Positions 1 to 64,000 of a stretch of DNA of 64,000 nucleotides are shown one piece after another. The stretch comes from Planctomycetaceae bacterium (lineage in GTDB: Bacteria; Planctomycetota; Planctomycetia; Planctomycetales; Planctomycetaceae). Position 1 is the first letter of the stretch. Each line of letters opens with the position of its first letter. The DNA is taken from contig JAQWSQ010000201.1 in assembly GCA_029243145.1 (NCBI GenBank), forward strand, positions 1 to 64,000, given 5' to 3'. The notes under the pieces are model-generated. The model ran no database searches and was not told the origin of the DNA. It saw only the letters and a list, made by a program, of their open reading frames with translations. The translations under genes and the position numbers were made by a program.

Positions 1-311
1 CTCGAAGATTGAGTGTATCGAATCCGTTTTGTCTGTCTTTTCAACAAGCAATACGAATAGAACACAAATCTTCGGGGAGCTTTTTCACGATCCCACAACA
101 AAATACTCAACCCAAACAACTTTCAGGACACCCACTAGTTATCAAAGATCGGTCGCCGTCAGGCGAACCACGAACGCTAACTCTGGTAGAGCGATGTTGG
201 CAAGACGAGTTTGAGCGATGAATATTTTGACGCAAAGACTCGGAGAGACATAAGAAACGCAAAGAGTGAAAGAGGTCGTAGTTGCGTTTGCAAGAACGCA
301 GATAAATAATT

Positions 312-541
312 TGAACCGCAGAGTTCGCTGAGGACGCAGAGAAATATGAGCAAATGATCGCGTTGTTGTAGGCCAACACCTTGTGTCGGCATGTTTGTTT
401 TATGATGTGTGGCTCTCAGAAGTTTGCCAAGAAGAATGAATTCTCATTTCGCATGTTGTTTACGTCTTTCAGAACACAAGCATAGCCCCAGATGAAAGAA
501 GTTGACTCACGCAGAGGCGCGGTGGCGCAGAGGAAAAACAT
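312..541 (+). repeat. Long dispersed repeat, copy 1 (matches 3851-4070)
   Basis: This block is colinear with 3851-4070. The best conserved core is at 452-490, which matches 3979-4017 over about 39 bases with one mismatch. It begins with an ACCGCAGAG...GAGGACGCAGAG unit and ends with a GTTGACTCACGCAGAGGCG unit. Between these the copies diverge by substitutions and small indels, so this is an old duplication or an intergenic element family rather than a recent copy. Confidence 0.75.
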
Positions 542-624
542 ACTACTTACCAAAACCTGGGTAGGCCCGTTTGCTCAGCAAAGAGGGGCCACATCACAAC
601 AGACATCGTCGATTTCGGAGAACA

Positions 625-700
625 CTCATCTTCGCTAATAAACGCTCATCAGTAGAAACTAAACTGATTAGTGAAGATCAGCGTTCATTAGTGTTCTTGA
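625..700 (+). repeat. Second dispersed repeat family, copy 1
   Basis: The segment resembles 3577-3655. Both contain the unit TTAGTGAAGATCAGCGTTCA (here) or its variant with GATCAGTGAAGATTAGCG. In both places the unit lies downstream of a GTTGACTCACGCA-type repeat, so the two families recur in the same order. Confidence 0.55.
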
Positions 701-811
701 GATTGTTGACTTCGTGTGAAACGTTCGGCGAAGATATCTCACATGCTCACGCTGGCGAGAACATAGCTCCCGGATCACAGTATTTCTGTCAGTAATGAGC
801 CACGCCCCCTA

Positions 812-2053
812 CTACTCTTCCTCAGCCACATCGTCGCCTTGTCTCAGGCAGCGGCCGATTTGGCGCACGGCTTGTCGCAGGCGTTGACTGTTCTCCACGA
901 TGGCGAGTCGTAAGTAGCCTTCGCCATCTTCACCGAAGCCACGTCCTGGGCTAACAGCCACGGCTGCTTCGTTGAGCAGTTTCATTGAGAATTCGATGGA
1001 GCCCATCTCGGCCCACGGTTCGGGAATTTTTGCCCAGACAAACATGCCCGCTTTGGGTCGTTCGATTTCCCAACCGAGACGTTCCAAGCCGTCGCAGAGT
1101 GCATCACGGCGTTGTTGATATTCAAGACATAGTTCGTCGATGGCATCGTCACAATGACGCATAGCGACAATGGCGGCAATTTGGATCGGTTGGAACAAGC
1201 CGTAATCGTAGTAGCCTTTAATGGTCGCCAGTGCGCGGACCATTTCGGAATTTCCAGAACAAAAACCAATTCGCCAACCGGCCATGCTGTAACCTTTGGA
1301 CATCGTGGTAAATTCAACGCCGACATCTTTGGCACCGGGAGAAGCCAATAAACTGGGGGCCTTGTAACCTTCAAAACAGATATCGGCGTACGCAAAATCG
1401 CTGATGATCAGAAAGCCGTACTTCTTGGCGAGCTTCACCAATTCGTCATAGAAGCCTTGCTCGATGATTGTCGATGACGGATTGTGGGGAAAATTGACCA
1501 CGACAACTTTGGGAACCGGGAACATGTGCTCGCAAGTGTAGGCAATGTTTTCCAGAAACTTCTCCGGTTCGCGGACATCCAACGCAATTACGTTGCCGGC
1601 AGCCAGCATCACCGCATAAACGTGAATTGGAAATGAAGGTGACGGCACGATGGCAGTATCCCCCGGCCCCATCAGTGCCAGACACATATGCGAGAAACCT
1701 TCTTTTGACCCGATACAGGTCAAAACTTCGGTATCGTGATTGAGTTCGACGCCGAACTTGCGGTCGTACCGTTTGGCGACTTCTTTGCGCAGGTTGGCAA
1801 TTCCTTGGGAGACCGAATAACGATGATTGCGAGGATCTTCGATCGCTTCGGTGATCTTTTCGAGAATCATCGGATGGGGGGGATCGGTGGGATTCCCCAT
1901 GCCGAGATCGATCACGTCGATGTTATCGACGCGCATCTGATGTTTGACTTTGTTGATTTTCCCAAACATATAAGGAGGCAATCGTTTGACACGATCAGCC
2001 ACGGGAATCTTGAAGTTGTCGTCTTCGAACAGACTTTCGGAATCGCTACGCAT
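812..2053 (-). CDS. alaC: Aminotransferase class I/II, AlaC-like
   Basis: 413-residue fold-type I PLP-dependent aminotransferase, likely catalysing glutamate-pyruvate transamination to alanine in the cytoplasm. The whole length resembles AlaC proteins (about 410 residues): an RLPPYMF start region, the MGNPTDPP motif near residue 52, GSKEGFSHM near 115, NFPHNPSS near 187, and the Schiff-base lysine in [16 protein letters not shown] (about Lys253). The family also includes LL-diaminopimelate aminotransferase, which is the main alternative. The ATG start agrees with the family N-terminus. The gene lies downstream of the parvulin gene on the same strand but is separated from it by a strong intrinsic terminator, so it probably has its own promoter. 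No clear terminator follows it. Confidence 0.85.
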
Positions 2054-2199
2054 GATGCTCTTCGTTACCGGCAGGATCAGCCGTCATCAGTGAGGAAGTG
2101 AGAACCGACCGACAAAGGCTTTGTCGATCCGGTTCGGTTAAGTCGTTATTGTAACAATCCCACGTAGACCGGGAAGGTCGCTCTGAGTGCATACCTACG

Positions 2200-2234
2200 A
2201 AAAAAGGCGTTTTGCCGAATTCGACAAAACGCCT
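2200..2234 (-). terminator. Intrinsic terminator of the parvulin gene
   Basis: Read on the minus strand, a 10-base-pair stem (AGGCGTTTTG paired with CAAAACGCCT) closes a short loop and is followed by a run of six T. It sits just after the stop of the SurA-like gene at 2259 and upstream of the AlaC-like start at 2053, so it ends the first transcript. Confidence 0.85.
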
Positions 2235-2258
2235 GGGTCAATGAGTCAATCGGTCCGA

Positions 2259-3314
2259 TCAGCGTTGCTGAGTTGCGGCGGCTGGCCGGACATTGGCGGG
2301 ATTCTGGAACCCCGAAGTTTGCTGAATGTTGGCACCGGTGCTGGTGCGAGTGAGGTAATTATCGACACGAGCTTCGGTTTTCAGTGCCTGGAAGACATCA
2401 GAAACCGCCTGCTGGACTTTTTCCTCGGTGACTTGTTCATAGAGATCGTCTTTGACCTGATTCATGTCGGTCACCACCGGCTCGGTGAAACCTTCGCATT
2501 TCAGGATGACATAGCGTCCGTGATCGACTTCCAATATTCCTGAAACTTGTCCCTCTTTCAATTTGAAGGCCGCGTTTTCGAGAGTTTCGTTCCCCGAGTA
2601 ACGACGAATGTGAGGAATCGTTCCGCCCAAAGATCGGCTGTTGGGCTCGATGGAATATTCCTGAGCGAGTTCGTCGAAGATCTCAGGATTCTTGCGAGCT
2701 TTTTCGTAGGCTTCTTGAGCACGGCGGAAGTTATCGAGCATGATCATGCGTGATTTGACCATTGTGCCATAATCGCGAACGAAGGCTTTCTCCATATCCT
2801 GCTGAGACACTTGGATGTTATCGCCGGCCAGTTTTTTCAGAGCCAGCATCGGCCAAATGATTTCCCGTTGATATTGTTCGGGACTCAAACCACGTTCGGT
2901 GTGCAGCATTTGATACCAGGTTTCGATGGGCATTTTGAATTTCTGGGAAATGCGAGTGATCTCGGCGGTCACTTCCCCTTTGCTGACTTCAAGTCCCTGC
3001 TTTTCGCAGGCTTGTTGGATGATTGTGCGGTTAATCAGATTGTCGAGGATTTCCCCGCCCACTCGCTTCACGCTCTCGTTGGCAACAGCGTCGAAGGTGA
3101 TGTATTGACCGTTAACACGGGCCAGATTTTGATTCATCCGTGATGTACCGGCTTGATCAACGCCCGTTTGAGCGCCCGCTGTTCGTGCGTTGTAAACTTG
3201 GTAGCCGATGCCTCCGGCAATCAAGATGATGGCCGTCCCAAAGACAAGAAATTTGAATTTACCGCCCGATTTATTCTGCGGCATAGCGGGAGTAGATTGT
3301 GGTTGTTCAGTCAT
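2259..3314 (-). CDS. Peptidyl-prolyl cis-trans isomerase, SurA/PpiC type
   Basis: 351-residue parvulin-type foldase, probably acting on exported proteins outside the cytoplasmic membrane. An N-terminal hydrophobic segment at about residues 20-41 acts as a signal anchor. Then comes a SurA-N-like helical region (about 60-190) and a PpiC rotamase domain (about 195-290) with the pattern FDELAQEYSIEP...GGTIPHIRRY...AAFKLKEGQVSGILEVDHGRYVI. The C-terminal tail is low-complexity. The ATG at 3314 is chosen because it directly precedes the anchor. Typical SurA has two parvulin domains; only one is visible here, as in PrsA/PpiC-like proteins. An intrinsic terminator follows at 2200-2234. Confidence 0.85.
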   Translation of the reverse strand: MTEQPQSTPAMPQNKSGGKFKFLVFGTAIILIAGGIGYQVYNARTAGAQTGVDQAGTSRMNQNLARVNGQYITFDAVANESVKRVGGEILDNLINRTIIQQACEKQGLEVSKGEVTAEITRISQKFKMPIETWYQMLHTERGLSPEQYQREIIWPMLALKKLAGDNIQVSQQDMEKAFVRDYGTMVKSRMIMLDNFRRAQEAYEKARKNPEIFDELAQEYSIEPNSRSLGGTIPHIRRYSGNETLENAAFKLKEGQVSGILEVDHGRYVILKCEGFTEPVVTDMNQVKDDLYEQVTEEKVQQAVSDVFQALKTEARVDNYLTRTSTGANIQQTSGFQNPANVRPAAATQQR

Positions 3315-3520
3315 AATGACACTCGTCTCCGTACGATCATTGGATTCAATGCGGGTCCATACGCGCCATCCCTGGCGGTGCCGATTTCTAGATCATCCAA
3401 GAAACGGGGTCAAGACCGGTCAAAATTGCCGGTTTTTGTGGTTTCTTTGGGACTAAGACGCAAACCCGCCAAAACGCAGAAAAAAAATAGACTTTGGGTG
3501 CCACTGCCAAATTGCCCAGC

Positions 3521-3655
3521 AGCGAAAGAAGTTGACTCACGCAAAGGCGCGGCGGCGCAGAGGAAAAGCAATAACATTCATCTTCACTCATCAGATGGAA
3601 TTGAGTCTGATCAGTGAAGATTAGCGTCGATCAGTGTTCCAGAAATTTGAATCAG
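3521..3655 (+). repeat. Dispersed repeats, third partial copy
   Basis: Starts with a GTTGACTCACGCAAAGGCGC unit like those at about 502 and 4027, then continues into the second repeat family (CATCTTCACTCATCAG...GATCAGTGAAGATTAGCG) seen at 625-700. The combination reproduces the order found in the island at 1-811 without the left half of the long block. Confidence 0.6.
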
Positions 3656-3751
3656 GAAAGCAACCCAGCATCGGAACACATAACTCGTGTGACTCTGAAA
3701 GCTTGGGTTTCAGTGTGCTTGAAAATGGCGGGAGGGCGAATAAGTGGGAGG

Positions 3752-3825
3752 GCGACGCTCCTGCGGAGCCGTTGATACGGCGTTGTTGCAAAGAGTGGTT
3801 CGGCAGGAGCCTCACCCTCTCCATC
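3752..3825. repeat. REP-like inverted pair
   Basis: A unit reading GGAGGGCGACGCTCCTGCGG near 3752-3777 is followed about 25 bases later by a unit reading CGGCAGGAGCCTCACCCTC near 3803-3822. The reverse complement of the second matches the first at most positions. The arrangement is that of a palindromic repetitive element able to fold in RNA or single-stranded DNA. Confidence 0.6.
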
Positions 3826-3850
3826 TCTGTTGGAAACGATTTGAAAGAAA

Positions 3851-4070
3851 ATAAACCGCAGAGATCGCTGAGGACGCGGAGAAAAATGAGGAAGAGAACG
3901 CGTTGTTGTTGGTGTGAGCGATTTTGATGTGTGGCTGGGGCTCTTAGGAATATGCAATTCAAACGGAACTTTCATTTCACATGTTGTTTACGTCTTTCAG
4001 AACACAAACATAGCCCCAGTGAATTAAGTTGACTCACGCAGAGGCGCGGAGACGCAGAGAAAAACAATAG
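3851..4070 (+). repeat. Long dispersed repeat, copy 2 (matches 312-541)
   Basis: Colinear with 312-541: ACCGCAGAG...CGCTGAGGACGCGGAG at the left, a GATGTGTGGCT stretch, the conserved 39-base core at 3979-4017, and a final GTTGACTCACGCAGAGGCGC unit. The two copies flank the AlaC/parvulin gene pair in direct orientation. Confidence 0.75.
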
Positions 4071-4196
4071 CGGGTGGCCACGATAGCTCTGCGATCGGAG
4101 TGCAGTAGCCACAAGAGGGTGCGTGCACTTAATAATGTTCGAGCCCATCCGATGTGCTTGCGCACAATGGCTATGAGTCAGTTAAATTACCAAAGG

Positions 4197-5657
4197 TCAG
4201 TGTTCTGTTCCTTCGGCGTCGGCTTCCATTTCGACTGCGTGTGCCGTCGGCGCATCTTCGTCCTGAATGTAGGTTTTCCCTTGGTAAGTCTTCACGACAT
4301 ACAAAAATCCAACGGCTGCCACAAACATGCAGCCTGTGAAGAACCAGTAATAATCGGCCCCCGGCAAGCGACTTGTCCCGTCGCTTTTTTCGATCAACAA
4401 GTTCACGATGGCTGTGAACTCGTTCCCGGCCGCAACCGACAGCAGATACAGCGACATGATGACCGACTTCATGCTGTTGGGAGACTGCGTGTAGGAGAAT
4501 TCGAGACAGGTGATGGAGACCATCACCTCGGCGGCGGTGAGAATGGCGTACGCGAGCACCTGCCAACCGATGCTAGGTGTCTCTCCCGCAGAAATTTGTG
4601 TTTCGATCCAACCACTCACCGAAAACGCGACGACTGCGAGAAACATGCCGATCGCGATTTTTCGGAGTGGTGTCAGGCCGAACGATTTATCAAGAGCGGG
4701 ATAGATGACATACGCGAACAGGGGAACAAACATCAGGATGAAGAAGGGATTGGTTGCCTGAAGTTGTGAAGGGAGCACTTCGATGACTTTCCCGAACAAG
4801 TTTACTTCCAGATCCATATTTTTCGCTTGTAAGACCCAGGCAGACGCCGTTTGATCGAACAGACACCAGAACATCGCCACGAAGGCATAGATTGGCAGAA
4901 GTCTGAGAATCGCGAGCTTACCTTCCCCCGTGAAACAGTCTTTGAAGAGTTCTTTACCGCGTGCTGGAACATGGACGAATGTGTTGCGTCCCATCCAGAA
5001 CACGACAGTCGCAATGGCCATCAAAATTCCAGGGACTCCAAACGCTAACGATGGTCCAGGAGTGAGCCATGCGACGTCTCGCAAGCCTTCTCCAAAGACT
5101 TCGTAAAAGCGTGTTTTATTCAGCAGGATGGGTGTCAGTAACGTCGAAAGAAACGCACCCAAGTTAATGGCCACATAAAACCACCCAAAGATTTTGGGAA
5201 GCAAATGTTTGTTGCGAGTACCAAATTGGTCGCCCACGTGCGCAGAAACACAGGGTTTGATGGCCCCCGTTCCGATGGAAATGAGTGCGAGACCGATTCC
5301 CAGTCCCCAGCGAGTCTCGTCCATTGCCAAGCAAAAATGTCCGAGGCAATAGACAATCGACAACAATAAGATCGTTTTGTATTTTCCGAAGAGCCAATCG
5401 GAAATCAGCGCACCCGCCAGTGGAAAGAAATACGCCGCCACCACAAATGTATGCACCCAGAACCTCGCTTGAGGATCGGACATCGCTTCGACTTCACCAT
5501 CCGCGCCTAGCAGATATTGAGTCATAAAGACGGTCAGAATCGCCTTCATCCCATAGAAACTGAAACGCTCGGCGGCTTCGTTGCCGACAATATAGGGAAT
5601 TCCGGGTGGCATGCCTTCGATATCGAACGGCTTGGTGGCGTGTTTGGTTTCGCTCAT
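4197..5657 (-). CDS. POT/PTR2-family proton-dependent peptide transporter
   Basis: 486-residue multi-pass inner-membrane transporter of the proton-dependent oligopeptide family, expected to import di- and tripeptides. The family signature ExxERFxxYG is present near the N-terminus ([16 protein letters not shown]). About 12-14 hydrophobic helices follow, and the tail is short and acidic. An open frame extends 23 codons further upstream, but the ATG at 5657 is preferred: it overlaps the stop of the prolyl oligopeptidase gene as ATGA, a sign of translational coupling, and gives a normal family N-terminus. Linkage to a secreted peptidase fits a peptide-scavenging operon. Substrate cannot be told from sequence. 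Confidence 0.88.
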
Positions 5658-7852
5658 CGTGTCCCTTTTGTTGTCGTCGTTGTTTCGGGCAGCGTCATGT
5701 CCAGACTCTCCACCAGAAACGACCACTCGTCGGCCACTTCTTCAATGATTTTTGCGGTCGGTTTGCCCGCTCCATGACCGGCTTTTGTTTCGATGCGAAT
5801 CATTACCGGTGCGTTGCCTTGGTGGCATTCCTGCAGTCGTGCGGCGAATTTGAAACTGTGTCCCGGAACGACACGGTCATCCGTATCGGCTGTGGTCACC
5901 ATCGTGGGGGGATACGCCGTTCCCGGTTTCAAATTGTGATACGGCGAATAAGCGTACAACGCTTTGAACTCTTCGGGATCATCGGCCGAGCCGTAATCGT
6001 CGACCCAGAATCGCCCTGCGGTGAATTTGTGAAATCGGAGCATGTCCATCACGCCGACACCCGGCAAGCAGGCACCGAACAAATCGGGACGCTGTGCCAT
6101 CACGGCACCGACGAGTAACCCGCCGTTACTGCGTCCTTGAATGGCCAGTTTGGGTGTCGAAGTGTACTTCTCGGCGATTAACCACTCGGCGGCCGAGATG
6201 AAGTCGTCGAAGACGTTTTGTTTATTGAGTTTCGTGCCGGCTTGATGCCAGGTCTCACCGTATTCACCACCACCTCGCAGATTGGCGACGGCCAGAACAC
6301 CACCCATTTCAAGCCAAGCAGCGCGTGAGATCGAAAAGCCCGGCGTGATGGCAATGTTGAATCCGCCATAACCGTACAGCAGTGTCGGGTTGTTGCCGTC
6401 TTTCTTCAGGCCTTTGCGGTGAGTGAGAAACATCGGAATCTTTGTGCCGTCTTTGCTTTCATAGAAAACCTGTTCGACGACATAGTCGTTGCCATCAAAA
6501 TCGACCACTGCCTGTCGCAACAATTTGCTCTCGCCGGTGGTGATGTCGTACCGATAGATGCTGGGTGGTGTGTCGAAACTGGAGAATGAATAGAAGGTTT
6601 CGGTGTCATTCCGTTTGCCCGAGAACCCAGATGCCGAACCGATGCCGTCAAATTTGACTTCACGAACAAACTGGCCATTCATCGCGAAGACTTTGACCTG
6701 CGAGCGGGCGTCCTTCAGGTATTCGGCGAGAAAATGTCCGCCGACCAGCGAGGTTGAACGCAAGGTCTCCTCGGCTTGCGGAATGATTTCTTTCCAGTGT
6801 TCTTTTTCAGGTTGGCCCGTATCGACGGCGATCACACGGCCGCGCGGAGCATCAACATCGGTCTGAAAGTAAAAGACTCGCCCATCGTTGCCGAGAAACG
6901 AATACTCGTTCTCGAATTGGTCAATCAATTGTGTAAAGCCGGCGAGAGGTTCGGTCAAGTCGCGATAAAAGATTTGATACTTATCGTCGGTCCCTTTCCA
7001 GACAGTCAGCACTAGCCACTGCCCATCGTCGGAGACATCGGTTCCGAATCCCCATTCGGGATGGTCGGGACGTTCGTAGACCATCACATCGTCTGATTGT
7101 GGCGTACCGACGCGATGAAAGTACACCTTTTGATTCAAGTTGAGGTTTTGAAACTCGTCCCCTTCTTTCACTTCGGGATAACGATTGTAGAAAAAGCCTT
7201 GGCTGTCTTTCGTCCACTCGGCACCGCTGAATTTCACCCAATCGAGCGTTTCGTCGAGAATCTTGCCCGCTGCGATCTCAAGAATCTGAAACTTCTTCCA
7301 GTCGGAACCTGCTTCGGACACACCATAGGCGACGTACTTGCCATCATCGCTAAAGTATGTTCCCGAGAGCGACTTCGTGCCGTCTTCGGTCCACGTGTTG
7401 GGATCGATCAATACCTGCGGCTTACCATTCAGAGTGTCCGAAACATACAGCACATACTGATTTTGCAGGCCGTCATTTTTGTAGAAGTAGTAGCGCCCAC
7501 CCTGTTTGAACGGCGAGGAGAACTTTTCGTAATTCCACAACTCGGTCAAACGAGCTTTGATTTGCTCGCGTTCGGGGATGGCGTGCAGATAGCCGAACGT
7601 CTGCTCGTTCTGTTGTTCGACCCAGGTGGCAACTTCTTTTGACTCGCGGACGTCGTCTTCCAACCAACGATAAGGGTCGGCGACTTTCGTGCCGTGATAG
7701 TCGTCAGTCTGATTGCCGGTCTTGGTTTTGGGTGAGTTGAAGGTCGGTTTGTCGGCGGCAGAGGTGGAAAGATTCATACAGAACAGGATCAATAAGGCGT
7801 GTAGGGTTCGCTGTGCGGACCGATGATTAAGTACAGACATGGAGATTCTCAT
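5654..7852 (-). CDS. Prolyl oligopeptidase family serine peptidase (S9A)
   Basis: 732 residues with an N-terminal signal peptide (hydrophobic core about 17-30, ending STSAA), so probably periplasmic or secreted. It cleaves short peptides, typically after proline. The N-terminal half is the seven-bladed propeller region, starting with the family motif DPYRWLED near residue 59. The C-terminal alpha/beta-hydrolase domain carries Ser575 in GRSNGGLL, an Asp in [13 protein letters not shown] (about 657-659) and His693 in AGHGAGK. Length matches the family. ATG at 7852 is used; an in-frame ATG four codons later at 7840 is also possible. Its last codons overlap the start of the peptide transporter, so the two are probably co-transcribed and functionally paired. 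Confidence 0.92.
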
Positions 7853-7915
7853 CAGATAAATGGGTCTCTGCCATTTAAGCGAGTCCGCGGTGCGGAAGAA
7901 AGAACCGAATCGGTT

Positions 7916-7936
7916 CTCTTTTCAGAATTTGCGCAG
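7916..7936 (+). repeat. Direct repeat, left copy
   Basis: A 21-base segment containing TTTTCAGAATTTGCGCAG recurs at 8636-8656 in the same orientation with one mismatch. The pair brackets the hypothetical gene at 8012-8545. Confidence 0.65.
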
Positions 7937-7954
7937 CATGCCACTCAAGAGAAA

Positions 7955-7995
7955 TTGACGCAAAGGCGCGAAGCCGCCAAGAATCGCAAAGTTTC
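7955..7995 (+). repeat. Dispersed G/A-rich repeat with inverted partner at 8615-8625
   Basis: TTGACGCAAAGGCGCGAAGC belongs to the same repeat family as the units in the islands at 1-811 and 3315-4196. Its first 11 bases (TTGACGCAAAG) occur inverted at 8615-8625, on the other side of the small hypothetical gene. Confidence 0.6.
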
Positions 7996-8011
7996 AAGAA
8001 GGAGTTTCAAT

Positions 8012-8545
8012 TCATTGAGGGGAATAGATTCTTAAATCTCGTTCATTGAATCGTGTGTCGATTCCAAGTGAATTCGCGATTGAAAGTACATAATCCCATT
8101 CATCCAAATTCAATTCACACTGGGGGATCTCAAATTCAAAAGGTGTTCCCAGAGATTTGACAACTTGACCACCTTGAAAAGTTGGATCTTGAACAACCAA
8201 CTCGCGAATCAGTTCTCCTTCTCTGAAGTAAATGAAGTCATAAGAACGATCAGATTCACCGACTGAACATGCAAACAATTCATATTGTAGAGAGAGTAAT
8301 TCCAGTGCTGGCCTTGTTGTCGGCATATGCCAAAGTGTGTAATACCAGTCGTCTGCCAAGAACGTCCAATCATCATTCTCAGTGATAATCGCATAGTGGC
8401 GTAATACAGAATGTTCGTTCGATTGCGTATAAGCGTTGAGATGGAAGTGCTTGAGGAGCGAGCCATCATCGACCGCTCCATTCACCCTGAGACATATGAA
8501 AAAAGGAGAATGCAATTTATCATGAATTATCAATGAGTCTGACAT
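8012..8545 (-). CDS. Hypothetical protein in a repeat-bounded cassette
   Basis: 177 residues, acidic, rich in aromatic residues, with no signal peptide or membrane helix, so probably cytoplasmic. I do not recognise a family. A tryptophan/aspartate-rich stretch (DDWTFLADDWYYTLWHMP, about 57-74) and a C-terminal DEWDYVLSIANSLGIDTRF motif stand out. The ATG start is the first available. The gene is isolated: it sits between a 21-bp direct repeat (7916-7936 and 8636-8656), with inverted 11-mers just inside, so it may have arrived as a cassette. Small acidic lone genes of this kind are sometimes immunity proteins, but nothing in the sequence proves that here. Confidence 0.65.
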   Translation of the reverse strand: MSDSLIIHDKLHSPFFICLRVNGAVDDGSLLKHFHLNAYTQSNEHSVLRHYAIITENDDWTFLADDWYYTLWHMPTTRPALELLSLQYELFACSVGESDRSYDFIYFREGELIRELVVQDPTFQGGQVVKSLGTPFEFEIPQCELNLDEWDYVLSIANSLGIDTRFNERDLRIYSPQ

Positions 8546-8635
8546 TTTGCGATGATTTCGATTGAGGCAGTGGAATCAACAATACTTGCTTCGCGAATCT
8601 TCTGCTCTTTGGGTCTTTGCGTCAAGAACTGACGG

Positions 8636-8656
8636 CTCTTTTCAGAAATTGCGCAG
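8636..8656 (+). repeat. Direct repeat, right copy
   Basis: Matches 7916-7936 at 20 of 21 positions in the same orientation, 720 bases away. It lies upstream of the chosen DUF885 start, inside an open frame that I consider non-coding. Confidence 0.65.
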
Positions 8657-8822
8657 TTCAGTTGGTCGTCGTCTTGAAGTTTTTGTGATGGGAAGCGACG
8701 ATCCAAACACCTTAGATAATATGCCACTCGTGCCGGCATCTCCCTCTGGAGTATCCTGTCGCATCCGATTAGTACCACTCCCGCTTGCTCGCGCAAAGTG
8801 GGCTATGTTTGGAATTGTCCTT

Positions 8823-10571
8823 ATGAATTATCGAAACCTTTTGCTGCTGATTCTGTTGGTGCCTACGTTTGCATCTGCCGAAAACTCGGAGACTGCCAAA
8901 AAGCTGCACGCGATCTTCGAGCGGGAATGGGAATGGGCCATGAAGACCAGCCCGACTTGGGCCTCTCACTTGGGAGATTATCGCTACAACACCAAGTGGA
9001 GCGATCAGAGTCTGGATGCTCACCGGAAGCGACACCATCACTACCAACACGTCCTCGATGAGTTGGCGCAGATTGATCCTCAAACGCTCTCACAGACGGA
9101 CCGTATCAATTTGCGGCTTTTTCGACGCGACTATCAACAGAACGTCGATGGGTTCAAGTTTGGTTGGTATCTCGTCCCTTTGACAGCACGCGGCGGTATT
9201 CAAGATCAGTCATCGACGGCCGATGCCCTCCCCTTTGAAAAAGTGAGAGACTACGAAGACTGGATTGCCCGGATGGAGGGGATCCCCGAACTGGTCGATC
9301 AGACGATGATCCTGATGGAAGAAGGGATCGCACGAAAAATTATGCCGGCGAAAATCGTGATGGAACGGGTTCCCGATCAGATCGCTCGGCAAGTCGTCGA
9401 CGATCCTGAAAAGAGCCTGTTCTACAAACCGTTCCGAGAGTTTCCGGCAGACATCTCCGACGCCGAGAAGCAGCGCATTCGCGATGAAGCAAAACAGGTC
9501 ATCGCCTCAGAGATTATCCCCGCCTATCGGAAGTTTCAGACATTCTTCAACGAGCAGTACCTGCCCGCCAGTTTTGACAAGCCGGGTGCTTGGCAAATTC
9601 CTTATGGCCAGGAATTCTATGCGCACCGTGCGAAGATGTTTACGACGACCGATCTCACACCGCTTCAAATTCATGAGATCGGATTGAAAGAAGTCGCCCG
9701 GATTCGTGCCGAGATGGAGAAGATCGTCAAGCAGGTGAAATTCGCGGGGACATTTGACGAATTTCTGGAGCATATGCGGAGCGATCCGAAGTTCTATTGC
9801 GACGATCAACAGCAGTTGATGAACGAGTATCAGGCGGTGTGCAAACGGATCGATCCGACCCTCGATCAACTCTTTAAGCGTCAACCAAAAATTCCGTACG
9901 ACCTCCAAGCCATCCCCGCACATCTCGCCCCCGACACCACGACGGCTTACTACCGACAACCGTCTGCCGATGGTCGCCGTCCGGGAACTTATTTCGTCAA
10001 TCTATATCGTCCCGAAGTTCGGCCCCGCTACGAAATGATGGCGTTATCACTTCACGAAGCGGTTCCCGGCCATCACTTCCAAATCGCTTTTGCGATGGAA
10101 CTCGAAGGCTTGCCTCCCTTCCGTCGCTACGGCGGATATACGGCGTTCGTGGAAGGCTGGGCTTTGTATGCGGAATCATTGGGTGATGAACTGGGACTTT
10201 ATGACGACCCGTATTCCAAATTTGGGCAGTTGACTTACGAGATGTGGCGAGCCGTCCGACTGGTGGTCGATACGGGACTGCACTCGCTCAAATGGACGCG
10301 ACAGGAAGCGATTGATTTCTTCGCGGCCAACACCGCGAAAGCACTCCACGATATCGAGAACGAAATTGATCGATACATCGGTTGGCCCGGACAGGCACTC
10401 GCGTACAAGATGGGCGAACTCAAGATTCAGGAACTCCGTCGTCATGCAAAAGCCGAGTTGGGTGAGAAATTCGACATCCGTGAGTTCCACGATGTGGTGC
10501 TGCGTCATGGAGCGGTACCGTTAGATGTTCTGGAACAACTCGTCAATCAATGGATCAGCGAGCAATTGTGA
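8823..10571 (+). CDS. DUF885 family protein, putative metallopeptidase
   Basis: 582 residues, exported: a signal peptide (MNYRNLLLLILLVPTFASA) starts at the chosen ATG. The open frame runs 87 codons further upstream, but that part overlaps repeat DNA and has no family character; an ATG at 8805 (MFGIVLMNYR) is a possible alternative. The body is typical of DUF885 (PF05960): an opening EREWEWAMKTSPTWASHLGDYRY motif region near residue 30, and a zinc-peptidase-like LSLHEAVPGHHFQ motif (about 406-418) followed by a downstream glutamate in FVEGWALYAESLG. Families with this arrangement are thought to be zinc-dependent peptidases or hydrolases; the substrate is unknown. It is monocistronic and convergent with a glycosyltransferase. 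Confidence 0.85.
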   Translation: MNYRNLLLLILLVPTFASAENSETAKKLHAIFEREWEWAMKTSPTWASHLGDYRYNTKWSDQSLDAHRKRHHHYQHVLDELAQIDPQTLSQTDRINLRLFRRDYQQNVDGFKFGWYLVPLTARGGIQDQSSTADALPFEKVRDYEDWIARMEGIPELVDQTMILMEEGIARKIMPAKIVMERVPDQIARQVVDDPEKSLFYKPFREFPADISDAEKQRIRDEAKQVIASEIIPAYRKFQTFFNEQYLPASFDKPGAWQIPYGQEFYAHRAKMFTTTDLTPLQIHEIGLKEVARIRAEMEKIVKQVKFAGTFDEFLEHMRSDPKFYCDDQQQLMNEYQAVCKRIDPTLDQLFKRQPKIPYDLQAIPAHLAPDTTTAYYRQPSADGRRPGTYFVNLYRPEVRPRYEMMALSLHEAVPGHHFQIAFAMELEGLPPFRRYGGYTAFVEGWALYAESLGDELGLYDDPYSKFGQLTYEMWRAVRLVVDTGLHSLKWTRQEAIDFFAANTAKALHDIENEIDRYIGWPGQALAYKMGELKIQELRRHAKAELGEKFDIREFHDVVLRHGAVPLDVLEQLVNQWISEQL

Positions 10572-10578
10572 TAGACCT

Positions 10579-11589
10579 TCATCCCACTGAGAGGTAATCC
10601 TTGCCAATCTGATAGCCGTACTCTTGCAAGTCGGCTGAGATGATTTCTCGCCCACCATGGTTGGTGACGTAATTGAGCACAAACGGTTTGGGAGTTTGTC
10701 TCAGCCATTCGGAACCGAAGACCTCAGCGTTCTCTATTCGGCCGCCGATTTTGTTGGGGTCGATATCGATGTAGGCAGAGATCTCAACACCCAATGCCTC
10801 GATCAATCGAACTCGCTTGCGAGTCTTACGTCCCGCTCCCCAAACGACGATGGAACGGCCCAAGTTTAAACGAGGGTCACGGGTCAGATACTCGGCCCGA
10901 ATTTGATCAAACGCATCTCGGGAAAACCGGGGATCATTGCGCGTCGCCCTGCCGGGGGACTCCCGCCAATCGAGGAGAACTTCCGGGACCTTCGCCATCT
11001 TGATACCGGCAGCATGTAGCCTCAGCCAGAAGTCGTAATCCTCGGGAAACAAGCCGTCCCGATAGGGGCCGTGTTGCTCATAAATCTTTCGTCGATACAT
11101 GACAGAGGGGTTTGCGAGGGGTGATTCGACATAGATGTTGTCGGCAATTTCAGTGGAAGAGAGACACTCATTCTGCCAGCGAATGTATTCGCGATATCCT
11201 TCCTGTAACACTTCATCAGGAAACAGTTTTACCTGAGTGGCCAGGACATCAACATCTGGCCTGGCGTTTAGGAAACTCACCTGTTTTTGCAAGCGGGTGG
11301 GTGACATGATGTCGTCTGCATCCATGCGGGCAATCAAATATGTCTGAGTGTTTTGGTAGCCGAGGTTGATGGCCGGCACCAAACCGATGCGACCCGGAGA
11401 AAGAATCGTCACGCGCTGATCGCTTGCTGCGAATTGAGAAAGCAGGTCCGACGTTCCATCGTCCGAACCATCATCGACGATGATGAGTTCCCAATCCTGG
11501 AGTGTCTGCCGACGGATTGATTCCAGACACTCGGAGAGTGTTTCAGCCGCGTTATAAACAGGCAGCACAATCGAACAAGTAGGAGTCAC
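10579..11589 (-). CDS. Glycosyltransferase family 2
   Basis: 336 residues, cytoplasmic or membrane-associated. The N-terminal GT-A domain has the family opening CSIVLPVYNAAETLSECL, the VDDGSDDGT nucleotide-binding motif, and a MDADD metal motif near residue 93, followed by FPEDYDFWLRL in the acceptor region. The last 100 residues (from about 240) contain a second Rossmann-like segment beginning IVVWGAGRKTRKRVRLIEALG, which resembles a nucleotide-binding add-on seen in some planctomycete GT2 proteins. It probably builds a surface polysaccharide or glycoconjugate, substrate unknown. The start codon is GTG. It ends 8 bases from the convergent DUF885 stop. Confidence 0.85.
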   Translation of the reverse strand: MTPTCSIVLPVYNAAETLSECLESIRRQTLQDWELIIVDDGSDDGTSDLLSQFAASDQRVTILSPGRIGLVPAINLGYQNTQTYLIARMDADDIMSPTRLQKQVSFLNARPDVDVLATQVKLFPDEVLQEGYREYIRWQNECLSSTEIADNIYVESPLANPSVMYRRKIYEQHGPYRDGLFPEDYDFWLRLHAAGIKMAKVPEVLLDWRESPGRATRNDPRFSRDAFDQIRAEYLTRDPRLNLGRSIVVWGAGRKTRKRVRLIEALGVEISAYIDIDPNKIGGRIENAEVFGSEWLRQTPKPFVLNYVTNHGGREIISADLQEYGYQIGKDYLSVG

Positions 11590-11822
11590 TTGGACATCAA
11601 TTCCAGCTTGAGAATTGCTAGTGGAATATCTCGCATCGATGAGATCTTATCTGGCTGTTTGTAAATTATTTGGAGTGATCATTTTCAGAATACGTTGCAA
11701 TAATCCTTCTCTTCCTTGGGAGTGTCACCAAGACCGTCGAGCGATTCGCGAGGAACAAGGTCGAGGGCGCAAGAAATCGCAACTCTTCGAGAGATGCCCG
11801 ACAGGGCGGATGAGGAGGTGGT

Positions 11823-12093
11823 TCAGTCAATATTGATCACCTCCTCACCCCGGCCCTCTCCTCCAAAGGAAGAGAGGGTGGCATGCAGGTTGGCAAGATC
11901 TTCAATACTAATCGAATTTTCCAAAACCGCAGACGACTGAAATATTCCTCTGAGAAAACACGACACAAGTTCTGCTTCTATCACCGCCAGATCGGTGATA
12001 TTCTCCACAAATTCGCTCAGTATGACGGAAAAGTCAACTCCGTCATCGAAGACCTGCTTGTCAAACTCCGTTGCGTATTGATCAGAATGGCAT
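11823..12093 (-). pseudogene. Frameshifted small hypothetical gene
   Basis: On the minus strand, AGGGGATT precedes an ATG at 12093 that opens MPF and then hits TGA. Removing one T after codon 3 gives MPFDQYATEF... and an open frame of about 85 residues with natural-looking composition (FSVILSEFVENITDLAVIEA), ending at 11823 inside a GC-rich repeat. The protein is not recognised. I read it as a small gene broken by a one-base insertion and perhaps shortened at its 3' end by the repeat at 11838-11879. An opposite-strand frame (11883-12095) is more basic and less protein-like. Confidence 0.4.
11838..11879. repeat. Palindromic C/T-rich intergenic repeat
   Basis: CTCCTCACCCCGGCCCTCTC is followed by CTCCAAAGGAAGAGAGGG. 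CCCTCTC and GAGAGGG form the arms of a hairpin around a short centre. I recognise this sequence type as a common dispersed intergenic repeat in bacterial genomes. The rest of 11590-12152 holds only the frameshifted gene; no promoter for murA could be defined. Confidence 0.6.
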
Positions 12094-12152
12094 AATCCCC
12101 TAAAAATACGAATCGGATCTCAGTCAAATCAACCACATGGAGACCTCCACGG

Positions 12153-13487
12153 ATGGAGATGCTTGTTGTTTCAGGAGGTCATCCATTATCGGGGCGAGTT
12201 GCCGTCAGCGGGGCCAAGAACGCCGCGCTGCCCATCATGGCGGCGACGTTGCTGGCAGACGGTCCGGTGACATTACGAAACATTCCTCAACTTGTTGATG
12301 TGGCGACTCTTGCTCGCGTCTTGGTCTCATTGGGGATGAAGGTCCACGGAGACACTTCAGCCGCTTTGCACTTCGAGACCGTTGATGACTCACAACAGAC
12401 TGCCGATTACGAGTTGGTTCGCCGGATGCGGGCCAGTATCTGTGTCCTCGGTCCATTATTGGCCAAACGAAAGCGTGCCTGTGTCTCACTTCCTGGTGGC
12501 TGCAATATTGGACATCGACCCATCGATTTGCATCTCAAAGGCTTGCGTGCTTTGGGGGCCGAAATCTCCATTGAAAACGGCTATGTGTATGCCGCCGCAA
12601 ATCAATTGCGTGGAGCCGACATTTATCTCGGCAGTGCGTTTGGCAGCACCGTCACGGGGACTTGCAACGTGATGAGCGCGGCGGTTCTTGCGGAAGGAAC
12701 CACACGCATTGAAGCGGCGGCTTGTGAACCGGAAGTGATCGACCTCGGCAATTTTCTCAATTCTCTGGGTGCTCATATCGTCGGCTTGGGAACTCCGTGT
12801 CTGACCATTGAAGGTGTCGAATCTCTCTCGGGAGGAGATTACTCCATTGTCAGTGATCGCATTGAAGCCGCCACATTGATGATCGCAGCCAGTCTGACGG
12901 GCAGTCTCATTGAACTCGAAAATGTTCCTGTGCATCACATGACGGCTGTTCTCGAAATCCTTGGTCAGGTCGGATTGAAGATTTCTCAATGGGGAGAGAT
13001 TACGAAAGTGGATGGACGTGGCGAACGTTCTGCGGTTGATTTTGTGGCGAGACCCTATCCTGGAATTCCCACAGATGTACAAGCACAAATGATGTCGTTG
13101 ATGTCGGTTACCTCTGGGAAAAGTATAATTACGGATTCTGTCTTTCCCGACCGATTTATGCACGCTTCGGAGTTGACCAGAATGGGAGCACAAATCCGAC
13201 GTGAAGGATCGACAGCCGTTGTTGAAGGGATCCCACGCTTGAGCGGTGCCCATGTGATGGCATCCGACTTACGGGCCTCAGCAGCGTTAGTCTTGGCGGC
13301 CTTGGCAGCAGAAAGAGAAACGGTGATCCGTCGCATTTATCATCTTGATCGTGGTTACGAACGGCTCGAATCGAAGTTGAATGCTTTGGGAGCCGTCATT
13401 CGCCGCGTGGAAGATCAACCGGTCGAGTTGCCGATGGCTCCATCGCTGGCTGAAAATGCCACGCGTCGTTCCCATCGTGCCGCTTAG
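12153..13487 (+). CDS. murA: UDP-N-acetylglucosamine 1-carboxyvinyltransferase
   Basis: 444 residues, cytoplasmic. It transfers enolpyruvate from PEP to UDP-GlcNAc, the first committed step of peptidoglycan synthesis. Family features are visible throughout: the [10 protein letters not shown] motif near residue 19 (catalytic Lys22), the [15 protein letters not shown] segment, the [18 protein letters not shown] loop with the catalytic Cys117, and [12 protein letters not shown] later on. The presence of Cys rather than Asp predicts fosfomycin sensitivity at this site. The protein is some 20 residues longer than the usual 420 because of a C-terminal tail. ATG at 12153 is used; ATG at 12159 is equally possible. 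The gene stands alone. Confidence 0.95.
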
Positions 13488-13647
13488 AGCGCATGAAACT
13501 TGCCAGTCACGTTTTGACTTGCTGAATTGAACAACAACCCAAGTAGCTGGATTCGCAAGAATTCAGACAAAAGGCGGGGCAATGTCGAACTCTCTAAACT
13601 CTTGCGAGTTCAGATACGGGTGAGGTTCAGCGTCGAACCCAAATGAA

Positions 13648-15120
13648 TCACCCTTCAAAGTTCATTTGAGTCGTATCGATTTTACGGGTTTGTCTCCAAA
13701 ACGCGGTCGCCGTGCCCCACCAGTTATTCACGATGCTACCTTGCGCATTTTTGTACCAGCTTGCGCAGTCACCGGCCCAGATCGTGGCATCCAATTTCTC
13801 TTGAAGTCGGCGGTCATATTCTTCCACGGCTTCTGGCTTGGGTTCGATCAATTGTGCCTTCCGTGTCGCTTGCGCGTTCAGGCATTTCAGAAGATAGTTC
13901 ACCTGACATTCCACCATGAAGATGATCGAATTATGACCGAGATTGGTATTCGGGCCATACAGCATGAAGAGATTGGGAAAGCCGGCAGTCATCATTCCGA
14001 GCAGTGTTTTGGGACGTGGTTGATAAGCCTCTTCGAGAGTCACACCATCGCGACCGACGATGCGCATCGGTTGAAGGAAACCGGTCGTTTCAAAACCGGT
14101 GGCAAAGATGGCTGCGTCCACGGGGATTGACTCGGCCTCGGTGACGACTCCAGTCGCGTCAAAATTTTCTAACGGTGCAGAGATCAACCGCACGTTATCT
14201 CGGTTGAGCGTTTCGAGGTAATCGCTGGAGAGCAAAATTCTTTTGCAGCCGGGGGGATAGTCGGGAATGACGTCTGACTGGATTTCTTCATGGGCCTTTT
14301 TTTTCATGAGACGTGTCAGCCAGCGACGATACTCTCGGTTGGCAAAATTCTCGCCATGACCAAAGGCGACAAATCTGGCTTCGGAAAGCAGGAAAATCCA
14401 ACCACGATGCAAACGCTGAGCGAAAGGAAGCCAACGGAATGCCCATTTCGCCCAAGCGGGATAACGGTAGTTATTGAGCGGATGGATCCAGTTTGGGCTC
14501 CTCTGAAAGAGCGTCACCGATTTTGCTTGCTGGGAAAGACCGGGCAGAAATTGAATGGCGCTTGCCCCGTTCCCAATGACGGCGACATCTTTCCCGGTAA
14601 GATCGATCTCTTTTCGCCAACGTGCAGAATGCCAGGTCGTTCCCTGAAATTCGTCTGCTCCGTCAATGTGTGGAATTTTCGGTCGATTCAGTTGTCCCAC
14701 GGCGCTGATGAAAACATCAGCCTCGTGAGATTGGCCGTCACTGGTGGTGACTCTCCAAACCTTGGCAGACTCATCAAAAACGGCGTCTTCGATGCCGGTC
14801 TCAAACTGAATGAATGGCCGAACCTCGAACTTGTCCGCACAACTCTGAAAGTATCTGAGGATCTCCGGTTGTCGGGCATATTTTTGCGACCAATCATGTC
14901 TTCGATCAAACGAAAACGAATAGAGGTGCGAAGGAATGTCGCAACCAGAATTCGGATAGTGATTGTCGAGCCAGGTTCCGCCAACATCGGAGGATTTTTC
15001 GAAGACCTGAAAGGTACGGATTGCCGCTCGCTTTAACTGAATCGCCAGGCAGAGTCCACTCATACCGGCACCAGCGATAATGATGCGGGGGGAAGATGTC
15101 CGCAGAGCCGATAATGACAT
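13648..15120 (-). CDS. Flavin monooxygenase, Baeyer-Villiger type
   Basis: 490 residues. An FAD-binding Rossmann motif (IIAGAGMSGLCLA) lies near the N-terminus, the Baeyer-Villiger fingerprint FxGxxxHxxxW appears as FQGTTWHSARW around residue 155, and the NADPH-binding Rossmann motif follows as VAVIGNGASAIQF. Such enzymes insert oxygen into ketones to make esters or lactones, using NADPH and O2; N- or S-oxidation is an alternative. The start at 15120 is chosen over the longer frame because GAGGATCTTC precedes it as a ribosome binding site. The gene is divergent from a dehydrogenase/hydrolase pair, which would fit ester cleavage and alcohol oxidation after the monooxygenase step, but this link is inferred. 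Confidence 0.85.
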   Translation of the reverse strand: MSLSALRTSSPRIIIAGAGMSGLCLAIQLKRAAIRTFQVFEKSSDVGGTWLDNHYPNSGCDIPSHLYSFSFDRRHDWSQKYARQPEILRYFQSCADKFEVRPFIQFETGIEDAVFDESAKVWRVTTSDGQSHEADVFISAVGQLNRPKIPHIDGADEFQGTTWHSARWRKEIDLTGKDVAVIGNGASAIQFLPGLSQQAKSVTLFQRSPNWIHPLNNYRYPAWAKWAFRWLPFAQRLHRGWIFLLSEARFVAFGHGENFANREYRRWLTRLMKKKAHEEIQSDVIPDYPPGCKRILLSSDYLETLNRDNVRLISAPLENFDATGVVTEAESIPVDAAIFATGFETTGFLQPMRIVGRDGVTLEEAYQPRPKTLLGMMTAGFPNLFMLYGPNTNLGHNSIIFMVECQVNYLLKCLNAQATRKAQLIEPKPEAVEEYDRRLQEKLDATIWAGDCASWYKNAQGSIVNNWWGTATAFWRQTRKIDTTQMNFEG

Positions 15121-15291
15121 GAAGATCCTCGTGAAATAGATGATTACCAAAAGTTTACGAGATCTGAGTGGTCAGGGAAACTGTGAGGCTCTTGCGGTTT
15201 TCAATTCAAACTGGTTTCTGCGGGCGTCAGGTCGTATTATGATTGCGTCAGGGAGCACTGACTATGTGAGGTTCTAGAGGAATCCTAGATA

Positions 15292-16281
15292 ATGTCTGAG
15301 ATACAGCGAATTGCCATTACTGGAAGCTCTGGGTTTTATGGACGTGGGTTGATTGAACGAATCCGTACGCGATATCCCGAGGCGACCATTCTGGGACTCG
15401 ATGTGATTGAACCGCCCGTTCATCCACCGGACGAATTTATTCAGTGCGATGTGACAAGTCCCGAGTTAGGTCAGTATCTCGAAACCTTCGCTCCTGATAC
15501 AGTGATTCACCTCGCATTTGTTGTGAATACGATGCACGATACGAATCGAATGCACGCCATTAATGTCGGTGGAACGCGGAACCTGCTCACGGCTCTCGCA
15601 AAGATTCAACCGGCTCGACTTTTGGTCGCATCCAGCGCGACGGCTTATGGTGCTTGGGACGATAACCCGATTCCAATTTTTGAAGACCAGCCCTTACGTC
15701 CGCGGACGGAATATCGTTATGCACACGACAAGGTTTTCGTGGAAGAGTTACTGGTGGAGTTTCGCGAGCAGTCTCCCGATGTGGCCGTCAGTTGGACGAG
15801 GCCTGCAATCATTTATGGAGAAGGGGTCGAGAATTATTTGACGAAGTTTATTGTGAAAACTGCGATCATGGTTCTTCCTGACGGCCATAATGCCACTTTT
15901 CAGGCCGTGCATCTTGACGATGTTGTCGAATCGACTCTGACCATTTTGGATGCGAATGCAATGGGGCCGTTCAATGTGGCGCCTCCTGACTGGATCACTT
16001 TGAAAGATCTTGCCGCTCTGAAGCAGCAATTTAGTTTGAAATGCCCATTGTTCGTCTGTCGGATGTTTACCAATTTCTGGTGGGGTTTGAGGCTTCCTTT
16101 GTATTACTTCCCATCCGGCCTTTGGTATTTTATTCGTTTTCCTTGGGTGGTGACTCCCCATCGTTTGGAAAAAGAACTCGGCTACAAGTTTAAGTATTCG
16201 ACGCTGGAAACGGTTCACCAGATGTTACGAGACGGTGGCATTAAAAATATTCCCGAATTGACATCCGACTCCCAAAACTAA
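15292..16281 (+). CDS. NAD-dependent epimerase/dehydratase (extended SDR)
   Basis: 329 residues, cytoplasmic. The N-terminus has a Rossmann motif ITGSSGFYGRGL and an acidic residue after the second strand (LGLDVIEP), typical of NAD-binding extended short-chain dehydrogenases. An LVASSATAYG segment supplies the active-site serine, and YRYAHDK is the YxxxK catalytic motif near 145-150. The downstream part is hydrophobic in places (FTNFWWGLRLPLYYF), suggesting membrane contact. The substrate may be a nucleotide sugar, or a hydroxy-compound as in 3-beta-hydroxysteroid-type enzymes. It is followed after 34 bases by an alpha/beta hydrolase, so the two form an operon. Confidence 0.82.
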   Translation: MSEIQRIAITGSSGFYGRGLIERIRTRYPEATILGLDVIEPPVHPPDEFIQCDVTSPELGQYLETFAPDTVIHLAFVVNTMHDTNRMHAINVGGTRNLLTALAKIQPARLLVASSATAYGAWDDNPIPIFEDQPLRPRTEYRYAHDKVFVEELLVEFREQSPDVAVSWTRPAIIYGEGVENYLTKFIVKTAIMVLPDGHNATFQAVHLDDVVESTLTILDANAMGPFNVAPPDWITLKDLAALKQQFSLKCPLFVCRMFTNFWWGLRLPLYYFPSGLWYFIRFPWVVTPHRLEKELGYKFKYSTLETVHQMLRDGGIKNIPELTSDSQN

Positions 16282-16315
16282 CGGCTCTCAGGTTTCCGAG
16301 AATCAATATCGCATC

Positions 16316-17203
16316 ATGACGCCGAACTCTCCTCCCGAACCTGTTAAGCGTACTGTCAACGTGGATGGTCATGAGATTGCCATCGTTGATGGAACCGCTG
16401 GGCGTACGGGGCCTCCCGTCGTCTTTGTGCATGGGATCCTGATGTCGGTTCATCTCTGGCCCATGTTATTACGAGGGACTTCGCTCGACCGTTACCGTTG
16501 GATTTCGGTGGGGTTGCCGGGACATTCACCCAGTGTTGCACCAGAGAATTTTTCAGCGGACGACGTGACCGAAAAACTTTTTTCGGCGTCTCTGATGACG
16601 GCCATCGATCAATGTTTCGAGGGAGAATCGGTGCATCTTGTGGGCTGGTCAACAGGCGGTTATGCCGTCCTTATGACAGCCGCCGAATACCCACAGAGGG
16701 TGAAAAGTGTGGTCAGTCTCAGCGGATTTGTGAGAGGCCAGTGGGGACATTTACTCGGTTATTTTCAATTCGTGTCGCAAATCTGGTGGAGAGGTTGGGC
16801 GGTTCCTCTCGGGATGAAGTTGGTTGCCTGTTCGCCGCATCTCTACCGTGCGTTTCGATGGCTGATGACCATTAAGGCGATTCCCAAGACTGAGTTGATG
16901 CGGGAAGTGACCGAGATGTCTTACGCCGATTATCGACAGAATGATTTTCAGGTCATGCGAAACCTGTTTTCGGGACTCAAAAATATTGACAGTTCGGTAC
17001 GACTGTCAGAAATTAAGGCGCCGGTTCTTGTTCTCAGTGGTGAACGAGACAAGGTCATCATTCCCGCAGAAACCAAACACATCAGCGAATTATTAGCGAA
17101 CACAAAATTGGTCGAGCAAGCCGGCGTCGGACATTTGTTCTACTCAGAAGGACGTGAGCAGACATTGTTGCAGATTGATGAATGGATTTCTCAATACGGT
17201 TGA
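16316..17203 (+). CDS. Alpha/beta hydrolase
   Basis: 295 residues with no signal peptide. The oxyanion-hole strand reads VVFVHGILMSVHLW, the nucleophile elbow is GWSTGG (about Ser111), the acid is likely Asp in LSGERDKVIIP, and the base is His in AGVGHLFYSEG near the C-terminus. This is a complete catalytic triad of a typical esterase or C-C-bond hydrolase. It lies 34 bases downstream of the SDR gene on the same strand. Its stop is 24 bases from the convergent stop of NAD synthetase. Substrate unknown; see the monooxygenase entry for a possible pathway. Confidence 0.82.
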   Translation: MTPNSPPEPVKRTVNVDGHEIAIVDGTAGRTGPPVVFVHGILMSVHLWPMLLRGTSLDRYRWISVGLPGHSPSVAPENFSADDVTEKLFSASLMTAIDQCFEGESVHLVGWSTGGYAVLMTAAEYPQRVKSVVSLSGFVRGQWGHLLGYFQFVSQIWWRGWAVPLGMKLVACSPHLYRAFRWLMTIKAIPKTELMREVTEMSYADYRQNDFQVMRNLFSGLKNIDSSVRLSEIKAPVLVLSGERDKVIIPAETKHISELLANTKLVEQAGVGHLFYSEGREQTLLQIDEWISQYG

Positions 17204-17227
17204 TCATCGCCAGCTCAGATTGTTGTC

Positions 17228-18889
17228 TTAGCCATCAAACTTGGCCGCCATCGGCATGCGACGACCAGTGCCGAAAGCTCGTTGTGACAACTTGATACCC
17301 GGAGGCATCTGACGCCTTTTGAATTCGTTGCGATCAAGTTTATTAGCAACCCAGCGTACGGTCTCTTCAGAAAACTCTTCGCACAACGTGGCGACCGATT
17401 TATGCTGCTCGATCAATCCAGCAAGAATTTGATCGAGAATTTCGTAAGGGGGAAGGCTGTCTTCGTCTTTTTGATCGGGTGCCAATTCGGCACTGGGTGG
17501 TTTTGTGATAATATTATTGGGGATCACTTCTCGACCCTCGCGCGTCTCGTTGATATAACGACACAACGCATAGACATCCCGTTTGAATAAGTCGGAGAGA
17601 ACCGCAAAACCTCCGGCCATGTCTCCGTAGATCGTGCAATAGCCGACGGCAAGTTCGCTTTTATTTCCGGTTGCCAGCGCCATCCAGCCGTGCGTGTTAC
17701 TCCGCAGCATGACACAAGCACCGCGGATGCGCGCTTGCAAATTTTGATCGGGCAATCCCAACGGCTGCAACTTCAAATCTTCACCGATGACCGGTGTGGC
17801 TTCATACGCCTGATGAATTTCGTCGATGGGAATGGTCTCGGCATCGACTCCCAACGCCTGCACCAATTTTTCGGAATCACCAATACTGTGATCGGTACTG
17901 TATCGGCTGGGCATCATTAGGCAGTGGACATGATCGGGCCCCATCGCGGCAGCGGCAATGTAAGTTGCCAAAGCACTATCAACGCCGCCCGACAAGCCGA
18001 GCACACAATCGGTAAACCCACACTTGGTCATATAGTCGCGAAGTCCCAATACCAGAGCATCCAACAGTGCCTCTTCGTACGGTGTTTCCGCATCGGCGAT
18101 CGGTTTGGGAAGCTGATCAAGATCGACGACCTGGAAGTCTTCTTGAAACGATGCCGCTTCGATCACCATTTCTCCCCTTCCATTTAACACAAAACTGTGT
18201 CCGTCAAAGACAAGGTCATCGTTCCCCCCCACCTGATTGACGAACAAAAATGGCCGGTGATGTCTTTCCACATGACTGCGAACAAGATTGAGCCGTTGAT
18301 GCCGTTTATCGCGTTCAAAGGGAGACGCTGACAAATTAATGAAGCATTCCACACCTTGTGTGGCAAGCTCAAAGATTGGATCAGGATGCAGGGCGGGATT
18401 TTGATGATAGCGGGTGGTTCTTTCGCCCCACCAAGCATCTTCACAAATATGGACTCCCAGCTTTCGTCCCTGGAAGATCATGGGAGTGATTTTTCGAGCG
18501 GGAGCGAAATATCGCTGTTCGTCGAAAACATCATAATTGGGCAGCAATGTTTTATGAATCGTAGATTGAACTTGTCCATCAGCAATCAAACTCGCCGCGT
18601 TGGCAATCGACTGTGCAGGCATTTCGCGTCGCGTCGGATGCCCAATAATCCCCGCGACTTGCTGGAAGACTTCTGCTTGTGCGAGTTGAGCGAGTGCTGC
18701 ATCACAACGACCGACAAAACCCTCACGTAAAAGAAGGTCTTTGGGGGGATAGCCACTGATTGAGAGTTCGGGAACTACCAACAATTCCGCATCAGCTTCA
18801 ACCGCTTTTTGAGCGGCCTCAAGGATGAGCTGGCAATTGCCGGAAATATCTCCGACGATGGGATTGATCTGGGCAAAAGCAATTTTCAC
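17228..18889 (-). CDS. nadE: Glutamine-dependent NAD+ synthetase
   Basis: 553 residues, two domains. The N-terminal nitrilase-like amidase domain (about 1-255) has Glu in [16 protein letters not shown], Lys in [13 protein letters not shown] and Cys in GVHICEDAW, the E-K-C triad that releases ammonia from glutamine. The C-terminal ATP-pyrophosphatase domain has the P-loop [13 protein letters not shown] near 275 and [15 protein letters not shown] further on. It converts nicotinic acid adenine dinucleotide to NAD+ in the cytoplasm. Length matches two-domain bacterial NadE. The start is GTG at 18889, which begins exactly at the conserved [13 protein letters not shown] motif. Confidence 0.94.
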
Positions 18890-19270
18890 GATGATGGGCC
18901 GATGTTTGCAGAATGAATAATGGCGTGTAAGAGAGTAGACGGTATCGAAGTCATTCTGGTTCTCTCTGAGATCATTCCTATTGCTATCGGGGAAATAGAG
19001 TGGGAAAGATGGAGAAAATCCTCAGAAGCAATGTTGGTTCAGGTAGTATAGGGGGTTCGTGTTGTGCGGATAGGTCCGGTTTTATCGAAAACCCCTGTTT
19101 TCACTATTGGTTGGGGTATTTTCGAGTCGAATGCGATTATAGGAAGTCCAATCCCCAAGGTCTTCAAGAGTCAAATTGCGCATCAAACATTATTTCATTG
19201 ATCACAATCGGGCTCATGTAGTTTTCACTATCTTATTTATCATTCGGCTCCCACGGAAGGGAACGACGAG
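18890..19270. other. Intergenic region between divergent genes
   Basis: 381 bases between the divergent nadE and the 607-residue exported protein. It must hold promoters for both, but I could not fix a consensus promoter. A 73-codon open frame at 19000-19221 has no ribosome binding site and odd composition and is not called. A purine-rich GGAAGGGAACGACGAG precedes the ATG at 19271. Confidence 0.5.
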
Positions 19271-21094
19271 ATGCGAATGGAATCACTGTCGAAGAAAACC
19301 GTCACGATTTTTCTCATGAGCTGTGGTGTCAGCGGCATGATGACAGTCAGCGCACACGCTCAGTGGGGCTGGAATCCGTTCAGCTCTCGTTCGCAGGCCC
19401 CACCCCAGGCAACACAGGAAAAATCGAGTTTTTTCAATTCTCCTTTTGAATTGAAATCTCCACTCAACAATTTCGGTAGTGAGAACAAAACGGCTGCTCG
19501 AACGACTGGCAATGTGCAATCGGCACGACCGATTTCGGATTCTACTCGCCGTGCCATTGTCGAATTGTCACGCAACTATTCCCTCCAGCAGCGACAATTA
19601 TTTATTAAGTCGTTTGCGGGTTTGACGGATCAGCAAGCACAACAACGGTTACAATTAGCCGCCAATGCTCAATCAGGTGGTAAGCGCCCGGCATCCCCAA
19701 CCACACAACCAGCCACTCAATATGCATCTCGTGTGCAACAATCGCAGTCGTCTGAACAGGCACGTTTGCAAGCAGAAGTCGACTATCGAAACCAGCAAAG
19801 CGCTGGGCAACGCAGGTCCACACGCCCCGTGGCCCAATCACCTCTCGGATTAGGTCAAGGAAATCCATGGGGTGCTACTAATTCCCAACAGCCACGTATT
19901 GAACAGTCGATGATTCAGACAAGCTACCAACAGCCACAACAATCTGGAATGTCTCAAACGCGACCAGCCTCAAAGACAACTGTGCAGAATCCTTTTCTTC
20001 GTCGTCAGCAAGGATTGGGGCAACAGTCACAACAGCAAAATGCCTCGTCACAAGGACGAGCAAGCATGAGTCCCGCTCCTTCAGTCTATCCTCCCAACTC
20101 TGGTTATGATCGTTCGAGGGTTCCGCAGGAGAATCATCCCGGGATGGTAACGACACAGAGTAATATCTCAGTGAAACCCGAACGCGATCAAAAGTCCTTG
20201 ATGCCCGTGATTCGTCCCGCTTCCAGCGAGGTGAATACTTCTCATTACGAAGGTAATTACCAACCGGCGAAGAGTGAAGTTGCACCCCAACGATTTGAAC
20301 CGGTGACAACCGCGGTTCCCACATCAAGAGCAAGCGCGCAACCCGTAAATCAGTTTGTCCCTTCGAGAGAGATCGGCGGGCCGGAGTTGAGCTTGTTAAT
20401 TTCGCGAGCAGAAGCACTCGCCGCTTCTTCAACACCCGGACCTTCTGAAGAAGCCAAACAACAACACATTACTCGTCACGTAGACTTGCGACTGCTCTAC
20501 CTATTGTCTGGACAACGGGATCGAGCTCTGATGGCGATTCCCGGAGTTCCGAAGAACGAGCAGGCATTCTGGACTCGCACCTTCTGGGCGCTGTCCAACT
20601 ATCTCGATCATCCCAACTATCCCGATAAGTCTGATCGAACGACGGTCGCTCTCGAACAACTCCGCAGTGCAATCAAGTCGTTACAGGGTGATGCACATTT
20701 GGTGGTGCGAAACGCGGCCTTCTGTTCGGAAATTGATAGCTTTGGAAGTTACCAACGGTTCGAGCGAGAAGAATTTGCTCCGAGTCAAGACGTCCTGATT
20801 TACAGCGAACTGGATAACTTCAAAAGCGAGCAAACATCGGAATGCCAATACCGTACGGTGTTGAAGTCTTCAATTCGCATTATTGAAGCCGGTCCGAATG
20901 GTCGAGTAATTGATACCGTCGACTACAGCCCGACCGAAGATCTTTGCCACTCACAACGCGGCGACTTCATGCAAGGATACAAATATCAGTTGCCGGCTCG
21001 GATTACACCGGGAAGTTATGTGATGCAATTGGCCGTGGAAGACCAGCTTTCCGGCAAGCGTGCCAATTATTCCATGAATTTTTTGGTGCGATAA
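19271..21094 (+). CDS. Exported protein of unknown function, Q/S-rich middle
   Basis: 607 residues. A signal peptide ends near AHAQWGW (about residue 33). Residues about 40-370 are low-complexity, rich in Gln, Ser, Pro and Arg, with no recognisable domain. The last 230 residues are ordered: a helical part (RHVDLRLLYLLSGQRDRALMAI) and a beta-rich part with three scattered cysteines (NAAFCSEI, TSECQYRTV, EDLCHSQRGDF), ending in a strand pattern like PGSYVMQLAVEDQLSGK. I have seen this C-terminal style in planctomycete proteins without assigned function. It likely sits in the periplasm or at the cell surface. A transmembrane transglutaminase-domain protein follows 140 bases later on the same strand. 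Confidence 0.75.
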   Translation: MRMESLSKKTVTIFLMSCGVSGMMTVSAHAQWGWNPFSSRSQAPPQATQEKSSFFNSPFELKSPLNNFGSENKTAARTTGNVQSARPISDSTRRAIVELSRNYSLQQRQLFIKSFAGLTDQQAQQRLQLAANAQSGGKRPASPTTQPATQYASRVQQSQSSEQARLQAEVDYRNQQSAGQRRSTRPVAQSPLGLGQGNPWGATNSQQPRIEQSMIQTSYQQPQQSGMSQTRPASKTTVQNPFLRRQQGLGQQSQQQNASSQGRASMSPAPSVYPPNSGYDRSRVPQENHPGMVTTQSNISVKPERDQKSLMPVIRPASSEVNTSHYEGNYQPAKSEVAPQRFEPVTTAVPTSRASAQPVNQFVPSREIGGPELSLLISRAEALAASSTPGPSEEAKQQHITRHVDLRLLYLLSGQRDRALMAIPGVPKNEQAFWTRTFWALSNYLDHPNYPDKSDRTTVALEQLRSAIKSLQGDAHLVVRNAAFCSEIDSFGSYQRFEREEFAPSQDVLIYSELDNFKSEQTSECQYRTVLKSSIRIIEAGPNGRVIDTVDYSPTEDLCHSQRGDFMQGYKYQLPARITPGSYVMQLAVEDQLSGKRANYSMNFLVR

Positions 21095-21234
21095 TCGACG
21101 ACCGTCACAGCAAAAACGCTGGTGAATCTCTGATGAATTCCCAGTCGGGATATTGAGAATGACTCTGAGTGCTGTATGATTGATCATGGTAGGAACCTTT
21201 CCTATGAATGACTCGATTATCCACGAGGTGTCTC

Positions 21235-24117
21235 ATGTCCCAAGATCGCCCCGAGTCCGGTTCGCCGGCCCCTGGTGAATTCCTCATCGAAACTGATTCT
21301 CCAGCCATCACGAAGAAGATTCGTCGTAAGAAGACTCCATTTTGGCGATCTCCACTGATGGTCATCTTTGTCATCTTGCTCGGTGCCGGAGGAGGACTGT
21401 TTTATGTCTGGCAGCAGCAACAATCATCTCAAGGAATGATGCTGACCGAGATCGAAGACAAAACGGTCGAAGAGCTCTCAGAACTTTCGTTCAAGCTTCC
21501 GTTTTCCGATGATTCGGTCGACCTTGAGTCACTCCAGATTTCACTGGTCCGCGCGCCGGAGGGAGCGGTGATTGATCCAAAGACTGGAGTCTTCCAATGG
21601 ACACCGAGTGAAGAGGTTGGTCCCGCCGAACTGGAAATTGGTGTCGAAGCGCGACCCCGTACAAATCCAGAAAATGTCAGTCGCCAGCTATTCAAAGTTG
21701 TCGTGACCGAAAAATTGACGACTCCCGAGATCGAATACATCGATCCGCAAAATGTCCGGGCGGATGTACTGACGCGCATTCCCATTAATGTGACCGATCC
21801 TGATGTCCCGGCATCGGAGTATCGATTCGAGTTGGTAGGAGATGTTGCTGAAGGCGCGAAAATCGATGCTGATTTCGGTACGTTTTCCTGGAAACCTGCT
21901 GAAGAACTGGTGAACCGCACTGTCGATTTTGAAGTGAAGGTCAGTGAAGTCGATCATCCTGAAGTCTCGGCGACACGTAAGTTTCAGCTCAAAGTGAAGT
22001 CATACGATCCGGTGAAAAAACTAAATGATTTGCTGGCCGATGGTGGTGTCGATTTGGAATACCTCGGTCGTGAACCGGAGGGTCCGTTTCGCGGCAAGGG
22101 GCAAGTGATGCGGGCCGGACGAAATCGGCTCGATGTTTACACGTACGCGTCTAAAGAAGCTGCCGACGAAGACGCGAAACTGATCGCTGCCGATCTCTCA
22201 AAAATGTTTGATGTGAGCGACCCGTTTACCGTTCCGACAAAAATATATCGCGATGATCGACTGCTCGTGGTGGCTGCCGGCGTTCAAAACGGCTTGCACT
22301 TTCGTCTCTCTTTTGTATTGGGAACTGCCATTGCCTCGACCAACGACTTCGATTCCAGCGCAGTCGCCTCGAATACGCCTCCCTCAAAAATCGATGAAGC
22401 TACAGAAAACATGATGCAAAAAGAAGAGGATCAAAAAGATCCTCTCGGCGACCAACAACTCGAAACGCATTACACCGAGAAAACTCTCTTCAACAAGAGA
22501 AACTACGACGAGATTCGCAAAATTTATTCGAATCGATTTGAAATTCATTTCAAGGATTCAATTGAATCTGCTTTTGGTGTTGATTTGGAAAAGGTCAACG
22601 CTTGGTTCGATGAGCACATTGAAATCAAGGAAGAACTCTACACAGCCATCAACCCGGCATACGACAATTCGGCGGAAGCCTTACGTGTCTTTTATCAATT
22701 GTGGAAGGACAACCCGGATCGGGTTGCCGAATATGGAGCATTGGCGATTGCGACGTCTGTTGTTTGGGATCTCCCTGAACGAGGGGTTTACGATTACACC
22801 CGACATCAGCAGCGCACACATTCCAACATGCCTGACGAATTATTGGAGTCCTCGGTCGAGAATTTTAACTATCTCATCGAGAACGAAAAATTCATGCAGG
22901 GGCGAGCACAACTTGTTCCCTGGGAGTTCATGGTGCATTTGGTGAATCACAAAACTCCCACCAATGAACGAGGCTGGGCATTACAAAACTATTTACCAAA
23001 ACGTGAAATGTTCGGCAGTTGTTATGCCGACGTTCCGTACGATAACCTCATGCTCGAAACCCAAAGTCAGGATTGCAAACTGGAAGGTGAAGACTACAGT
23101 CTCGTCAATTTGCGCTCAATCGGTGGAGTCTGCGCAATGCAAGCCGACTTCGCAGCAAGAGTCGGTAAAAGTATGGGTGTTCCGGCGGAGTATGTCCGTG
23201 GAGAATCGGCATTCGGCGACTATCACGCTTGGGTGATGTGGATTGAGTTGAAGGCGTTGACGAAAAACGGGATCAACTTTTCACTCGAATCATACGGTCG
23301 ATATCGGGGTGACAAGTATTACGTGGGAACGCTGCAAGATCCGCAAACGGGAACTATCATCACCGATCGCGAACTCGAACTTCGACTACACACTGTTGGA
23401 CTCGACCCGATTTCCAAACGTCTTGCCGATCACGCCATGACTGCTTACCCGTTTCTTAAAGAAAAACGTAAATTCAGTCTCGACGAACAACTCGACTATC
23501 TCCTCACTGTGGTCGAAGTGTCTCCAGGAAATGAAAACGCCTGGTTGGAAATTGCCGAGATTTCAAATAGTGGCAATCTGGAAAAGACACACATGCGTCA
23601 AATGCGCAAGACGCTCGATATGTTGTTTTCGACCTTCTCGAACTTCCCGGATTTCACCTGGAAGGTCTTTGATAAACTCATTCAGTACGAAGAAGACCTC
23701 AAAGACCAAATTGATTTGTATAACCGATTGATTCAACTTTATGTCTCGGCCGGTCGTCCTGATCTTTCCAGTGAAGCGCGGATGATGATGACCGGCTATC
23801 TGATTGATGGGAATCGGGTACTTGATGCCGTCGAAGGTCTCGCCGCGACCATCATGGCGTTCCCGGAAGAAGGTCGATATGTCCCCAAGATGCTCGACCG
23901 CCTGGAAGTTCTGGTGAATACGAACCCGAACTACTCCCGCCATTTATTGAGTTTCTACAAAGCATTCCTGCCAAGAGTTCCTCCCCGTCGAGGTGACAGC
24001 CCCAGCAAGTATTGCATGAAGATGTACGAGCGAGGCATTCAACGGTTCGAACTGGCGGGCGATAATACTGAAGCCAATCGCTACAAGGCACTGTTAGGTA
24101 AATTGCAGGGGACTTGA
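21235..24117 (+). CDS. Membrane-anchored Ig-like/transglutaminase-domain protein
   Basis: 960 residues. A short cytoplasmic N-terminus is followed by one membrane helix (MVIFVILLGAGGGLFYVW, about 42-59), so most of the protein is periplasmic. Two putative Ig (He_PIG/cadherin-like) repeats follow, each with a GxxIDxxxGxFxWxP signature (GAVIDPKTGVFQWTP near 110 and GAKIDADFGTFSWKP near 210). Further on lies a transglutaminase-like core with Cys in RSIGGVCAMQADFAARVGKS and His in GDYHAWVMW (about 660-670). The final 220 residues are helical, TPR-like. The core may act as a protease or cross-linking enzyme; the third catalytic residue is not obvious. ATG at 21235 is preferred over an upstream ATG at 21208 that adds nine unrelated residues. 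Confidence 0.78.
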   Translation: MSQDRPESGSPAPGEFLIETDSPAITKKIRRKKTPFWRSPLMVIFVILLGAGGGLFYVWQQQQSSQGMMLTEIEDKTVEELSELSFKLPFSDDSVDLESLQISLVRAPEGAVIDPKTGVFQWTPSEEVGPAELEIGVEARPRTNPENVSRQLFKVVVTEKLTTPEIEYIDPQNVRADVLTRIPINVTDPDVPASEYRFELVGDVAEGAKIDADFGTFSWKPAEELVNRTVDFEVKVSEVDHPEVSATRKFQLKVKSYDPVKKLNDLLADGGVDLEYLGREPEGPFRGKGQVMRAGRNRLDVYTYASKEAADEDAKLIAADLSKMFDVSDPFTVPTKIYRDDRLLVVAAGVQNGLHFRLSFVLGTAIASTNDFDSSAVASNTPPSKIDEATENMMQKEEDQKDPLGDQQLETHYTEKTLFNKRNYDEIRKIYSNRFEIHFKDSIESAFGVDLEKVNAWFDEHIEIKEELYTAINPAYDNSAEALRVFYQLWKDNPDRVAEYGALAIATSVVWDLPERGVYDYTRHQQRTHSNMPDELLESSVENFNYLIENEKFMQGRAQLVPWEFMVHLVNHKTPTNERGWALQNYLPKREMFGSCYADVPYDNLMLETQSQDCKLEGEDYSLVNLRSIGGVCAMQADFAARVGKSMGVPAEYVRGESAFGDYHAWVMWIELKALTKNGINFSLESYGRYRGDKYYVGTLQDPQTGTIITDRELELRLHTVGLDPISKRLADHAMTAYPFLKEKRKFSLDEQLDYLLTVVEVSPGNENAWLEIAEISNSGNLEKTHMRQMRKTLDMLFSTFSNFPDFTWKVFDKLIQYEEDLKDQIDLYNRLIQLYVSAGRPDLSSEARMMMTGYLIDGNRVLDAVEGLAATIMAFPEEGRYVPKMLDRLEVLVNTNPNYSRHLLSFYKAFLPRVPPRRGDSPSKYCMKMYERGIQRFELAGDNTEANRYKALLGKLQGT

Positions 24118-24180
24118 CAGCCTGCTGAGAAATGAGTTTTCATTATCTCGATGCGCATCTCTGGGTAAGTAGAAATCAGC

Positions 24181-25068
24181 TTAAACGGACTGAGTGAATA
24201 TGCGAAACAGTTTGTAGGCGATGAGAGCGGATGAAGTCAGAAGTAGCCAGCCGAATCGCTCTCTGAGTTTCGTACCGCCCCATTGTTGACCGGTGCGAGC
24301 ACCCAGTTGCGCACCAAATGTTCCGCCAACCAATAACGCCGATACGAGTTTCAAATCGACATAACCATTCCAGGCATGGACGACCGTCGCCTGGAAGGAA
24401 ATCATCCAGACAATTACGAGAGTCGGCAGGACGGCCTTTTCGACTTTCATGCCGAGAAGATAGACAAGACCGGGGATCAAAATCAGTCCGCCACTCATCC
24501 CCAGCAGACCAGAAACAAATCCGATACCGACGCCGAACCAGCAAACAATCGGTAGCGACATTCGTTCCCCTTCAAATTCTCGGAAGCGAACGAGTGGAGG
24601 AAGATTCCAGTTGGCCAGCCAACCGACCGAAACGGGATGACCAGATTTGGAGCGTTTGGTCTCCCAAAGTGAAAAGATGCCCACAGCAACCATGATGAGC
24701 AGATAGATCACCAACACACTGATTTGTGCCGGTTCCACCGATTGATCGAAGAGTGTGATCGCATTCAGATTTTCCAGAAGCTGGAAGGTCAATGTCCCTG
24801 CGGTGACTCCGATGAACAAGCCCCCGGCAAGTGTTAAAGGAAAATGAAATGATCGCCAGTGTACACGACGCGCTAACAGGGCCGTCGTCGCGGGACCAAG
24901 CACTTGGCAAGCGGAAGCGCCGACCGCGTATTCGACGGGGATACCGAGCACAATATTCATGACGGGGACCAGCAGAAATCCCCCGCCGATACCGAATAAG
25001 CCCGCGATCCAACCGATGCCACTTCCCGCAGCGACGATGATAATCAACTCGGTGATGGAGAAGTCCAT
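24181..25068 (-). CDS. TauE/SafE-family (DUF81) anion exporter
   Basis: 295 residues, eight or so membrane helices. The duplicated family motif is clear: GIGWIAGLFGIGGGFLLVP near residue 17 and GFVSGLLGMSGGLILIPG near 190. Members export sulfite, sulfoacetate or other organosulfur anions across the inner membrane; the substrate cannot be told here. A 48-residue membrane protein ends 11 bases upstream of its ATG, so the two are almost surely one transcript. The window also contains a sulfatase, but at a distant position, so no link is claimed. Confidence 0.86.
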   Translation of the reverse strand: MDFSITELIIIVAAGSGIGWIAGLFGIGGGFLLVPVMNIVLGIPVEYAVGASACQVLGPATTALLARRVHWRSFHFPLTLAGGLFIGVTAGTLTFQLLENLNAITLFDQSVEPAQISVLVIYLLIMVAVGIFSLWETKRSKSGHPVSVGWLANWNLPPLVRFREFEGERMSLPIVCWFGVGIGFVSGLLGMSGGLILIPGLVYLLGMKVEKAVLPTLVIVWMISFQATVVHAWNGYVDLKLVSALLVGGTFGAQLGARTGQQWGGTKLRERFGWLLLTSSALIAYKLFRIFTQSV

Positions 25069-25079
25069 GCGGTCGTCTA

Positions 25080-25226
25080 TCAGATTTGGAAGTCGGGGAA
25101 TATGGAATCGTTATCGTCTTGACCGAACCGTTTCTGTTCGATGACACGAAATAGCGCGTGGACGATCCAACCCCAAACAACGGGGAGCGTCAGACAGGCA
25201 ACGATGAATAGAACCTTGATCAGCAT
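25080..25226 (-). CDS. Small membrane protein upstream of TauE-like exporter
   Basis: 48 residues, too short for ordinary gene calls. It begins MLIKVLFIVACLTLPVVWGW, a single membrane helix, and continues with a charged tail (FRVIEQKRFGQDD) predicted to lie in the cytoplasm. The frame stops 11 bases before the exporter's ATG at 25068. Close spacing and a membrane helix suggest an accessory subunit or regulator of the exporter, but no family is recognised. The ATG is the only start in frame near its 5' end. Confidence 0.55.
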   Translation of the reverse strand: MLIKVLFIVACLTLPVVWGWIVHALFRVIEQKRFGQDDNDSIFPDFQI

Positions 25227-25308
25227 GGTTTCAAGGTAGCAGGAGAAGACCGATTTCGCGAGGCAGCCACCACTTCAACGAGTGGTCGATGCCCAGATCC
25301 AGCCAGAA

Positions 25309-26283
25309 TTATTGGGCGGCCCGTGGCTTGAGTTTGTTCAAATGCTCAACAATATAGCGTGGTTTGCCGTAAGCATCGGTCAGTGTCTTGGAAATTGCTC
25401 CCTCGATGTAAACGACATCATTATCATTCAGTACTGTCAATCCGGGATGATCTGCCAGCGTAAAGACGCCACCATAGTCATCCTCGCGAGCCGGCTTGTC
25501 GTTATAAATAATGGACCAGGCTTGCAGTTTGTCATCGTAGGAAACCAATCCTCTTAAAAACTGGTATTCGGCTGCATCATGACCGAACGGGTTCGGGATT
25601 TCTTCCGGGTTGTAAGGCAGCGTCAATCCGGTTGTCTCTTCCGTGCGAGTCACTGGTTCTGCAAACTCGGCACTGGCCAGAGAGATGGGTTGGGGCGCTT
25701 TCATCTCGGAGACTTTCCCGCTGTCACGTGCAAGTGTTGTCTTTCCTTCAGCCCCTAATTGCAGTATGGGAGGTTGTTCGGTGGTGCGGGGAATTCGGTC
25801 TTCTTCAAAGGCAACATTTTTGGTCCCTGTTGATTCCGTCGTTTCATTCAGACCAAATGGATTTGCATCAGTTTCGAAAGCATTTTTGTCTTCTTCGAAC
25901 GTATCGGGGTTTTGAGTACTTGGAGAAGGTCCAAGATCTCCCCCCGCTGGATCGTCATAGAAGGGGACGCTATTATCGCCGCCGGAACTGGTTCCACCCG
26001 AAGTGCCTGAGCCAGAACTGTCGGGATTCCACATCGGGGCATCACCACCAGTCGACGTGCCGGGGTTGATGGGGGTGGGGGCATTTAATTGCACACCACC
26101 CGGAGGGAAAGCAGAGCCGGGTGGGGCGTACCCGGGTTGTCCGTATCCAGGTTGTCCGTACATACCGCCGGGATATGACTGCTGATTCGGATAGGGTTGA
26201 TAAGGGTAAGGCGCAGCGCAGCCAGCCAACATCCATGTGGCCACACACGCGCCCAACAACGTGAAACGTTGATACGTATCCAT
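25309..26283 (-). CDS. Lipoprotein of unknown function
   Basis: 324 residues. The N-terminus is a lipoprotein signal (MLAGC lipobox, Cys about residue 22), so the protein is lipid-anchored outside the cytoplasmic membrane. Residues about 25-110 are Pro/Gly/Tyr-rich (QPYPNQQSYPGG, PGYGQPGYAPPG), then a Ser/Asp/Thr-rich linker. The ordered part is the last 90 residues, containing EYQFLRGLVSYDDKLQAWSIIYNDK and a GGVFTLADHPGLTVLNDNDVVYIEG segment that looks like a small beta-barrel. I recognise no function. The ATG follows no strong ribosome site. Its neighbours suggest no pathway. Confidence 0.75.
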   Translation of the reverse strand: MDTYQRFTLLGACVATWMLAGCAAPYPYQPYPNQQSYPGGMYGQPGYGQPGYAPPGSAFPPGGVQLNAPTPINPGTSTGGDAPMWNPDSSGSGTSGGTSSGGDNSVPFYDDPAGGDLGPSPSTQNPDTFEEDKNAFETDANPFGLNETTESTGTKNVAFEEDRIPRTTEQPPILQLGAEGKTTLARDSGKVSEMKAPQPISLASAEFAEPVTRTEETTGLTLPYNPEEIPNPFGHDAAEYQFLRGLVSYDDKLQAWSIIYNDKPAREDDYGGVFTLADHPGLTVLNDNDVVYIEGAISKTLTDAYGKPRYIVEHLNKLKPRAAQ

Positions 26284-26302
26284 CTTCTGGGTCCTTAATT
26301 AA

Positions 26303-26542
26303 TCAGAGAGAGCCGATAGTTTGCGGGAGAGGCTCACACTGAGATCGTTCACGGGCATCATGCCCATTTCCGGCACGAATTTTAAGAATCTCGCGAAGTG
26401 TGTCCAGACCGGTTTTTTCAGGGTATTGAAAATCACTCAAGTCGTTACAGACATTGTGTTTGTGAAAAGGTGGTGTCAGGGAGGTGAAAGGTAGTGTTCG
26501 TTCCATGCGGGATAAATCGGTTCTGACAGCGAGACGAAGCAT
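26303..26542 (-). CDS. Possible small hypothetical protein
   Basis: 79 codons immediately upstream of the lipoprotein gene, on the same strand and 19 bases from its start. Composition is ordinary and no family is recognised. GAGG lies about 13 bases before the ATG, too far for a good ribosome site. It may be a real leader gene or chance. The rest of 26543-26687 holds only a TATAAT-like -10 element at 26657-26662. Confidence 0.3.
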   Translation of the reverse strand: MLRLAVRTDLSRMERTLPFTSLTPPFHKHNVCNDLSDFQYPEKTGLDTLREILKIRAGNGHDARERSQCEPLPQTIGSL

Positions 26543-26687
26543 GTCTTGCGCGATCCTCGTTCACACTGCGATTCCGATGCAGATGAGTCCCTGAAATTGA
26601 CGATTTCCTCAATACACATCTTTCTCCGGCATCTCACTTTGCTGGAAACTATCGATATAATAACCTTGTCACGAAATCATCAAGACT

Positions 26688-26924
26688 ATGATTCCGCTCC
26701 GCCGTCAACCCGATTGGAACTACTGGGCCGATGTTGCCCGGACTACACTCGCACAATCGGCATCATTCCACGGCCGTAACTTGGACATTGTCGTCGAAGA
26801 AGAGTCTCTTATCTTGCGGGGAGTTGTGAAGAGCGAATTCCAGCGAGCGAAGGTCTTTCAGACCGTTCAAAAGGCTGTCGGTAATATGCCTTTGCAAAAC
26901 GAGATCGAAATCATTCAGGACTGA
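26688..26924 (+). CDS. BON-like small protein
   Basis: 78 residues without a signal peptide. From residue 29 on, the pattern NLDIVVEEESLILRGVVKSE...VQKAVGNMPLQNEIEI resembles a BON domain (a strand-strand-helix-strand unit that usually contacts membranes or other macromolecules). The N-terminal 28 residues are not part of that fold. A TATAAT hexamer lies at 26657-26662, about 25 bases before the ATG, though no good -35 is visible. It is convergent with the dehydrogenase gene, 9 bases apart. Role unknown. Confidence 0.6.
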   Translation: MIPLRRQPDWNYWADVARTTLAQSASFHGRNLDIVVEEESLILRGVVKSEFQRAKVFQTVQKAVGNMPLQNEIEIIQD

Positions 26925-26933
26925 TTCGTACCA

Positions 26934-27884
26934 TCAGGGTTCGAGCAAAATTTTGAATGTACCGGGCGACGCAGCTTTCACCATGGCAAGCGGAGCTTCT
27001 TCCAAGGGATATCGACCGCCGATTAACGGCTCGACAATGACCTTTTCTTCAGCGAGTGCCGCGATCGCCGGTTCAAAGGGACCGCAACGTGATCCAATCA
27101 GCGTCACTTCATCAATGACCAACGGAGCCATCGATAACTGATGCTCGCCAGCCACTGTGGTTTTCATGACCACAGTTCCACAAGGTTTCACCAATTTAAA
27201 CGCGAGCGGTAAGCCGGTGGGAGATCCCGTACAGTCGATCACAATATCTGCCTGTTTTTTCTTTTCCACCTGCTTGAGAGTCACAGTCTGGACTCCCAAC
27301 TCTCGCAAAAGAGTAAGTTTTTCAGGATGCTTCCCGACGACCAGAAGTCGTTCGCACCCCGCAAGTTTCAAAACTTGAGCGCATAAATTTCCCAGCCGCC
27401 CATCACCAAGGACCACTATGGTCTCGTCTCCTGAGAGGGCCAGTTGTTCTTGCAAACGATAGGCGGCGGCCACCGGTTCGACAAATGTGGCATGATCGTC
27501 GCTGAGTGAATCAGGAATGGTGTGCAGATTGATTTGTGGAACCGCGATAAATTCTGCGAATGCTCCATCGTGATTCAAAATCCCCAGGACTGTACGATCA
27601 GGGCAATGATTTCCCAAGCCACTCTTGCAATAGGCACATTGGCGACAGTGACAGTTAATTTCTCCCACCACTCGCTTCCCGGTGTATGGTCCTGTTTTTG
27701 CGATGCCCACGAATTCGTGCCCCAAGATTCCCTGAAAACCCATGTAGCCTTTGACGAGTTGCAAATCGGTTTTGCAGATGCCTGCTTTTAAGACTTCAAC
27801 GAGCACCTCATCCGATTGAAGCGTGGGCGTTTCTAAATCATCGCGGACCGAGAGACCGGTTTCATCCAGATAGACGGCTTTCAT
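26934..27884 (-). CDS. Zinc-dependent alcohol dehydrogenase (MDR family)
   Basis: 316 residues, cytoplasmic. Catalytic zinc ligands are Cys in KAGICKTDLQL and the GHEFVG motif. The structural-zinc cysteine cluster is CHCRQCAYCKSGLGNHC (about residues 80-96). The NAD-binding Rossmann motif VVLGDGRLGNLCAQVL is near 158. Length is a little short for the family (330-350). It oxidises a secondary alcohol or polyol with NAD(P)+; the substrate is not clear from sequence. ATG at 27884 is chosen; three codons upstream a TTG could also start translation. It is convergent with the BON-like gene. Confidence 0.85.
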   Translation of the reverse strand: MKAVYLDETGLSVRDDLETPTLQSDEVLVEVLKAGICKTDLQLVKGYMGFQGILGHEFVGIAKTGPYTGKRVVGEINCHCRQCAYCKSGLGNHCPDRTVLGILNHDGAFAEFIAVPQINLHTIPDSLSDDHATFVEPVAAAYRLQEQLALSGDETIVVLGDGRLGNLCAQVLKLAGCERLLVVGKHPEKLTLLRELGVQTVTLKQVEKKKQADIVIDCTGSPTGLPLAFKLVKPCGTVVMKTTVAGEHQLSMAPLVIDEVTLIGSRCGPFEPAIAALAEEKVIVEPLIGGRYPLEEAPLAMVKAASPGTFKILLEP

Positions 27885-28162
27885 ACGAGGCAACTTTCAG
27901 ATGGACAGATCGAATGAGGAAACCGGAGAAAACTCATTCCGATGGATCTGATCATGGCGCGCAATAAGAAGGAAATCAATTGCCCCTTCAGACTACAAGA
28001 AAAGTCTTTTCAAAGTGGTTGAAATTGCTTGATGGCACCCACCGGAAGGAGGTGGCTGAGATTTTCTTGTTTCATGTCTCGCCGACTGGTAGTGTACAGA
28101 TATCTGCTCGGTAAAACGCCGAACACTGTCTTGTGATGCCAACTCTCAATGAGGTCTCAGAA

Positions 28163-28990
28163 ATGCGCAATCAACGACGAGGGTTTACTCTGATTGAATT
28201 GATGGTGATTTCCGCCGTGACTGCGGTACTTCTGGCTCTCTTCTTGCCTGCCGTTGCCGAAGCGCAGGAAGAGGCTCGGAAGAATCAGTGCAAGAACCGC
28301 CTCAAACAAATGGGGCTGGCGATGCACAATTATCATGACACTTATAACACTTTACCTCCCGGTTGGGTGGCTGCGAAGGAAGATGCAGAGGAAGGACCGT
28401 TTCTCGGTTGGCAAACCTCTCTCCTCCCGTTCGTGGAGTAAGCAGCACTCTTCAATCAGATGAACTTTCATGAGCCCGGCAAAAATCCTGCCAAGCTGCT
28501 CAAGACGATTCTCCCCGTGTATCGCTGTCCGTCTGACCCGATGGCCGATCTGAATCCTTTGCGCGGTAATTGGGCCACATCTAGCTATTCTGGTAATGCC
28601 GGTGATGAAAGACTGCCGGGGAGCCTCGACACTCCCGCAAAGATGAACGGCATCATGTGGAGAAACAGTAGCATCGGGTTTCGAGACATCCTCGACGGTA
28701 CGAGTAACACGTTTCTGGTGGGGGAACGCGGATTAAGCTCGGCATCGGGGATTTGGTTCGGCGTGACAAAAAATCAGAATGAGAATGATGCGATTTCGGA
28801 TTGCAGCCATCACTCGCAAATGAATCGCAGCATCACTTCATTTTCGAGTCATCATTCTAAAGGGGTTCACTTTCTCATGTGCGACGGACGAGTCACTTTT
28901 CTGAGTGAAAAACTGGAATCAAAACTCGAACTGGGAATCTATCAAAAGCTCGCCAATCGCAACGATGGACAACCTCTGGGAAATTTCTGA
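28163..28990 (+). pseudogene. DUF1559 pseudopilin-like gene with in-frame TAA
   Basis: A prepilin-type N-terminus ([19 protein letters not shown]) opens the frame at ATG 28163, preceded by a TGAGGT ribosome site. The frame continues as a DUF1559 protein: [29 protein letters not shown], then, after an in-frame TAA at 28439-28441 (codon 93), CPSDPMADLN, YSGNAGDE, and FRDILDGTSNTFLVGER, finishing with SHHSKGVHFLMCDGRVTFLSE. The stop stands where related proteins read Gln in LLPxVEQQ-type contexts, so a CAA-to-TAA change is the simplest reading. Apart from this stop the 275-codon gene looks intact. These proteins are secreted or surface-exposed, of unknown function. It may be a true nonsense mutation, a sequencing error, or readthrough. 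Confidence 0.75.
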
Positions 28991-28996
28991 GAGCAT

Positions 28997-30922
28997 TTAC
29001 GGCGTCTCTGGTTCGGGCGGATTCTCCAGCAGTTCTTTCACCGATGCGGCAAACTGATCGACCACACCCTGCCCGCCTCCGATATATAGTCGGGCGACAT
29101 TTCCATTCTGGTCGACAAGGACTAATTGTGGGATTGAATCGACCTGATATCGTCGAGCAATGGCACCATCGATGTCCATTGCGACTTTGGCGGAAAACTG
29201 ATGGCGTTCCAGGACATCTCGCACCTGTTCGGGACGTTCTTCCAGATTGACTGAAATCATCTCCACTTTTTCCGGGTCAAACTGCTTCATCGCTTCTTCC
29301 ATCAGAGGCATCGTCAAGATACAGGGACCACACCACGTTGCCCAGAAATCGAGAGCGATGATTTTTCCCTTTTGCTCTGACAAAACAAAGGACTCACCTC
29401 GAAGCAATTCGAGTTGAAAGTCGGGGGCAGGTTTTCCAACGAAGGAAGACGCCAATCCATCATCAGCGCTCCCTCCTGCTGTTGCCGTCAAGTAGAGCGG
29501 TTCTGGAGCGGGCGTTAACACCCATTGGTGAAACGGTAACTCGCGTGCCGCGTCCTGGATTCCTTCGCCGAACGCAATTTCGGCGGCTGAAGAAATTAGA
29601 TAGCTGCAGCGACCAATGACATCGCTATGACCGACAATCCGAGTGGTGGTCACTTCGCCGGGAGAAAAAGTTGACCGGTTACCATCTGCAAAAATAACTT
29701 GAACATCGTGAATGGTTTTTGGCTCTCTGGCGATCGGTTTCTCTGCGACTAATGGAGCATCAGTGGCTGCTAAGTTTTCTTTCATCGTTTTTAACAAGAT
29801 ATCCGGGTGTAGCCAAATGATATGCGAGACACGAGTTGAGGGCATGTCCATCTCGGTGAGATGGACTTCGACTTTCATCTGCTCGCTGGAATAATTCATC
29901 AACCGACAGCGCAAGAAATCTCCTTCGGGTGAATAAAGTAAATGTGTTGGTGGAGAGGACTTTTGATTGCGGGGAAGAGTCAGGAGACGCGCTTTCTTTT
30001 CGTCATCCAGTTTGAGTTTTTTGGTGGATTTCTGGAGGACGAGTGCTTTGATTTTGTTATGAGGAATGAGGTTCACTTCTACGGAATCACTGGAAATGTG
30101 AACGCCGAGTTCATCAATCGAGACAACCCGACAAGGAAGCATGTCTCCACTCATTAAATGCAGACTGTGCATCTGATTTGTTTGGGGGGGATTGACTGGA
30201 CGAACAGTTTCCGCTTTTTTCAAAAACAGTTTCCCGAAATTTGCGAACAGATTATTTGGCTGACGGATTTGCCTCACTTGTGGCTGTGATTCTTTGACCT
30301 CTGGTGTTGGCGGTTTTCGTTCCACATAAATCACTCGGCCCGAAGCAGAATGCTGGAGAGGGCTGGATGTGCGACTAAATTGAGGCTTCCAATTCAGACA
30401 ACTGTTGCCTTCCTCGCTAGCACCTGGAATGAGACTGCCTTCTATTTTGTGGTTGGTCATCTCCAATCGACCATTGCGTGCTGAGTCAGAGTTTTTAGAG
30501 GGAATACTATTCTGTTTTTGCACAACAATGGATTGAATACAGGTGCGCGGTATTGTGATAGGTTCGAGACAAATGGGCGATTTGAGCACTAATTGTCGAG
30601 AATCGACCGACTGTAATTCTCCCGAGAGCCGGCTGCGATCATGCAGGACAACCAACATCGTCGAGAGAGTCTGCTGGTTTTGAGAAGTCGGGAATTCAGC
30701 CGCAACAATTTGTTCGAAAGGAATTTTGTGTTCGGTATCTTCACTGACGATTGTCATTTCACGAGTTGTCGATTGAAGCGTTTTCAAATTTCCTTGAAGA
30801 ATCGAATCATCATTCAGGCGAAAGCGAGACGCTTCTGCGTCTTCGGTGAGTGGTAACCGACCATCCCAACGCATCACTCTCAATTGCGAAAGATGTGTTT
30901 TTCCAAAATGACTGGCAAACAT
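28997..30922 (-). CDS. TlpA-like thioredoxin-domain protein, 5' end damaged
   Basis: 641 residues from the first ATG. The C-terminal 150 residues are a thioredoxin-like (TlpA/ResA) domain: GKPAPDFQLELLRG, then LDFWATWCGPC with the redox-active CxxC, and a cis-proline region VDSIPQLVLVDQNG. Such domains reduce disulfides or aid cytochrome maturation outside the cytoplasm, yet no signal peptide is seen at this start. The rest contains two or three beta-rich repeats with RLNDDSILQGNL and LMSGDMLPCRVVSID motifs. The frame extends upstream of the ATG to 31048 with protein-like sequence (SNESIQVYDSSGTLLAKASL), then meets TGA; a one-base slip there joins it to the fragment at 31049-31173. The annotated start is therefore probably internal to the original gene. 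Confidence 0.72.
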   Translation of the reverse strand: MFASHFGKTHLSQLRVMRWDGRLPLTEDAEASRFRLNDDSILQGNLKTLQSTTREMTIVSEDTEHKIPFEQIVAAEFPTSQNQQTLSTMLVVLHDRSRLSGELQSVDSRQLVLKSPICLEPITIPRTCIQSIVVQKQNSIPSKNSDSARNGRLEMTNHKIEGSLIPGASEEGNSCLNWKPQFSRTSSPLQHSASGRVIYVERKPPTPEVKESQPQVRQIRQPNNLFANFGKLFLKKAETVRPVNPPQTNQMHSLHLMSGDMLPCRVVSIDELGVHISSDSVEVNLIPHNKIKALVLQKSTKKLKLDDEKKARLLTLPRNQKSSPPTHLLYSPEGDFLRCRLMNYSSEQMKVEVHLTEMDMPSTRVSHIIWLHPDILLKTMKENLAATDAPLVAEKPIAREPKTIHDVQVIFADGNRSTFSPGEVTTTRIVGHSDVIGRCSYLISSAAEIAFGEGIQDAARELPFHQWVLTPAPEPLYLTATAGGSADDGLASSFVGKPAPDFQLELLRGESFVLSEQKGKIIALDFWATWCGPCILTMPLMEEAMKQFDPEKVEMISVNLEERPEQVRDVLERHQFSAKVAMDIDGAIARRYQVDSIPQLVLVDQNGNVARLYIGGGQGVVDQFAASVKELLENPPEPETP

Positions 30923-31048
30923 GATCCCGGTGGTCTGTTTCCAAAGCTCTTTATCTTCGAGCGGCGGAAGAGAAGCTTTGGCGAGTAAAGTTCCACTGGA
31001 ATCGTAAACTTGAATCGATTCATTGCTGCGATCAAGCGAATCTTTTTG

Positions 31049-31173
31049 TCAGATTTCGACAATTTGTAGACCGGCTCAATCGCGGCAATGTTTTCTCGCT
31101 CATTTTCTGAAAAGAAATTGTAGATCGATATAACTTTCTCATCTTGGCCAAGCGGTGACTTGGTCGGCGGCAT
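31049..31173 (-). pseudogene. 5' fragment of the thioredoxin-domain gene, out of frame
   Basis: From ATG 31173 the sequence MPPTKSPLGQDEKVISIYNF...YKLSKSDKK is protein-like, then leaves the frame used by the downstream gene. Adding one A to the run of five at 31043-31047 restores a continuous product with the frame reaching 28997. The fragment overlaps the end of the beta-lactamase-family gene by 35 bases and still carries no signal peptide, so the true N-terminus may have been lost. Confidence 0.45.
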
Positions 31174-32464
31174 TGTGCAGCAGTTGATCGATGGCGAGCC
31201 CTAGATGTTTTGAAGAAGGACTGACTCGTGTATTGATCAACGCGACGAAATTCTTGCCGTCGTGTCGACGGATCATAATGGTGGCGGTTCCCGGCAGCGA
31301 ACCGCTATGCCATTGATTCAGGCGTCCGTTGCGGAGAACACGATTGCTCCACCCAAGTGAATAATAGACATCTTTGGGTGAGCCATCTTCTTCATGTCCG
31401 GCCAAACCAGCCGGACGCGCAGACATGATTTTGATGCTTTTACGAGAAAGAATCGGGCAATGATCGGGGTCAGCAAAAGCGGCAGCGAACTTTGCCAGAT
31501 CTTCTGCAGATGCAATCCATCCGCCGTGAGCATCCATCGCTTCCAAATACCAGCCACCATATTGTGACGGAATTTCTTCATTCAGGTCTTCCGCGAAGAC
31601 CGACTTGTCGGTTTCCGGGTGGTAATAGTGAACTTCGTTTTGAGATCGGTCAGCTAGACGCGTCTTTCCGATCTTCATGGTGGTGATTCCCAAGGGAGCC
31701 AACACATGCTTTTTAACATACGACTCGTAAGTCTGATCGGTCAGTTTTTCGATCACACGCCCTAACAAACAATAGCCGAAGTTCGAATACGCGTAGCGTT
31801 CCCCTGGGTCGAAATCGAGTCTCTGAGAGAACATTGCCTTGATGATGGCAGCCTGATTCGCGGGAGGCTTCATACCGTTCTGTTGAGCAAAACGGACTGG
31901 TTGAAACATGGCATCAAAGGACTTGTTTCGATCCCAGCCGCCTCGGTGTTCGAGCAGATGGCGGATTGTAATTTGATTCCACCGTGGATCGAAATTGTCT
32001 CCGGCTTGAGTGATTTGAATTTGAGTGTCGAGCACGTCAACCAACTTATCATCGAGAGCCAGTTTCTGCTGTTCGATCAATTGCAGGATGGCGACGGCGG
32101 TAATCGGCTTCGAGAGACTGGCAATTCGAAACAGACTTGTTGGCTGGACCGTTTCTTTGCTGTTGAGGTCAGCGTATCCATAGCCGCGTGAGAAAGCGAT
32201 TTTTCCCTGATTGGTGACGGCGATGGAGAGTCCTGGAACGCAGTGTTTCTTCATAAATTCTGAGATGAGACGGTCGTAACTTTCAAAACGCGGATCGTTA
32301 TTTCCAGATCGAACCCGATGAGAGCCAGTTTGCCCATCATCACCACAACCATTTTTGGTGAATTCAGATTGAGTGCCTGGATTTTCAACAGCATCCACAA
32401 AGCGATGACAATTCATGATGCAGAAGGAAAAAATCATTCCCAGAAAAAGCCACAAATACTTCAT
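31139..32464 (-). CDS. Serine hydrolase, beta-lactamase/PBP family
   Basis: 441 residues with a signal peptide (MKYLWLFLGMIFSFCIM). The class C beta-lactamase / DD-peptidase fold is indicated by the SxxK motif in RIASLSKPITAV (about residue 104), the YxN motif in YAYSNFGYCLLG, and the C-terminal HSGSLPGTATIM that stands for the third (KTG-like) motif. Such proteins are periplasmic esterases, DD-peptidases or lactamases; planctomycete members are mostly uncharacterised. ATG at 32464 is preferred to GTG at 32473 because GGAG lies 8 bases upstream. It is directly upstream of the thioredoxin-domain gene. Confidence 0.85.
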   Translation of the reverse strand: MKYLWLFLGMIFSFCIMNCHRFVDAVENPGTQSEFTKNGCGDDGQTGSHRVRSGNNDPRFESYDRLISEFMKKHCVPGLSIAVTNQGKIAFSRGYGYADLNSKETVQPTSLFRIASLSKPITAVAILQLIEQQKLALDDKLVDVLDTQIQITQAGDNFDPRWNQITIRHLLEHRGGWDRNKSFDAMFQPVRFAQQNGMKPPANQAAIIKAMFSQRLDFDPGERYAYSNFGYCLLGRVIEKLTDQTYESYVKKHVLAPLGITTMKIGKTRLADRSQNEVHYYHPETDKSVFAEDLNEEIPSQYGGWYLEAMDAHGGWIASAEDLAKFAAAFADPDHCPILSRKSIKIMSARPAGLAGHEEDGSPKDVYYSLGWSNRVLRNGRLNQWHSGSLPGTATIMIRRHDGKNFVALINTRVSPSSKHLGLAIDQLLHNAADQVTAWPR

Positions 32465-32685
32465 CAGACTCACTCCGAAAGAGATTACTTGAGAGACTTA
32501 GTTTCGATTCTAATGGTCGCACCCTCCCCACTTCCACGACCATTTCAGAATCAGCGTGTCGTCGCGTTGCGTTCGGATGAAATACGCCTGTTTGGAACGC
32601 TTTGCTATAATCGTTCGTGCGTATCTTGATAACTCTGTTAAGATGGTATTCCTCACGATGATCACACATTCTTGTCTTTGTTGAA

Positions 32686-33591
32686 ATGAACCACGCGATG
32701 AATGAGTTATGCGACCAATTATTAGTCAGCCGTCGAGCGATTCTGAAACAAGGAACTCTGTTCCTGTTTGCCGGTGCGGTGAACTCTGTTGATTCATTAT
32801 TGGGAGCAGACCCCTCCGACAATCTCAAGGTTGGGCTTGTCACCGATATGCATTATGCCGACAAACCAACTCGTGGTAGCCGTCACTATCGTGAAACGCT
32901 TGAGAAGCTCGAAGCTGCCGCGATTCATTTTGAAAAGGCAACCCCCCACTTCATTGCCGAGTTGGGAGACTTCATCGACGCGGCAGATTCTGTCGAAGTC
33001 GAACAGAGATATTTGAAAACCATCAATAAACAGTTTGCTCCCATTTGTAAGGAACGTCATTACGTCCTCGGTAATCATTGTGTTGACACTTTGACCAAAC
33101 AAGAATTTCTTGGCGGTGTCGAACAGAAGAAATCGTATTATTCATTTGACCGAGCGGGGATTCATTTTGTTGTGCTCGATTCGTGTTTCCGCTCTGATGG
33201 AAAACCGTATCAACGCAAAAATTTCCAATGGACGGATGCCAATATCCCGCCGGCTGAATTGGAATGGCTTGCTGACGACTTGAAAGACAACGACAAACCG
33301 ACAATCGTTTTTGCGCACCAACGGTTGGACGTGAGTAACAACCATGGCGTCCGTAATTGCCCCCAGGTCCGCGAAATTTTGGAAAAATCAGGGAACGTTA
33401 AAGCCGTCTTTCAGGGACACAGCCATCAGAATGATCTGAAAGAAATCGGCGGGATTCATTACTGCACGCTGGTGGCCATGGTGGAAGGTTCGGGCGAAGA
33501 AAATTCCGCCTACACGATGATGACGGTCGCTAAAAATGGCAGTATCGCGATCGATGGGTTTATCAAACAGAAAAGTTACAAGTGGCCATGA
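32686..33591 (+). CDS. Calcineurin-type metallophosphoesterase, Tat-exported
   Basis: 301 residues. A twin-arginine signal is suggested by SRRAILKQGTLFLFAGAV near the N-terminus, so the protein is likely exported folded. Metal-binding motifs of the calcineurin superfamily follow in order: DMH (in VGLVTDMHYAD), GDFID (AELGDFIDAAD), GNH (VLGNHCVDT), a His in FAHQRLDVSNN, and GHSH (FQGHSHQND). These bind two metals in phosphodiesterases and phosphatases. The substrate is unknown. A TATAAT hexamer occurs at 32606-32611, about 75 bases before the start. It is convergent with the WD40 gene, 28 bases apart. Confidence 0.86.
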   Translation: MNHAMNELCDQLLVSRRAILKQGTLFLFAGAVNSVDSLLGADPSDNLKVGLVTDMHYADKPTRGSRHYRETLEKLEAAAIHFEKATPHFIAELGDFIDAADSVEVEQRYLKTINKQFAPICKERHYVLGNHCVDTLTKQEFLGGVEQKKSYYSFDRAGIHFVVLDSCFRSDGKPYQRKNFQWTDANIPPAELEWLADDLKDNDKPTIVFAHQRLDVSNNHGVRNCPQVREILEKSGNVKAVFQGHSHQNDLKEIGGIHYCTLVAMVEGSGEENSAYTMMTVAKNGSIAIDGFIKQKSYKWP

Positions 33592-33618
33592 GGATGGTAG
33601 GTAGATGTTTGAAGTGCC

Positions 33619-34614
33619 TCACGATTTCGCTTTTGCGTCCATCTTGTAAGTACGCAGGTGCCCGTCGGAGTGAGCCACTGCGAGATGTAGCCCATCTGTA
33701 GCAAGATCAAGATCACGGCCATCACGAGCCAATTTCAGTGAACTGAATTCTTCCGCACCGTCGGGCTTCCAGAACATCAAGTATCCGCCTCGTCCACCGA
33801 TTGCCGCGATGTGGAGACCGCTCGGATGTATCTTAACTCCCCAAGCGACACCTTGAACTATTTTCGCCGTGAGATGTTCGATCTGTTGTTTCCCGGCTTC
33901 CCAATCGAAGACCACGACTGACGGATTACCGATTCCCGCAAAGGCATTCGAGACATTGGTGATTCCGCTCACGGCAATATGCTTGCCGTCATGGCTGAAT
34001 GTCATACTGCGAAAACCTCCGATGATTGCTTTGAAAGTTTTGTCGTACTTTTGGAGAGACTCGGCTTTCCAGGATCGTGCCTGTTTCCCCGAGGCAACTT
34101 CCCAATCGATCAACTGACACGTTAAGTCGCCCGTGGCAAGATGTGTTCCGTCGGGATGAAACGCGACGTTATAGATGTGCGATTCATGACCTTTCATTTC
34201 ACGAACGAGAGTTCCGTCTGTGAAATTCCACAAGCGGACTACCATATCGTTCCCAACAGTCGCGACTAGCGAATCATCGGGACTGATGGCAACGGCACGC
34301 ACCCAGCCGTGATGCGCATCGATAACACGAATCGGTTTCGGGCTATCACCATCGGTTGGCCACCAAATCAACCGTCCATCAAACCCAGCGGTAATGAGTG
34401 TTTTTCCGGTCGAATCAAATGCCATCCCCCGCACCCAGGTTTTCTCGGGGAAGACGTATTCGACTTTGGCTTTGGTTGCGAGATCGTATCGCCAGACGCT
34501 GTAATCCTGGGCACCAATAAACACGGTGTTCGGTGAACCGGGTTGATATCGGCAGGAAATCAGCGGGCTTTTGTGATCGAGATCGTGGACGAGGTGGGTT
34601 TTTGTGGCGTCCAT
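33619..34614 (-). CDS. WD40 repeat protein
   Basis: 331 residues, about seven WD-like blades, forming a beta-propeller scaffold with no enzyme motif and no signal peptide, so probably cytoplasmic. Examples of blades: GMAFDSTGKTLITAGFDGRLIWW, AVAISPDDSLVATVGNDMVVRLW, NVAFHPDGTHLATGDL. An AGGAG site precedes the ATG. It is the last gene of a minus-strand unit DUF1549/1553 - DUF1501 - PPC - WD40. Such neighbourhoods recur in planctomycetes, but no biochemical role is established. It might organise the exported components or sense something inside the cell. Confidence 0.86.
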   Translation of the reverse strand: MDATKTHLVHDLDHKSPLISCRYQPGSPNTVFIGAQDYSVWRYDLATKAKVEYVFPEKTWVRGMAFDSTGKTLITAGFDGRLIWWPTDGDSPKPIRVIDAHHGWVRAVAISPDDSLVATVGNDMVVRLWNFTDGTLVREMKGHESHIYNVAFHPDGTHLATGDLTCQLIDWEVASGKQARSWKAESLQKYDKTFKAIIGGFRSMTFSHDGKHIAVSGITNVSNAFAGIGNPSVVVFDWEAGKQQIEHLTAKIVQGVAWGVKIHPSGLHIAAIGGRGGYLMFWKPDGAEEFSSLKLARDGRDLDLATDGLHLAVAHSDGHLRTYKMDAKAKS

Positions 34615-34701
34615 GGCGGGTCTCCTGTTCGGAGGTGGTGAGTGTTCATCATGACTCAGAGACGCATTGGAAACAACAAAGAATTTAGAAGACCCGTTGG
34701 A

Positions 34702-36357
34702 TCACTCTGCGGGCGGTTTTTCGACCGTTTTGTCGGCAGGTTTTTTGATCACCGTCAACCAGATGAGATCCGATTTTCCCGCGGCTTGGTTAACTGCGGG
34801 TGTCGCGGAAGTTGTAACGGGCGCATCCCCTTTCGAGGTGGAGACGATACGAATCGGTCCCGAAAATGATTCCACTTCGCCTCGTTCCAACTTCAGAGTC
34901 ACTTTTTTAGCAGAATCCCCTTTCGGTTCCGAAACAACGACGGCTGATGTCACACCTTCTGGCAACCCTTCGATTGTCACGTCGATCGCGTCGTTAAAAC
35001 CTTTGTCACGATTCACGATGACCGGGATTTCTAACGGCTTGTCATCTGCTTTCAGTTCGTAATGATCTTGAGCGACTCCAAGCGAATAGCTAGCGGCTTC
35101 AGGTGGTTTGATCGACAGACGATAGTAATGACGCTCGCTGCCATGTTCAAATCGGTCGCGGATTGCCACGATCAAAGGGCCATCGACTTTTGGTGTGTAA
35201 GTCACTTCGCTGTCGTATTTATCGCGTGCCAGATCGTCAACTTCCGTCAATTGTTTGCCGTCCAAGTCTGTCAGTCTCAGGACGGAATCGAGTTGGGAAC
35301 CGATGGACCGGGCATCAGCGTGAAGAACCATCGCGACTCCCTTTTTCCCTTCGATACGAAAAGCATCAATTTCACCCGTTGCAAGAATCTGACCACTGAT
35401 CATGACCGGAATGTGATCGATCAATGTTTCCGATTTCGGTTCGATCATCACGGGATGTGCGACCACTTCCAGCGGAACGTCATTGGCGGATTGATCGACT
35501 AAGTATGGCGTCGAACCTATTTCCGTGAGTGCGGGAATCTTGATCGGTGTACCGGGGAGATTCCAACCGACGGCTTGTGCGGTTGTGTCGACACCCGCTG
35601 TTACGGCCAAAGGTTGCAGATGATCGACAAACGGCCCGGTCGTGATGGTGATACGATAGATCCAATCCGCACCCCCTGAAAAACGGATGGTACTGTTTGG
35701 GGTCGCAGGAAATCCGAATGTTCGCAGATAATAAGTCCCCGATTCGGGAACTTCGTAGGCAATCAGCGGATCGTTACCGCGATCATCATCGTTCTGTGTG
35801 ATCACGAAACCGTCCGCAGAAACAACTTGCATCACGGCATCCATAGGAGAACCGAGCAGACGATTTGCGGTCATCTCGGCGACCAGTGTTTGTCCCTTTT
35901 GCAGCGAAAGAGCATAGGTATCAACGTCGCCGCTCTTATTGAGAGCACCGTTGAGAGTCACCGGCAGCGATTCGATTTTCTGTGCGGTGGAAAGTTGTTC
36001 GTTTTGTTCCGTTTCAGGGATCTCGGGAATCACGCCGATTACAAAAGGCCGTAAAGACGAGGCTCCTTTCGCGTTAGTGATTCGCAAGAGTGCCATGCCG
36101 GGAGTTGCCGATGCCGGGATGGTGAGCGAAAAGGTCTTGTCGGGTTTCTCGGGAAACGTGGCCGTCAGTTCGGGACGATTACTCCAAAAGGAAAGAGGAG
36201 GAGTTCCCAGTTTTCCTTGGACGGTCACTTCGACAGTTTCTCCGCGCTGACCACCCGCAGGAGATAACGCCGTGATGGCTGGTGCTTCCGCCGAGAGGAT
36301 GCCTGGAAGAAGCCCGAAGCATATGGTGACGATCTGTAGCGTGCCACGCACTCTCAT
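34702..36357 (-). CDS. Pre-peptidase C-terminal (PPC) domain protein
   Basis: 551 residues, exported by a signal peptide (about residues 1-25). It is nearly all beta-sandwich: an IPT/Ig-like domain near residue 30-110 (SPAGGQRGETVEVTVQGK), then PPC-like domains, for example NKSGDVDTYALSLQKGQTLVAEM near 140 and TGEIDAFRIEGKKGVAMVLHADARS near 320, each with the acidic loop DxxxDDxGND or DLDGKQLTEVDD that could bind calcium. No catalytic domain is seen. It starts within the DUF1501 gene's stop codon (ATGA overlap), so they are translationally coupled. A role as surface adhesion or scaffold is plausible. Confidence 0.82.
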   Translation of the reverse strand: MRVRGTLQIVTICFGLLPGILSAEAPAITALSPAGGQRGETVEVTVQGKLGTPPLSFWSNRPELTATFPEKPDKTFSLTIPASATPGMALLRITNAKGASSLRPFVIGVIPEIPETEQNEQLSTAQKIESLPVTLNGALNKSGDVDTYALSLQKGQTLVAEMTANRLLGSPMDAVMQVVSADGFVITQNDDDRGNDPLIAYEVPESGTYYLRTFGFPATPNSTIRFSGGADWIYRITITTGPFVDHLQPLAVTAGVDTTAQAVGWNLPGTPIKIPALTEIGSTPYLVDQSANDVPLEVVAHPVMIEPKSETLIDHIPVMISGQILATGEIDAFRIEGKKGVAMVLHADARSIGSQLDSVLRLTDLDGKQLTEVDDLARDKYDSEVTYTPKVDGPLIVAIRDRFEHGSERHYYRLSIKPPEAASYSLGVAQDHYELKADDKPLEIPVIVNRDKGFNDAIDVTIEGLPEGVTSAVVVSEPKGDSAKKVTLKLERGEVESFSGPIRIVSTSKGDAPVTTSATPAVNQAAGKSDLIWLTVIKKPADKTVEKPPAE

Positions 36358-37697
36358 GACATCAACTCGGGAATCAGGGTTTTATCACTCACGAGATGTG
36401 TGGGTCGCCCCTGTTGTGTGTAATACATTTGATCCGGGTTGATGCCCATCTTTGTGTAGAGAGTGGAGGCGAAGTTTTCGGGAGAGAGCACACGATCAAC
36501 GGCCGAGTACCCTTTACGGTCGGTGGCACCGAGTGTCAAACCGCCCGGCGTTCCTGCTCCTGCCATCAAAACCGACATTGCGTTCGACCAGTGATCGCGA
36601 CCGGCATCTTTGTTGATTTTGGGAGTTCGTCCAAATTCGCCCAGCAACAAAACGAGTGTTTCGTCGAGCATGCCACGCTCTTCCAGGTCTTCAATCAAGG
36701 TGGCGACCGTGTTGTCGATGGAAGGCATCCGTTTGTTGAACGCATCGAACAAGCCGCGATGATGGTCCCAGCCACCTTCATTCAAAGTGACGAACGGAAC
36801 ACCGGCTTCGACCAGGCGGCGTGCGAGCAAGGCTCGTTGGCCAAATGGGCTGCGACCGTATCGAGTGCGAAGTTCGCCCGATTCGCTGTGAATGTCGAAG
36901 GCTTTCTGCGCTTCGGTCGAAGCCATCAAATCAAAACTCTGTTCGTAATATTGATCCATTGCGAGTGTCGGATCGGCAGCCGCTTTGTCTTGAATCCGCA
37001 GGAGATTGTCGACTCCTTCGCGAAGTGACTTTCGGCGGGCAAAGCGCCCATCCGTCAATTCTTTCGGCAAGGCAACATCCCGCACGCGAAAGCTATCTCT
37101 GTTGGGGTCATCGGGGACCACAAACGGTGCGTATTGAGCGCCGTGAAAATTCGGTCCCCCCGAGCGGGTCATGGAAGGAATCGAAAAGTAAGGAGGCATC
37201 CCTTTAATGGGACCACGTTCGTAAGCGACCGTTGAACCAAAGCTGGGATGAAAACTGACGAACGCACCGCAGCCGACCGGAATTCGCGGTGGAGCACCCG
37301 TCATCATATAGTGATTGCCGGCTCCATGATTCCCCTGATTGTGGCGAATCGACCGGATGATGGCGAACTTGTCCGAGATGGACGCGAGCCGTTCACAATG
37401 CTGAGAGTATCGGACTCCCGGGACTTGCGTCGGGATCGTATGAAACTCACCACGCACTTCAGAAGGTGCGTCGGGTTTTGGGTCGAAGGTTTCGTAATGC
37501 GTCGGTCCACCATCGAGCCAGATCAAAATACAGCTCTTGGCTTTCACCGGGAAGCTTCCCGACGACTCGCCCGCCAGACCTTGCATGCGGAGAACATCGG
37601 CTAAGCCGAGCCCCAACGTGCCACCCAAGCCGAGCTTGAGAGCGTTTCGGCGCGAGACACCTTCGCAGTTTCGATTGTGATTGTTTGATAAGGTCAT
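36354..37697 (-). CDS. DUF1501 family protein, Tat-exported
   Basis: 447 residues. A twin-arginine signal (SRRNALKLGLGGTLGLGLAD) begins at residue 15. DUF1501 belongs to the alkaline-phosphatase/sulfatase-like superfamily; metal-site-like motifs are CILIWLDGGPTHYETFDPKPDAP near the N-terminus, SIRHNQGNHGAGNHYMMTG, NEGGWDHHRG and LGEFGRTPKINKDAGRDHW in the C-terminal half. The reaction is unknown. GAGGAG precedes the ATG. The next gene upstream (DUF1549/1553) ends 53 bases away and the PPC gene overlaps by four bases, so all belong to one transcript. Confidence 0.88.
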   Translation of the reverse strand: MTLSNNHNRNCEGVSRRNALKLGLGGTLGLGLADVLRMQGLAGESSGSFPVKAKSCILIWLDGGPTHYETFDPKPDAPSEVRGEFHTIPTQVPGVRYSQHCERLASISDKFAIIRSIRHNQGNHGAGNHYMMTGAPPRIPVGCGAFVSFHPSFGSTVAYERGPIKGMPPYFSIPSMTRSGGPNFHGAQYAPFVVPDDPNRDSFRVRDVALPKELTDGRFARRKSLREGVDNLLRIQDKAAADPTLAMDQYYEQSFDLMASTEAQKAFDIHSESGELRTRYGRSPFGQRALLARRLVEAGVPFVTLNEGGWDHHRGLFDAFNKRMPSIDNTVATLIEDLEERGMLDETLVLLLGEFGRTPKINKDAGRDHWSNAMSVLMAGAGTPGGLTLGATDRKGYSAVDRVLSPENFASTLYTKMGINPDQMYYTQQGRPTHLVSDKTLIPELMS

Positions 37698-37750
37698 TTG
37701 TTTCTCCTCGGCCTCGTCACGAGAGCACTGGTTCTATGATAAGGTCCGAA

Positions 37751-39937
37751 TCAATTCTTGAATACAAATTCGGGCGTGTTCAGGAGCGCCCATAAGAGAT
37801 CTTCGACAGCCTGTCGTCGTTCGATCTCGTCATTCTCAAAGTATTTCACCGCATAGCCCAATTCCTGGGAACTGGGTCGGCGTGAGTAGCACAACAGGTA
37901 CAATTCCTGAATCACTTCTGCATTTAATTTGTCGCTGGCGGCGAGTTCGGCCGCTCGCGATTTATCGGAGGTGACTTTTGCGAACAGTCTTTCGCTGTTC
38001 ATCAGGTGTAATGTCTGCACGACACTCGTGTCAGATGTTCGTTCGCAGGGTGGATCCTGATTCGGATCGGGACGGCCAAACGCATCCAAAAACAACGACT
38101 TCGTGCGATGAGTCCAGATTTCTTTGGCTGATGAACCGGCTGGCAGCGCATCAAACGATTCCGGTTGACCGGTGATCTGCACAATCGAATCGAGCAACAC
38201 TTCGGCCCGTAATCGTTTGCGATAATGTCGTGAGTAATTGGTGTTGTCGATGCTGTTGGTTTCGTTTGGCAACGAACTCATGCCGTACACATACGAGTTG
38301 GCGATGCGTCGGATCAGATGTTTGTTGTCAAATCCGCTTTTAATAAAGTCTTGTGCCAACTCATCGAGCAGCGGCCCATTAGTGGGCGGGTTGGTCGCTC
38401 GCAAATCATCGACCGGTTCGACGATGCCGCGTCCCATCAGATCGGCCCAAACTCGATTCACCTGCACCTTGGCAAACGATGCATTTTCGGGAGAGGTCAT
38501 CCAAGTGGCGAGAGACTTCCGAGGATCCGAACCCTCGGCGATTTCAGGAGCTTCTCCGTACAGAGGTCGCGGCTTCATTACTTCACTTGTGAGAGGATGT
38601 TTGACGTCCCCCTTGGTGGCGACGAACACAAATTCTTCCGACCCAGAAATCGGCGTCGAAAGGCCTGTGCCTTTACGAGCCACTTTTGCGAAGTATGCCG
38701 CGAAACTATAGAAGTCGTCCTGCCCCCAAACTTCAAACGGGTGATGATGACACTTGGCACAATCGAGTCGAATACCGAGGAATAGTTGACTGCTAATAGT
38801 CGTCAATTCGTCAGGACTACGACGGTCACGGAATAAAGTCACCGCACCATTGCGGAAGGTACTTCCTTGCGCGGTGATCAATCCGCGTACAAACTCGTCG
38901 TGCGGCAGGTTCTTGCGAAACGCGTCGCGAATCCAAGCGTCATAGTTGAGAGTCGCCTTGATGCCAACGCGATACGGGTTGGGACGTAAGAGGTCGGCCC
39001 ATTTGTTCGCCCAATGCTCGGCATACTCGGGTCGCGACAATAGATCATCGATCAGTTGTTGTCGTTTCTCGGGAGTCTTCTCGGCGAGGAATTGTTCGGT
39101 TTCTTCCACCGTCGGTACGCGACCGATGATGTCGATATAAACACGACGCAGAAAGATCGTGTCTATTGCGGGATCGGAGGGCTTCAATTGCAGACGCTGA
39201 AGTTTGTTCCAAACGTGGCCATCGATAAAATTGTTTTGGGGTAACGCTCTATAAACATCGGCAGGGATTTTATCAGGGCGAGGAACCGCCACGTTGCAAA
39301 CATCGATCTGGCCCATGTACCGCGCCATGATGGCGGCTTCGCCCACGATGTTACCGACCGTGATATGTCCCTGTTCGTCAACCTGCGCGATGCCGCTCTC
39401 GTTGGATTGATAGTCGGACATTTCAGTGACATTGCGCGTGGACCCGTCCGCGTAATGTGCGATGACTGAGAGTTGCAGATTCGCGTCGTAAGTCAGCACC
39501 TGATCGGTCGGTGTGATCGTGATTTTCTGGAGCTTGGGAGTCCCTTCAATTCGTCGAGGCATTCCCGTTTCGACCCAACGGGCCAAAATTTTATAGCCTT
39601 CAGAATCAATCGGCAAACGAAGCCCCCCACCATGCGGAGACTTACCCGATGGCTTGGTCAACAACAACGATTTTTCGGGAGCAAACGGAAAGACACGCCG
39701 ACCTCGGGACTCTGTGACGAGTGCTTCGTAGTCAAAATTCGGATCGAATCCGAGTAGAGACAACTGAAATCCGTTTTGTCCGCGGGCTTTCCCGTGACAC
39801 GCGCCGGCGTTGCAGCCGAACTTCGTCAGCACCGGCATGACATCGTTTTCGAAATCGATGGATGCCGGAACTTCTTCCGAATAAACAACTTGCGCAGAGA
39901 CAAGCAGCAGACAGCATGTGATCAACGTGCGGATCAT
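37751..39937 (-). CDS. DUF1549/DUF1553 (PSCyt) protein
   Basis: 728 residues with a signal peptide (MIRTLITCCLLLVSAQVVYS). After it comes the PSCyt-like motif FGCNAGACHGKARGQNGF near residue 55, a cysteine/histidine pattern like a haem or metal site; an Ig-like BIG2 domain (about 140-220); DUF1549 (PADVYRALPQNNFIDGHVWNKL onward); a second cysteine motif CAKCHHHPFEVW near 410; and DUF1553 (KVQNRVWADLMGRGIVEP-like segment onward). GTG at 39982 gives a longer frame, but ATG 39937 begins the signal peptide. It is the first gene of the DUF1501/PPC/WD40 unit. Function is unknown; CxxCH-type motifs hint at redox or metal chemistry. Confidence 0.88.
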   Translation of the reverse strand: MIRTLITCCLLLVSAQVVYSEEVPASIDFENDVMPVLTKFGCNAGACHGKARGQNGFQLSLLGFDPNFDYEALVTESRGRRVFPFAPEKSLLLTKPSGKSPHGGGLRLPIDSEGYKILARWVETGMPRRIEGTPKLQKITITPTDQVLTYDANLQLSVIAHYADGSTRNVTEMSDYQSNESGIAQVDEQGHITVGNIVGEAAIMARYMGQIDVCNVAVPRPDKIPADVYRALPQNNFIDGHVWNKLQRLQLKPSDPAIDTIFLRRVYIDIIGRVPTVEETEQFLAEKTPEKRQQLIDDLLSRPEYAEHWANKWADLLRPNPYRVGIKATLNYDAWIRDAFRKNLPHDEFVRGLITAQGSTFRNGAVTLFRDRRSPDELTTISSQLFLGIRLDCAKCHHHPFEVWGQDDFYSFAAYFAKVARKGTGLSTPISGSEEFVFVATKGDVKHPLTSEVMKPRPLYGEAPEIAEGSDPRKSLATWMTSPENASFAKVQVNRVWADLMGRGIVEPVDDLRATNPPTNGPLLDELAQDFIKSGFDNKHLIRRIANSYVYGMSSLPNETNSIDNTNYSRHYRKRLRAEVLLDSIVQITGQPESFDALPAGSSAKEIWTHRTKSLFLDAFGRPDPNQDPPCERTSDTSVVQTLHLMNSERLFAKVTSDKSRAAELAASDKLNAEVIQELYLLCYSRRPSSQELGYAVKYFENDEIERRQAVEDLLWALLNTPEFVFKN

Positions 39938-40037
39938 TGCGGTATTCAGGTGGGTTGAAATCGAGGAAAACGCGGCGGGCACTTATCAATATACGCTGAT
40001 TTAAGAGATTATCCAACGAGAAAATGCTACCGAGTGA

Positions 40038-42827
40038 TTATTTCTTTTGCACAACCACCAGCCAATCCTGTTTCGCATCTGCCGGGGAATTGCCGAGATT
40101 CACTTTGTTACCTGCTTTGGTTTCTTTCACGTTCGATGTTTGCAAGTGGCCGCCGGTTCGTGGATTAAACCATGCGACCGAGAATTGTCCCTCGGCGTCT
40201 GACAAATCGAGGTCCGTTATTTCCCCCTCGGGAAGATAGACGACATACACTGCATTTGATTTCGCAAAGCAGTACCGCGAATTGTCTTGCTTGGTATTGC
40301 CGACCAGATCGTCCCGGTCCTCCATCTCCCAGAACGGAATTTTGTGATCGTGGAAGAAGTTGACTGCGATGCGGCAGTAATCCCAACTTCGATCGCGACT
40401 GCGCCAGTCTTCGCAAACCAAATCGTTTTCGACAAATTTATAGCCGAAATAATATTCACACCCCGCGCCCCCTGCCAGCAACGTCTCCCACAATGTTTGA
40501 TGACGGACGGCGTGCTCGTTGTAGATCATCTTGCCATCCTTGTCCTTCCCATCGAACCCGCGATAACCCAAGTCGGGACATTGCCCGTGAGCGGCAGAAC
40601 CCGATTCGTCGAAGGCCACGATCCACGGCTTGCCCGCCTTCGTCGAGGCGTTCACCCATTTCAAAGTTTGTCCGTGAGTGTCTTTGATGTTGCTGTTTTG
40701 GAGTGACACTCCGGTCAATTTCGATTTGTCTCCCAGCAATGGACGATAAATTTTGTCCTGTTGGTCGGGATATGTGTAGATAACAATGTTGTGATCGTAG
40801 GCATCAAGTTCGGCGATGTAATTGATCATTGCTTGTTGCTGCTGCGTCGTCTGAGTGTTCTCTTCGCCGAGATTCCAGTTCAATGCGAGGTTATGACCGA
40901 AGCGGGCGATTAACTCTCGACAATACAATTTACGTTGAACTCCCAGATTGCCTCCATCGAGGCTTTCGGGAACGTACTTCGATTTGTTTTTATTGTGATC
41001 GTCGTTCTCGGTCTCCTGCATTTTGAAATGGAGGTACATGCCGAGTGTGGTGGCGTGATCAAAAACGATGCCCCATTGGTCAAGCTTGCTGCAATCGTAA
41101 TGCAGTTTATCGTCTCGATGAATGAACGGCCACACGCTGTCGCCGTCGCCACCAGCGTTGTAAGTCAAAAACGAAAACGCATTACAACCTTTGCCGGAAA
41201 GATAATTGACGGCTCCAATTAAGCCTTTGCCTTTGCCGTCTTTCCATGTGGGGTCGCCGTTTTTCCAATCTTTCACATGGGGTTGCCAAGTTTTGAGAGG
41301 TGTTTTTTTCGCATTGCCGACAGTGGTGTCATCAAAGTCCGCGTAGGCCAGCAATGTTTCCGGTGCATCGGCGCCCACTTTGAGGAAGTATTCCTTCGAC
41401 CCCGCAAAATGCAGGTATCGTTTGCCGACATACCGTAATTGACCATGAGCGCGTAAGTCGCGCCCCGATTTATCGCTGGGAGCGACCTTGAACGAACCTG
41501 TCTTACCGTGGTAATTTCGAACCGGGGTTGTCTTGGCGTGCGAGTCGACGGCGGCATAGTCTCCACTCAGAAAGACCGTTTCCCATGACCAGTCTCCCGG
41601 TTTGTTGGGAGCAAAATGAGCACGATACTTTATCCCCGATTTTGCGGAAGTATGACCGGCGTTTCCGTCTGCGGCGAAGTAACCGGGAACGCGAAAGGTT
41701 TCTCCTGCGCCATGTTTGAAGACGACTTCCATGCGATAATCGGTGAACGGGTTCGGTTTGTTATCCTGCTCGTGTGCGTATGGGCCGTCGAGTGTGAGGG
41801 TGATTTTATGCCAGGTTTTTAATTCACCAGACACTTCGACAGTACCGTATCCGTCTTCGCCGCGATCAGGATGCAAAACGGTTTTTCCGAGCGGAGTTGT
41901 TGGACTGGAGGATTGTTTTTTCGCATCCGTATCGAGATTCTTTTGAATCCAGTTTCGTAGCGTCGAACTTCCCTTGCCGTATCCGCCGGGGAGTGGCACG
42001 TAATCGCGCGTTTGAATCTGCGGCGGTTTGCCCCAATGCTTGGGGAATTCTTTCTTCTTTTGCTGAGCGGCAACGACCGGGAATGTTTTCGGCATTGTCC
42101 CCGCATGCAAAACGCTCTTTGGCTCCGTGTTGTTCGGTCGTTTGAATTCACGATCAGTGGTCATCAACCATTTGTCGAATTCAAAGCCGTCTTCCCGCAT
42201 CGAGAAATGGATCACATGCTCTCCCGGCGATTTGATATCGAGATAAATTTTATTCGGCTCGCCACAATGTTCTTTGTCCGTGCGTTGTTTGCTCTCCCAG
42301 TGCCAACTTTGTTTTCCCGTACACCATTGCAGTCGTTGACCACTTTCGGGTCACGTTCCGTCGAGCCCGACGTGTAGGCCGTTATCTTCTGATCCCGTGG
42401 AATATGCTCTTACCCAGACGTAATAACGACCGGTCTTCTCGAAATGAACGTTATAAGAGAGCACCGCCATCTTCCCCGGTTCGGGGGAGAAGTTCACTCC
42501 GCGCTGGAGTTTGTCGTCGTGCGTTCTGCGTGTGTCGGGGAGGATTTCCAGATAGGCTCCACCACTCGCACCGGCCACATGAGCGGCATATCCATCCGGT
42601 TTGATGTCAGAAGTCTGCCGAGAAGTTGTCAGATGAAACGCACGTTTTTCGGAGTTGGTCTGTTGGAAGAAGTGTTCGGCTTCAACTGCCACCAATCCAT
42701 CTTTTTCGGCAAAGATAACACCTTTATCGGCAATCGGTTTGGTTCCATCGGCACCGATGACCAAAGTTGTTTGGCAGAAGAGAAGTAGCGTGATTGACCA
42801 ATAAAATGAGCGCACTTGCATAGACAT
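40038..42827 (-). pseudogene. Apiosidase-like glycosidase gene with in-frame TGA
   Basis: 929 codons if read through. GAGAAG precedes ATG 42827, which starts a signal peptide (FYWSITLLLFCQTTLVIGAD). A carbohydrate-binding beta-sandwich follows (VAVEAEHFFQQ, HVAGASGGAYLEIL, YYVWVRAYSTGSEDN) up to an in-frame TGA at 42351-42353 (codon 159). Beyond it the same frame continues without shift: [16 protein letters not shown], then a DUF5060-like domain ([19 protein letters not shown]), an apiosidase-like DUF4038 barrel ([16 protein letters not shown]), and a C-terminal collagen-binding-like domain. Related sequences read Trp after LDGT, so TGG-to-TGA is the simple explanation. It would have cleaved a plant or algal polysaccharide side chain. 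TGA is an ordinary stop in neighbouring genes, so recoding is unlikely. Confidence 0.78.
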
Positions 42828-42940
42828 GTTAACTTCTCGAATGTGGTGGAAATGAAATGAAAACTCACAGACAATCTGACGCATTAGTCTCACGTGCATA
42901 CGTTCAAAATGCCCGATTCAACTACTGAATTTCGATGTGG

Positions 42941-44332
42941 TTATTTTTGGTTCTTGCGAGCATCGGGTACGTTCTGTTTTGTCAGCCACTTGGCATGCTC
43001 ATCCATGATCTTGCGGTATTTGGAGTTGCCTGCCAAGTTGTGCCATTCGCGCGGATCATTGCGGTGATCGTAAAGTTCCTCACTGCCGTCAGCATAGCGA
43101 ATGTAACGGAAGTCTCGGCTGCGAACCGCGTGATTGTATTGCTGATAGGTGGTGATTGCCGGGTGTTCCCAATCGCTATTTGGGTCATCAAGTAACGGCA
43201 GCAGGCTGACTCCTTCCAACTCGGTTCGGGCGGGTAAGCCGCACAATTCCAATAAGGTTGGATAGATGCTCATGAGTTCGACCGGTTGAGCACAGCGTTG
43301 TGCCTGCTTTTGTCCCGGTTGAAAGATAATGAACGGCACACGCGTGGAACGCTCCCACAAGGATTGTTTCGCCCAGCGCTGTTTTTCTCCCAGATGAAAT
43401 CCGTGATCGGAATAGAGAACGACAATCGTATTCTTGGAGTATTTACTATTGTCGAGAGCTTTCATCAGACGGCCCACCTGATCATCGGTAAAACTGGACG
43501 AAGCGAGGAATGCTTGGACAGCCGGTTTCCATTGGTTCTGCTCGACGAACCAGTCGTGAGCGGGGGGCGTGGGATTGTCGGTCAGTTCGGTTGCGGCGAG
43601 GGGAAGATCGTCACGGTCGTTGTCGAGCACCTTGGGGAGCATCACCTGATCGAGCGGACGTTCATCGAAAAATCGTTGCGGCGCGTACCACGGTACGTGT
43701 GGGCGATAGAGACCAACCGCTAGGAAGAACGGCTTGTCGTGATCTTTTTGAAGCTGTTCGATTCCCCACGAGGTGTCAACGAAGTCGCCGAATTGATCTT
43801 CGTCATACTTCTGCGCGCCATAGTCCCATAACCCACTGCGTGTCTTTCCGATGGTGACAAGCCGTTCGTCGATCTTCTGTCGTTGTCCCGGAATGGGACC
43901 AACCACTTCAAAGGATGGTTTATCGACGCGTGAGCCGTGATAGATTTTTCCGGTGGTGAGCGTCTGATAGTCATGTTGGCGAAAATATTGAGGCAGCGTG
44001 ATGCGATCCTGATTACGTTTTGTGGTGCGGAACCACGGTTGATTGACATAAATTCCTGTCGTCGATGGCCGCAGACCCAGCATGAGGCTGGTACGTGAAG
44101 GATTGCAGATGGGAGCTTGACAATGTGCGTTGGTGAAAAGCGTCCCTCGCTTTGCGAGCGCATCGATGTGGGGCGTACTGGCTTGAGGATGCCCACCAAG
44201 ACAACCAACCCAGTCGTTCAAATCGTCGATGGCGATCAACAGCACATTCGGTTTGTCGGCAGCGTTTAACAAAGTTGAAAAACTGCTAAGAAGAATGGTC
44301 AGTGTAAGACTTATCGCTGTATGTGGACGCAT
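42941..44332 (-). CDS. Sulfatase, iduronate-2-sulfatase-like
   Basis: 463 residues with a signal peptide (MRPHTAISLTLTILLSSFSTLLNA region). The sulfatase consensus is present as ICNPSRTSLMLG, where Cys in CxPxR is expected to be converted to formylglycine by a maturase. The metal-site motif DDLNDWVGCLGGHPQ is near the N-terminus, and the downstream YSDHGFHLGEKQRW and WERSTRVPFI are typical of iduronate-sulfatase-like members. It removes sulfate esters from sulfated polysaccharide outside the cell. The start at 44332 avoids a 16-codon extension without signal character. It lies between an esterase and an apiosidase-like gene on the same strand, a plausible polysaccharide-degradation set. Confidence 0.9.
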   Translation of the reverse strand: MRPHTAISLTLTILLSSFSTLLNAADKPNVLLIAIDDLNDWVGCLGGHPQASTPHIDALAKRGTLFTNAHCQAPICNPSRTSLMLGLRPSTTGIYVNQPWFRTTKRNQDRITLPQYFRQHDYQTLTTGKIYHGSRVDKPSFEVVGPIPGQRQKIDERLVTIGKTRSGLWDYGAQKYDEDQFGDFVDTSWGIEQLQKDHDKPFFLAVGLYRPHVPWYAPQRFFDERPLDQVMLPKVLDNDRDDLPLAATELTDNPTPPAHDWFVEQNQWKPAVQAFLASSSFTDDQVGRLMKALDNSKYSKNTIVVLYSDHGFHLGEKQRWAKQSLWERSTRVPFIIFQPGQKQAQRCAQPVELMSIYPTLLELCGLPARTELEGVSLLPLLDDPNSDWEHPAITTYQQYNHAVRSRDFRYIRYADGSEELYDHRNDPREWHNLAGNSKYRKIMDEHAKWLTKQNVPDARKNQK

Positions 44333-44412
44333 TCGTGAAGTTCCTTTTTTTGACCAATGGTTTTCGTGATTTTCCAACAAGTCGATGGAGCATCCGCTTC
44401 GCTAACATATGA

Positions 44413-46302
44413 CTACCGAGACTCGGCAGTCGAACTTACCCATCGCAGGTTTCGAAAACGCGGGTCGGGGCCGATCCAGTTTTTGCCGATCATACGTGAG
44501 GCTCGGGCATCGCCACGTTTTGGTCTGAGCCGCTCTGTGGGGCTGAGGGTCAATCGCTTGGTGTTGTTCCAGTTGGGAAGTGGTTCCTCAGAAAAGTTTT
44601 TGAAATCTTTGGGCGACAGGTTAACCGTTTGCCACTTCTTCTGGCCCGTTAATTCAACGACGGCAGCATGATCGTCAATCAGGATGACAAGCTTGTTGGC
44701 TTCATCGGCAAAAATCTCTAATGAGAGACTGGCATTTGTGGGGGCTTGGTAAGTTGCGTCGTAGAGCTTATGGGTGGTTCGTGCCCATTCGTCTGGTCGA
44801 TACGTGAACCATTCTTTTTCCCAGTCTCCGGCAAAGCTTTCAATCGTGGTCGAAGGTTTCAATGTTGCTTCCACATCCGCCTGCGCGAGTTCGTCGGCTT
44901 CAATCATTTTCAATAACGAAGAGACATTGAATGTGTTGGCCGTGTAAGTGCGATAGTAATAACCGGCTCCTGTCACCGGATCGTCGAGCGAGTAACGGAC
45001 ATTGGCGTACACCCAAAGTGGTTTGTCCGGGTTCGAGACGGGAAGCTTGGCTGTCCAACCCTCTTTGGAGGGCTTCATTTCCACATGGTGCCAAAATCGA
45101 TGCATGGTGTTTTCATGCTCGGCTGGCTCATCTTGTGGTTTTCCGTGTTGAGTATAGAACGCATCGACCGAAACGATGGGGTGGGAAGAGTCGGCGTGAA
45201 CAGTGAACGACGGAATGCCGTCAGTCGCGTTCAGTTTGAGAACAGATGTGGGAGTCTGGGGAAAAGTGAATGTTTTCTTCAGATGTTGATCGAACCACAA
45301 CAATGTGGCGACTTCGTAGGGCGGCGTGTCCTGATGGTTGTGGTGGGCTGAGCACGTGACACGCCAGTCTTCACTTTGAATCTCTTCCACGGCTGAGGGT
45401 AAATCGCGAATGCGTCCATGAAAATCATTCGCCGGGCTGAGAAAAATTATGGGGACCGAGATTTCTTTGAGGCTGACATCGTCACCGATGGTCGATTGAA
45501 ACAGAGAGCTTTGATTATCCCGGTCACTAATTCCTCCGCAGGAGGGAGCGGCGGCTTTGACGCGTGGATCGGGTGCCGTCATGACGGTCAGTTTTCCACC
45601 CATCGAATGGCCGTAGACACCCAACCGATCTGGATCCACTTCGGGTTGTTGTTCCAAGAATGTTAAACCGCGGCGTGCCGCGACCGCACAGAGAAACCAT
45701 CCACTGTTGCGTGGTGATTCCACGGCATCCAATGTCCAACTGCCCGCCTTCGCGCTGGGGAACACATTGCCGGGGTTTCGACTCGGTGCGTGATAACCAT
45801 CGACGGCTCCCCAATCTGTGGTGAGCTTGTAGTTGGGGTCGTCAGTTTTATTCTCCCAGAACAGTTTCACGATTTCCGGGCTTACTCCGTACTTAGGTGC
45901 AGAAATTCTTCCGGCCCACGCGATGGAAAGAGTGGCATAACCACGTTTGGCATTCAGCAAGCAGGCTTTGTAGTCGGCATACTGACCACCACCATGAATC
46001 TGTAGCAGACCGGGAAGTTTGCGACCTCCCTTGGGAAATCCATAGACGGCAGCCAACTGAGCTTTCTGACCTTTGAAAATACCGATGCGAAATCTCACCA
46101 CTCGAAGGACCACTCCCTCTTCCTCCCACTCTTTCAGAATTTCTGTCTCTAATGGTTCTGTCTGCGGATCAAATCCTGACCACATTTCGGCGAAGTTCTG
46201 TGGTGCCCGACTATCTTTTAACGGAGGTAATGTTTCCTGTGCTTGCAACACGTTAAAGAACGTTAATTGCCACACGGCACCAATGAGGATCGCGAAACGC
46301 AT
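44413..46302 (-). CDS. Acetyl-xylan-esterase-like hydrolase
   Basis: 629 residues with a signal peptide (MRFAILIGAVWQLTFFNVLQA). The central alpha/beta-hydrolase domain has PGLLQIHGGGQYADY (oxyanion region), the nucleophile elbow GVYGHSMGGKLT (about Ser242) and a late His in CSAHHNHQDTPPYE that could be the base. The C-terminal 250 residues form a separate beta-rich domain. The fold resembles acetyl xylan esterases and related carbohydrate deacylases. The gene begins the run of minus-strand genes and is followed by a sulfatase and a glycosidase, fitting removal of acyl and sulfate groups before backbone cleavage. Linkage specificity unknown. Confidence 0.8.
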   Translation of the reverse strand: MRFAILIGAVWQLTFFNVLQAQETLPPLKDSRAPQNFAEMWSGFDPQTEPLETEILKEWEEEGVVLRVVRFRIGIFKGQKAQLAAVYGFPKGGRKLPGLLQIHGGGQYADYKACLLNAKRGYATLSIAWAGRISAPKYGVSPEIVKLFWENKTDDPNYKLTTDWGAVDGYHAPSRNPGNVFPSAKAGSWTLDAVESPRNSGWFLCAVAARRGLTFLEQQPEVDPDRLGVYGHSMGGKLTVMTAPDPRVKAAAPSCGGISDRDNQSSLFQSTIGDDVSLKEISVPIIFLSPANDFHGRIRDLPSAVEEIQSEDWRVTCSAHHNHQDTPPYEVATLLWFDQHLKKTFTFPQTPTSVLKLNATDGIPSFTVHADSSHPIVSVDAFYTQHGKPQDEPAEHENTMHRFWHHVEMKPSKEGWTAKLPVSNPDKPLWVYANVRYSLDDPVTGAGYYYRTYTANTFNVSSLLKMIEADELAQADVEATLKPSTTIESFAGDWEKEWFTYRPDEWARTTHKLYDATYQAPTNASLSLEIFADEANKLVILIDDHAAVVELTGQKKWQTVNLSPKDFKNFSEEPLPNWNNTKRLTLSPTERLRPKRGDARASRMIGKNWIGPDPRFRNLRWVSSTAESR

Positions 46303-46532
46303 GACAATTTCCATTTCAGTGATTCAGAATCAGATTCGAGAGTTGGATTTCAGGGAACTCTATCTACGATTTTATCGTACTGCGAATTCTCGCAACTTAC
46401 AAAACAGGCCATTTCATGTTCGGAAGGACGTTGAATGGTCGACAGACTCCGAAATCAGAACTTGAGGTGCCGGGTGAAATCTGATTCAATACATGTGAGT
46501 TCTTTGATGTTTTAGTCGAGAAAGCTTTATCG

Positions 46533-47894
46533 ATGCTGACTGTTTTTGGAAATTCGCGGGATTCCGTCACTCGCCGTTCGTTCGTGCAAGCCGGTCTATT
46601 AGGTGTCGGCGGTTTAACACTGTCAGACTATCTGGCGGTGCGTGCGGCCATGGCCGGCGAAGGCCCGGCTAGGAACAATCACGGCAAGAGCGTGATCTTA
46701 TTCTGGATGAGCGGTGGTCCCGGTCACATGGAGACTTGGGATCCCAAGCCGGATGCCGTCGATCAATATCGGGGACCGTTCGGTGCGATTTCGACATCCG
46801 TGGCGGGAACACAATTTTGCGAGTTGTTGCCCGAGCAGGCGAAGATTGCCGACAAGGTCTCCATCGTCCGTTCGGTTTGTCATAAGTCGGGGGACCACAC
46901 CAAAGGCAATCACTGGATGCTGACGGGTTATGAAGGACCGGCGTTCAATGCTCCCGATAATCGTGTGCAGAAACGTCCCGCGATGGGTTCCGTCATTTCA
47001 CGTTTGTGCGGTAGCAATTCGCGCGGGATGCCCGCCTATGTTGGCGTTCCTCATCTGCGCGGCGGGACCGACAACCTGTTCCACTACGCCACTTATTTGG
47101 GAGGAGGACACGATCCGTTCGTCGTGAATTCCGATCCCAACGAATCCAACTACAAAGTCCAAAACCTTGCATTGCAGGGAGGTCTCACTCTTGATCGCCT
47201 GGAAAATCGGCGCGAGTTACTCTCGACGATTGACCTGCATCGTTCGACGGCTGAACAAAACGCCGTCGATATGAATTCGCATCAGCAGAACGCCTTCGAA
47301 CTGCTGACAAGTTCCCGTGTTCGTGATGCCTTTGATATCTCGGAAGAAGATGACAAGCTTCGCGATGATTACGGTCGGCACACGTTCGGACAAAGTGCAT
47401 TATTGGCTCGCAGATTGGTGGAGTCGGGAGTCTCGTTTGTGACGGTCAACTGCGAACCGTGGGATCATCACGGCACCGCCAATCGCTACAAAACCGAAGA
47501 AGGTGCCAACAAATTAATTCCACCGTTTGATATTGCGTTGGCTGCATTAGTTCGTGATCTCGAAGATCGGGGATTATCGGAACAGACGTTGGTCGTCGCG
47601 ATGGGAGAATTCGGTCGCACACCGCGCATGAATTCTGCCGCAGGACGAGATCACTGGGGCCACACGTTCAGTGTCTTGTTTGCGGGTGGCGGCATGAAAA
47701 TGGGTCAAACCATCGGCTCATCGACCCCTCGGGGAGAATATGTGGCCGACCTTCCGTTTGATCCGCAAGACATCACCGCGACCGTCTATCATCACATGGG
47801 ACTCGATTCTCACCAGACATTAGAGAATCGTGCTGGTCGACCGATTCATTTAGCCGAACGCGGCACACCGATTGCTCAGTTGATCGGCGGCTAA
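46533..47894 (+). CDS. DUF1501 family protein, Tat-exported (second copy)
   Basis: 453 residues with a twin-arginine signal (TRRSFVQAGLLGVGGLTLSDYL). DUF1501 motifs run in the same order as in the gene at 36354: SVILFWMSGGPGHMETWDPKPDAVD, SVCHKSGDHTKGNHWMLTG, NCEPWDHHGTANRY and MGEFGRTPRMNSAAGRDHWG. It differs from that copy in many positions, so it is a paralogue rather than a recent duplicate. It stands alone with no PSCyt or PPC partner. Metal-dependent hydrolase fold likely; substrate unknown. Confidence 0.88.
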   Translation: MLTVFGNSRDSVTRRSFVQAGLLGVGGLTLSDYLAVRAAMAGEGPARNNHGKSVILFWMSGGPGHMETWDPKPDAVDQYRGPFGAISTSVAGTQFCELLPEQAKIADKVSIVRSVCHKSGDHTKGNHWMLTGYEGPAFNAPDNRVQKRPAMGSVISRLCGSNSRGMPAYVGVPHLRGGTDNLFHYATYLGGGHDPFVVNSDPNESNYKVQNLALQGGLTLDRLENRRELLSTIDLHRSTAEQNAVDMNSHQQNAFELLTSSRVRDAFDISEEDDKLRDDYGRHTFGQSALLARRLVESGVSFVTVNCEPWDHHGTANRYKTEEGANKLIPPFDIALAALVRDLEDRGLSEQTLVVAMGEFGRTPRMNSAAGRDHWGHTFSVLFAGGGMKMGQTIGSSTPRGEYVADLPFDPQDITATVYHHMGLDSHQTLENRAGRPIHLAERGTPIAQLIGG

Positions 47895-47904
47895 GGTAAT
47901 ATCT

Positions 47905-49221
47905 TTAAGAGGCCGTCTTTTCCAAAGAGAGCTTCGCTTGGTGAATGGCCCACTTCAAATTGGCTTGGGTCCACAACAGCGGATTGACATCATTGGGAAT
48001 CCATTCACCCTGTGCCAGATAGTATGATTCAGGACATCGAAATTCGGGCCAGTTACGATTGGGGCCAGTGATTTGAGCCACTGATCGATCAAGATGGGAC
48101 ATCTGGGCGGTTAAGTCATCATCAAATCCTGTCTGCAAATATCGTTGCCCGTAGATGACTGAAACGATGGGATCGAAAATGCACCACTGCGCTTCTTGCC
48201 CCTCATTGAGTAACGCATCCCGCTTGCCGATGTCGTCACTGAAATCGCTCGTTCGAGATTCTTCATCGAACTTGAGTTTATAGTCGGCGCACCAATATGA
48301 GTCTCCCAGATATCTGCGGATACCAATGTCTCCGGCCAAATGTTTCAGAGTTCCATCGACAATGGTTTTTGCTTGTGCAGCGGTGGGACTGAGAAGTCCC
48401 AAAGGAGCGATGAGAAATAACAACGCTGCATCGTGTTGACGTTGTTCTTGTTCGTTGTCCGACTTGCACTCCCAGGGAAGAGTTTTGGCGAGTGTTTGCA
48501 TGCCGTGTGAAAGGAGTTCATCGCATTCGTGCAGCAGGGTTTCTCGCTCATCACTTGTGAGTCCCGGCAGTTCTTGAGGAACTTTGAGTAACATTTCCCA
48601 TGCTTGTAATCCTCGCACGACCGTACCGACGCTACTCATCTCAATTTTCTTGAGCTCTTCCCAATGTCCGCTGTCTTTATCTTGCCAGTATTGAATCGTA
48701 TGGAAATATTTGGGAAAGCGGGCGAGTAATTGCAGCTCCTCCGCACTCAATTTCAAATCGTGCTGCGTCACCATCAGGCTGGTCAGCCAAAGATAATAGC
48801 CGAGTGCGTCGTTCTGACCGTGTGCCCATTTCTCATCGCATTCCGAGAGGGAAGATCCCTCAAATCGAATGTGGGGCCGATTCATGTGGTCAGAAGGGTC
48901 GAGATCTCCAGAAATCATCTCGTCGAATTTTGGTTGTTGGGTGAGGAAGAATTTGGTCAGGCCGTGAATGACATTGGCGGCGGTTTCCGTTTCGCCCACC
49001 GCGAGAAAACCATGAGCGAGATGGATGTTATCCCGCACCCAGACATTGTGATAGCCGGTGTAAGCGTCGGCGTCGGCAGCAGGAAATATGCCCGTTTCCA
49101 ACGGTCGAAAATTGAGCGTTCCCCGTTCATTCAGTAATTGGACAAGTTCATCGAGTGATTGCAGCGTCCAAGGTTGTTCGATAAATGGCTTCAATTCCGG
49201 GTGATGAATCACCAATGTCAT
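47905..49221 (-). CDS. GH15/phosphorylase-kinase-alpha-like glycoside hydrolase
   Basis: 438 residues, cytoplasmic by lack of signal. It has the alpha/alpha-barrel character of the GH15 / phosphorylase kinase alpha-beta family: GIFPAADADAYTGYHNVWVRDNIHLAHGFLAVGE near residue 45, KWAHGQNDALGYYLWLTSLM and a later RRYLGDSYWCADYKLKFDEESRTSDFSDDI segment. Such proteins act on alpha-linked glucans, or bind them without activity. GGAGGG lies 5-6 bases before ATG 49221, which is why I prefer it to the TTG at 49314 that would add 31 residues (GAGGG also precedes that one). It is convergent with the second DUF1501 gene, 10 bases apart. Confidence 0.75.
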   Translation of the reverse strand: MTLVIHHPELKPFIEQPWTLQSLDELVQLLNERGTLNFRPLETGIFPAADADAYTGYHNVWVRDNIHLAHGFLAVGETETAANVIHGLTKFFLTQQPKFDEMISGDLDPSDHMNRPHIRFEGSSLSECDEKWAHGQNDALGYYLWLTSLMVTQHDLKLSAEELQLLARFPKYFHTIQYWQDKDSGHWEELKKIEMSSVGTVVRGLQAWEMLLKVPQELPGLTSDERETLLHECDELLSHGMQTLAKTLPWECKSDNEQEQRQHDAALLFLIAPLGLLSPTAAQAKTIVDGTLKHLAGDIGIRRYLGDSYWCADYKLKFDEESRTSDFSDDIGKRDALLNEGQEAQWCIFDPIVSVIYGQRYLQTGFDDDLTAQMSHLDRSVAQITGPNRNWPEFRCPESYYLAQGEWIPNDVNPLLWTQANLKWAIHQAKLSLEKTAS

Positions 49222-49398
49222 AGGATCCCTCCGCAGATCTTCCTGAGAAACGCTTCGCCCGCTGAGTTTGTCAGCGATGCATTGTGACACACTCAATCGA
49301 TAATTTCGATTCAAGGGGATCCCTCAATTGTGCCGATTTTGAGGATAGCTGATTCAATGACTTTTCTGCGGCGCGATATCAATCGCGAGGAGCCAACC

Positions 49399-50052
49399 AT
49401 GTTGAGATTGCAAAAATTCGTTCTGATCACCACCATCATGGCCACAATCGCCCTCTCGGGAGTTTCATCTGCCGAAGCGCAATTCTTAGGTCGGCGAGGA
49501 CCGTTTGATACCTGCAACACACCCAAACCGGTTTTGGCTCCGTTGCAAAGTGCGGCAATCGATCCGTGTTGTGCTCCGCCTGCGTGCGGCTGTGCAGAAA
49601 CAACACTGGTGACCCGTCAGCAAGTCACGTATCGCAACGTCAACGAAACGCGTTACCGCCAAGAAACAGTGGCCCGGATGGTGCCGGTCACTGTCTACAA
49701 ACAAGAGCAATACACACGCATGGTGCCTTACACGGTCACTCGTCAGGTTCCTGAAGTCAGAACGGTCTACCAACCACAAACAACATTCCGCACTCAATCC
49801 GCCTACGGCTATCGTCCGGTCACAACTGCCTATGCACCCGTGATGACGCAACCCGCTTTTCCCGTCCAGGCATTTGCATCTATCGCTCCTCAAACAGCGA
49901 GCAAGTTACCGCCCAATGCTGAAGTGATGGATCTGAGACAACTCAATGCGAACTCACCTTCCTATGACGATGTGTCGGCAGCTACGGTCGGCTCTGCAGC
50001 GCAACGACCGATTGGTCGTTCAGCAGCATCGGTGTTTCGTACGTTTCGATAA
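49399..50052 (+). CDS. YTV-repeat exported protein
   Basis: 217 residues, signal peptide ending SSAEAQ. A cysteine-rich patch (PCCAPPACGCAE) comes next, then repeats of the YTV type: VTYRNVNETRYRQETV, RMVPVTVYKQEQYT, RMVPYTVTRQVPEV. YTV domains are known from planctomycete proteins and are thought to be surface or wall associated. The final 70 residues are Ala/Pro/Ser-rich. A GCGAGGAGCC stretch precedes the ATG. It is convergent with the adenosyltransferase gene, 12 bases apart. Binding partner unknown. Confidence 0.72.
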   Translation: MLRLQKFVLITTIMATIALSGVSSAEAQFLGRRGPFDTCNTPKPVLAPLQSAAIDPCCAPPACGCAETTLVTRQQVTYRNVNETRYRQETVARMVPVTVYKQEQYTRMVPYTVTRQVPEVRTVYQPQTTFRTQSAYGYRPVTTAYAPVMTQPAFPVQAFASIAPQTASKLPPNAEVMDLRQLNANSPSYDDVSAATVGSAAQRPIGRSAASVFRTFR

Positions 50053-50064
50053 CTGAGCGAGAGG

Positions 50065-50661
50065 TCATTTGTTCTCAGAGGGTGAATCAGCGGGATGATT
50101 TTTTCCCGGTTCCCACAGAATGTCGGCTTTGCCATCTTCGTTGAAATGCCGACCGAGAACGAATAACAGATCCGAGAGTCGATTGAGATACGAGGTGACT
50201 TGCGGATTGACGGGTTCGTTTTCTGCGAGACGAAGTACGTCGATTTCGACACGCCGGCAGACCGTTCGCGCGAGATGCATCCACGCCGACATGGGGGAGC
50301 CGCCCGGGAGAATGAAGCTGGTCAATGGTTCGAGCGGCTCGTTGGCTTCATCAATCCACTCTTCCAGTTTCAGGACTTGAGCCTCCGAAACACGCAAGGG
50401 TGTATGTTCGGCTGGCTCGTCACTTTCCGGGATGCACAAATCGGCAGAAAGATCGAAGAGATCGTTTTGGATATGTTGGACTCGTTCGCTCCAACGTCCT
50501 GCCAAACCACCGCTGATCAACAGGCCGAGAATGGCGTTCAGTTCGTCGGTTCCACCATAAGCGATGATCCGCGGGTGAGTTTTTGGAACTCGTTCTCCGC
50601 TCCCGAGTGAAGTTTGTCCCGAGTCGCCTTGGCGGGTGTAAATTTTATTGAGATAGACCAT
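50065..50661 (-). CDS. Cob(I)yrinic acid a,c-diamide adenosyltransferase, PduO type
   Basis: 198 residues, cytoplasmic. It adenosylates cob(I)alamin using ATP to make coenzyme B12. The family opening is clear: YLNKIYTRQGDSGQTSLGSGERVPK binds ATP, followed by YGGTDELNAILGL, and later ARTVCRRVEIDVLRLAE and LNRLSDLLFVLGRHFNE. Length matches PduO-type single-domain enzymes (about 190). ATG at 50661 fits. The gene may be the first of a transcript or stand alone; no cobalamin riboswitch was recognised. Confidence 0.92.
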   Translation of the reverse strand: MVYLNKIYTRQGDSGQTSLGSGERVPKTHPRIIAYGGTDELNAILGLLISGGLAGRWSERVQHIQNDLFDLSADLCIPESDEPAEHTPLRVSEAQVLKLEEWIDEANEPLEPLTSFILPGGSPMSAWMHLARTVCRRVEIDVLRLAENEPVNPQVTSYLNRLSDLLFVLGRHFNEDGKADILWEPGKNHPADSPSENK

Positions 50662-50749
50662 GGCTAATAATGATTTCGTGCGACGCAGAAGAGGATTTTA
50701 GAAAGATGCAAGATTGGCATCATAGGCGATGGTTGAGAAAAAAACAAAG

Positions 50750-53700
50750 TCATCGCTCGGGAGGAGAAGGCAAATCATTGACGAGGTTGTTGCCGTCACC
50801 CAGTTCACCGCCAACCCGCAAAATCACAGCATCGCCTTCTTGAAAAGATTCAATCTGGGAGGCTTGTTTGGAGTTTTCATCAGCAGGTTCAACGGGCCTT
50901 TCGGGAAGCTGACCATTGACGGCTTTTTGATAATCGTCGTGAGTTTTAAACGGTTCCAATTCAGGAGTGTTCTGGATCAGAGATCGGTCACGAAATCCAT
51001 GCCGGGCCGCATTAGAGACCCAGCTAAGAGCCTCGTTCGTCCACAACGCAAGTTGTTTTTTGGATTGGTCGTCTTCAGGCGTTTCGGTTTTCTCGGTCGA
51101 TTCCTCCGCGGGTTTCTCGTCTGGCAATTCGTCTTTGGGTGTTTGGTCTTTCTTCAACGGATCATCCGGATCGCGACCTTTGGTCAGATTGACGGCATCC
51201 GCGTAAAGAAGTCCCAATTGGTATTCGAACTCGGGTTCTTCCTGAAACTTGGAAATCCCTTCTTGAATCGCCTTCAAGGCTTCCGGGATGTTTCCTTTCC
51301 GAGCTTGAATTCGTAAGCGACCGGCCACTGCCTCTCCAGTGGAAGCATCGATTTTCAAGGCCGTCTGATAGGCTTCATCGGCTTCGTCAATTTTTTTGAG
51401 TTTGAGGAGGATGTCTCCTTTAACGGAATAGGCGCGTGCCAGTTTGCTGTCGATCTCAATGGCAATATGAATGTAATCCAAGGCTTCCTCCCATTTGCGT
51501 TGACGCATTCGATACATCGCTTGAGAGATATATTGATATCCGGGAAGACGTTGTTGATAGTACCTCAGTCCGTTTCGGGCTGCTTTCCGCATGTCGGGAT
51601 TTTCAGAGTCCATCGCTGCTCGTAAGGTTTCGGCGGCTTCTTCCGATCCAATCTGTGCAATGGCGTTAGCGAGATTATCGAAATAAGATTTGGATTTGAT
51701 CCGACTTAACCCTTCGATCAAAATCTGTTCGGCTTCTCGGCTATCATAATGAGAGAGATGATTGATGGCCGAGTAAACGAGTGAAGAGCTTTCGCTGGCC
51801 AGTGCTTCACGAGCGAATTCCAGAAACTTTGCCGATTGAAGATTTCCCAATGCCTCCAGAACCTGCCGTTTTTCGTGCTCCGAGATCTCTACATACAGTT
51901 CAGAAAATATCGGCTCGATACGTTCGTCGCCCAATGTCGCCAACAAGGGAATCAGCATCTGCCTCTCGCTTTGTTCTTTCTTGTTCTTGACCAATCGGTC
52001 GAGCAAGAAAGGGACAGCACGAGGATTTTTGTTTTGACGCAAATAGTTCTGCATCGAGGAGTCGAGTTCTCCTGCTTCCAGTCGAGTGAGCACAAGCTCT
52101 TCGATCAAAGGTTCTAATTCTGGAGTTCGTAGCTGAAGAACAATTTTGAATGCCGCCTCGCGGAGACCATCATCGGTATCATCCAGACTGCTTCGTAAGA
52201 GTTGATGTAATTCGGGATGCCCGACCGCGTTGAGCGCTTCCAGAGACTCGACTCGAATTTTCGACTTTTGGTCGATCACATTATCATAATACAAATCTGA
52301 AAAAGCCGGGGAGGGATTCTCGGCAATCACTTTCAATAACTGTAATCGTTTCTCCCCTTTGGCGGTTTTCAAGAGCTCGCGCAACGCCGTGCGTCCCGTC
52401 TCAAATCGAGATTGTGTGAGACACGCGATTGCCAGTGATGTGATTTCTTCTGAAGAACTCTCGGCCAGTTCCAGCAGTCGATTGACGGCGGCAGGGTCAC
52501 CGAATTGTCGTAATGCATGTACGGCTGCAAACTGTAAATTTTTGTCTTCTTTTTGTTGAGAGAGTTCGAGAATAATGGGGAGTTCTCGCGGAGAGAGTAA
52601 CGCCGCACCTGCCGTAAGTGCTACCGGCTTGACTAATGGATGTCCCGATTGAATCTGTCGCAATAACTCCTCTTTGGGGAGGGAGGTCAACAAGCTCCAT
52701 AACGCCGCGGTCACTGCTTCGATGGGTTCTTTATGAGTGACTTTATGTTGATTGGATGAAGAATAGTTATGGCCGGGAGTGTGAACGAGATGCACTTCTC
52801 GAAGGCTCTTGGAGAGAATGGGATACCGTTGATCGGGGCGATTATTATTGTTGTCCTGTCCGAGCGTATTTGCGTACTGATACAACAAGTTCATCACGCC
52901 GGAATCAATTTGTTCGACGGATTGATCCCATTGGATCACCGCTCGAAATACTTTTTGATCCTGCAAACTATCGAGAATATCGGCGATGAGCGACAATCCC
53001 AGGATGTTGAGACGCCCGCCGACATGGATCATCGCCAAAGCACCGTTCGGGCCGATTCGTTCTTTGCGCAAACGGAGTTGACCGATGATATGCTCGTGCA
53101 AAGAGATCGCCACAGGCTTGCCATCGACTTCAATCGACAACACGCTTTCGGGAAACGAAGAACCTGCCGTGAGTTCGTCGAAATAGAACCACATGGAACC
53201 GGTCTCACCCGGTTTGACGGTGACGTTGTCAGGTCGGTCGAGATTTCCGAAACTCAACGACCGGCTATTTTCAATTTGAAATGAGTGTCCACGAATCTTT
53301 TCTGGAACCGTCGATTGCGGAACGGCAGCCTCATCCTCCAATTTGATTTGCACACCTTTGCGGGTCATGGTGGCGGTTTTTTTGGTGTTATTGATCAGGT
53401 TGATCTGACCGAGAAGATAGCGATGCCCGTTGTTGCTGCCTTCGTAGACGATGCCGTAATCAGAATTACGAACGAGAAGCAGAACTCGATCTGCCTGTGG
53501 TTCTGGCTTGAAAGGCTTTCCTGAAAATTCGACCGCGTGTTGACGAACGAGATTATGTTCTTTCAGAAACCACGACAGTCGCTTTTCTGGTTCTTCGGGA
53601 ATTTTATCAGCGTGAGTTTCGTGAGCGTGATCATGCGACTCACCTGCGGTCGTTGTCGCGGGGCCGGCGGTGTTTTGAGCAGAGGCCAATGAACCGCTGA

Positions 53701-53773
53701 AAACCCAGACCACAGCCAGACTCAGAGCCGTCACGAATTTCAAAACTGAATTTCGAAAATTGTCGAAGAGCAC
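50750..53773 (-). CDS. Large exported HEAT/TPR repeat protein
   Basis: 1007 residues. GGGGGAG lies 8 bases before a GTG at 53773, which I take as the start; the frame also opens at TTG 53797. A signal peptide ends near SLASAQ. A histidine-rich stretch (ESHDHAHETHAD) follows and could bind metal. Residues about 350-780 are HEAT-like helical repeats (for example RVESLEALNAVGHPELHQLL and AAFKIVLQLRTPELEPLIEEL), then TPR-like repeats near 790-870 (ALDYIHIAIEIDSKLARAYSVKGDILLKL). The tail is acidic (TPKDELPDEKPAEEST). It looks like a periplasmic scaffold protein. No enzyme motif was found. Confidence 0.8.
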   Translation of the reverse strand: MLFDNFRNSVLKFVTALSLAVVWVFSGSLASAQNTAGPATTTAGESHDHAHETHADKIPEEPEKRLSWFLKEHNLVRQHAVEFSGKPFKPEPQADRVLLLVRNSDYGIVYEGSNNGHRYLLGQINLINNTKKTATMTRKGVQIKLEDEAAVPQSTVPEKIRGHSFQIENSRSLSFGNLDRPDNVTVKPGETGSMWFYFDELTAGSSFPESVLSIEVDGKPVAISLHEHIIGQLRLRKERIGPNGALAMIHVGGRLNILGLSLIADILDSLQDQKVFRAVIQWDQSVEQIDSGVMNLLYQYANTLGQDNNNNRPDQRYPILSKSLREVHLVHTPGHNYSSSNQHKVTHKEPIEAVTAALWSLLTSLPKEELLRQIQSGHPLVKPVALTAGAALLSPRELPIILELSQQKEDKNLQFAAVHALRQFGDPAAVNRLLELAESSSEEITSLAIACLTQSRFETGRTALRELLKTAKGEKRLQLLKVIAENPSPAFSDLYYDNVIDQKSKIRVESLEALNAVGHPELHQLLRSSLDDTDDGLREAAFKIVLQLRTPELEPLIEELVLTRLEAGELDSSMQNYLRQNKNPRAVPFLLDRLVKNKKEQSERQMLIPLLATLGDERIEPIFSELYVEISEHEKRQVLEALGNLQSAKFLEFAREALASESSSLVYSAINHLSHYDSREAEQILIEGLSRIKSKSYFDNLANAIAQIGSEEAAETLRAAMDSENPDMRKAARNGLRYYQQRLPGYQYISQAMYRMRQRKWEEALDYIHIAIEIDSKLARAYSVKGDILLKLKKIDEADEAYQTALKIDASTGEAVAGRLRIQARKGNIPEALKAIQEGISKFQEEPEFEYQLGLLYADAVNLTKGRDPDDPLKKDQTPKDELPDEKPAEESTEKTETPEDDQSKKQLALWTNEALSWVSNAARHGFRDRSLIQNTPELEPFKTHDDYQKAVNGQLPERPVEPADENSKQASQIESFQEGDAVILRVGGELGDGNNLVNDLPSPPER

Positions 53774-53904
53774 GGCAGAATCTCCCCCGGAGAACAAAGC
53801 CTCGGATTCAGCAGGGTCCGTCCTGACCGTTCACGTTGGCGAGTTTCTTCAGGATGCCAAAGATGAGCCTGTAATACCAGTGCAATCGGCGTAAACCGCA
53901 GTCT

Positions 53905-54858
53905 TTACGCAACAATCGGTTCCAGTGCGATTGTCACATTCAAACTTTGGGTTTTTCCGGGGGGTAAGACCTGCCATCCGGTGTCGACCTCGGTCAAATT
54001 CACAGCATCAGTCATGCAGGTGTACGGTTCCAAGCACACCGCATCGCGACCGGGAGGCGTAAAAATGATCATTTGTGTGAATTCCGAACTGAATGATTGG
54101 GCAATCTGGTATCCGACTGCTTCATCCATAATCTCACATCGCCCCGCTCCGTCCATAAGTCGAAACGCGGCATCGAGTGCGACTTCACCCATGCGAATGC
54201 CCTCTGGCAGGTCATTAAGAGAACCCGAAAGAGGGTCGGTTTGACCGGTTGGCAGACATTCTTCGAGATTCCACTGTGAATCAACCGGCGCCTGAAACAG
54301 GCAATCAGTGACTTGGCTTTTCGTACTCAAGGGGAGTCGAAAATAGGCGTGTGTGCCGAATCCCCAAGGAAGTGGTACTGAGTCGGGGTTCTCGATCTCG
54401 ACATCCAACGACAGTGAGGCGTCGTTCAAAGTATAGGTGCAACGAATAATAAAGTCGGCAGGCCAGAAGTCTCGCCTTGCGGGGGCATCCACCGAGAGTT
54501 GAAATTCAGCCGTGACGCCGTGTCCACTTTGTTTCGTGATTCGCCAGGGACGATCAAGGCAGAATCCGTGAATGGCGTTTGTCTTGTTGAAGGAAACCTG
54601 ATCGAGCGGGAGCTGATAGGTTTGCCCCTCCCATTCAAAATGATCGCCGCGTATTCGATTCGGAAAAGGGAACAATAAAGGGATACCGTGACCACTGGGG
54701 CGAGAATCGGCTTGCGGAAAACTTTCTTCGGAATCGATCAGAGAAAAGAATTTTCCGTCTTGATGAACGGTGAAATCAAAGCAGTTGAAACCGAGAGTCG
54801 GTGTAATCTTCGCGGTCGTCAAAGAATCGGGCCGCGAAAGTTCAATAACATCCGGCAT
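53905..54858 (-). CDS. Aldose 1-epimerase
   Basis: 317 residues without a signal peptide. The fold is the beta-sandwich of mutarotases: FPNRIRGDHFEWEGQTYQLP, the catalytic histidine in NKTNAIHGFCLDRPW, an FGTHAYFRLP motif carrying a second histidine, and a late region with catalytic glutamate (MIIFTPPGRDAVCLEPYTC). It interconverts alpha and beta anomers of aldoses. ATG at 54858 gives a normal length. It lies 51 bases downstream of the small hypothetical gene at 54910. Confidence 0.85.
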   Translation of the reverse strand: MPDVIELSRPDSLTTAKITPTLGFNCFDFTVHQDGKFFSLIDSEESFPQADSRPSGHGIPLLFPFPNRIRGDHFEWEGQTYQLPLDQVSFNKTNAIHGFCLDRPWRITKQSGHGVTAEFQLSVDAPARRDFWPADFIIRCTYTLNDASLSLDVEIENPDSVPLPWGFGTHAYFRLPLSTKSQVTDCLFQAPVDSQWNLEECLPTGQTDPLSGSLNDLPEGIRMGEVALDAAFRLMDGAGRCEIMDEAVGYQIAQSFSSEFTQMIIFTPPGRDAVCLEPYTCMTDAVNLTEVDTGWQVLPPGKTQSLNVTIALEPIVA

Positions 54859-54909
54859 AGCTCACCCCGCTTAGAATCAATCCGCAGAAGAAGATGTCAT
54901 GAGCAGAAT

Positions 54910-55158
54910 TTATTGAGCTTGCAAATTTTCCTGATACAGCTTCTGAATCGTATCCGCATTAACAGTCACTTCGCGCGTGAAGCCGGTATGGGCTCGTTCA
55001 TAATTGACTTTGTCAGCCAGATGAGCTGCTGCATGAATTGCCTGAGCGACAGTTTCACGATCTTCCTCAGACAAATCAGAGACGCTGTCATCCCAGAAGG
55101 TCTTTGTTTCCACGACAAGTGATTCCAGCCGGGGATCGTACTTGTTGTAGGCAGCCAT
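54910..55158 (-). CDS. Small hypothetical protein
   Basis: 82 residues, mostly helical by pattern (DLSEEDRETVAQAIHAAAHLADKVN), with no signal peptide. I do not recognise a family. Its 51-base distance to the aldose 1-epimerase on the same strand suggests co-transcription. The ATG is the only one in frame at the 5' end. Confidence 0.6.
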   Translation of the reverse strand: MAAYNKYDPRLESLVVETKTFWDDSVSDLSEEDRETVAQAIHAAAHLADKVNYERAHTGFTREVTVNADTIQKLYQENLQAQ

Positions 55159-55239
55159 GGCGTTGTCTCACTGAGTGAAGTTGAAGTGTGTGAATTCGAA
55201 CTGTGAATGATGCTTTTGCGCATAATACCGAAGTTGATT

Positions 55240-55422
55240 TTAGTATATCCCTTGGTTGCCGAAAAGATAGTCAATCCATTGGCCTAAGTGGCGCTGATGA
55301 ACGACAAAAGGAACGCGAGCCGTTAGCCGGAACATCTTTTCAGGATCCAGCTTACAACGAGTCTGAAGATGGCGCGGCAAGGTGCCTGAAGATCTCGCAC
55401 GGAGATCGGGCAACTCGCGCAT
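55240..55422 (-). CDS. Possible small protein or gene remnant
   Basis: 60 codons with sequence of ordinary composition, ending HLGQWIDYLFGNQGIY, upstream of the small hypothetical gene. No ribosome binding site is seen before the ATG, and the frame is closed shortly upstream. It may be the tail of a lost gene. The rest of 55159-55530 has no recognised feature. Confidence 0.3.
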   Translation of the reverse strand: MRELPDLRARSSGTLPRHLQTRCKLDPEKMFRLTARVPFVVHQRHLGQWIDYLFGNQGIY

Positions 55423-55531
55423 TTGGTGAGCAATCGAGTACCGCGGTCAGGAATTTCATGGTTTTTTTCGTCCTGAAAACCACTATTTTCTTAGGACTTT
55501 AGAGGAATTCCTGATCTGAGGGTTTCGTCTC

Positions 55532-55547
55532 AGGCACGCCAATTGCT
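55532..55547 (+). promoter_or_regulatory. Sigma-54 promoter of the ammonium transporter gene
   Basis: AGGCACGCCAATTGCT matches the -24/-12 consensus TGGCAC-N5-TTGCT except the first base: GGCAC and TTGC with exactly five bases between them. It lies about 200 bases upstream of the amt start and points toward it, so transcription would begin near 55558. Nitrogen-regulated sigma-54 control of amt is known in other bacteria. No clear NtrC half-sites were found upstream. Confidence 0.75.
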
Positions 55548-55617
55548 TTTCTTGCAGGAGTGCCATACCCACGGAGGTACGAGGCAAGACCAAACAATCA
55601 GTCACAGACGACCCGGC

Positions 55618-55635
55618 GTCTTCCTGAAGGAAGAC
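55618..55635 (+). other. Leader hairpin in the amt 5' untranslated region
   Basis: GTCTTCC, loop TGAA, GGAAGAC: a perfect 7-base-pair stem with a tetraloop, inside the roughly 195-base leader between the sigma-54 promoter and the amt start. No U-run follows, so it is not a terminator. It could stabilise or regulate the transcript. I could not match it to a known riboswitch. Confidence 0.55.
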
Positions 55636-55752
55636 TCGCGATGGAGATAGCAAGCCGGGGATCAAAACACGTCCAGATTTTCTGCGCAGAACGTACGCGC
55701 AGATCACAAACCTGGAAAACGATTCACCGTGAGAAACAGAAAAGGGACAAAC

Positions 55753-57219
55753 ATGAATTTGCACAGAGTGCTCCTGGCATTCCTCGTCGGAGCGGTCCTC
55801 ATCGGCGGACCAGCGACAACATTATCTGTCTGGGCGCAAGCAGACACGCCCGAGGCGAGCGCTGAAGAAACACTATTGGAAGAAACTGTCGAAGAAGAAG
55901 TCGTAGTGGAAGAAGGCGAAGAGGTTGTTGTTGAGGAAGAAACGCCTTACTTCAAGAGAGAAGAAATCGCCTATAGCATGAACACGATTATCATGTTCTT
56001 GTGTGCGGTTCTGGTGCTCTTCATGCAGGCTGGTTTCGCAATGGTGGAAGTTGGTTTCAACTCCTCTAAAAATGCTGTCAACATTATCTCCAAAAACATT
56101 ATGGACCTCTCGGTCGGTGCCATCCTGTATCTGTTCGTCGGATTCGGAATCATGTATCCGGGAGTCGAAGGAGCTTGGTTCCATTGGCCCGGCTTTGGAC
56201 CTTTTGACCGTAATATGGCAAATCCAGAGATTGATCTGTCTTATGTGAGTGCTTCCTCAGACTTCCTCTTCCAAGTGGCATTTGCTGCAACTGCTGCCAC
56301 CATCGTATCGGGTGCCGTTGCTGGACGTATGAAGTTTACCGGTTACTTGGTTTATAGTGCGATTTTGACCGGACTCATCTACCCCATCTCGGGTATGTGG
56401 AAATGGGGCGGTGGTGCCTTGGCTGAAATGGGATTTGCTGACTTTGCTGGTTCTGTTGTAGTTCACGCTGTGGGTGGATTCGCCGGTTTGGCGGGTGCCA
56501 TGCTGCTTGGTCCCCGTATTGGTCGCTATTCAGAAGACGGAAAATCGCAACCGATTCTCGGTCACAACATCCCTCTGGCCGCCTTGGGTGTGTTGATCCT
56601 CTGGGTCGGTTGGTATGGATTTAATCCGGGTTCTCAGTTGGCTTACACATCGAATGCGAACGCAGAAGTCACAAGCTATATAGCCGTGACCACAACACTC
56701 TCGGCTGCGGCTGGTTGCGTGGTTGCCATGTTCCTGTCTTGGGGAATGTTTGGTAAGCCTGATTTGTCAATGGCTCTAAACGGTGCTTTGGCTGGACTCG
56801 TCGGTATCACTGCGAACTGTGACCAAGTCACCATGGAATCGGCACTTATCATTGGAGCTGTTTCCGGTGTACTTGTTGTCTTGGCGATCCTCGCCTTGGA
56901 CAAGTTGAAAATCGACGATCCGGTCGGTGCTTTCCCGGTCCACGGAGTGTGTGGGGTGTGGGGTGGTATTGCGACAGGTATCTTTGGATTGACGATGCCT
57001 GAGATCACTCTCGCTGATGAAACTATTAAAGTTTTGACACGCTCTGAATACATCATGGTGCAGCTCAAATCGACGGCCATCATCTGTGTCTGGGCATTTG
57101 TCACGATGTTCATCTTGTTCTCGATCCTCAAAGCGGTCGGATTACTCCGAGTGTCTGCGGAAGATGAGATCAAAGGACTTGATATTGTCGAGCACGGAAT
57201 GCCGGCATATAACAACTGA
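55753..57219 (+). CDS. amt: Ammonium transporter
   Basis: 488 residues, inner membrane, moving ammonium or ammonia. AAAGGGAC precedes the ATG at 55753. After a signal peptide (cut near SVWAQA) comes an unusual glutamate-rich periplasmic stretch (EETLLEETVEEEVVVEEGEE, about 37-56) before the first family helix. The transporter core is intact: the twin histidines are in VVHAVGGFAGLAGAM and GAFPVHGVCGVWGGIATGIFG, and FQVAFAATAATIVSGAVAGR is the signature region. A sigma-54 promoter lies upstream and a terminator directly downstream, so it is monocistronic. No glnK/P-II gene is adjacent, unlike in many bacteria. Confidence 0.94.
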   Translation: MNLHRVLLAFLVGAVLIGGPATTLSVWAQADTPEASAEETLLEETVEEEVVVEEGEEVVVEEETPYFKREEIAYSMNTIIMFLCAVLVLFMQAGFAMVEVGFNSSKNAVNIISKNIMDLSVGAILYLFVGFGIMYPGVEGAWFHWPGFGPFDRNMANPEIDLSYVSASSDFLFQVAFAATAATIVSGAVAGRMKFTGYLVYSAILTGLIYPISGMWKWGGGALAEMGFADFAGSVVVHAVGGFAGLAGAMLLGPRIGRYSEDGKSQPILGHNIPLAALGVLILWVGWYGFNPGSQLAYTSNANAEVTSYIAVTTTLSAAAGCVVAMFLSWGMFGKPDLSMALNGALAGLVGITANCDQVTMESALIIGAVSGVLVVLAILALDKLKIDDPVGAFPVHGVCGVWGGIATGIFGLTMPEITLADETIKVLTRSEYIMVQLKSTAIICVWAFVTMFILFSILKAVGLLRVSAEDEIKGLDIVEHGMPAYNN

Positions 57220-57246
57220 TCTCAATCAGCTTGTTAATCAACTCGA

Positions 57247-57278
57247 AAAGGAGTCGCCAAGATGGCGGCTCCTTTTTT
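57247..57278 (+). terminator. Intrinsic terminator after amt
   Basis: AAAGGAGTCGCC, a five-base loop, GGCGGCTCCTTTTTT: a 9-base-pair GC-rich stem with one G-T wobble followed by six T, starting 28 bases after the amt stop. It separates amt from the ECF sigma factor gene. Confidence 0.9.
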
Positions 57279-57371
57279 GATGCGCATTTCGAGAGGTGGG
57301 CAAAAATTCAAATTGAGTCAAATGAGTGATTGCTGCTAGAATCCCGTTGGTCTTAACTAGACGGGCACTCA

Positions 57372-57953
57372 ATGACGACAATATCCCACTCCCCTTTTTC
57401 CACTTCGACGGGTTTGCTGCGCCAGATGGGGCAGTTCGATCCACGGGCTTGGGAGCGGTTTACGAAGATCTATGGAGGTCTCGTCTATTGCTGGGGGCGT
57501 CAATTTGGTCTGTCACCGGAAGATGCGTCTGATCTGGTCCAGGAAGTCTTTCAGTCTGTCCTGAAGGCCATTGATCGTTACGAGCATCAAAGCTTTCGTG
57601 GCTGGTTATGGACGATCACTCAAAATTGCGTACGAGATCGTGAGGGAAAACCCTCGGTCGATCGGACTCCCCGTGGTGGCAGCGATTTTCAGTCCTTTCT
57701 GCAGAGCATCCCCGAGCCTGAAGATCTCCATCACCCACTGACTCGACAAAGCCAGGCGTTCCTCTTACGGCAAGCACTCGAACAGATTCGATGCGATTTT
57801 GAAGAACATACTTGGCAAGCGTTTTGGCGTCTCGCCGTCGATCATCATCCCGTTGCAGAAATTGCCTCAGATCTGAAGTTGACCGAAGTCGGTGTTCGGC
57901 AGGCAAAATTTCGTGTTTTACGTCGGCTCAAGGAAGAGCTCGGACGAATTTAG
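57372..57953 (+). CDS. ECF-type RNA polymerase sigma factor
   Basis: 193 residues. Region 2 is visible as FTKIYGGLVYCWGRQFGLSPEDASDLVQEVFQSVLKAIDRYEHQS and FRGWLWTITQNCVRDR; region 4 as EEHTWQAFWRLAVDHHPVAEIASDLKLTEVGVRQAKFRVLRRLKEEL with a helix-turn-helix. It directs RNA polymerase to an unknown regulon. Planctomycetes have ECF groups linked to Ser/Thr kinases, and here a kinase gene follows 160 bases later, but that kinase is broken. The ATG is the first in frame with the family N-terminus. Confidence 0.88.
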   Translation: MTTISHSPFSTSTGLLRQMGQFDPRAWERFTKIYGGLVYCWGRQFGLSPEDASDLVQEVFQSVLKAIDRYEHQSFRGWLWTITQNCVRDREGKPSVDRTPRGGSDFQSFLQSIPEPEDLHHPLTRQSQAFLLRQALEQIRCDFEEHTWQAFWRLAVDHHPVAEIASDLKLTEVGVRQAKFRVLRRLKEELGRI

Positions 57954-58037
57954 AAAATCATAAACTCATTCTATCGCTGACTTTATCTCCCTTCTTTTGT
58001 CAGTAAATACTTTTTCGAGTAACGGACTTCCATTCTT

Positions 58038-58093
58038 AGTACCCGGAGGCTTCGTGGGAACAATGTATTCCCTCGGAAGTCGCCGGGAGTACT
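58038..58093 (+). other. Imperfect long hairpin between ECF gene and kinase
   Basis: AGTACCCGGAGGCTTCGTGG and CCTCGGAAGTCGCCGGGAGT at its two ends are inverted copies with several mismatches, folding around TTCCC/GGGAA pairs and a 7-base loop. No U-run follows. It could be a regulatory structure of the kinase mRNA or a palindromic repeat. Confidence 0.5.
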
Positions 58094-58117
58094 CCGCTCC
58101 CAAATTTGGAATATCCC

Positions 58118-58816
58118 ATGACCGATTACATCGACAAATTACTGGCTGACTACGAAGAACAGCACGGTACTGCCACCAACGCAGATGATCCGTCGACCGT
58201 TTCGTTGCATAACTTGATTGATGAACTTGATGGCTACATGGGTTTGCTTCAAGTGCCTCTGCCTGAAAGCGAATGGAGTTATCTTCAGGAAGGTGAGTGT
58301 GAGCAGGCGATTGCCGCCGCTTCTCATCTTCTCGAACGGTCCGTCGACGAGGCGGGTTACGTCTCCCGCGATGACCAGAATCGCGTGGGGAGTTCGATTG
58401 GTAATTATCGGTTGGTGGCCCATTTGGGTTCCGGCGGCATGGGGGCCGTCTATCGGGCGATCAATCTTTCCCTCAACAAAGAGGTCGCCCTTAAAACTCT
58501 CCCCGCCCACCGGATGAAGAATCCCAAAGCGGTCTCTCGCTTCCAGCGAGAAATGCGTGCCATTGGGAAGTTGGATCATCCCAATATTGTTCGCGCGTTG
58601 GATGCCGGGGAAGCGGACGGGCAACCCTTTTTGGTCATGGAGTTGATGGAAGGTGTGAATCTTTCGTCGCTCATTCGTCAATCGGGAACATTATCCATTC
58701 CCGATGCCTGCGAAGTGATCAGGCAAGCCGCAATTGGCCTCCAGTATATTCATGATCAAGGTCTCGTTCATCGAGATGCCCCCAAGCAGAGGACTTCTTT
58801 CATCGTGCGGGTGTAG
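58118..58816 (+). pseudogene. Ser/Thr protein kinase truncated in the catalytic loop
   Basis: From ATG 58118 a 232-residue product can be read. After an N-terminal domain of about 95 residues the kinase fold begins: NYRLVAHLGSGGMGAVYRA (glycine loop), VALKTLP (Lys of VAIK), FQREMRAIGKLDHPNIVRALDAG, FLVMELMEGVNL and LQYIHDQGLVHRD. It breaks after HRD at about 58776; the following codons (APKQRTSF...) match the antisense of the neighbouring propeller gene, and the catalytic-loop Lys/Asn, DFG, APE and the whole C-lobe are missing. The gene cannot make an active kinase. A kinase cytoplasmic domain plus C-terminal membrane segment is the usual layout for planctomycete kinases beside ECF genes. Confidence 0.82.
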
Positions 58817-60336
58817 ATGCGGCCGTTACTATAAACGGGTTGGGTGAGGCTCCAGGTTTTCCCGGCCTCTCCGAGATCATTGATGGAAAGCAAGGCGGCT
58901 TCATTGAAATCCTCTGCGTGGATGTCGATGACATAGGTCGTGCCGAGCATTGTGGTCACGTACAACTTGTCGCCGACACAAATGGGTGTCGCTGCGGAAA
59001 CGTGTCCCCAACCGGTTCCCTTGGATCGTTTATCGACGATGCCGACATCGACACCGCGTGAGTTTTGCGTGTCATTGACAATGGCTTTGTCCCACAAAAG
59101 TTGATCTGGTTGATTGTGTTCCCGGACCACTTGCAAAGGGACTTCGAGATACTCGACGCGGCCTGTTTTCACATGGATACGACCGAGATAATGTGATTCA
59201 TGCGTCATGAAGTAATGGTGATCGCCGACAAGTAAATTGGCCATGTTGGTTGTCGGCGTGTCGTTGGGTCTGCGGTTGATTTTCAGTTCGGCATTTTCAT
59301 GACTCTGCCAACGATTTTGTGACCGATTAAAATCATACCGGGTGATGTTCTGGTCCAGAGGTTGATTGGCGATGAGCTTTCCGGTGTTGGTATCGACCAC
59401 GAGATGATTGGGACCCTCAAACCAACAACAGACTTTTTCGTTCCAGGTGGCCGTGTAGTGGGAACTTCCCTTCGAGATTTCATAAGTCCACAGTGTTTTG
59501 CCGGGCGTTTTTTCGGAAAGGCTCGTCAGGCCAAAGCCGTACGGCTTCTCGGGGGGAGCATGTCCGCCCCCTCGACCGTGCAAGATGGCGAGCTCTCCAT
59601 TGGCCAGATGACCGATAGAGGGAGTGTTATGCACTGCGGTCCCCGCTTCGGCCACCCACTTTAGTTTGCCCGTCAACTTGTCGTAAGCATGCAAGTACAT
59701 CCAATACTGTTTGGGATCAACTCCAGGAGGAAGCGGCTTGTGCATTCCGACATCGGCTCCCTGTTTGTTGAGCACTTCGACAAACAACAAGGTGTCGCCA
59801 TACAAAATTGGTTCAAACTGACGTGAGTGATGACGGGTACGCGGTTGCCAGGCGCGTGTCCATATTTTCTGGCCGCTGTGATCCCAGCAACCCATAAACC
59901 CACTGGCATTAAAGAACCAGACATGCGTGTCATCCGTCACGGGGGAAGGAGAGGTGGAATCGCTGAAAATCCCGGCATACTTCAGTGGTCGCACACCGGG
60001 CAATTCAACCTGCCACAAGATATCGCCGTTGTTTGCATCGAGACAGAAACCAATCGCATCGGAGCCCATCGGAGTTTTGGTCGAATCTTCTGGCCAAGGC
60101 GTGTTGGTCGTCGTAAAGAGCTTATCGTTCCAGACAACAGTGCAGCTTTGCCCGCTTTCGGGAAGCGGAGTTCTCCAGAGGACATTCTGATTTCTCGCGA
60201 CGCTCCATTGAGTTGGTGAGTCACCTGCTACCTGATAATTTCCGTGGGGACCAGCCGCTTGATACCAATGGGGCGTTTCGGCGAAAACCTGGCGACCTAT
60301 CATGACTCCGAGTAAGCAGGTAAGAAGAAATCGCAT
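58768..60336 (-). CDS. PQQ-like beta-propeller protein
   Basis: 522 residues with a signal peptide (MRFLLTCLLGVMIGRQVFA), so periplasmic. Repeated PQQ-type blades are visible, e.g. GFCLDANNGDILWQVELPG, LHAYDKLTGKLKWVAEAGT and LVVDTNTGKLIANQPL. These domains form an eight-bladed propeller; here no enzyme cofactor site is obvious, so a scaffold or non-catalytic role is likely. It converges on the truncated kinase: its last few residues and stop codon (LGASR then TGA) are partly read from kinase DNA, so the last codons were lost or changed at the junction near 58777. Confidence 0.82.
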   Translation of the reverse strand: MRFLLTCLLGVMIGRQVFAETPHWYQAAGPHGNYQVAGDSPTQWSVARNQNVLWRTPLPESGQSCTVVWNDKLFTTTNTPWPEDSTKTPMGSDAIGFCLDANNGDILWQVELPGVRPLKYAGIFSDSTSPSPVTDDTHVWFFNASGFMGCWDHSGQKIWTRAWQPRTRHHSRQFEPILYGDTLLFVEVLNKQGADVGMHKPLPPGVDPKQYWMYLHAYDKLTGKLKWVAEAGTAVHNTPSIGHLANGELAILHGRGGGHAPPEKPYGFGLTSLSEKTPGKTLWTYEISKGSSHYTATWNEKVCCWFEGPNHLVVDTNTGKLIANQPLDQNITRYDFNRSQNRWQSHENAELKINRRPNDTPTTNMANLLVGDHHYFMTHESHYLGRIHVKTGRVEYLEVPLQVVREHNQPDQLLWDKAIVNDTQNSRGVDVGIVDKRSKGTGWGHVSAATPICVGDKLYVTTMLGTTYVIDIHAEDFNEAALLSINDLGEAGKTWSLTQPVYSNGRIYTRTMKEVLCLGASR

Positions 60337-60793
60337 TTGAGTCCGTCCTCATTACTTGATGCAGAGATGATCTTTCTGAGAGTCTCTGCCATTTGTTGTT
60401 CCCGATCTCAACAGTATATGACAGAAATCGAGTCATGTTGAAACTTCGTTTCATCAGAGTGTTTCATCTCGTCAGGCAGTTTGCAATGTGAGGGAGATTT
60501 GTTGCAAACCTGCCCACATCAGCAGAGATATGGGAGTAAATCCTGATGGCTGACCGATTTGCTCCGTGAAAAGCCGATTTTTACGGGCTTTTATGGCGAT
60601 TTCTGCGAAGCAATCCCTCTTTTCAAAGGTGTGAAAATTTCCTACAAATCGTGCAGAGACTCGACTAATTCCTCGTGCAGATCAGTTCATTATTGGTTGG
60701 GTGTCCTGGGGACGCGACATCAAACCACGAGAGTTTTGCATCCTCACTTTTCTGTTTTTCAATTGCCAACAGACAGACCGGCTTTTCTCGACA
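60337..60793. other. Intergenic region between divergent genes
   Basis: About 456 bases. AAAAGCC and GGCTTTT, nine to ten bases apart near 60577-60601, form a 7-base-pair hairpin without a long T-run on either strand. An open frame running 31 codons upstream of the glycosyltransferase start has no family character. No promoter consensus was defined. Confidence 0.45.
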
Positions 60794-61744
60794 ATGAAGA
60801 ATTCTCATTATCTGGAACAACTCAACAAAGGAGTGGAAAAAGCGCGCACCCAATCCGTCGTGATCTGTGGACTCGTTCGAGATCTTGAAAAGATCTTGCC
60901 ACTGACTTTATGGCGCATGCAAAAAATGGGAGAGATGTTCGCCGATTACCAAATTGTCATCTACGAAAATGATTCCCAAGATCGTTCGCTTGAAATTTTG
61001 CAGGACTGCGCCGAACAAAATTCAAAAATACATATTCTCTCCGATCGCTTGGGAGATCCTGTGAACCCACCGATTCGTTGTATGAATCGGGTTGAGAGAA
61101 TGGCGAATTACCGCAATCGATATCGAGAGTATCTGGTCGATCATTTTTCACACTATGATCTTGCCGTCGTTGTCGATATGGATCTTCCTGGTGGATGGGA
61201 TTTGAATGGCATTTCTCATTCACTCAGTCACAATGACTGGGACTTTATCGGCTCATATGGCCTCGTCAGAAAAAACTATCTGAATCGACAAAAGAGTTTA
61301 CAATACGATGCTTGGGCTTATCGAGAGTTTGGAAACTACGATGCGATGACAACCAAGCAAGTGAATCATCTTCATTGGTCACAAACTGCGGGGCTGATTT
61401 CCGTCTATTCCTGTTTTGGAGGAATGGGACTCTATCGCATGGAAGCACTTGTCGAATGTGAATACCAGGGAGGAGACTGCGAGCACGTTTCTTTGCATCG
61501 GCAGATGCGAGAAAAAGGGATGGATCGATTATTTCTCAATCCACGCCAGGTCACCGATTATGGAGAGCATGACTCTAGGGTGTGCCGATGGTTGCGGGCT
61601 CTTCGAGTCTTTAAGGTGATCAGCGATTCTCCTTCTGAGCCTTTTTTCGAGACGATCTCTGAATCTTTAATGCGAGAGATTGCCCCAAATCCATTCGACC
61701 TCGCATCTGATGTGAAAATATCCAAACAGATGCGAGCCCCATAA
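60794..61744 (+). CDS. Glycosyltransferase-like protein
   Basis: 316 residues, no signal peptide. The pattern resembles GT-A enzymes related to the Cap59/GT69 group: VVICGLVRDLEKILPLTLWRMQKMGEMF near the N-terminus, IVIYENDSQDRSLEIL, AVVVDMDLPGGWD with an acidic metal-type motif, and DWDFIGSYG. The C-terminal 60 residues are less clear. It probably transfers a sugar in cell-surface glycan synthesis. The ATG at 60794 is preferred; the frame extends 31 codons upstream without family similarity. Confidence 0.65.
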   Translation: MKNSHYLEQLNKGVEKARTQSVVICGLVRDLEKILPLTLWRMQKMGEMFADYQIVIYENDSQDRSLEILQDCAEQNSKIHILSDRLGDPVNPPIRCMNRVERMANYRNRYREYLVDHFSHYDLAVVVDMDLPGGWDLNGISHSLSHNDWDFIGSYGLVRKNYLNRQKSLQYDAWAYREFGNYDAMTTKQVNHLHWSQTAGLISVYSCFGGMGLYRMEALVECEYQGGDCEHVSLHRQMREKGMDRLFLNPRQVTDYGEHDSRVCRWLRALRVFKVISDSPSEPFFETISESLMREIAPNPFDLASDVKISKQMRAP

Positions 61745-61906
61745 TTTCCGTCGAAGAGTCTACTTTATCGGTCCATTCAATCAAGGCCGTGATTCCTTCA
61801 AGAAACGCTTCTTGGAACTTGTCCGTCATTGTGTCTCGCTGGCGTGGAAGGCTCATGCGGCTTATAGTCAAACGACTTCGTTTTCTCTCAGTCAAGATAT
61901 CACCGC

Positions 61907-63076
61907 ATGCCCGAAACCAACTTCGATTTTGATCAACTTCCCGAACGCAGAGGAACCGGAGCGATTAAATGGGATCGTTTCCCGGATTACACACCCTTTT
62001 GGGTCGCCGACATGGACTTTGCGTCGCCCGACTGTGTTGTCGAGGCAATGCGTCGTCGTGTTGACCATGGCGTCTTTGGTTATGCGCAAGCTCATGCTGG
62101 ATTGATCGAAGCGGTGTTGGGTTATCTGCAAGAGATGCATCATGTCCAAGTTGATGAGAAAGATGTGGTTCACCTGCCCGGTATGGTGTTAGCATTATCT
62201 CTCGCTTGTCGCGCGTTGGCCAAGCCCGGCGATCAAGTGATGATCAATTCGCCCGTTTATTATCCATTTTTCAATGTCGCCAGAGATGCTGACGCAGAAT
62301 TAATCGATGTCCCCTTCACTCGTGATGAAACGACTTGGAGATTTGATTGGGACGCAATGGAATCAGCCGTCACTTCACGGACTCGTATTCTGATTCTCTG
62401 CAATCCTCAAAATCCACTCGGTCGAGTTTTCAAGGAAGAAGAAATTCGAATGCTCGCTGAATTTTGTGAGCGGCACGATCTCGTATTACTTTCAGACGAA
62501 ATCCATTGTGATTTGATCCTCGATTCTGAAACCTCGCATTATAGCGCGTTGCGTCTTCCCGAATCATTTCAGGATCGTTTGATTACTTTGATGGCCCCCA
62601 GCAAAACTTATAACATTGCCGGGCTCGGTTACTCGTTTGCCGTGATCAGAAACCCTGAATTGCGTCGAAAGTTCAATGATGCACGCGGCTGCACGGTTTC
62701 CGAAGTCAACGCACTCTCGATGTATGCCGCCGAAGCCGCTTACAAATCGGGTGAGCCCTGGCGTCGCGACCTGATCGACTATCTACGCGGGAATCGAGAC
62801 TTGCTGGCGGATTTTATTGATCAGGAGATGCCGGTCTTAAAAATTCAGGAGCATGCTGCCACCTATCTGTATTGGATCGATTGTGCCGCACTCGAAGTTT
62901 CCCACCCGGTTCAATTTTTTGCGAAAGAAGCGGGAGTATTTTTGACCGATGGCACTCCGTTCGGTAGCAGTCAGCACGTGCGATTCAATTTTGGTTGTCC
63001 ACGCGAACACATGCTCAAAGGACTGCAAGCCATGAAAGAGGCGATTGATCGAAAAAATGCCGCCAAACAGACGTAA
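61907..63076 (+). CDS. PLP-dependent aminotransferase, MalY/PatB type (C-S lyase)
   Basis: 389 residues, cytoplasmic. It follows the cystathionine beta-lyase MalY/PatB pattern: IKWDRFPDYTPFWVADMDFASP near the N-terminus, LPGMVLALSLACRALAKPGDQVMINSPVYYPFF, ILCNPQNPLGRVF, LLSDEIHCDLIL, and the Schiff-base lysine in MAPSKTYNIAGLGYSF (about Lys234). Members split cystathionine or cysteine S-conjugates; the name aminotransferase reflects fold only. Length matches (390). It has no neighbour suggesting a pathway. The ATG at 61907 fits. Confidence 0.88.
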   Translation: MPETNFDFDQLPERRGTGAIKWDRFPDYTPFWVADMDFASPDCVVEAMRRRVDHGVFGYAQAHAGLIEAVLGYLQEMHHVQVDEKDVVHLPGMVLALSLACRALAKPGDQVMINSPVYYPFFNVARDADAELIDVPFTRDETTWRFDWDAMESAVTSRTRILILCNPQNPLGRVFKEEEIRMLAEFCERHDLVLLSDEIHCDLILDSETSHYSALRLPESFQDRLITLMAPSKTYNIAGLGYSFAVIRNPELRRKFNDARGCTVSEVNALSMYAAEAAYKSGEPWRRDLIDYLRGNRDLLADFIDQEMPVLKIQEHAATYLYWIDCAALEVSHPVQFFAKEAGVFLTDGTPFGSSQHVRFNFGCPREHMLKGLQAMKEAIDRKNAAKQT

Positions 63077-63239
63077 AAGGTTGACCGTTCAAGCCGCCTG
63101 AATGTCTCTGCGTCCATCATTTCGACATCGAGAACCAGCAAAATTCCAGAACTTTGTTGCAGCACGCGGCCAGTCGTGCATCATGGAATGATTGTGATTC
63201 TGTTTTTTTCATTCTGTGCTTACGGATCAGGGTTCCCGC

Positions 63240-64000
63240 ATGAATTTCACTTCAAAAGTCGCCCGTCGTTCTTTTCTGAAAATGACCGCATTCAGTTTGG
63301 GTTGCGGTTCTTTGACGAATGCTTTTCAGCAACTTTCTGCCGAGTCTAAATTCGACTCTCAAGCACTCTCTTACGGCCCTCTTTCTGCCGTCGAAGATCA
63401 GACGACTGGTTTGCCATTACTTGAACTTCCCGAAGGGTTCCGTTATTCCACATTTTGCTGGTCGAGAGACGAGATGAGCGACGGGACGATCACGCCGGGC
63501 GCGCATGATGGAATGGGTGTGATTCAAGAGGATTGTGGCATCTTGACGTTATGTCGAAATCACGAACTTTCAGGATCAACCACCGCATTCGGTCCTTCAG
63601 CGATTCAGTATGATCAGACAATGGGTGGCGGATGCTCTATGCTTCAGTTCGATGCTGGTCAAGGAGTCTGGTTAAACGCACGACCCGCGCTCTCGGGAAC
63701 GGTTCGCAATTGCGCGGGTGGGCCAACGCCTTGGAACAGTTGGCTCTCTTGTGAAGAGACGGTTGATGGGCCGGTTGACGAAAGTGATTCCGACGAATTG
63801 ACGCACGGTTGGATTTTCGAAGTTCCCGCAGAAGGCGTCGCCAACGCATTGCCACTTAAAGATATGGGCCGATTCGTCCACGAAGCGATTGCCGTCGATC
63901 CAGATACGGGAATTGTTTATGAAACGGAAGATCGCGGGACTGCGGGCTTATATCGATTTCTCCCCAACACTTCTGGGAAATTGACAGACGGTGGAGAGTT
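63240..64000 (+). CDS. PhoX-family (DUF839) phosphatase, 5' part only
   Basis: Partial: starts at ATG 63240 and runs off the window at 64000 (253 codons). A twin-arginine signal is present (ARRSFLKMTAFSLGCGSL). PhoX motifs follow: LELPEGFRYSTF, HDGMGVIQEDCGILTLCRNHE, TPWNSWLSCEET, and GRFVHEAIAVDPDTGIVYETED. PhoX alkaline phosphatases release phosphate from organic phosphates outside the cell, using calcium and iron; planctomycete DUF839 proteins are poorly studied and may do other things. The open frame shows no stop in the window. Confidence 0.85.
   Translation, partial: MNFTSKVARRSFLKMTAFSLGCGSLTNAFQQLSAESKFDSQALSYGPLSAVEDQTTGLPLLELPEGFRYSTFCWSRDEMSDGTITPGAHDGMGVIQEDCGILTLCRNHELSGSTTAFGPSAIQYDQTMGGGCSMLQFDAGQGVWLNARPALSGTVRNCAGGPTPWNSWLSCEETVDGPVDESDSDELTHGWIFEVPAEGVANALPLKDMGRFVHEAIAVDPDTGIVYETEDRGTAGLYRFLPNTSGKLTDGGE

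Follow-up and report, generated by a model that had tools for sequence, protein, structure and literature searches.

The ECF sigma factors that are linked to kinase genes include: (i) the groups ECF59, ECF61, ECF62 and ECF217 of Planctomycetes (PMC8999054), and (ii) ECF43, in which the kinase activates the sigma factor. Of the ECF43 type, EcfP of the Vibrio parahaemolyticus EcfP/PknT pair is phosphorylated on a threonine of sigma2.2 (PMC8999054), and EcfK of Xanthomonas citri is activated by its kinase PknS (PMC13147305). Kinase pseudogenes next to ECF factors in Planctomycetes were also sought in the literature, without a relevant result.

The locus considered here lies in a window of 64 kb (the whole stretch of DNA that was analysed) out of the 105.7-kb contig C220 of an uncultured planctomycete, G000, whose draft assembly comprises 5.2 Mb in 232 contigs and is 97.6% complete. 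An intact ECF sigma factor gene is followed by a kinase gene that breaks off within its catalytic domain and runs tail to tail into a convergent PQQ-propeller gene, very probably as the result of a local deletion in the G000 lineage that truncated the kinase gene and joined its stump to the PQQ gene. The features of the locus are:

57372..57953, plus strand: intact ECF sigma factor gene, 193 aa, with sigma2 and sigma4 (PF04542, E 8e-12)
58118..58816, plus strand: truncated kinase ORF, 232 codons, with a partial PF00069 match
58768..60336, minus strand: PQQ-like beta-propeller gene, 522 aa, essentially full length (PF13360, E 2e-10)
58768..58816: overlap of the two convergent frames, 49 bases, made by the junction
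58778..58781: the junction, GCCC, four bases that fit neither parent (from the blastn breakpoints and a three-way view)

The kinase ORF starts at ATG 58118 (alternatively TTG 58106), stops at 58814-58816 and is free of internal stops. By profile search, it matches PF00069 only over positions 1-123 of 263 (E 5e-26), with the match breaking off directly after HRD. The stump retains the P-loop, the ATP-binding lysine and HRD, and is missing the KxxN, DFG and APE motifs, the membrane segment and the C-terminal sensor-like region; as such, it falls short of a complete Hanks-type catalytic domain (P-loop, HRDxKxxN, DFG and APE). Because KxxN, DFG and APE are missing, the stump should be catalytically dead, judged from its sequence and the established biochemistry of Hanks kinases. 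The kinase-derived DNA ends at 58777, after 220 codons, and the remainder of the ORF is antisense of the PQQ gene, with a stop codon that lies wholly in PQQ-derived DNA. An earlier note on this DNA had proposed that the kinase C-lobe was lost beside an intact ECF, and this is supported. The genome of G000 (97.6% complete) has no ortholog of the missing part when searched, and relocation of the C-lobe within G000 is rejected on this ground; the strongest matches are ~36-43% identical and come from other kinases.

A full-length ortholog is present in G002, a genome of the same genus and the nearest relative compared (DNA identity 82-87%):

L044, 199-2658, minus strand: full-length kinase ortholog of G002

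This is the sole whole-length match to the kinase ortholog among 84,980 named species genomes (JAURQH010000002.1, isolate SFB_South_Co_60). Contig C43 of G002 carries the amt (ammonium transporter)-ECF sigma-kinase block as in the window. The kinase of this block has a catalytic domain that covers profile positions 1-253, along with a hydrophobic segment and ~350 C-terminal residues that match no family; relative to it, the G000 kinase is shortened by ~560 codons. Contig C32 of G002 carries the PQQ-glycosyltransferase-aminotransferase block, also in the gene order of the window. The kinase-side and PQQ-side flanks, thus, sit on separate G002 contigs, and we infer their adjacency before the deletion from the shared gene order. 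Full-length kinases are taken as the ancestral state, on which the direction of change depends. The genus sample besides G000 consists of two genomes, G001 and G002; the ECF-kinase block is without a DNA match in G001. The truncated and full-length states are each represented by one genome only. The earlier note had called for a search of relatives for an intact kinase/ECF pair, and one is found on G002 C43; the same compact kinase end was also sought in relatives and was not found.

The junction is defined by blastn of the window against G002, which aligns the kinase side up to 58777 to C43 (82.5%, E=0) and the PQQ side from 58782 to C32 (82.9%, E=0). The final kinase-homologous base is 58777 and the initial PQQ-homologous base is 58782, a break in homology that is far beyond chance and, together with the intact pair in the sister genome, upholds the earlier reading of a deletion-type junction at ~58777. 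With four unassigned bases and at most 2-3 bases of microhomology, the join looks illegitimate in type. Scaled on G002, the removed DNA amounts to ~1.67 kb of kinase coding sequence, a short spacer and ~130 bases of the PQQ side (at least ~1.8 kb, plus any intervening DNA). Both G002 contigs terminate in mobile elements at the deletion interval: the C43 end is an IS5-family end that occurs in 15 places in G002 and has no match in G000, and the C32 end has an ISAs1-family fragment and a ~127-bp repeat that occurs many times in both genomes. As both contigs break in IS elements, IS sequence probably occupied the interval in G002, and the DNA between the two genes is seen only in part. The ~127-bp repeat (L045:273-399) is noted in dozens of G002 places and more than 12 in G000, often at contig ends, and probably represents one end of an IS3-like element at which the assemblies break.

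The PQQ gene gained a new end at the junction. Its stop (complement of TCA, 58768-58770) and last two codons reside inside kinase-derived DNA; the kinase origin of the stop claimed earlier is therefore correct, and the claim that it is only partly so is not. The PQQ homologs of other genomes end in ...EVVCIGD, ...EVICIGE and ...ELICIGKSK, at the same point as ...EVLCLGASR of the window, which rules out a meaningful truncation of the PQQ gene. The G002 protein ends in ...EVLCLERQQPGPFPNQ, a ten-residue tail; this tail is the most that the PQQ protein has lost, and the protein is essentially unharmed. Thus, of the two gene ends that were thought to be lost, that of the kinase is gone and that of the PQQ gene is not, apart from the tail.

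The deletion is proposed on the grounds that in G002 this ECF is followed by a complete kinase and the PQQ gene keeps its neighbours, and that homology breaks at 58777/58782. The absence of the missing kinase part from G000, the frequency of kinase genes behind related ECFs in the phylum, the constraint on the stump and the shared end point of the PQQ homologs also speak for it. A local deletion of at least ~1.8 kb would remove the 3' two thirds of the ECF-associated Hanks-type kinase gene and, in the same event, the stretch up to the convergent PQQ gene, where IS elements reside in the sister species. The illegitimate join would then make each frame stop in the antisense of the other gene, leaving the kinase as a stump, the PQQ protein essentially unharmed and the adjacent intact ECF without its cognate input. 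The sister ortholog is intact, the loss is local and the flanking order is kept, with the G002 flanks on separate contigs; this is ordinary pseudogenization by deletion, with no novel type of system involved.

The deletion is probably recent, as the stump resembles a protein under selection. Compared to G002 by the Nei-Gojobori method, the dN/dS of the stump is 0.11 (95% bootstrap 0.06-0.19) and that of its kinase-domain part 0.06 (0.02-0.13), with values elsewhere of 0.031 (ECF), 0.10 (aminotransferase) and 0.10 (PQQ gene). On the assumption that the stump has evolved neutrally ever since it was cut, neutral drift would account for at most ~1/10 to 1/4 of the G000-lineage branch, estimated from a dN/dS of 0.06-0.13 summed over two branches. 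A stump that is still constrained would give similar values; a recent deletion is the simpler reading.

Other kinases of G000 are also cut. A PF00069 scan of this genome gives 33 matches, in which the kinases of contigs C161 and C89 end in the same stretch as that of C220:

L143 (G000:C161:1-12000), 1281-2952: second cut ECF-linked kinase, HRDIKFSNIMLGRDGMIK, then unrelated sequence
L199 (G000:C89:35000-46000), about 5575-5632, plus strand of the locus: third cut kinase, with a convergent neighbour

The C161 kinase adjoins an ECF, is cut just past the catalytic loop (PF00069 match ending at profile position 138) and overlaps the 5' end of a small ORF that encodes a secreted, Cys-containing product; its G002 counterpart (C35) is an intact 819-codon frame. 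The C89 kinase ends just before the catalytic loop (match ending at ~115-123) and meets a convergent zinc-ribbon/coiled-coil gene tail to tail. This convergent gene is ~85 codons shorter than its counterpart on G002 C55, and the junction is the second of the kinase-PQQ type in G000. Three further candidates are set aside: (i) C121, which looks like a naturally divergent kinase with HCDLNPDN and IIDFGSS motifs, (ii) C177, which looks like a frameshift, and (iii) G002 C68, a different event that apparently fused the kinase in frame with a formylglycine-enzyme-like tail. The G002 C68 kinase (L201, G002:C68:21000-31223; reverse complement, about 4379-4981) breaks in this same region (AEAHEIG), where a longer gene has apparently lost an internal segment in frame; the tail was identified by eye.

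As a control, three finished genomes of the family give 143 PF00069 matches, none of which is a short N-lobe-only ORF; the partial N-lobe matches in these genomes lie within long frames. G001 has no such cut kinase and G002 has one, of a different kind. The cut kinases (3/33 in G000 versus 0/~143 in the finished genomes) give a hand-computed Fisher probability of ~0.006 for a cluster that was noticed after the fact by a scan that favours mid-domain cuts. The cluster is suggestive, a lead and not a finding, and among the kinase truncations of G000 only the clustering is unusual. That the kinases of this lineage are repeatedly cut at helix E-catalytic loop, leaving N-lobe stumps beside ECFs or convergent genes, is highly improbable; if true, it would point to a deletion hotspot in catalytic-loop DNA or to selection for N-lobe non-catalytic ECF regulators.

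The junction could also be an assembly artefact, in which a chimeric join or collapsed gap left an intact kinase C-lobe unassembled or unbinned. The assembly is a draft of 232 contigs, IS elements break the contigs of the sister assembly at this interval, and two other G000 kinases also end abruptly; however, the junction is mid-contig with the expected neighbour and orientation kept, the ortholog of the C-lobe is absent from every other G000 contig, and there is no repeat at the junction to confuse a k-mer graph (positions 58300-59300 match elsewhere in G000 over only 148 bases at 71% and 68 bases at 74%). An assembly error is thus unlikely. Where the deletion is accepted, an IS element may have caused it, through transposition of an intervening element or recombination between copies. 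This route is rather doubtful: IS elements flank the gap on both sides in G002 and the repeat of one of them is also present elsewhere in G000, but no IS end or scar is found at 58777-58782, both breakpoints are within or at the edge of genes and outside the IS positions of G002, and the IS5-type element of G002 is unmatched in G000.

The stump may instead be retained under selection as a functional N-lobe fragment, for example a non-catalytic partner of the ECF. Its open 232-codon frame and dN/dS of 0.11 fit such a role, as does the cut near the catalytic loop in the second ECF-linked kinase (C161), although the catalytic loop of the latter stump is altered (HRDIKF). A recent deletion accounts for the constraint with no need of a function, the break lies within the fold, at the catalytic loop, with half of the C-lobe left over, the residues added at the new end are random antisense sequence and the short form is seen in no relative; retention for function is thus very unlikely. 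Recent pseudogenization by a local deletion is the reading preferred here.

The ECF scores above the TIGR02937 cut-off, is 95% identical to its G002 C43 counterpart and has the kinase gene directly 3' on the same strand, with 165 bases between; no anti-sigma factor gene is seen adjoining it. Related ECFs of the phylum commonly have a kinase gene immediately downstream (32 ECF homologs in loci L026-L135). The sigma2.2 motif is DASD, with a Ser at the residue that corresponds to the EcfP threonine and both Asp retained; this motif speaks neither for nor against a switching of the ECF through phosphorylation by the kinase. In 15 of the 32 kinase-linked planctomycete ECFs this motif is DAAD instead of the canonical DAED, and in the genus of G000 it is DASD. 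An EcfP-like phospho-Ser switch is weakened as a group-wide mechanism, since the kinase-linked relatives mostly have Ala at that residue and phosphorylation there is, thus, not the rule of the group. The cognate kinase of the intact ECF is probably lost, and the ECF most likely no longer gets its signal. PknT and PknS are activators of their sigma factors, and on this precedent the regulon of the ECF would most likely not be inducible. The lineage would then offer a planctomycete ECF-kinase pair whose kinase has been lost naturally. This type of regulation is little tested in the phylum, and what becomes of an ECF deprived of its kinase would reveal whether that kinase has an activating or a restraining role.

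The deletion represents a routine case of genome decay. Similarly to other pseudogenes formed by illegitimate deletion between convergent genes, the locus has a 3' loss, a new junction, an intact sister and a flanking order that is kept; it does not differ from these in substance, and two further G000 kinases are similarly cut. The EcfP/PknT and EcfK/PknS systems (ECF43) are alike in pairing a sigma factor with a Hanks-type receptor kinase; however, ECF43 factors lack the acidic DAED residues and use a phospho-Thr instead, whereas the ECF described here keeps both Asp (DASD). The kinase-linked ECF systems of Planctomycetes resemble the locus in gene arrangement: the sigma gene is likewise followed, on its own strand, by the gene of a Hanks-type kinase, and no anti-sigma gene adjoins it. 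By contrast with these groups, the kinase of this locus is truncated.
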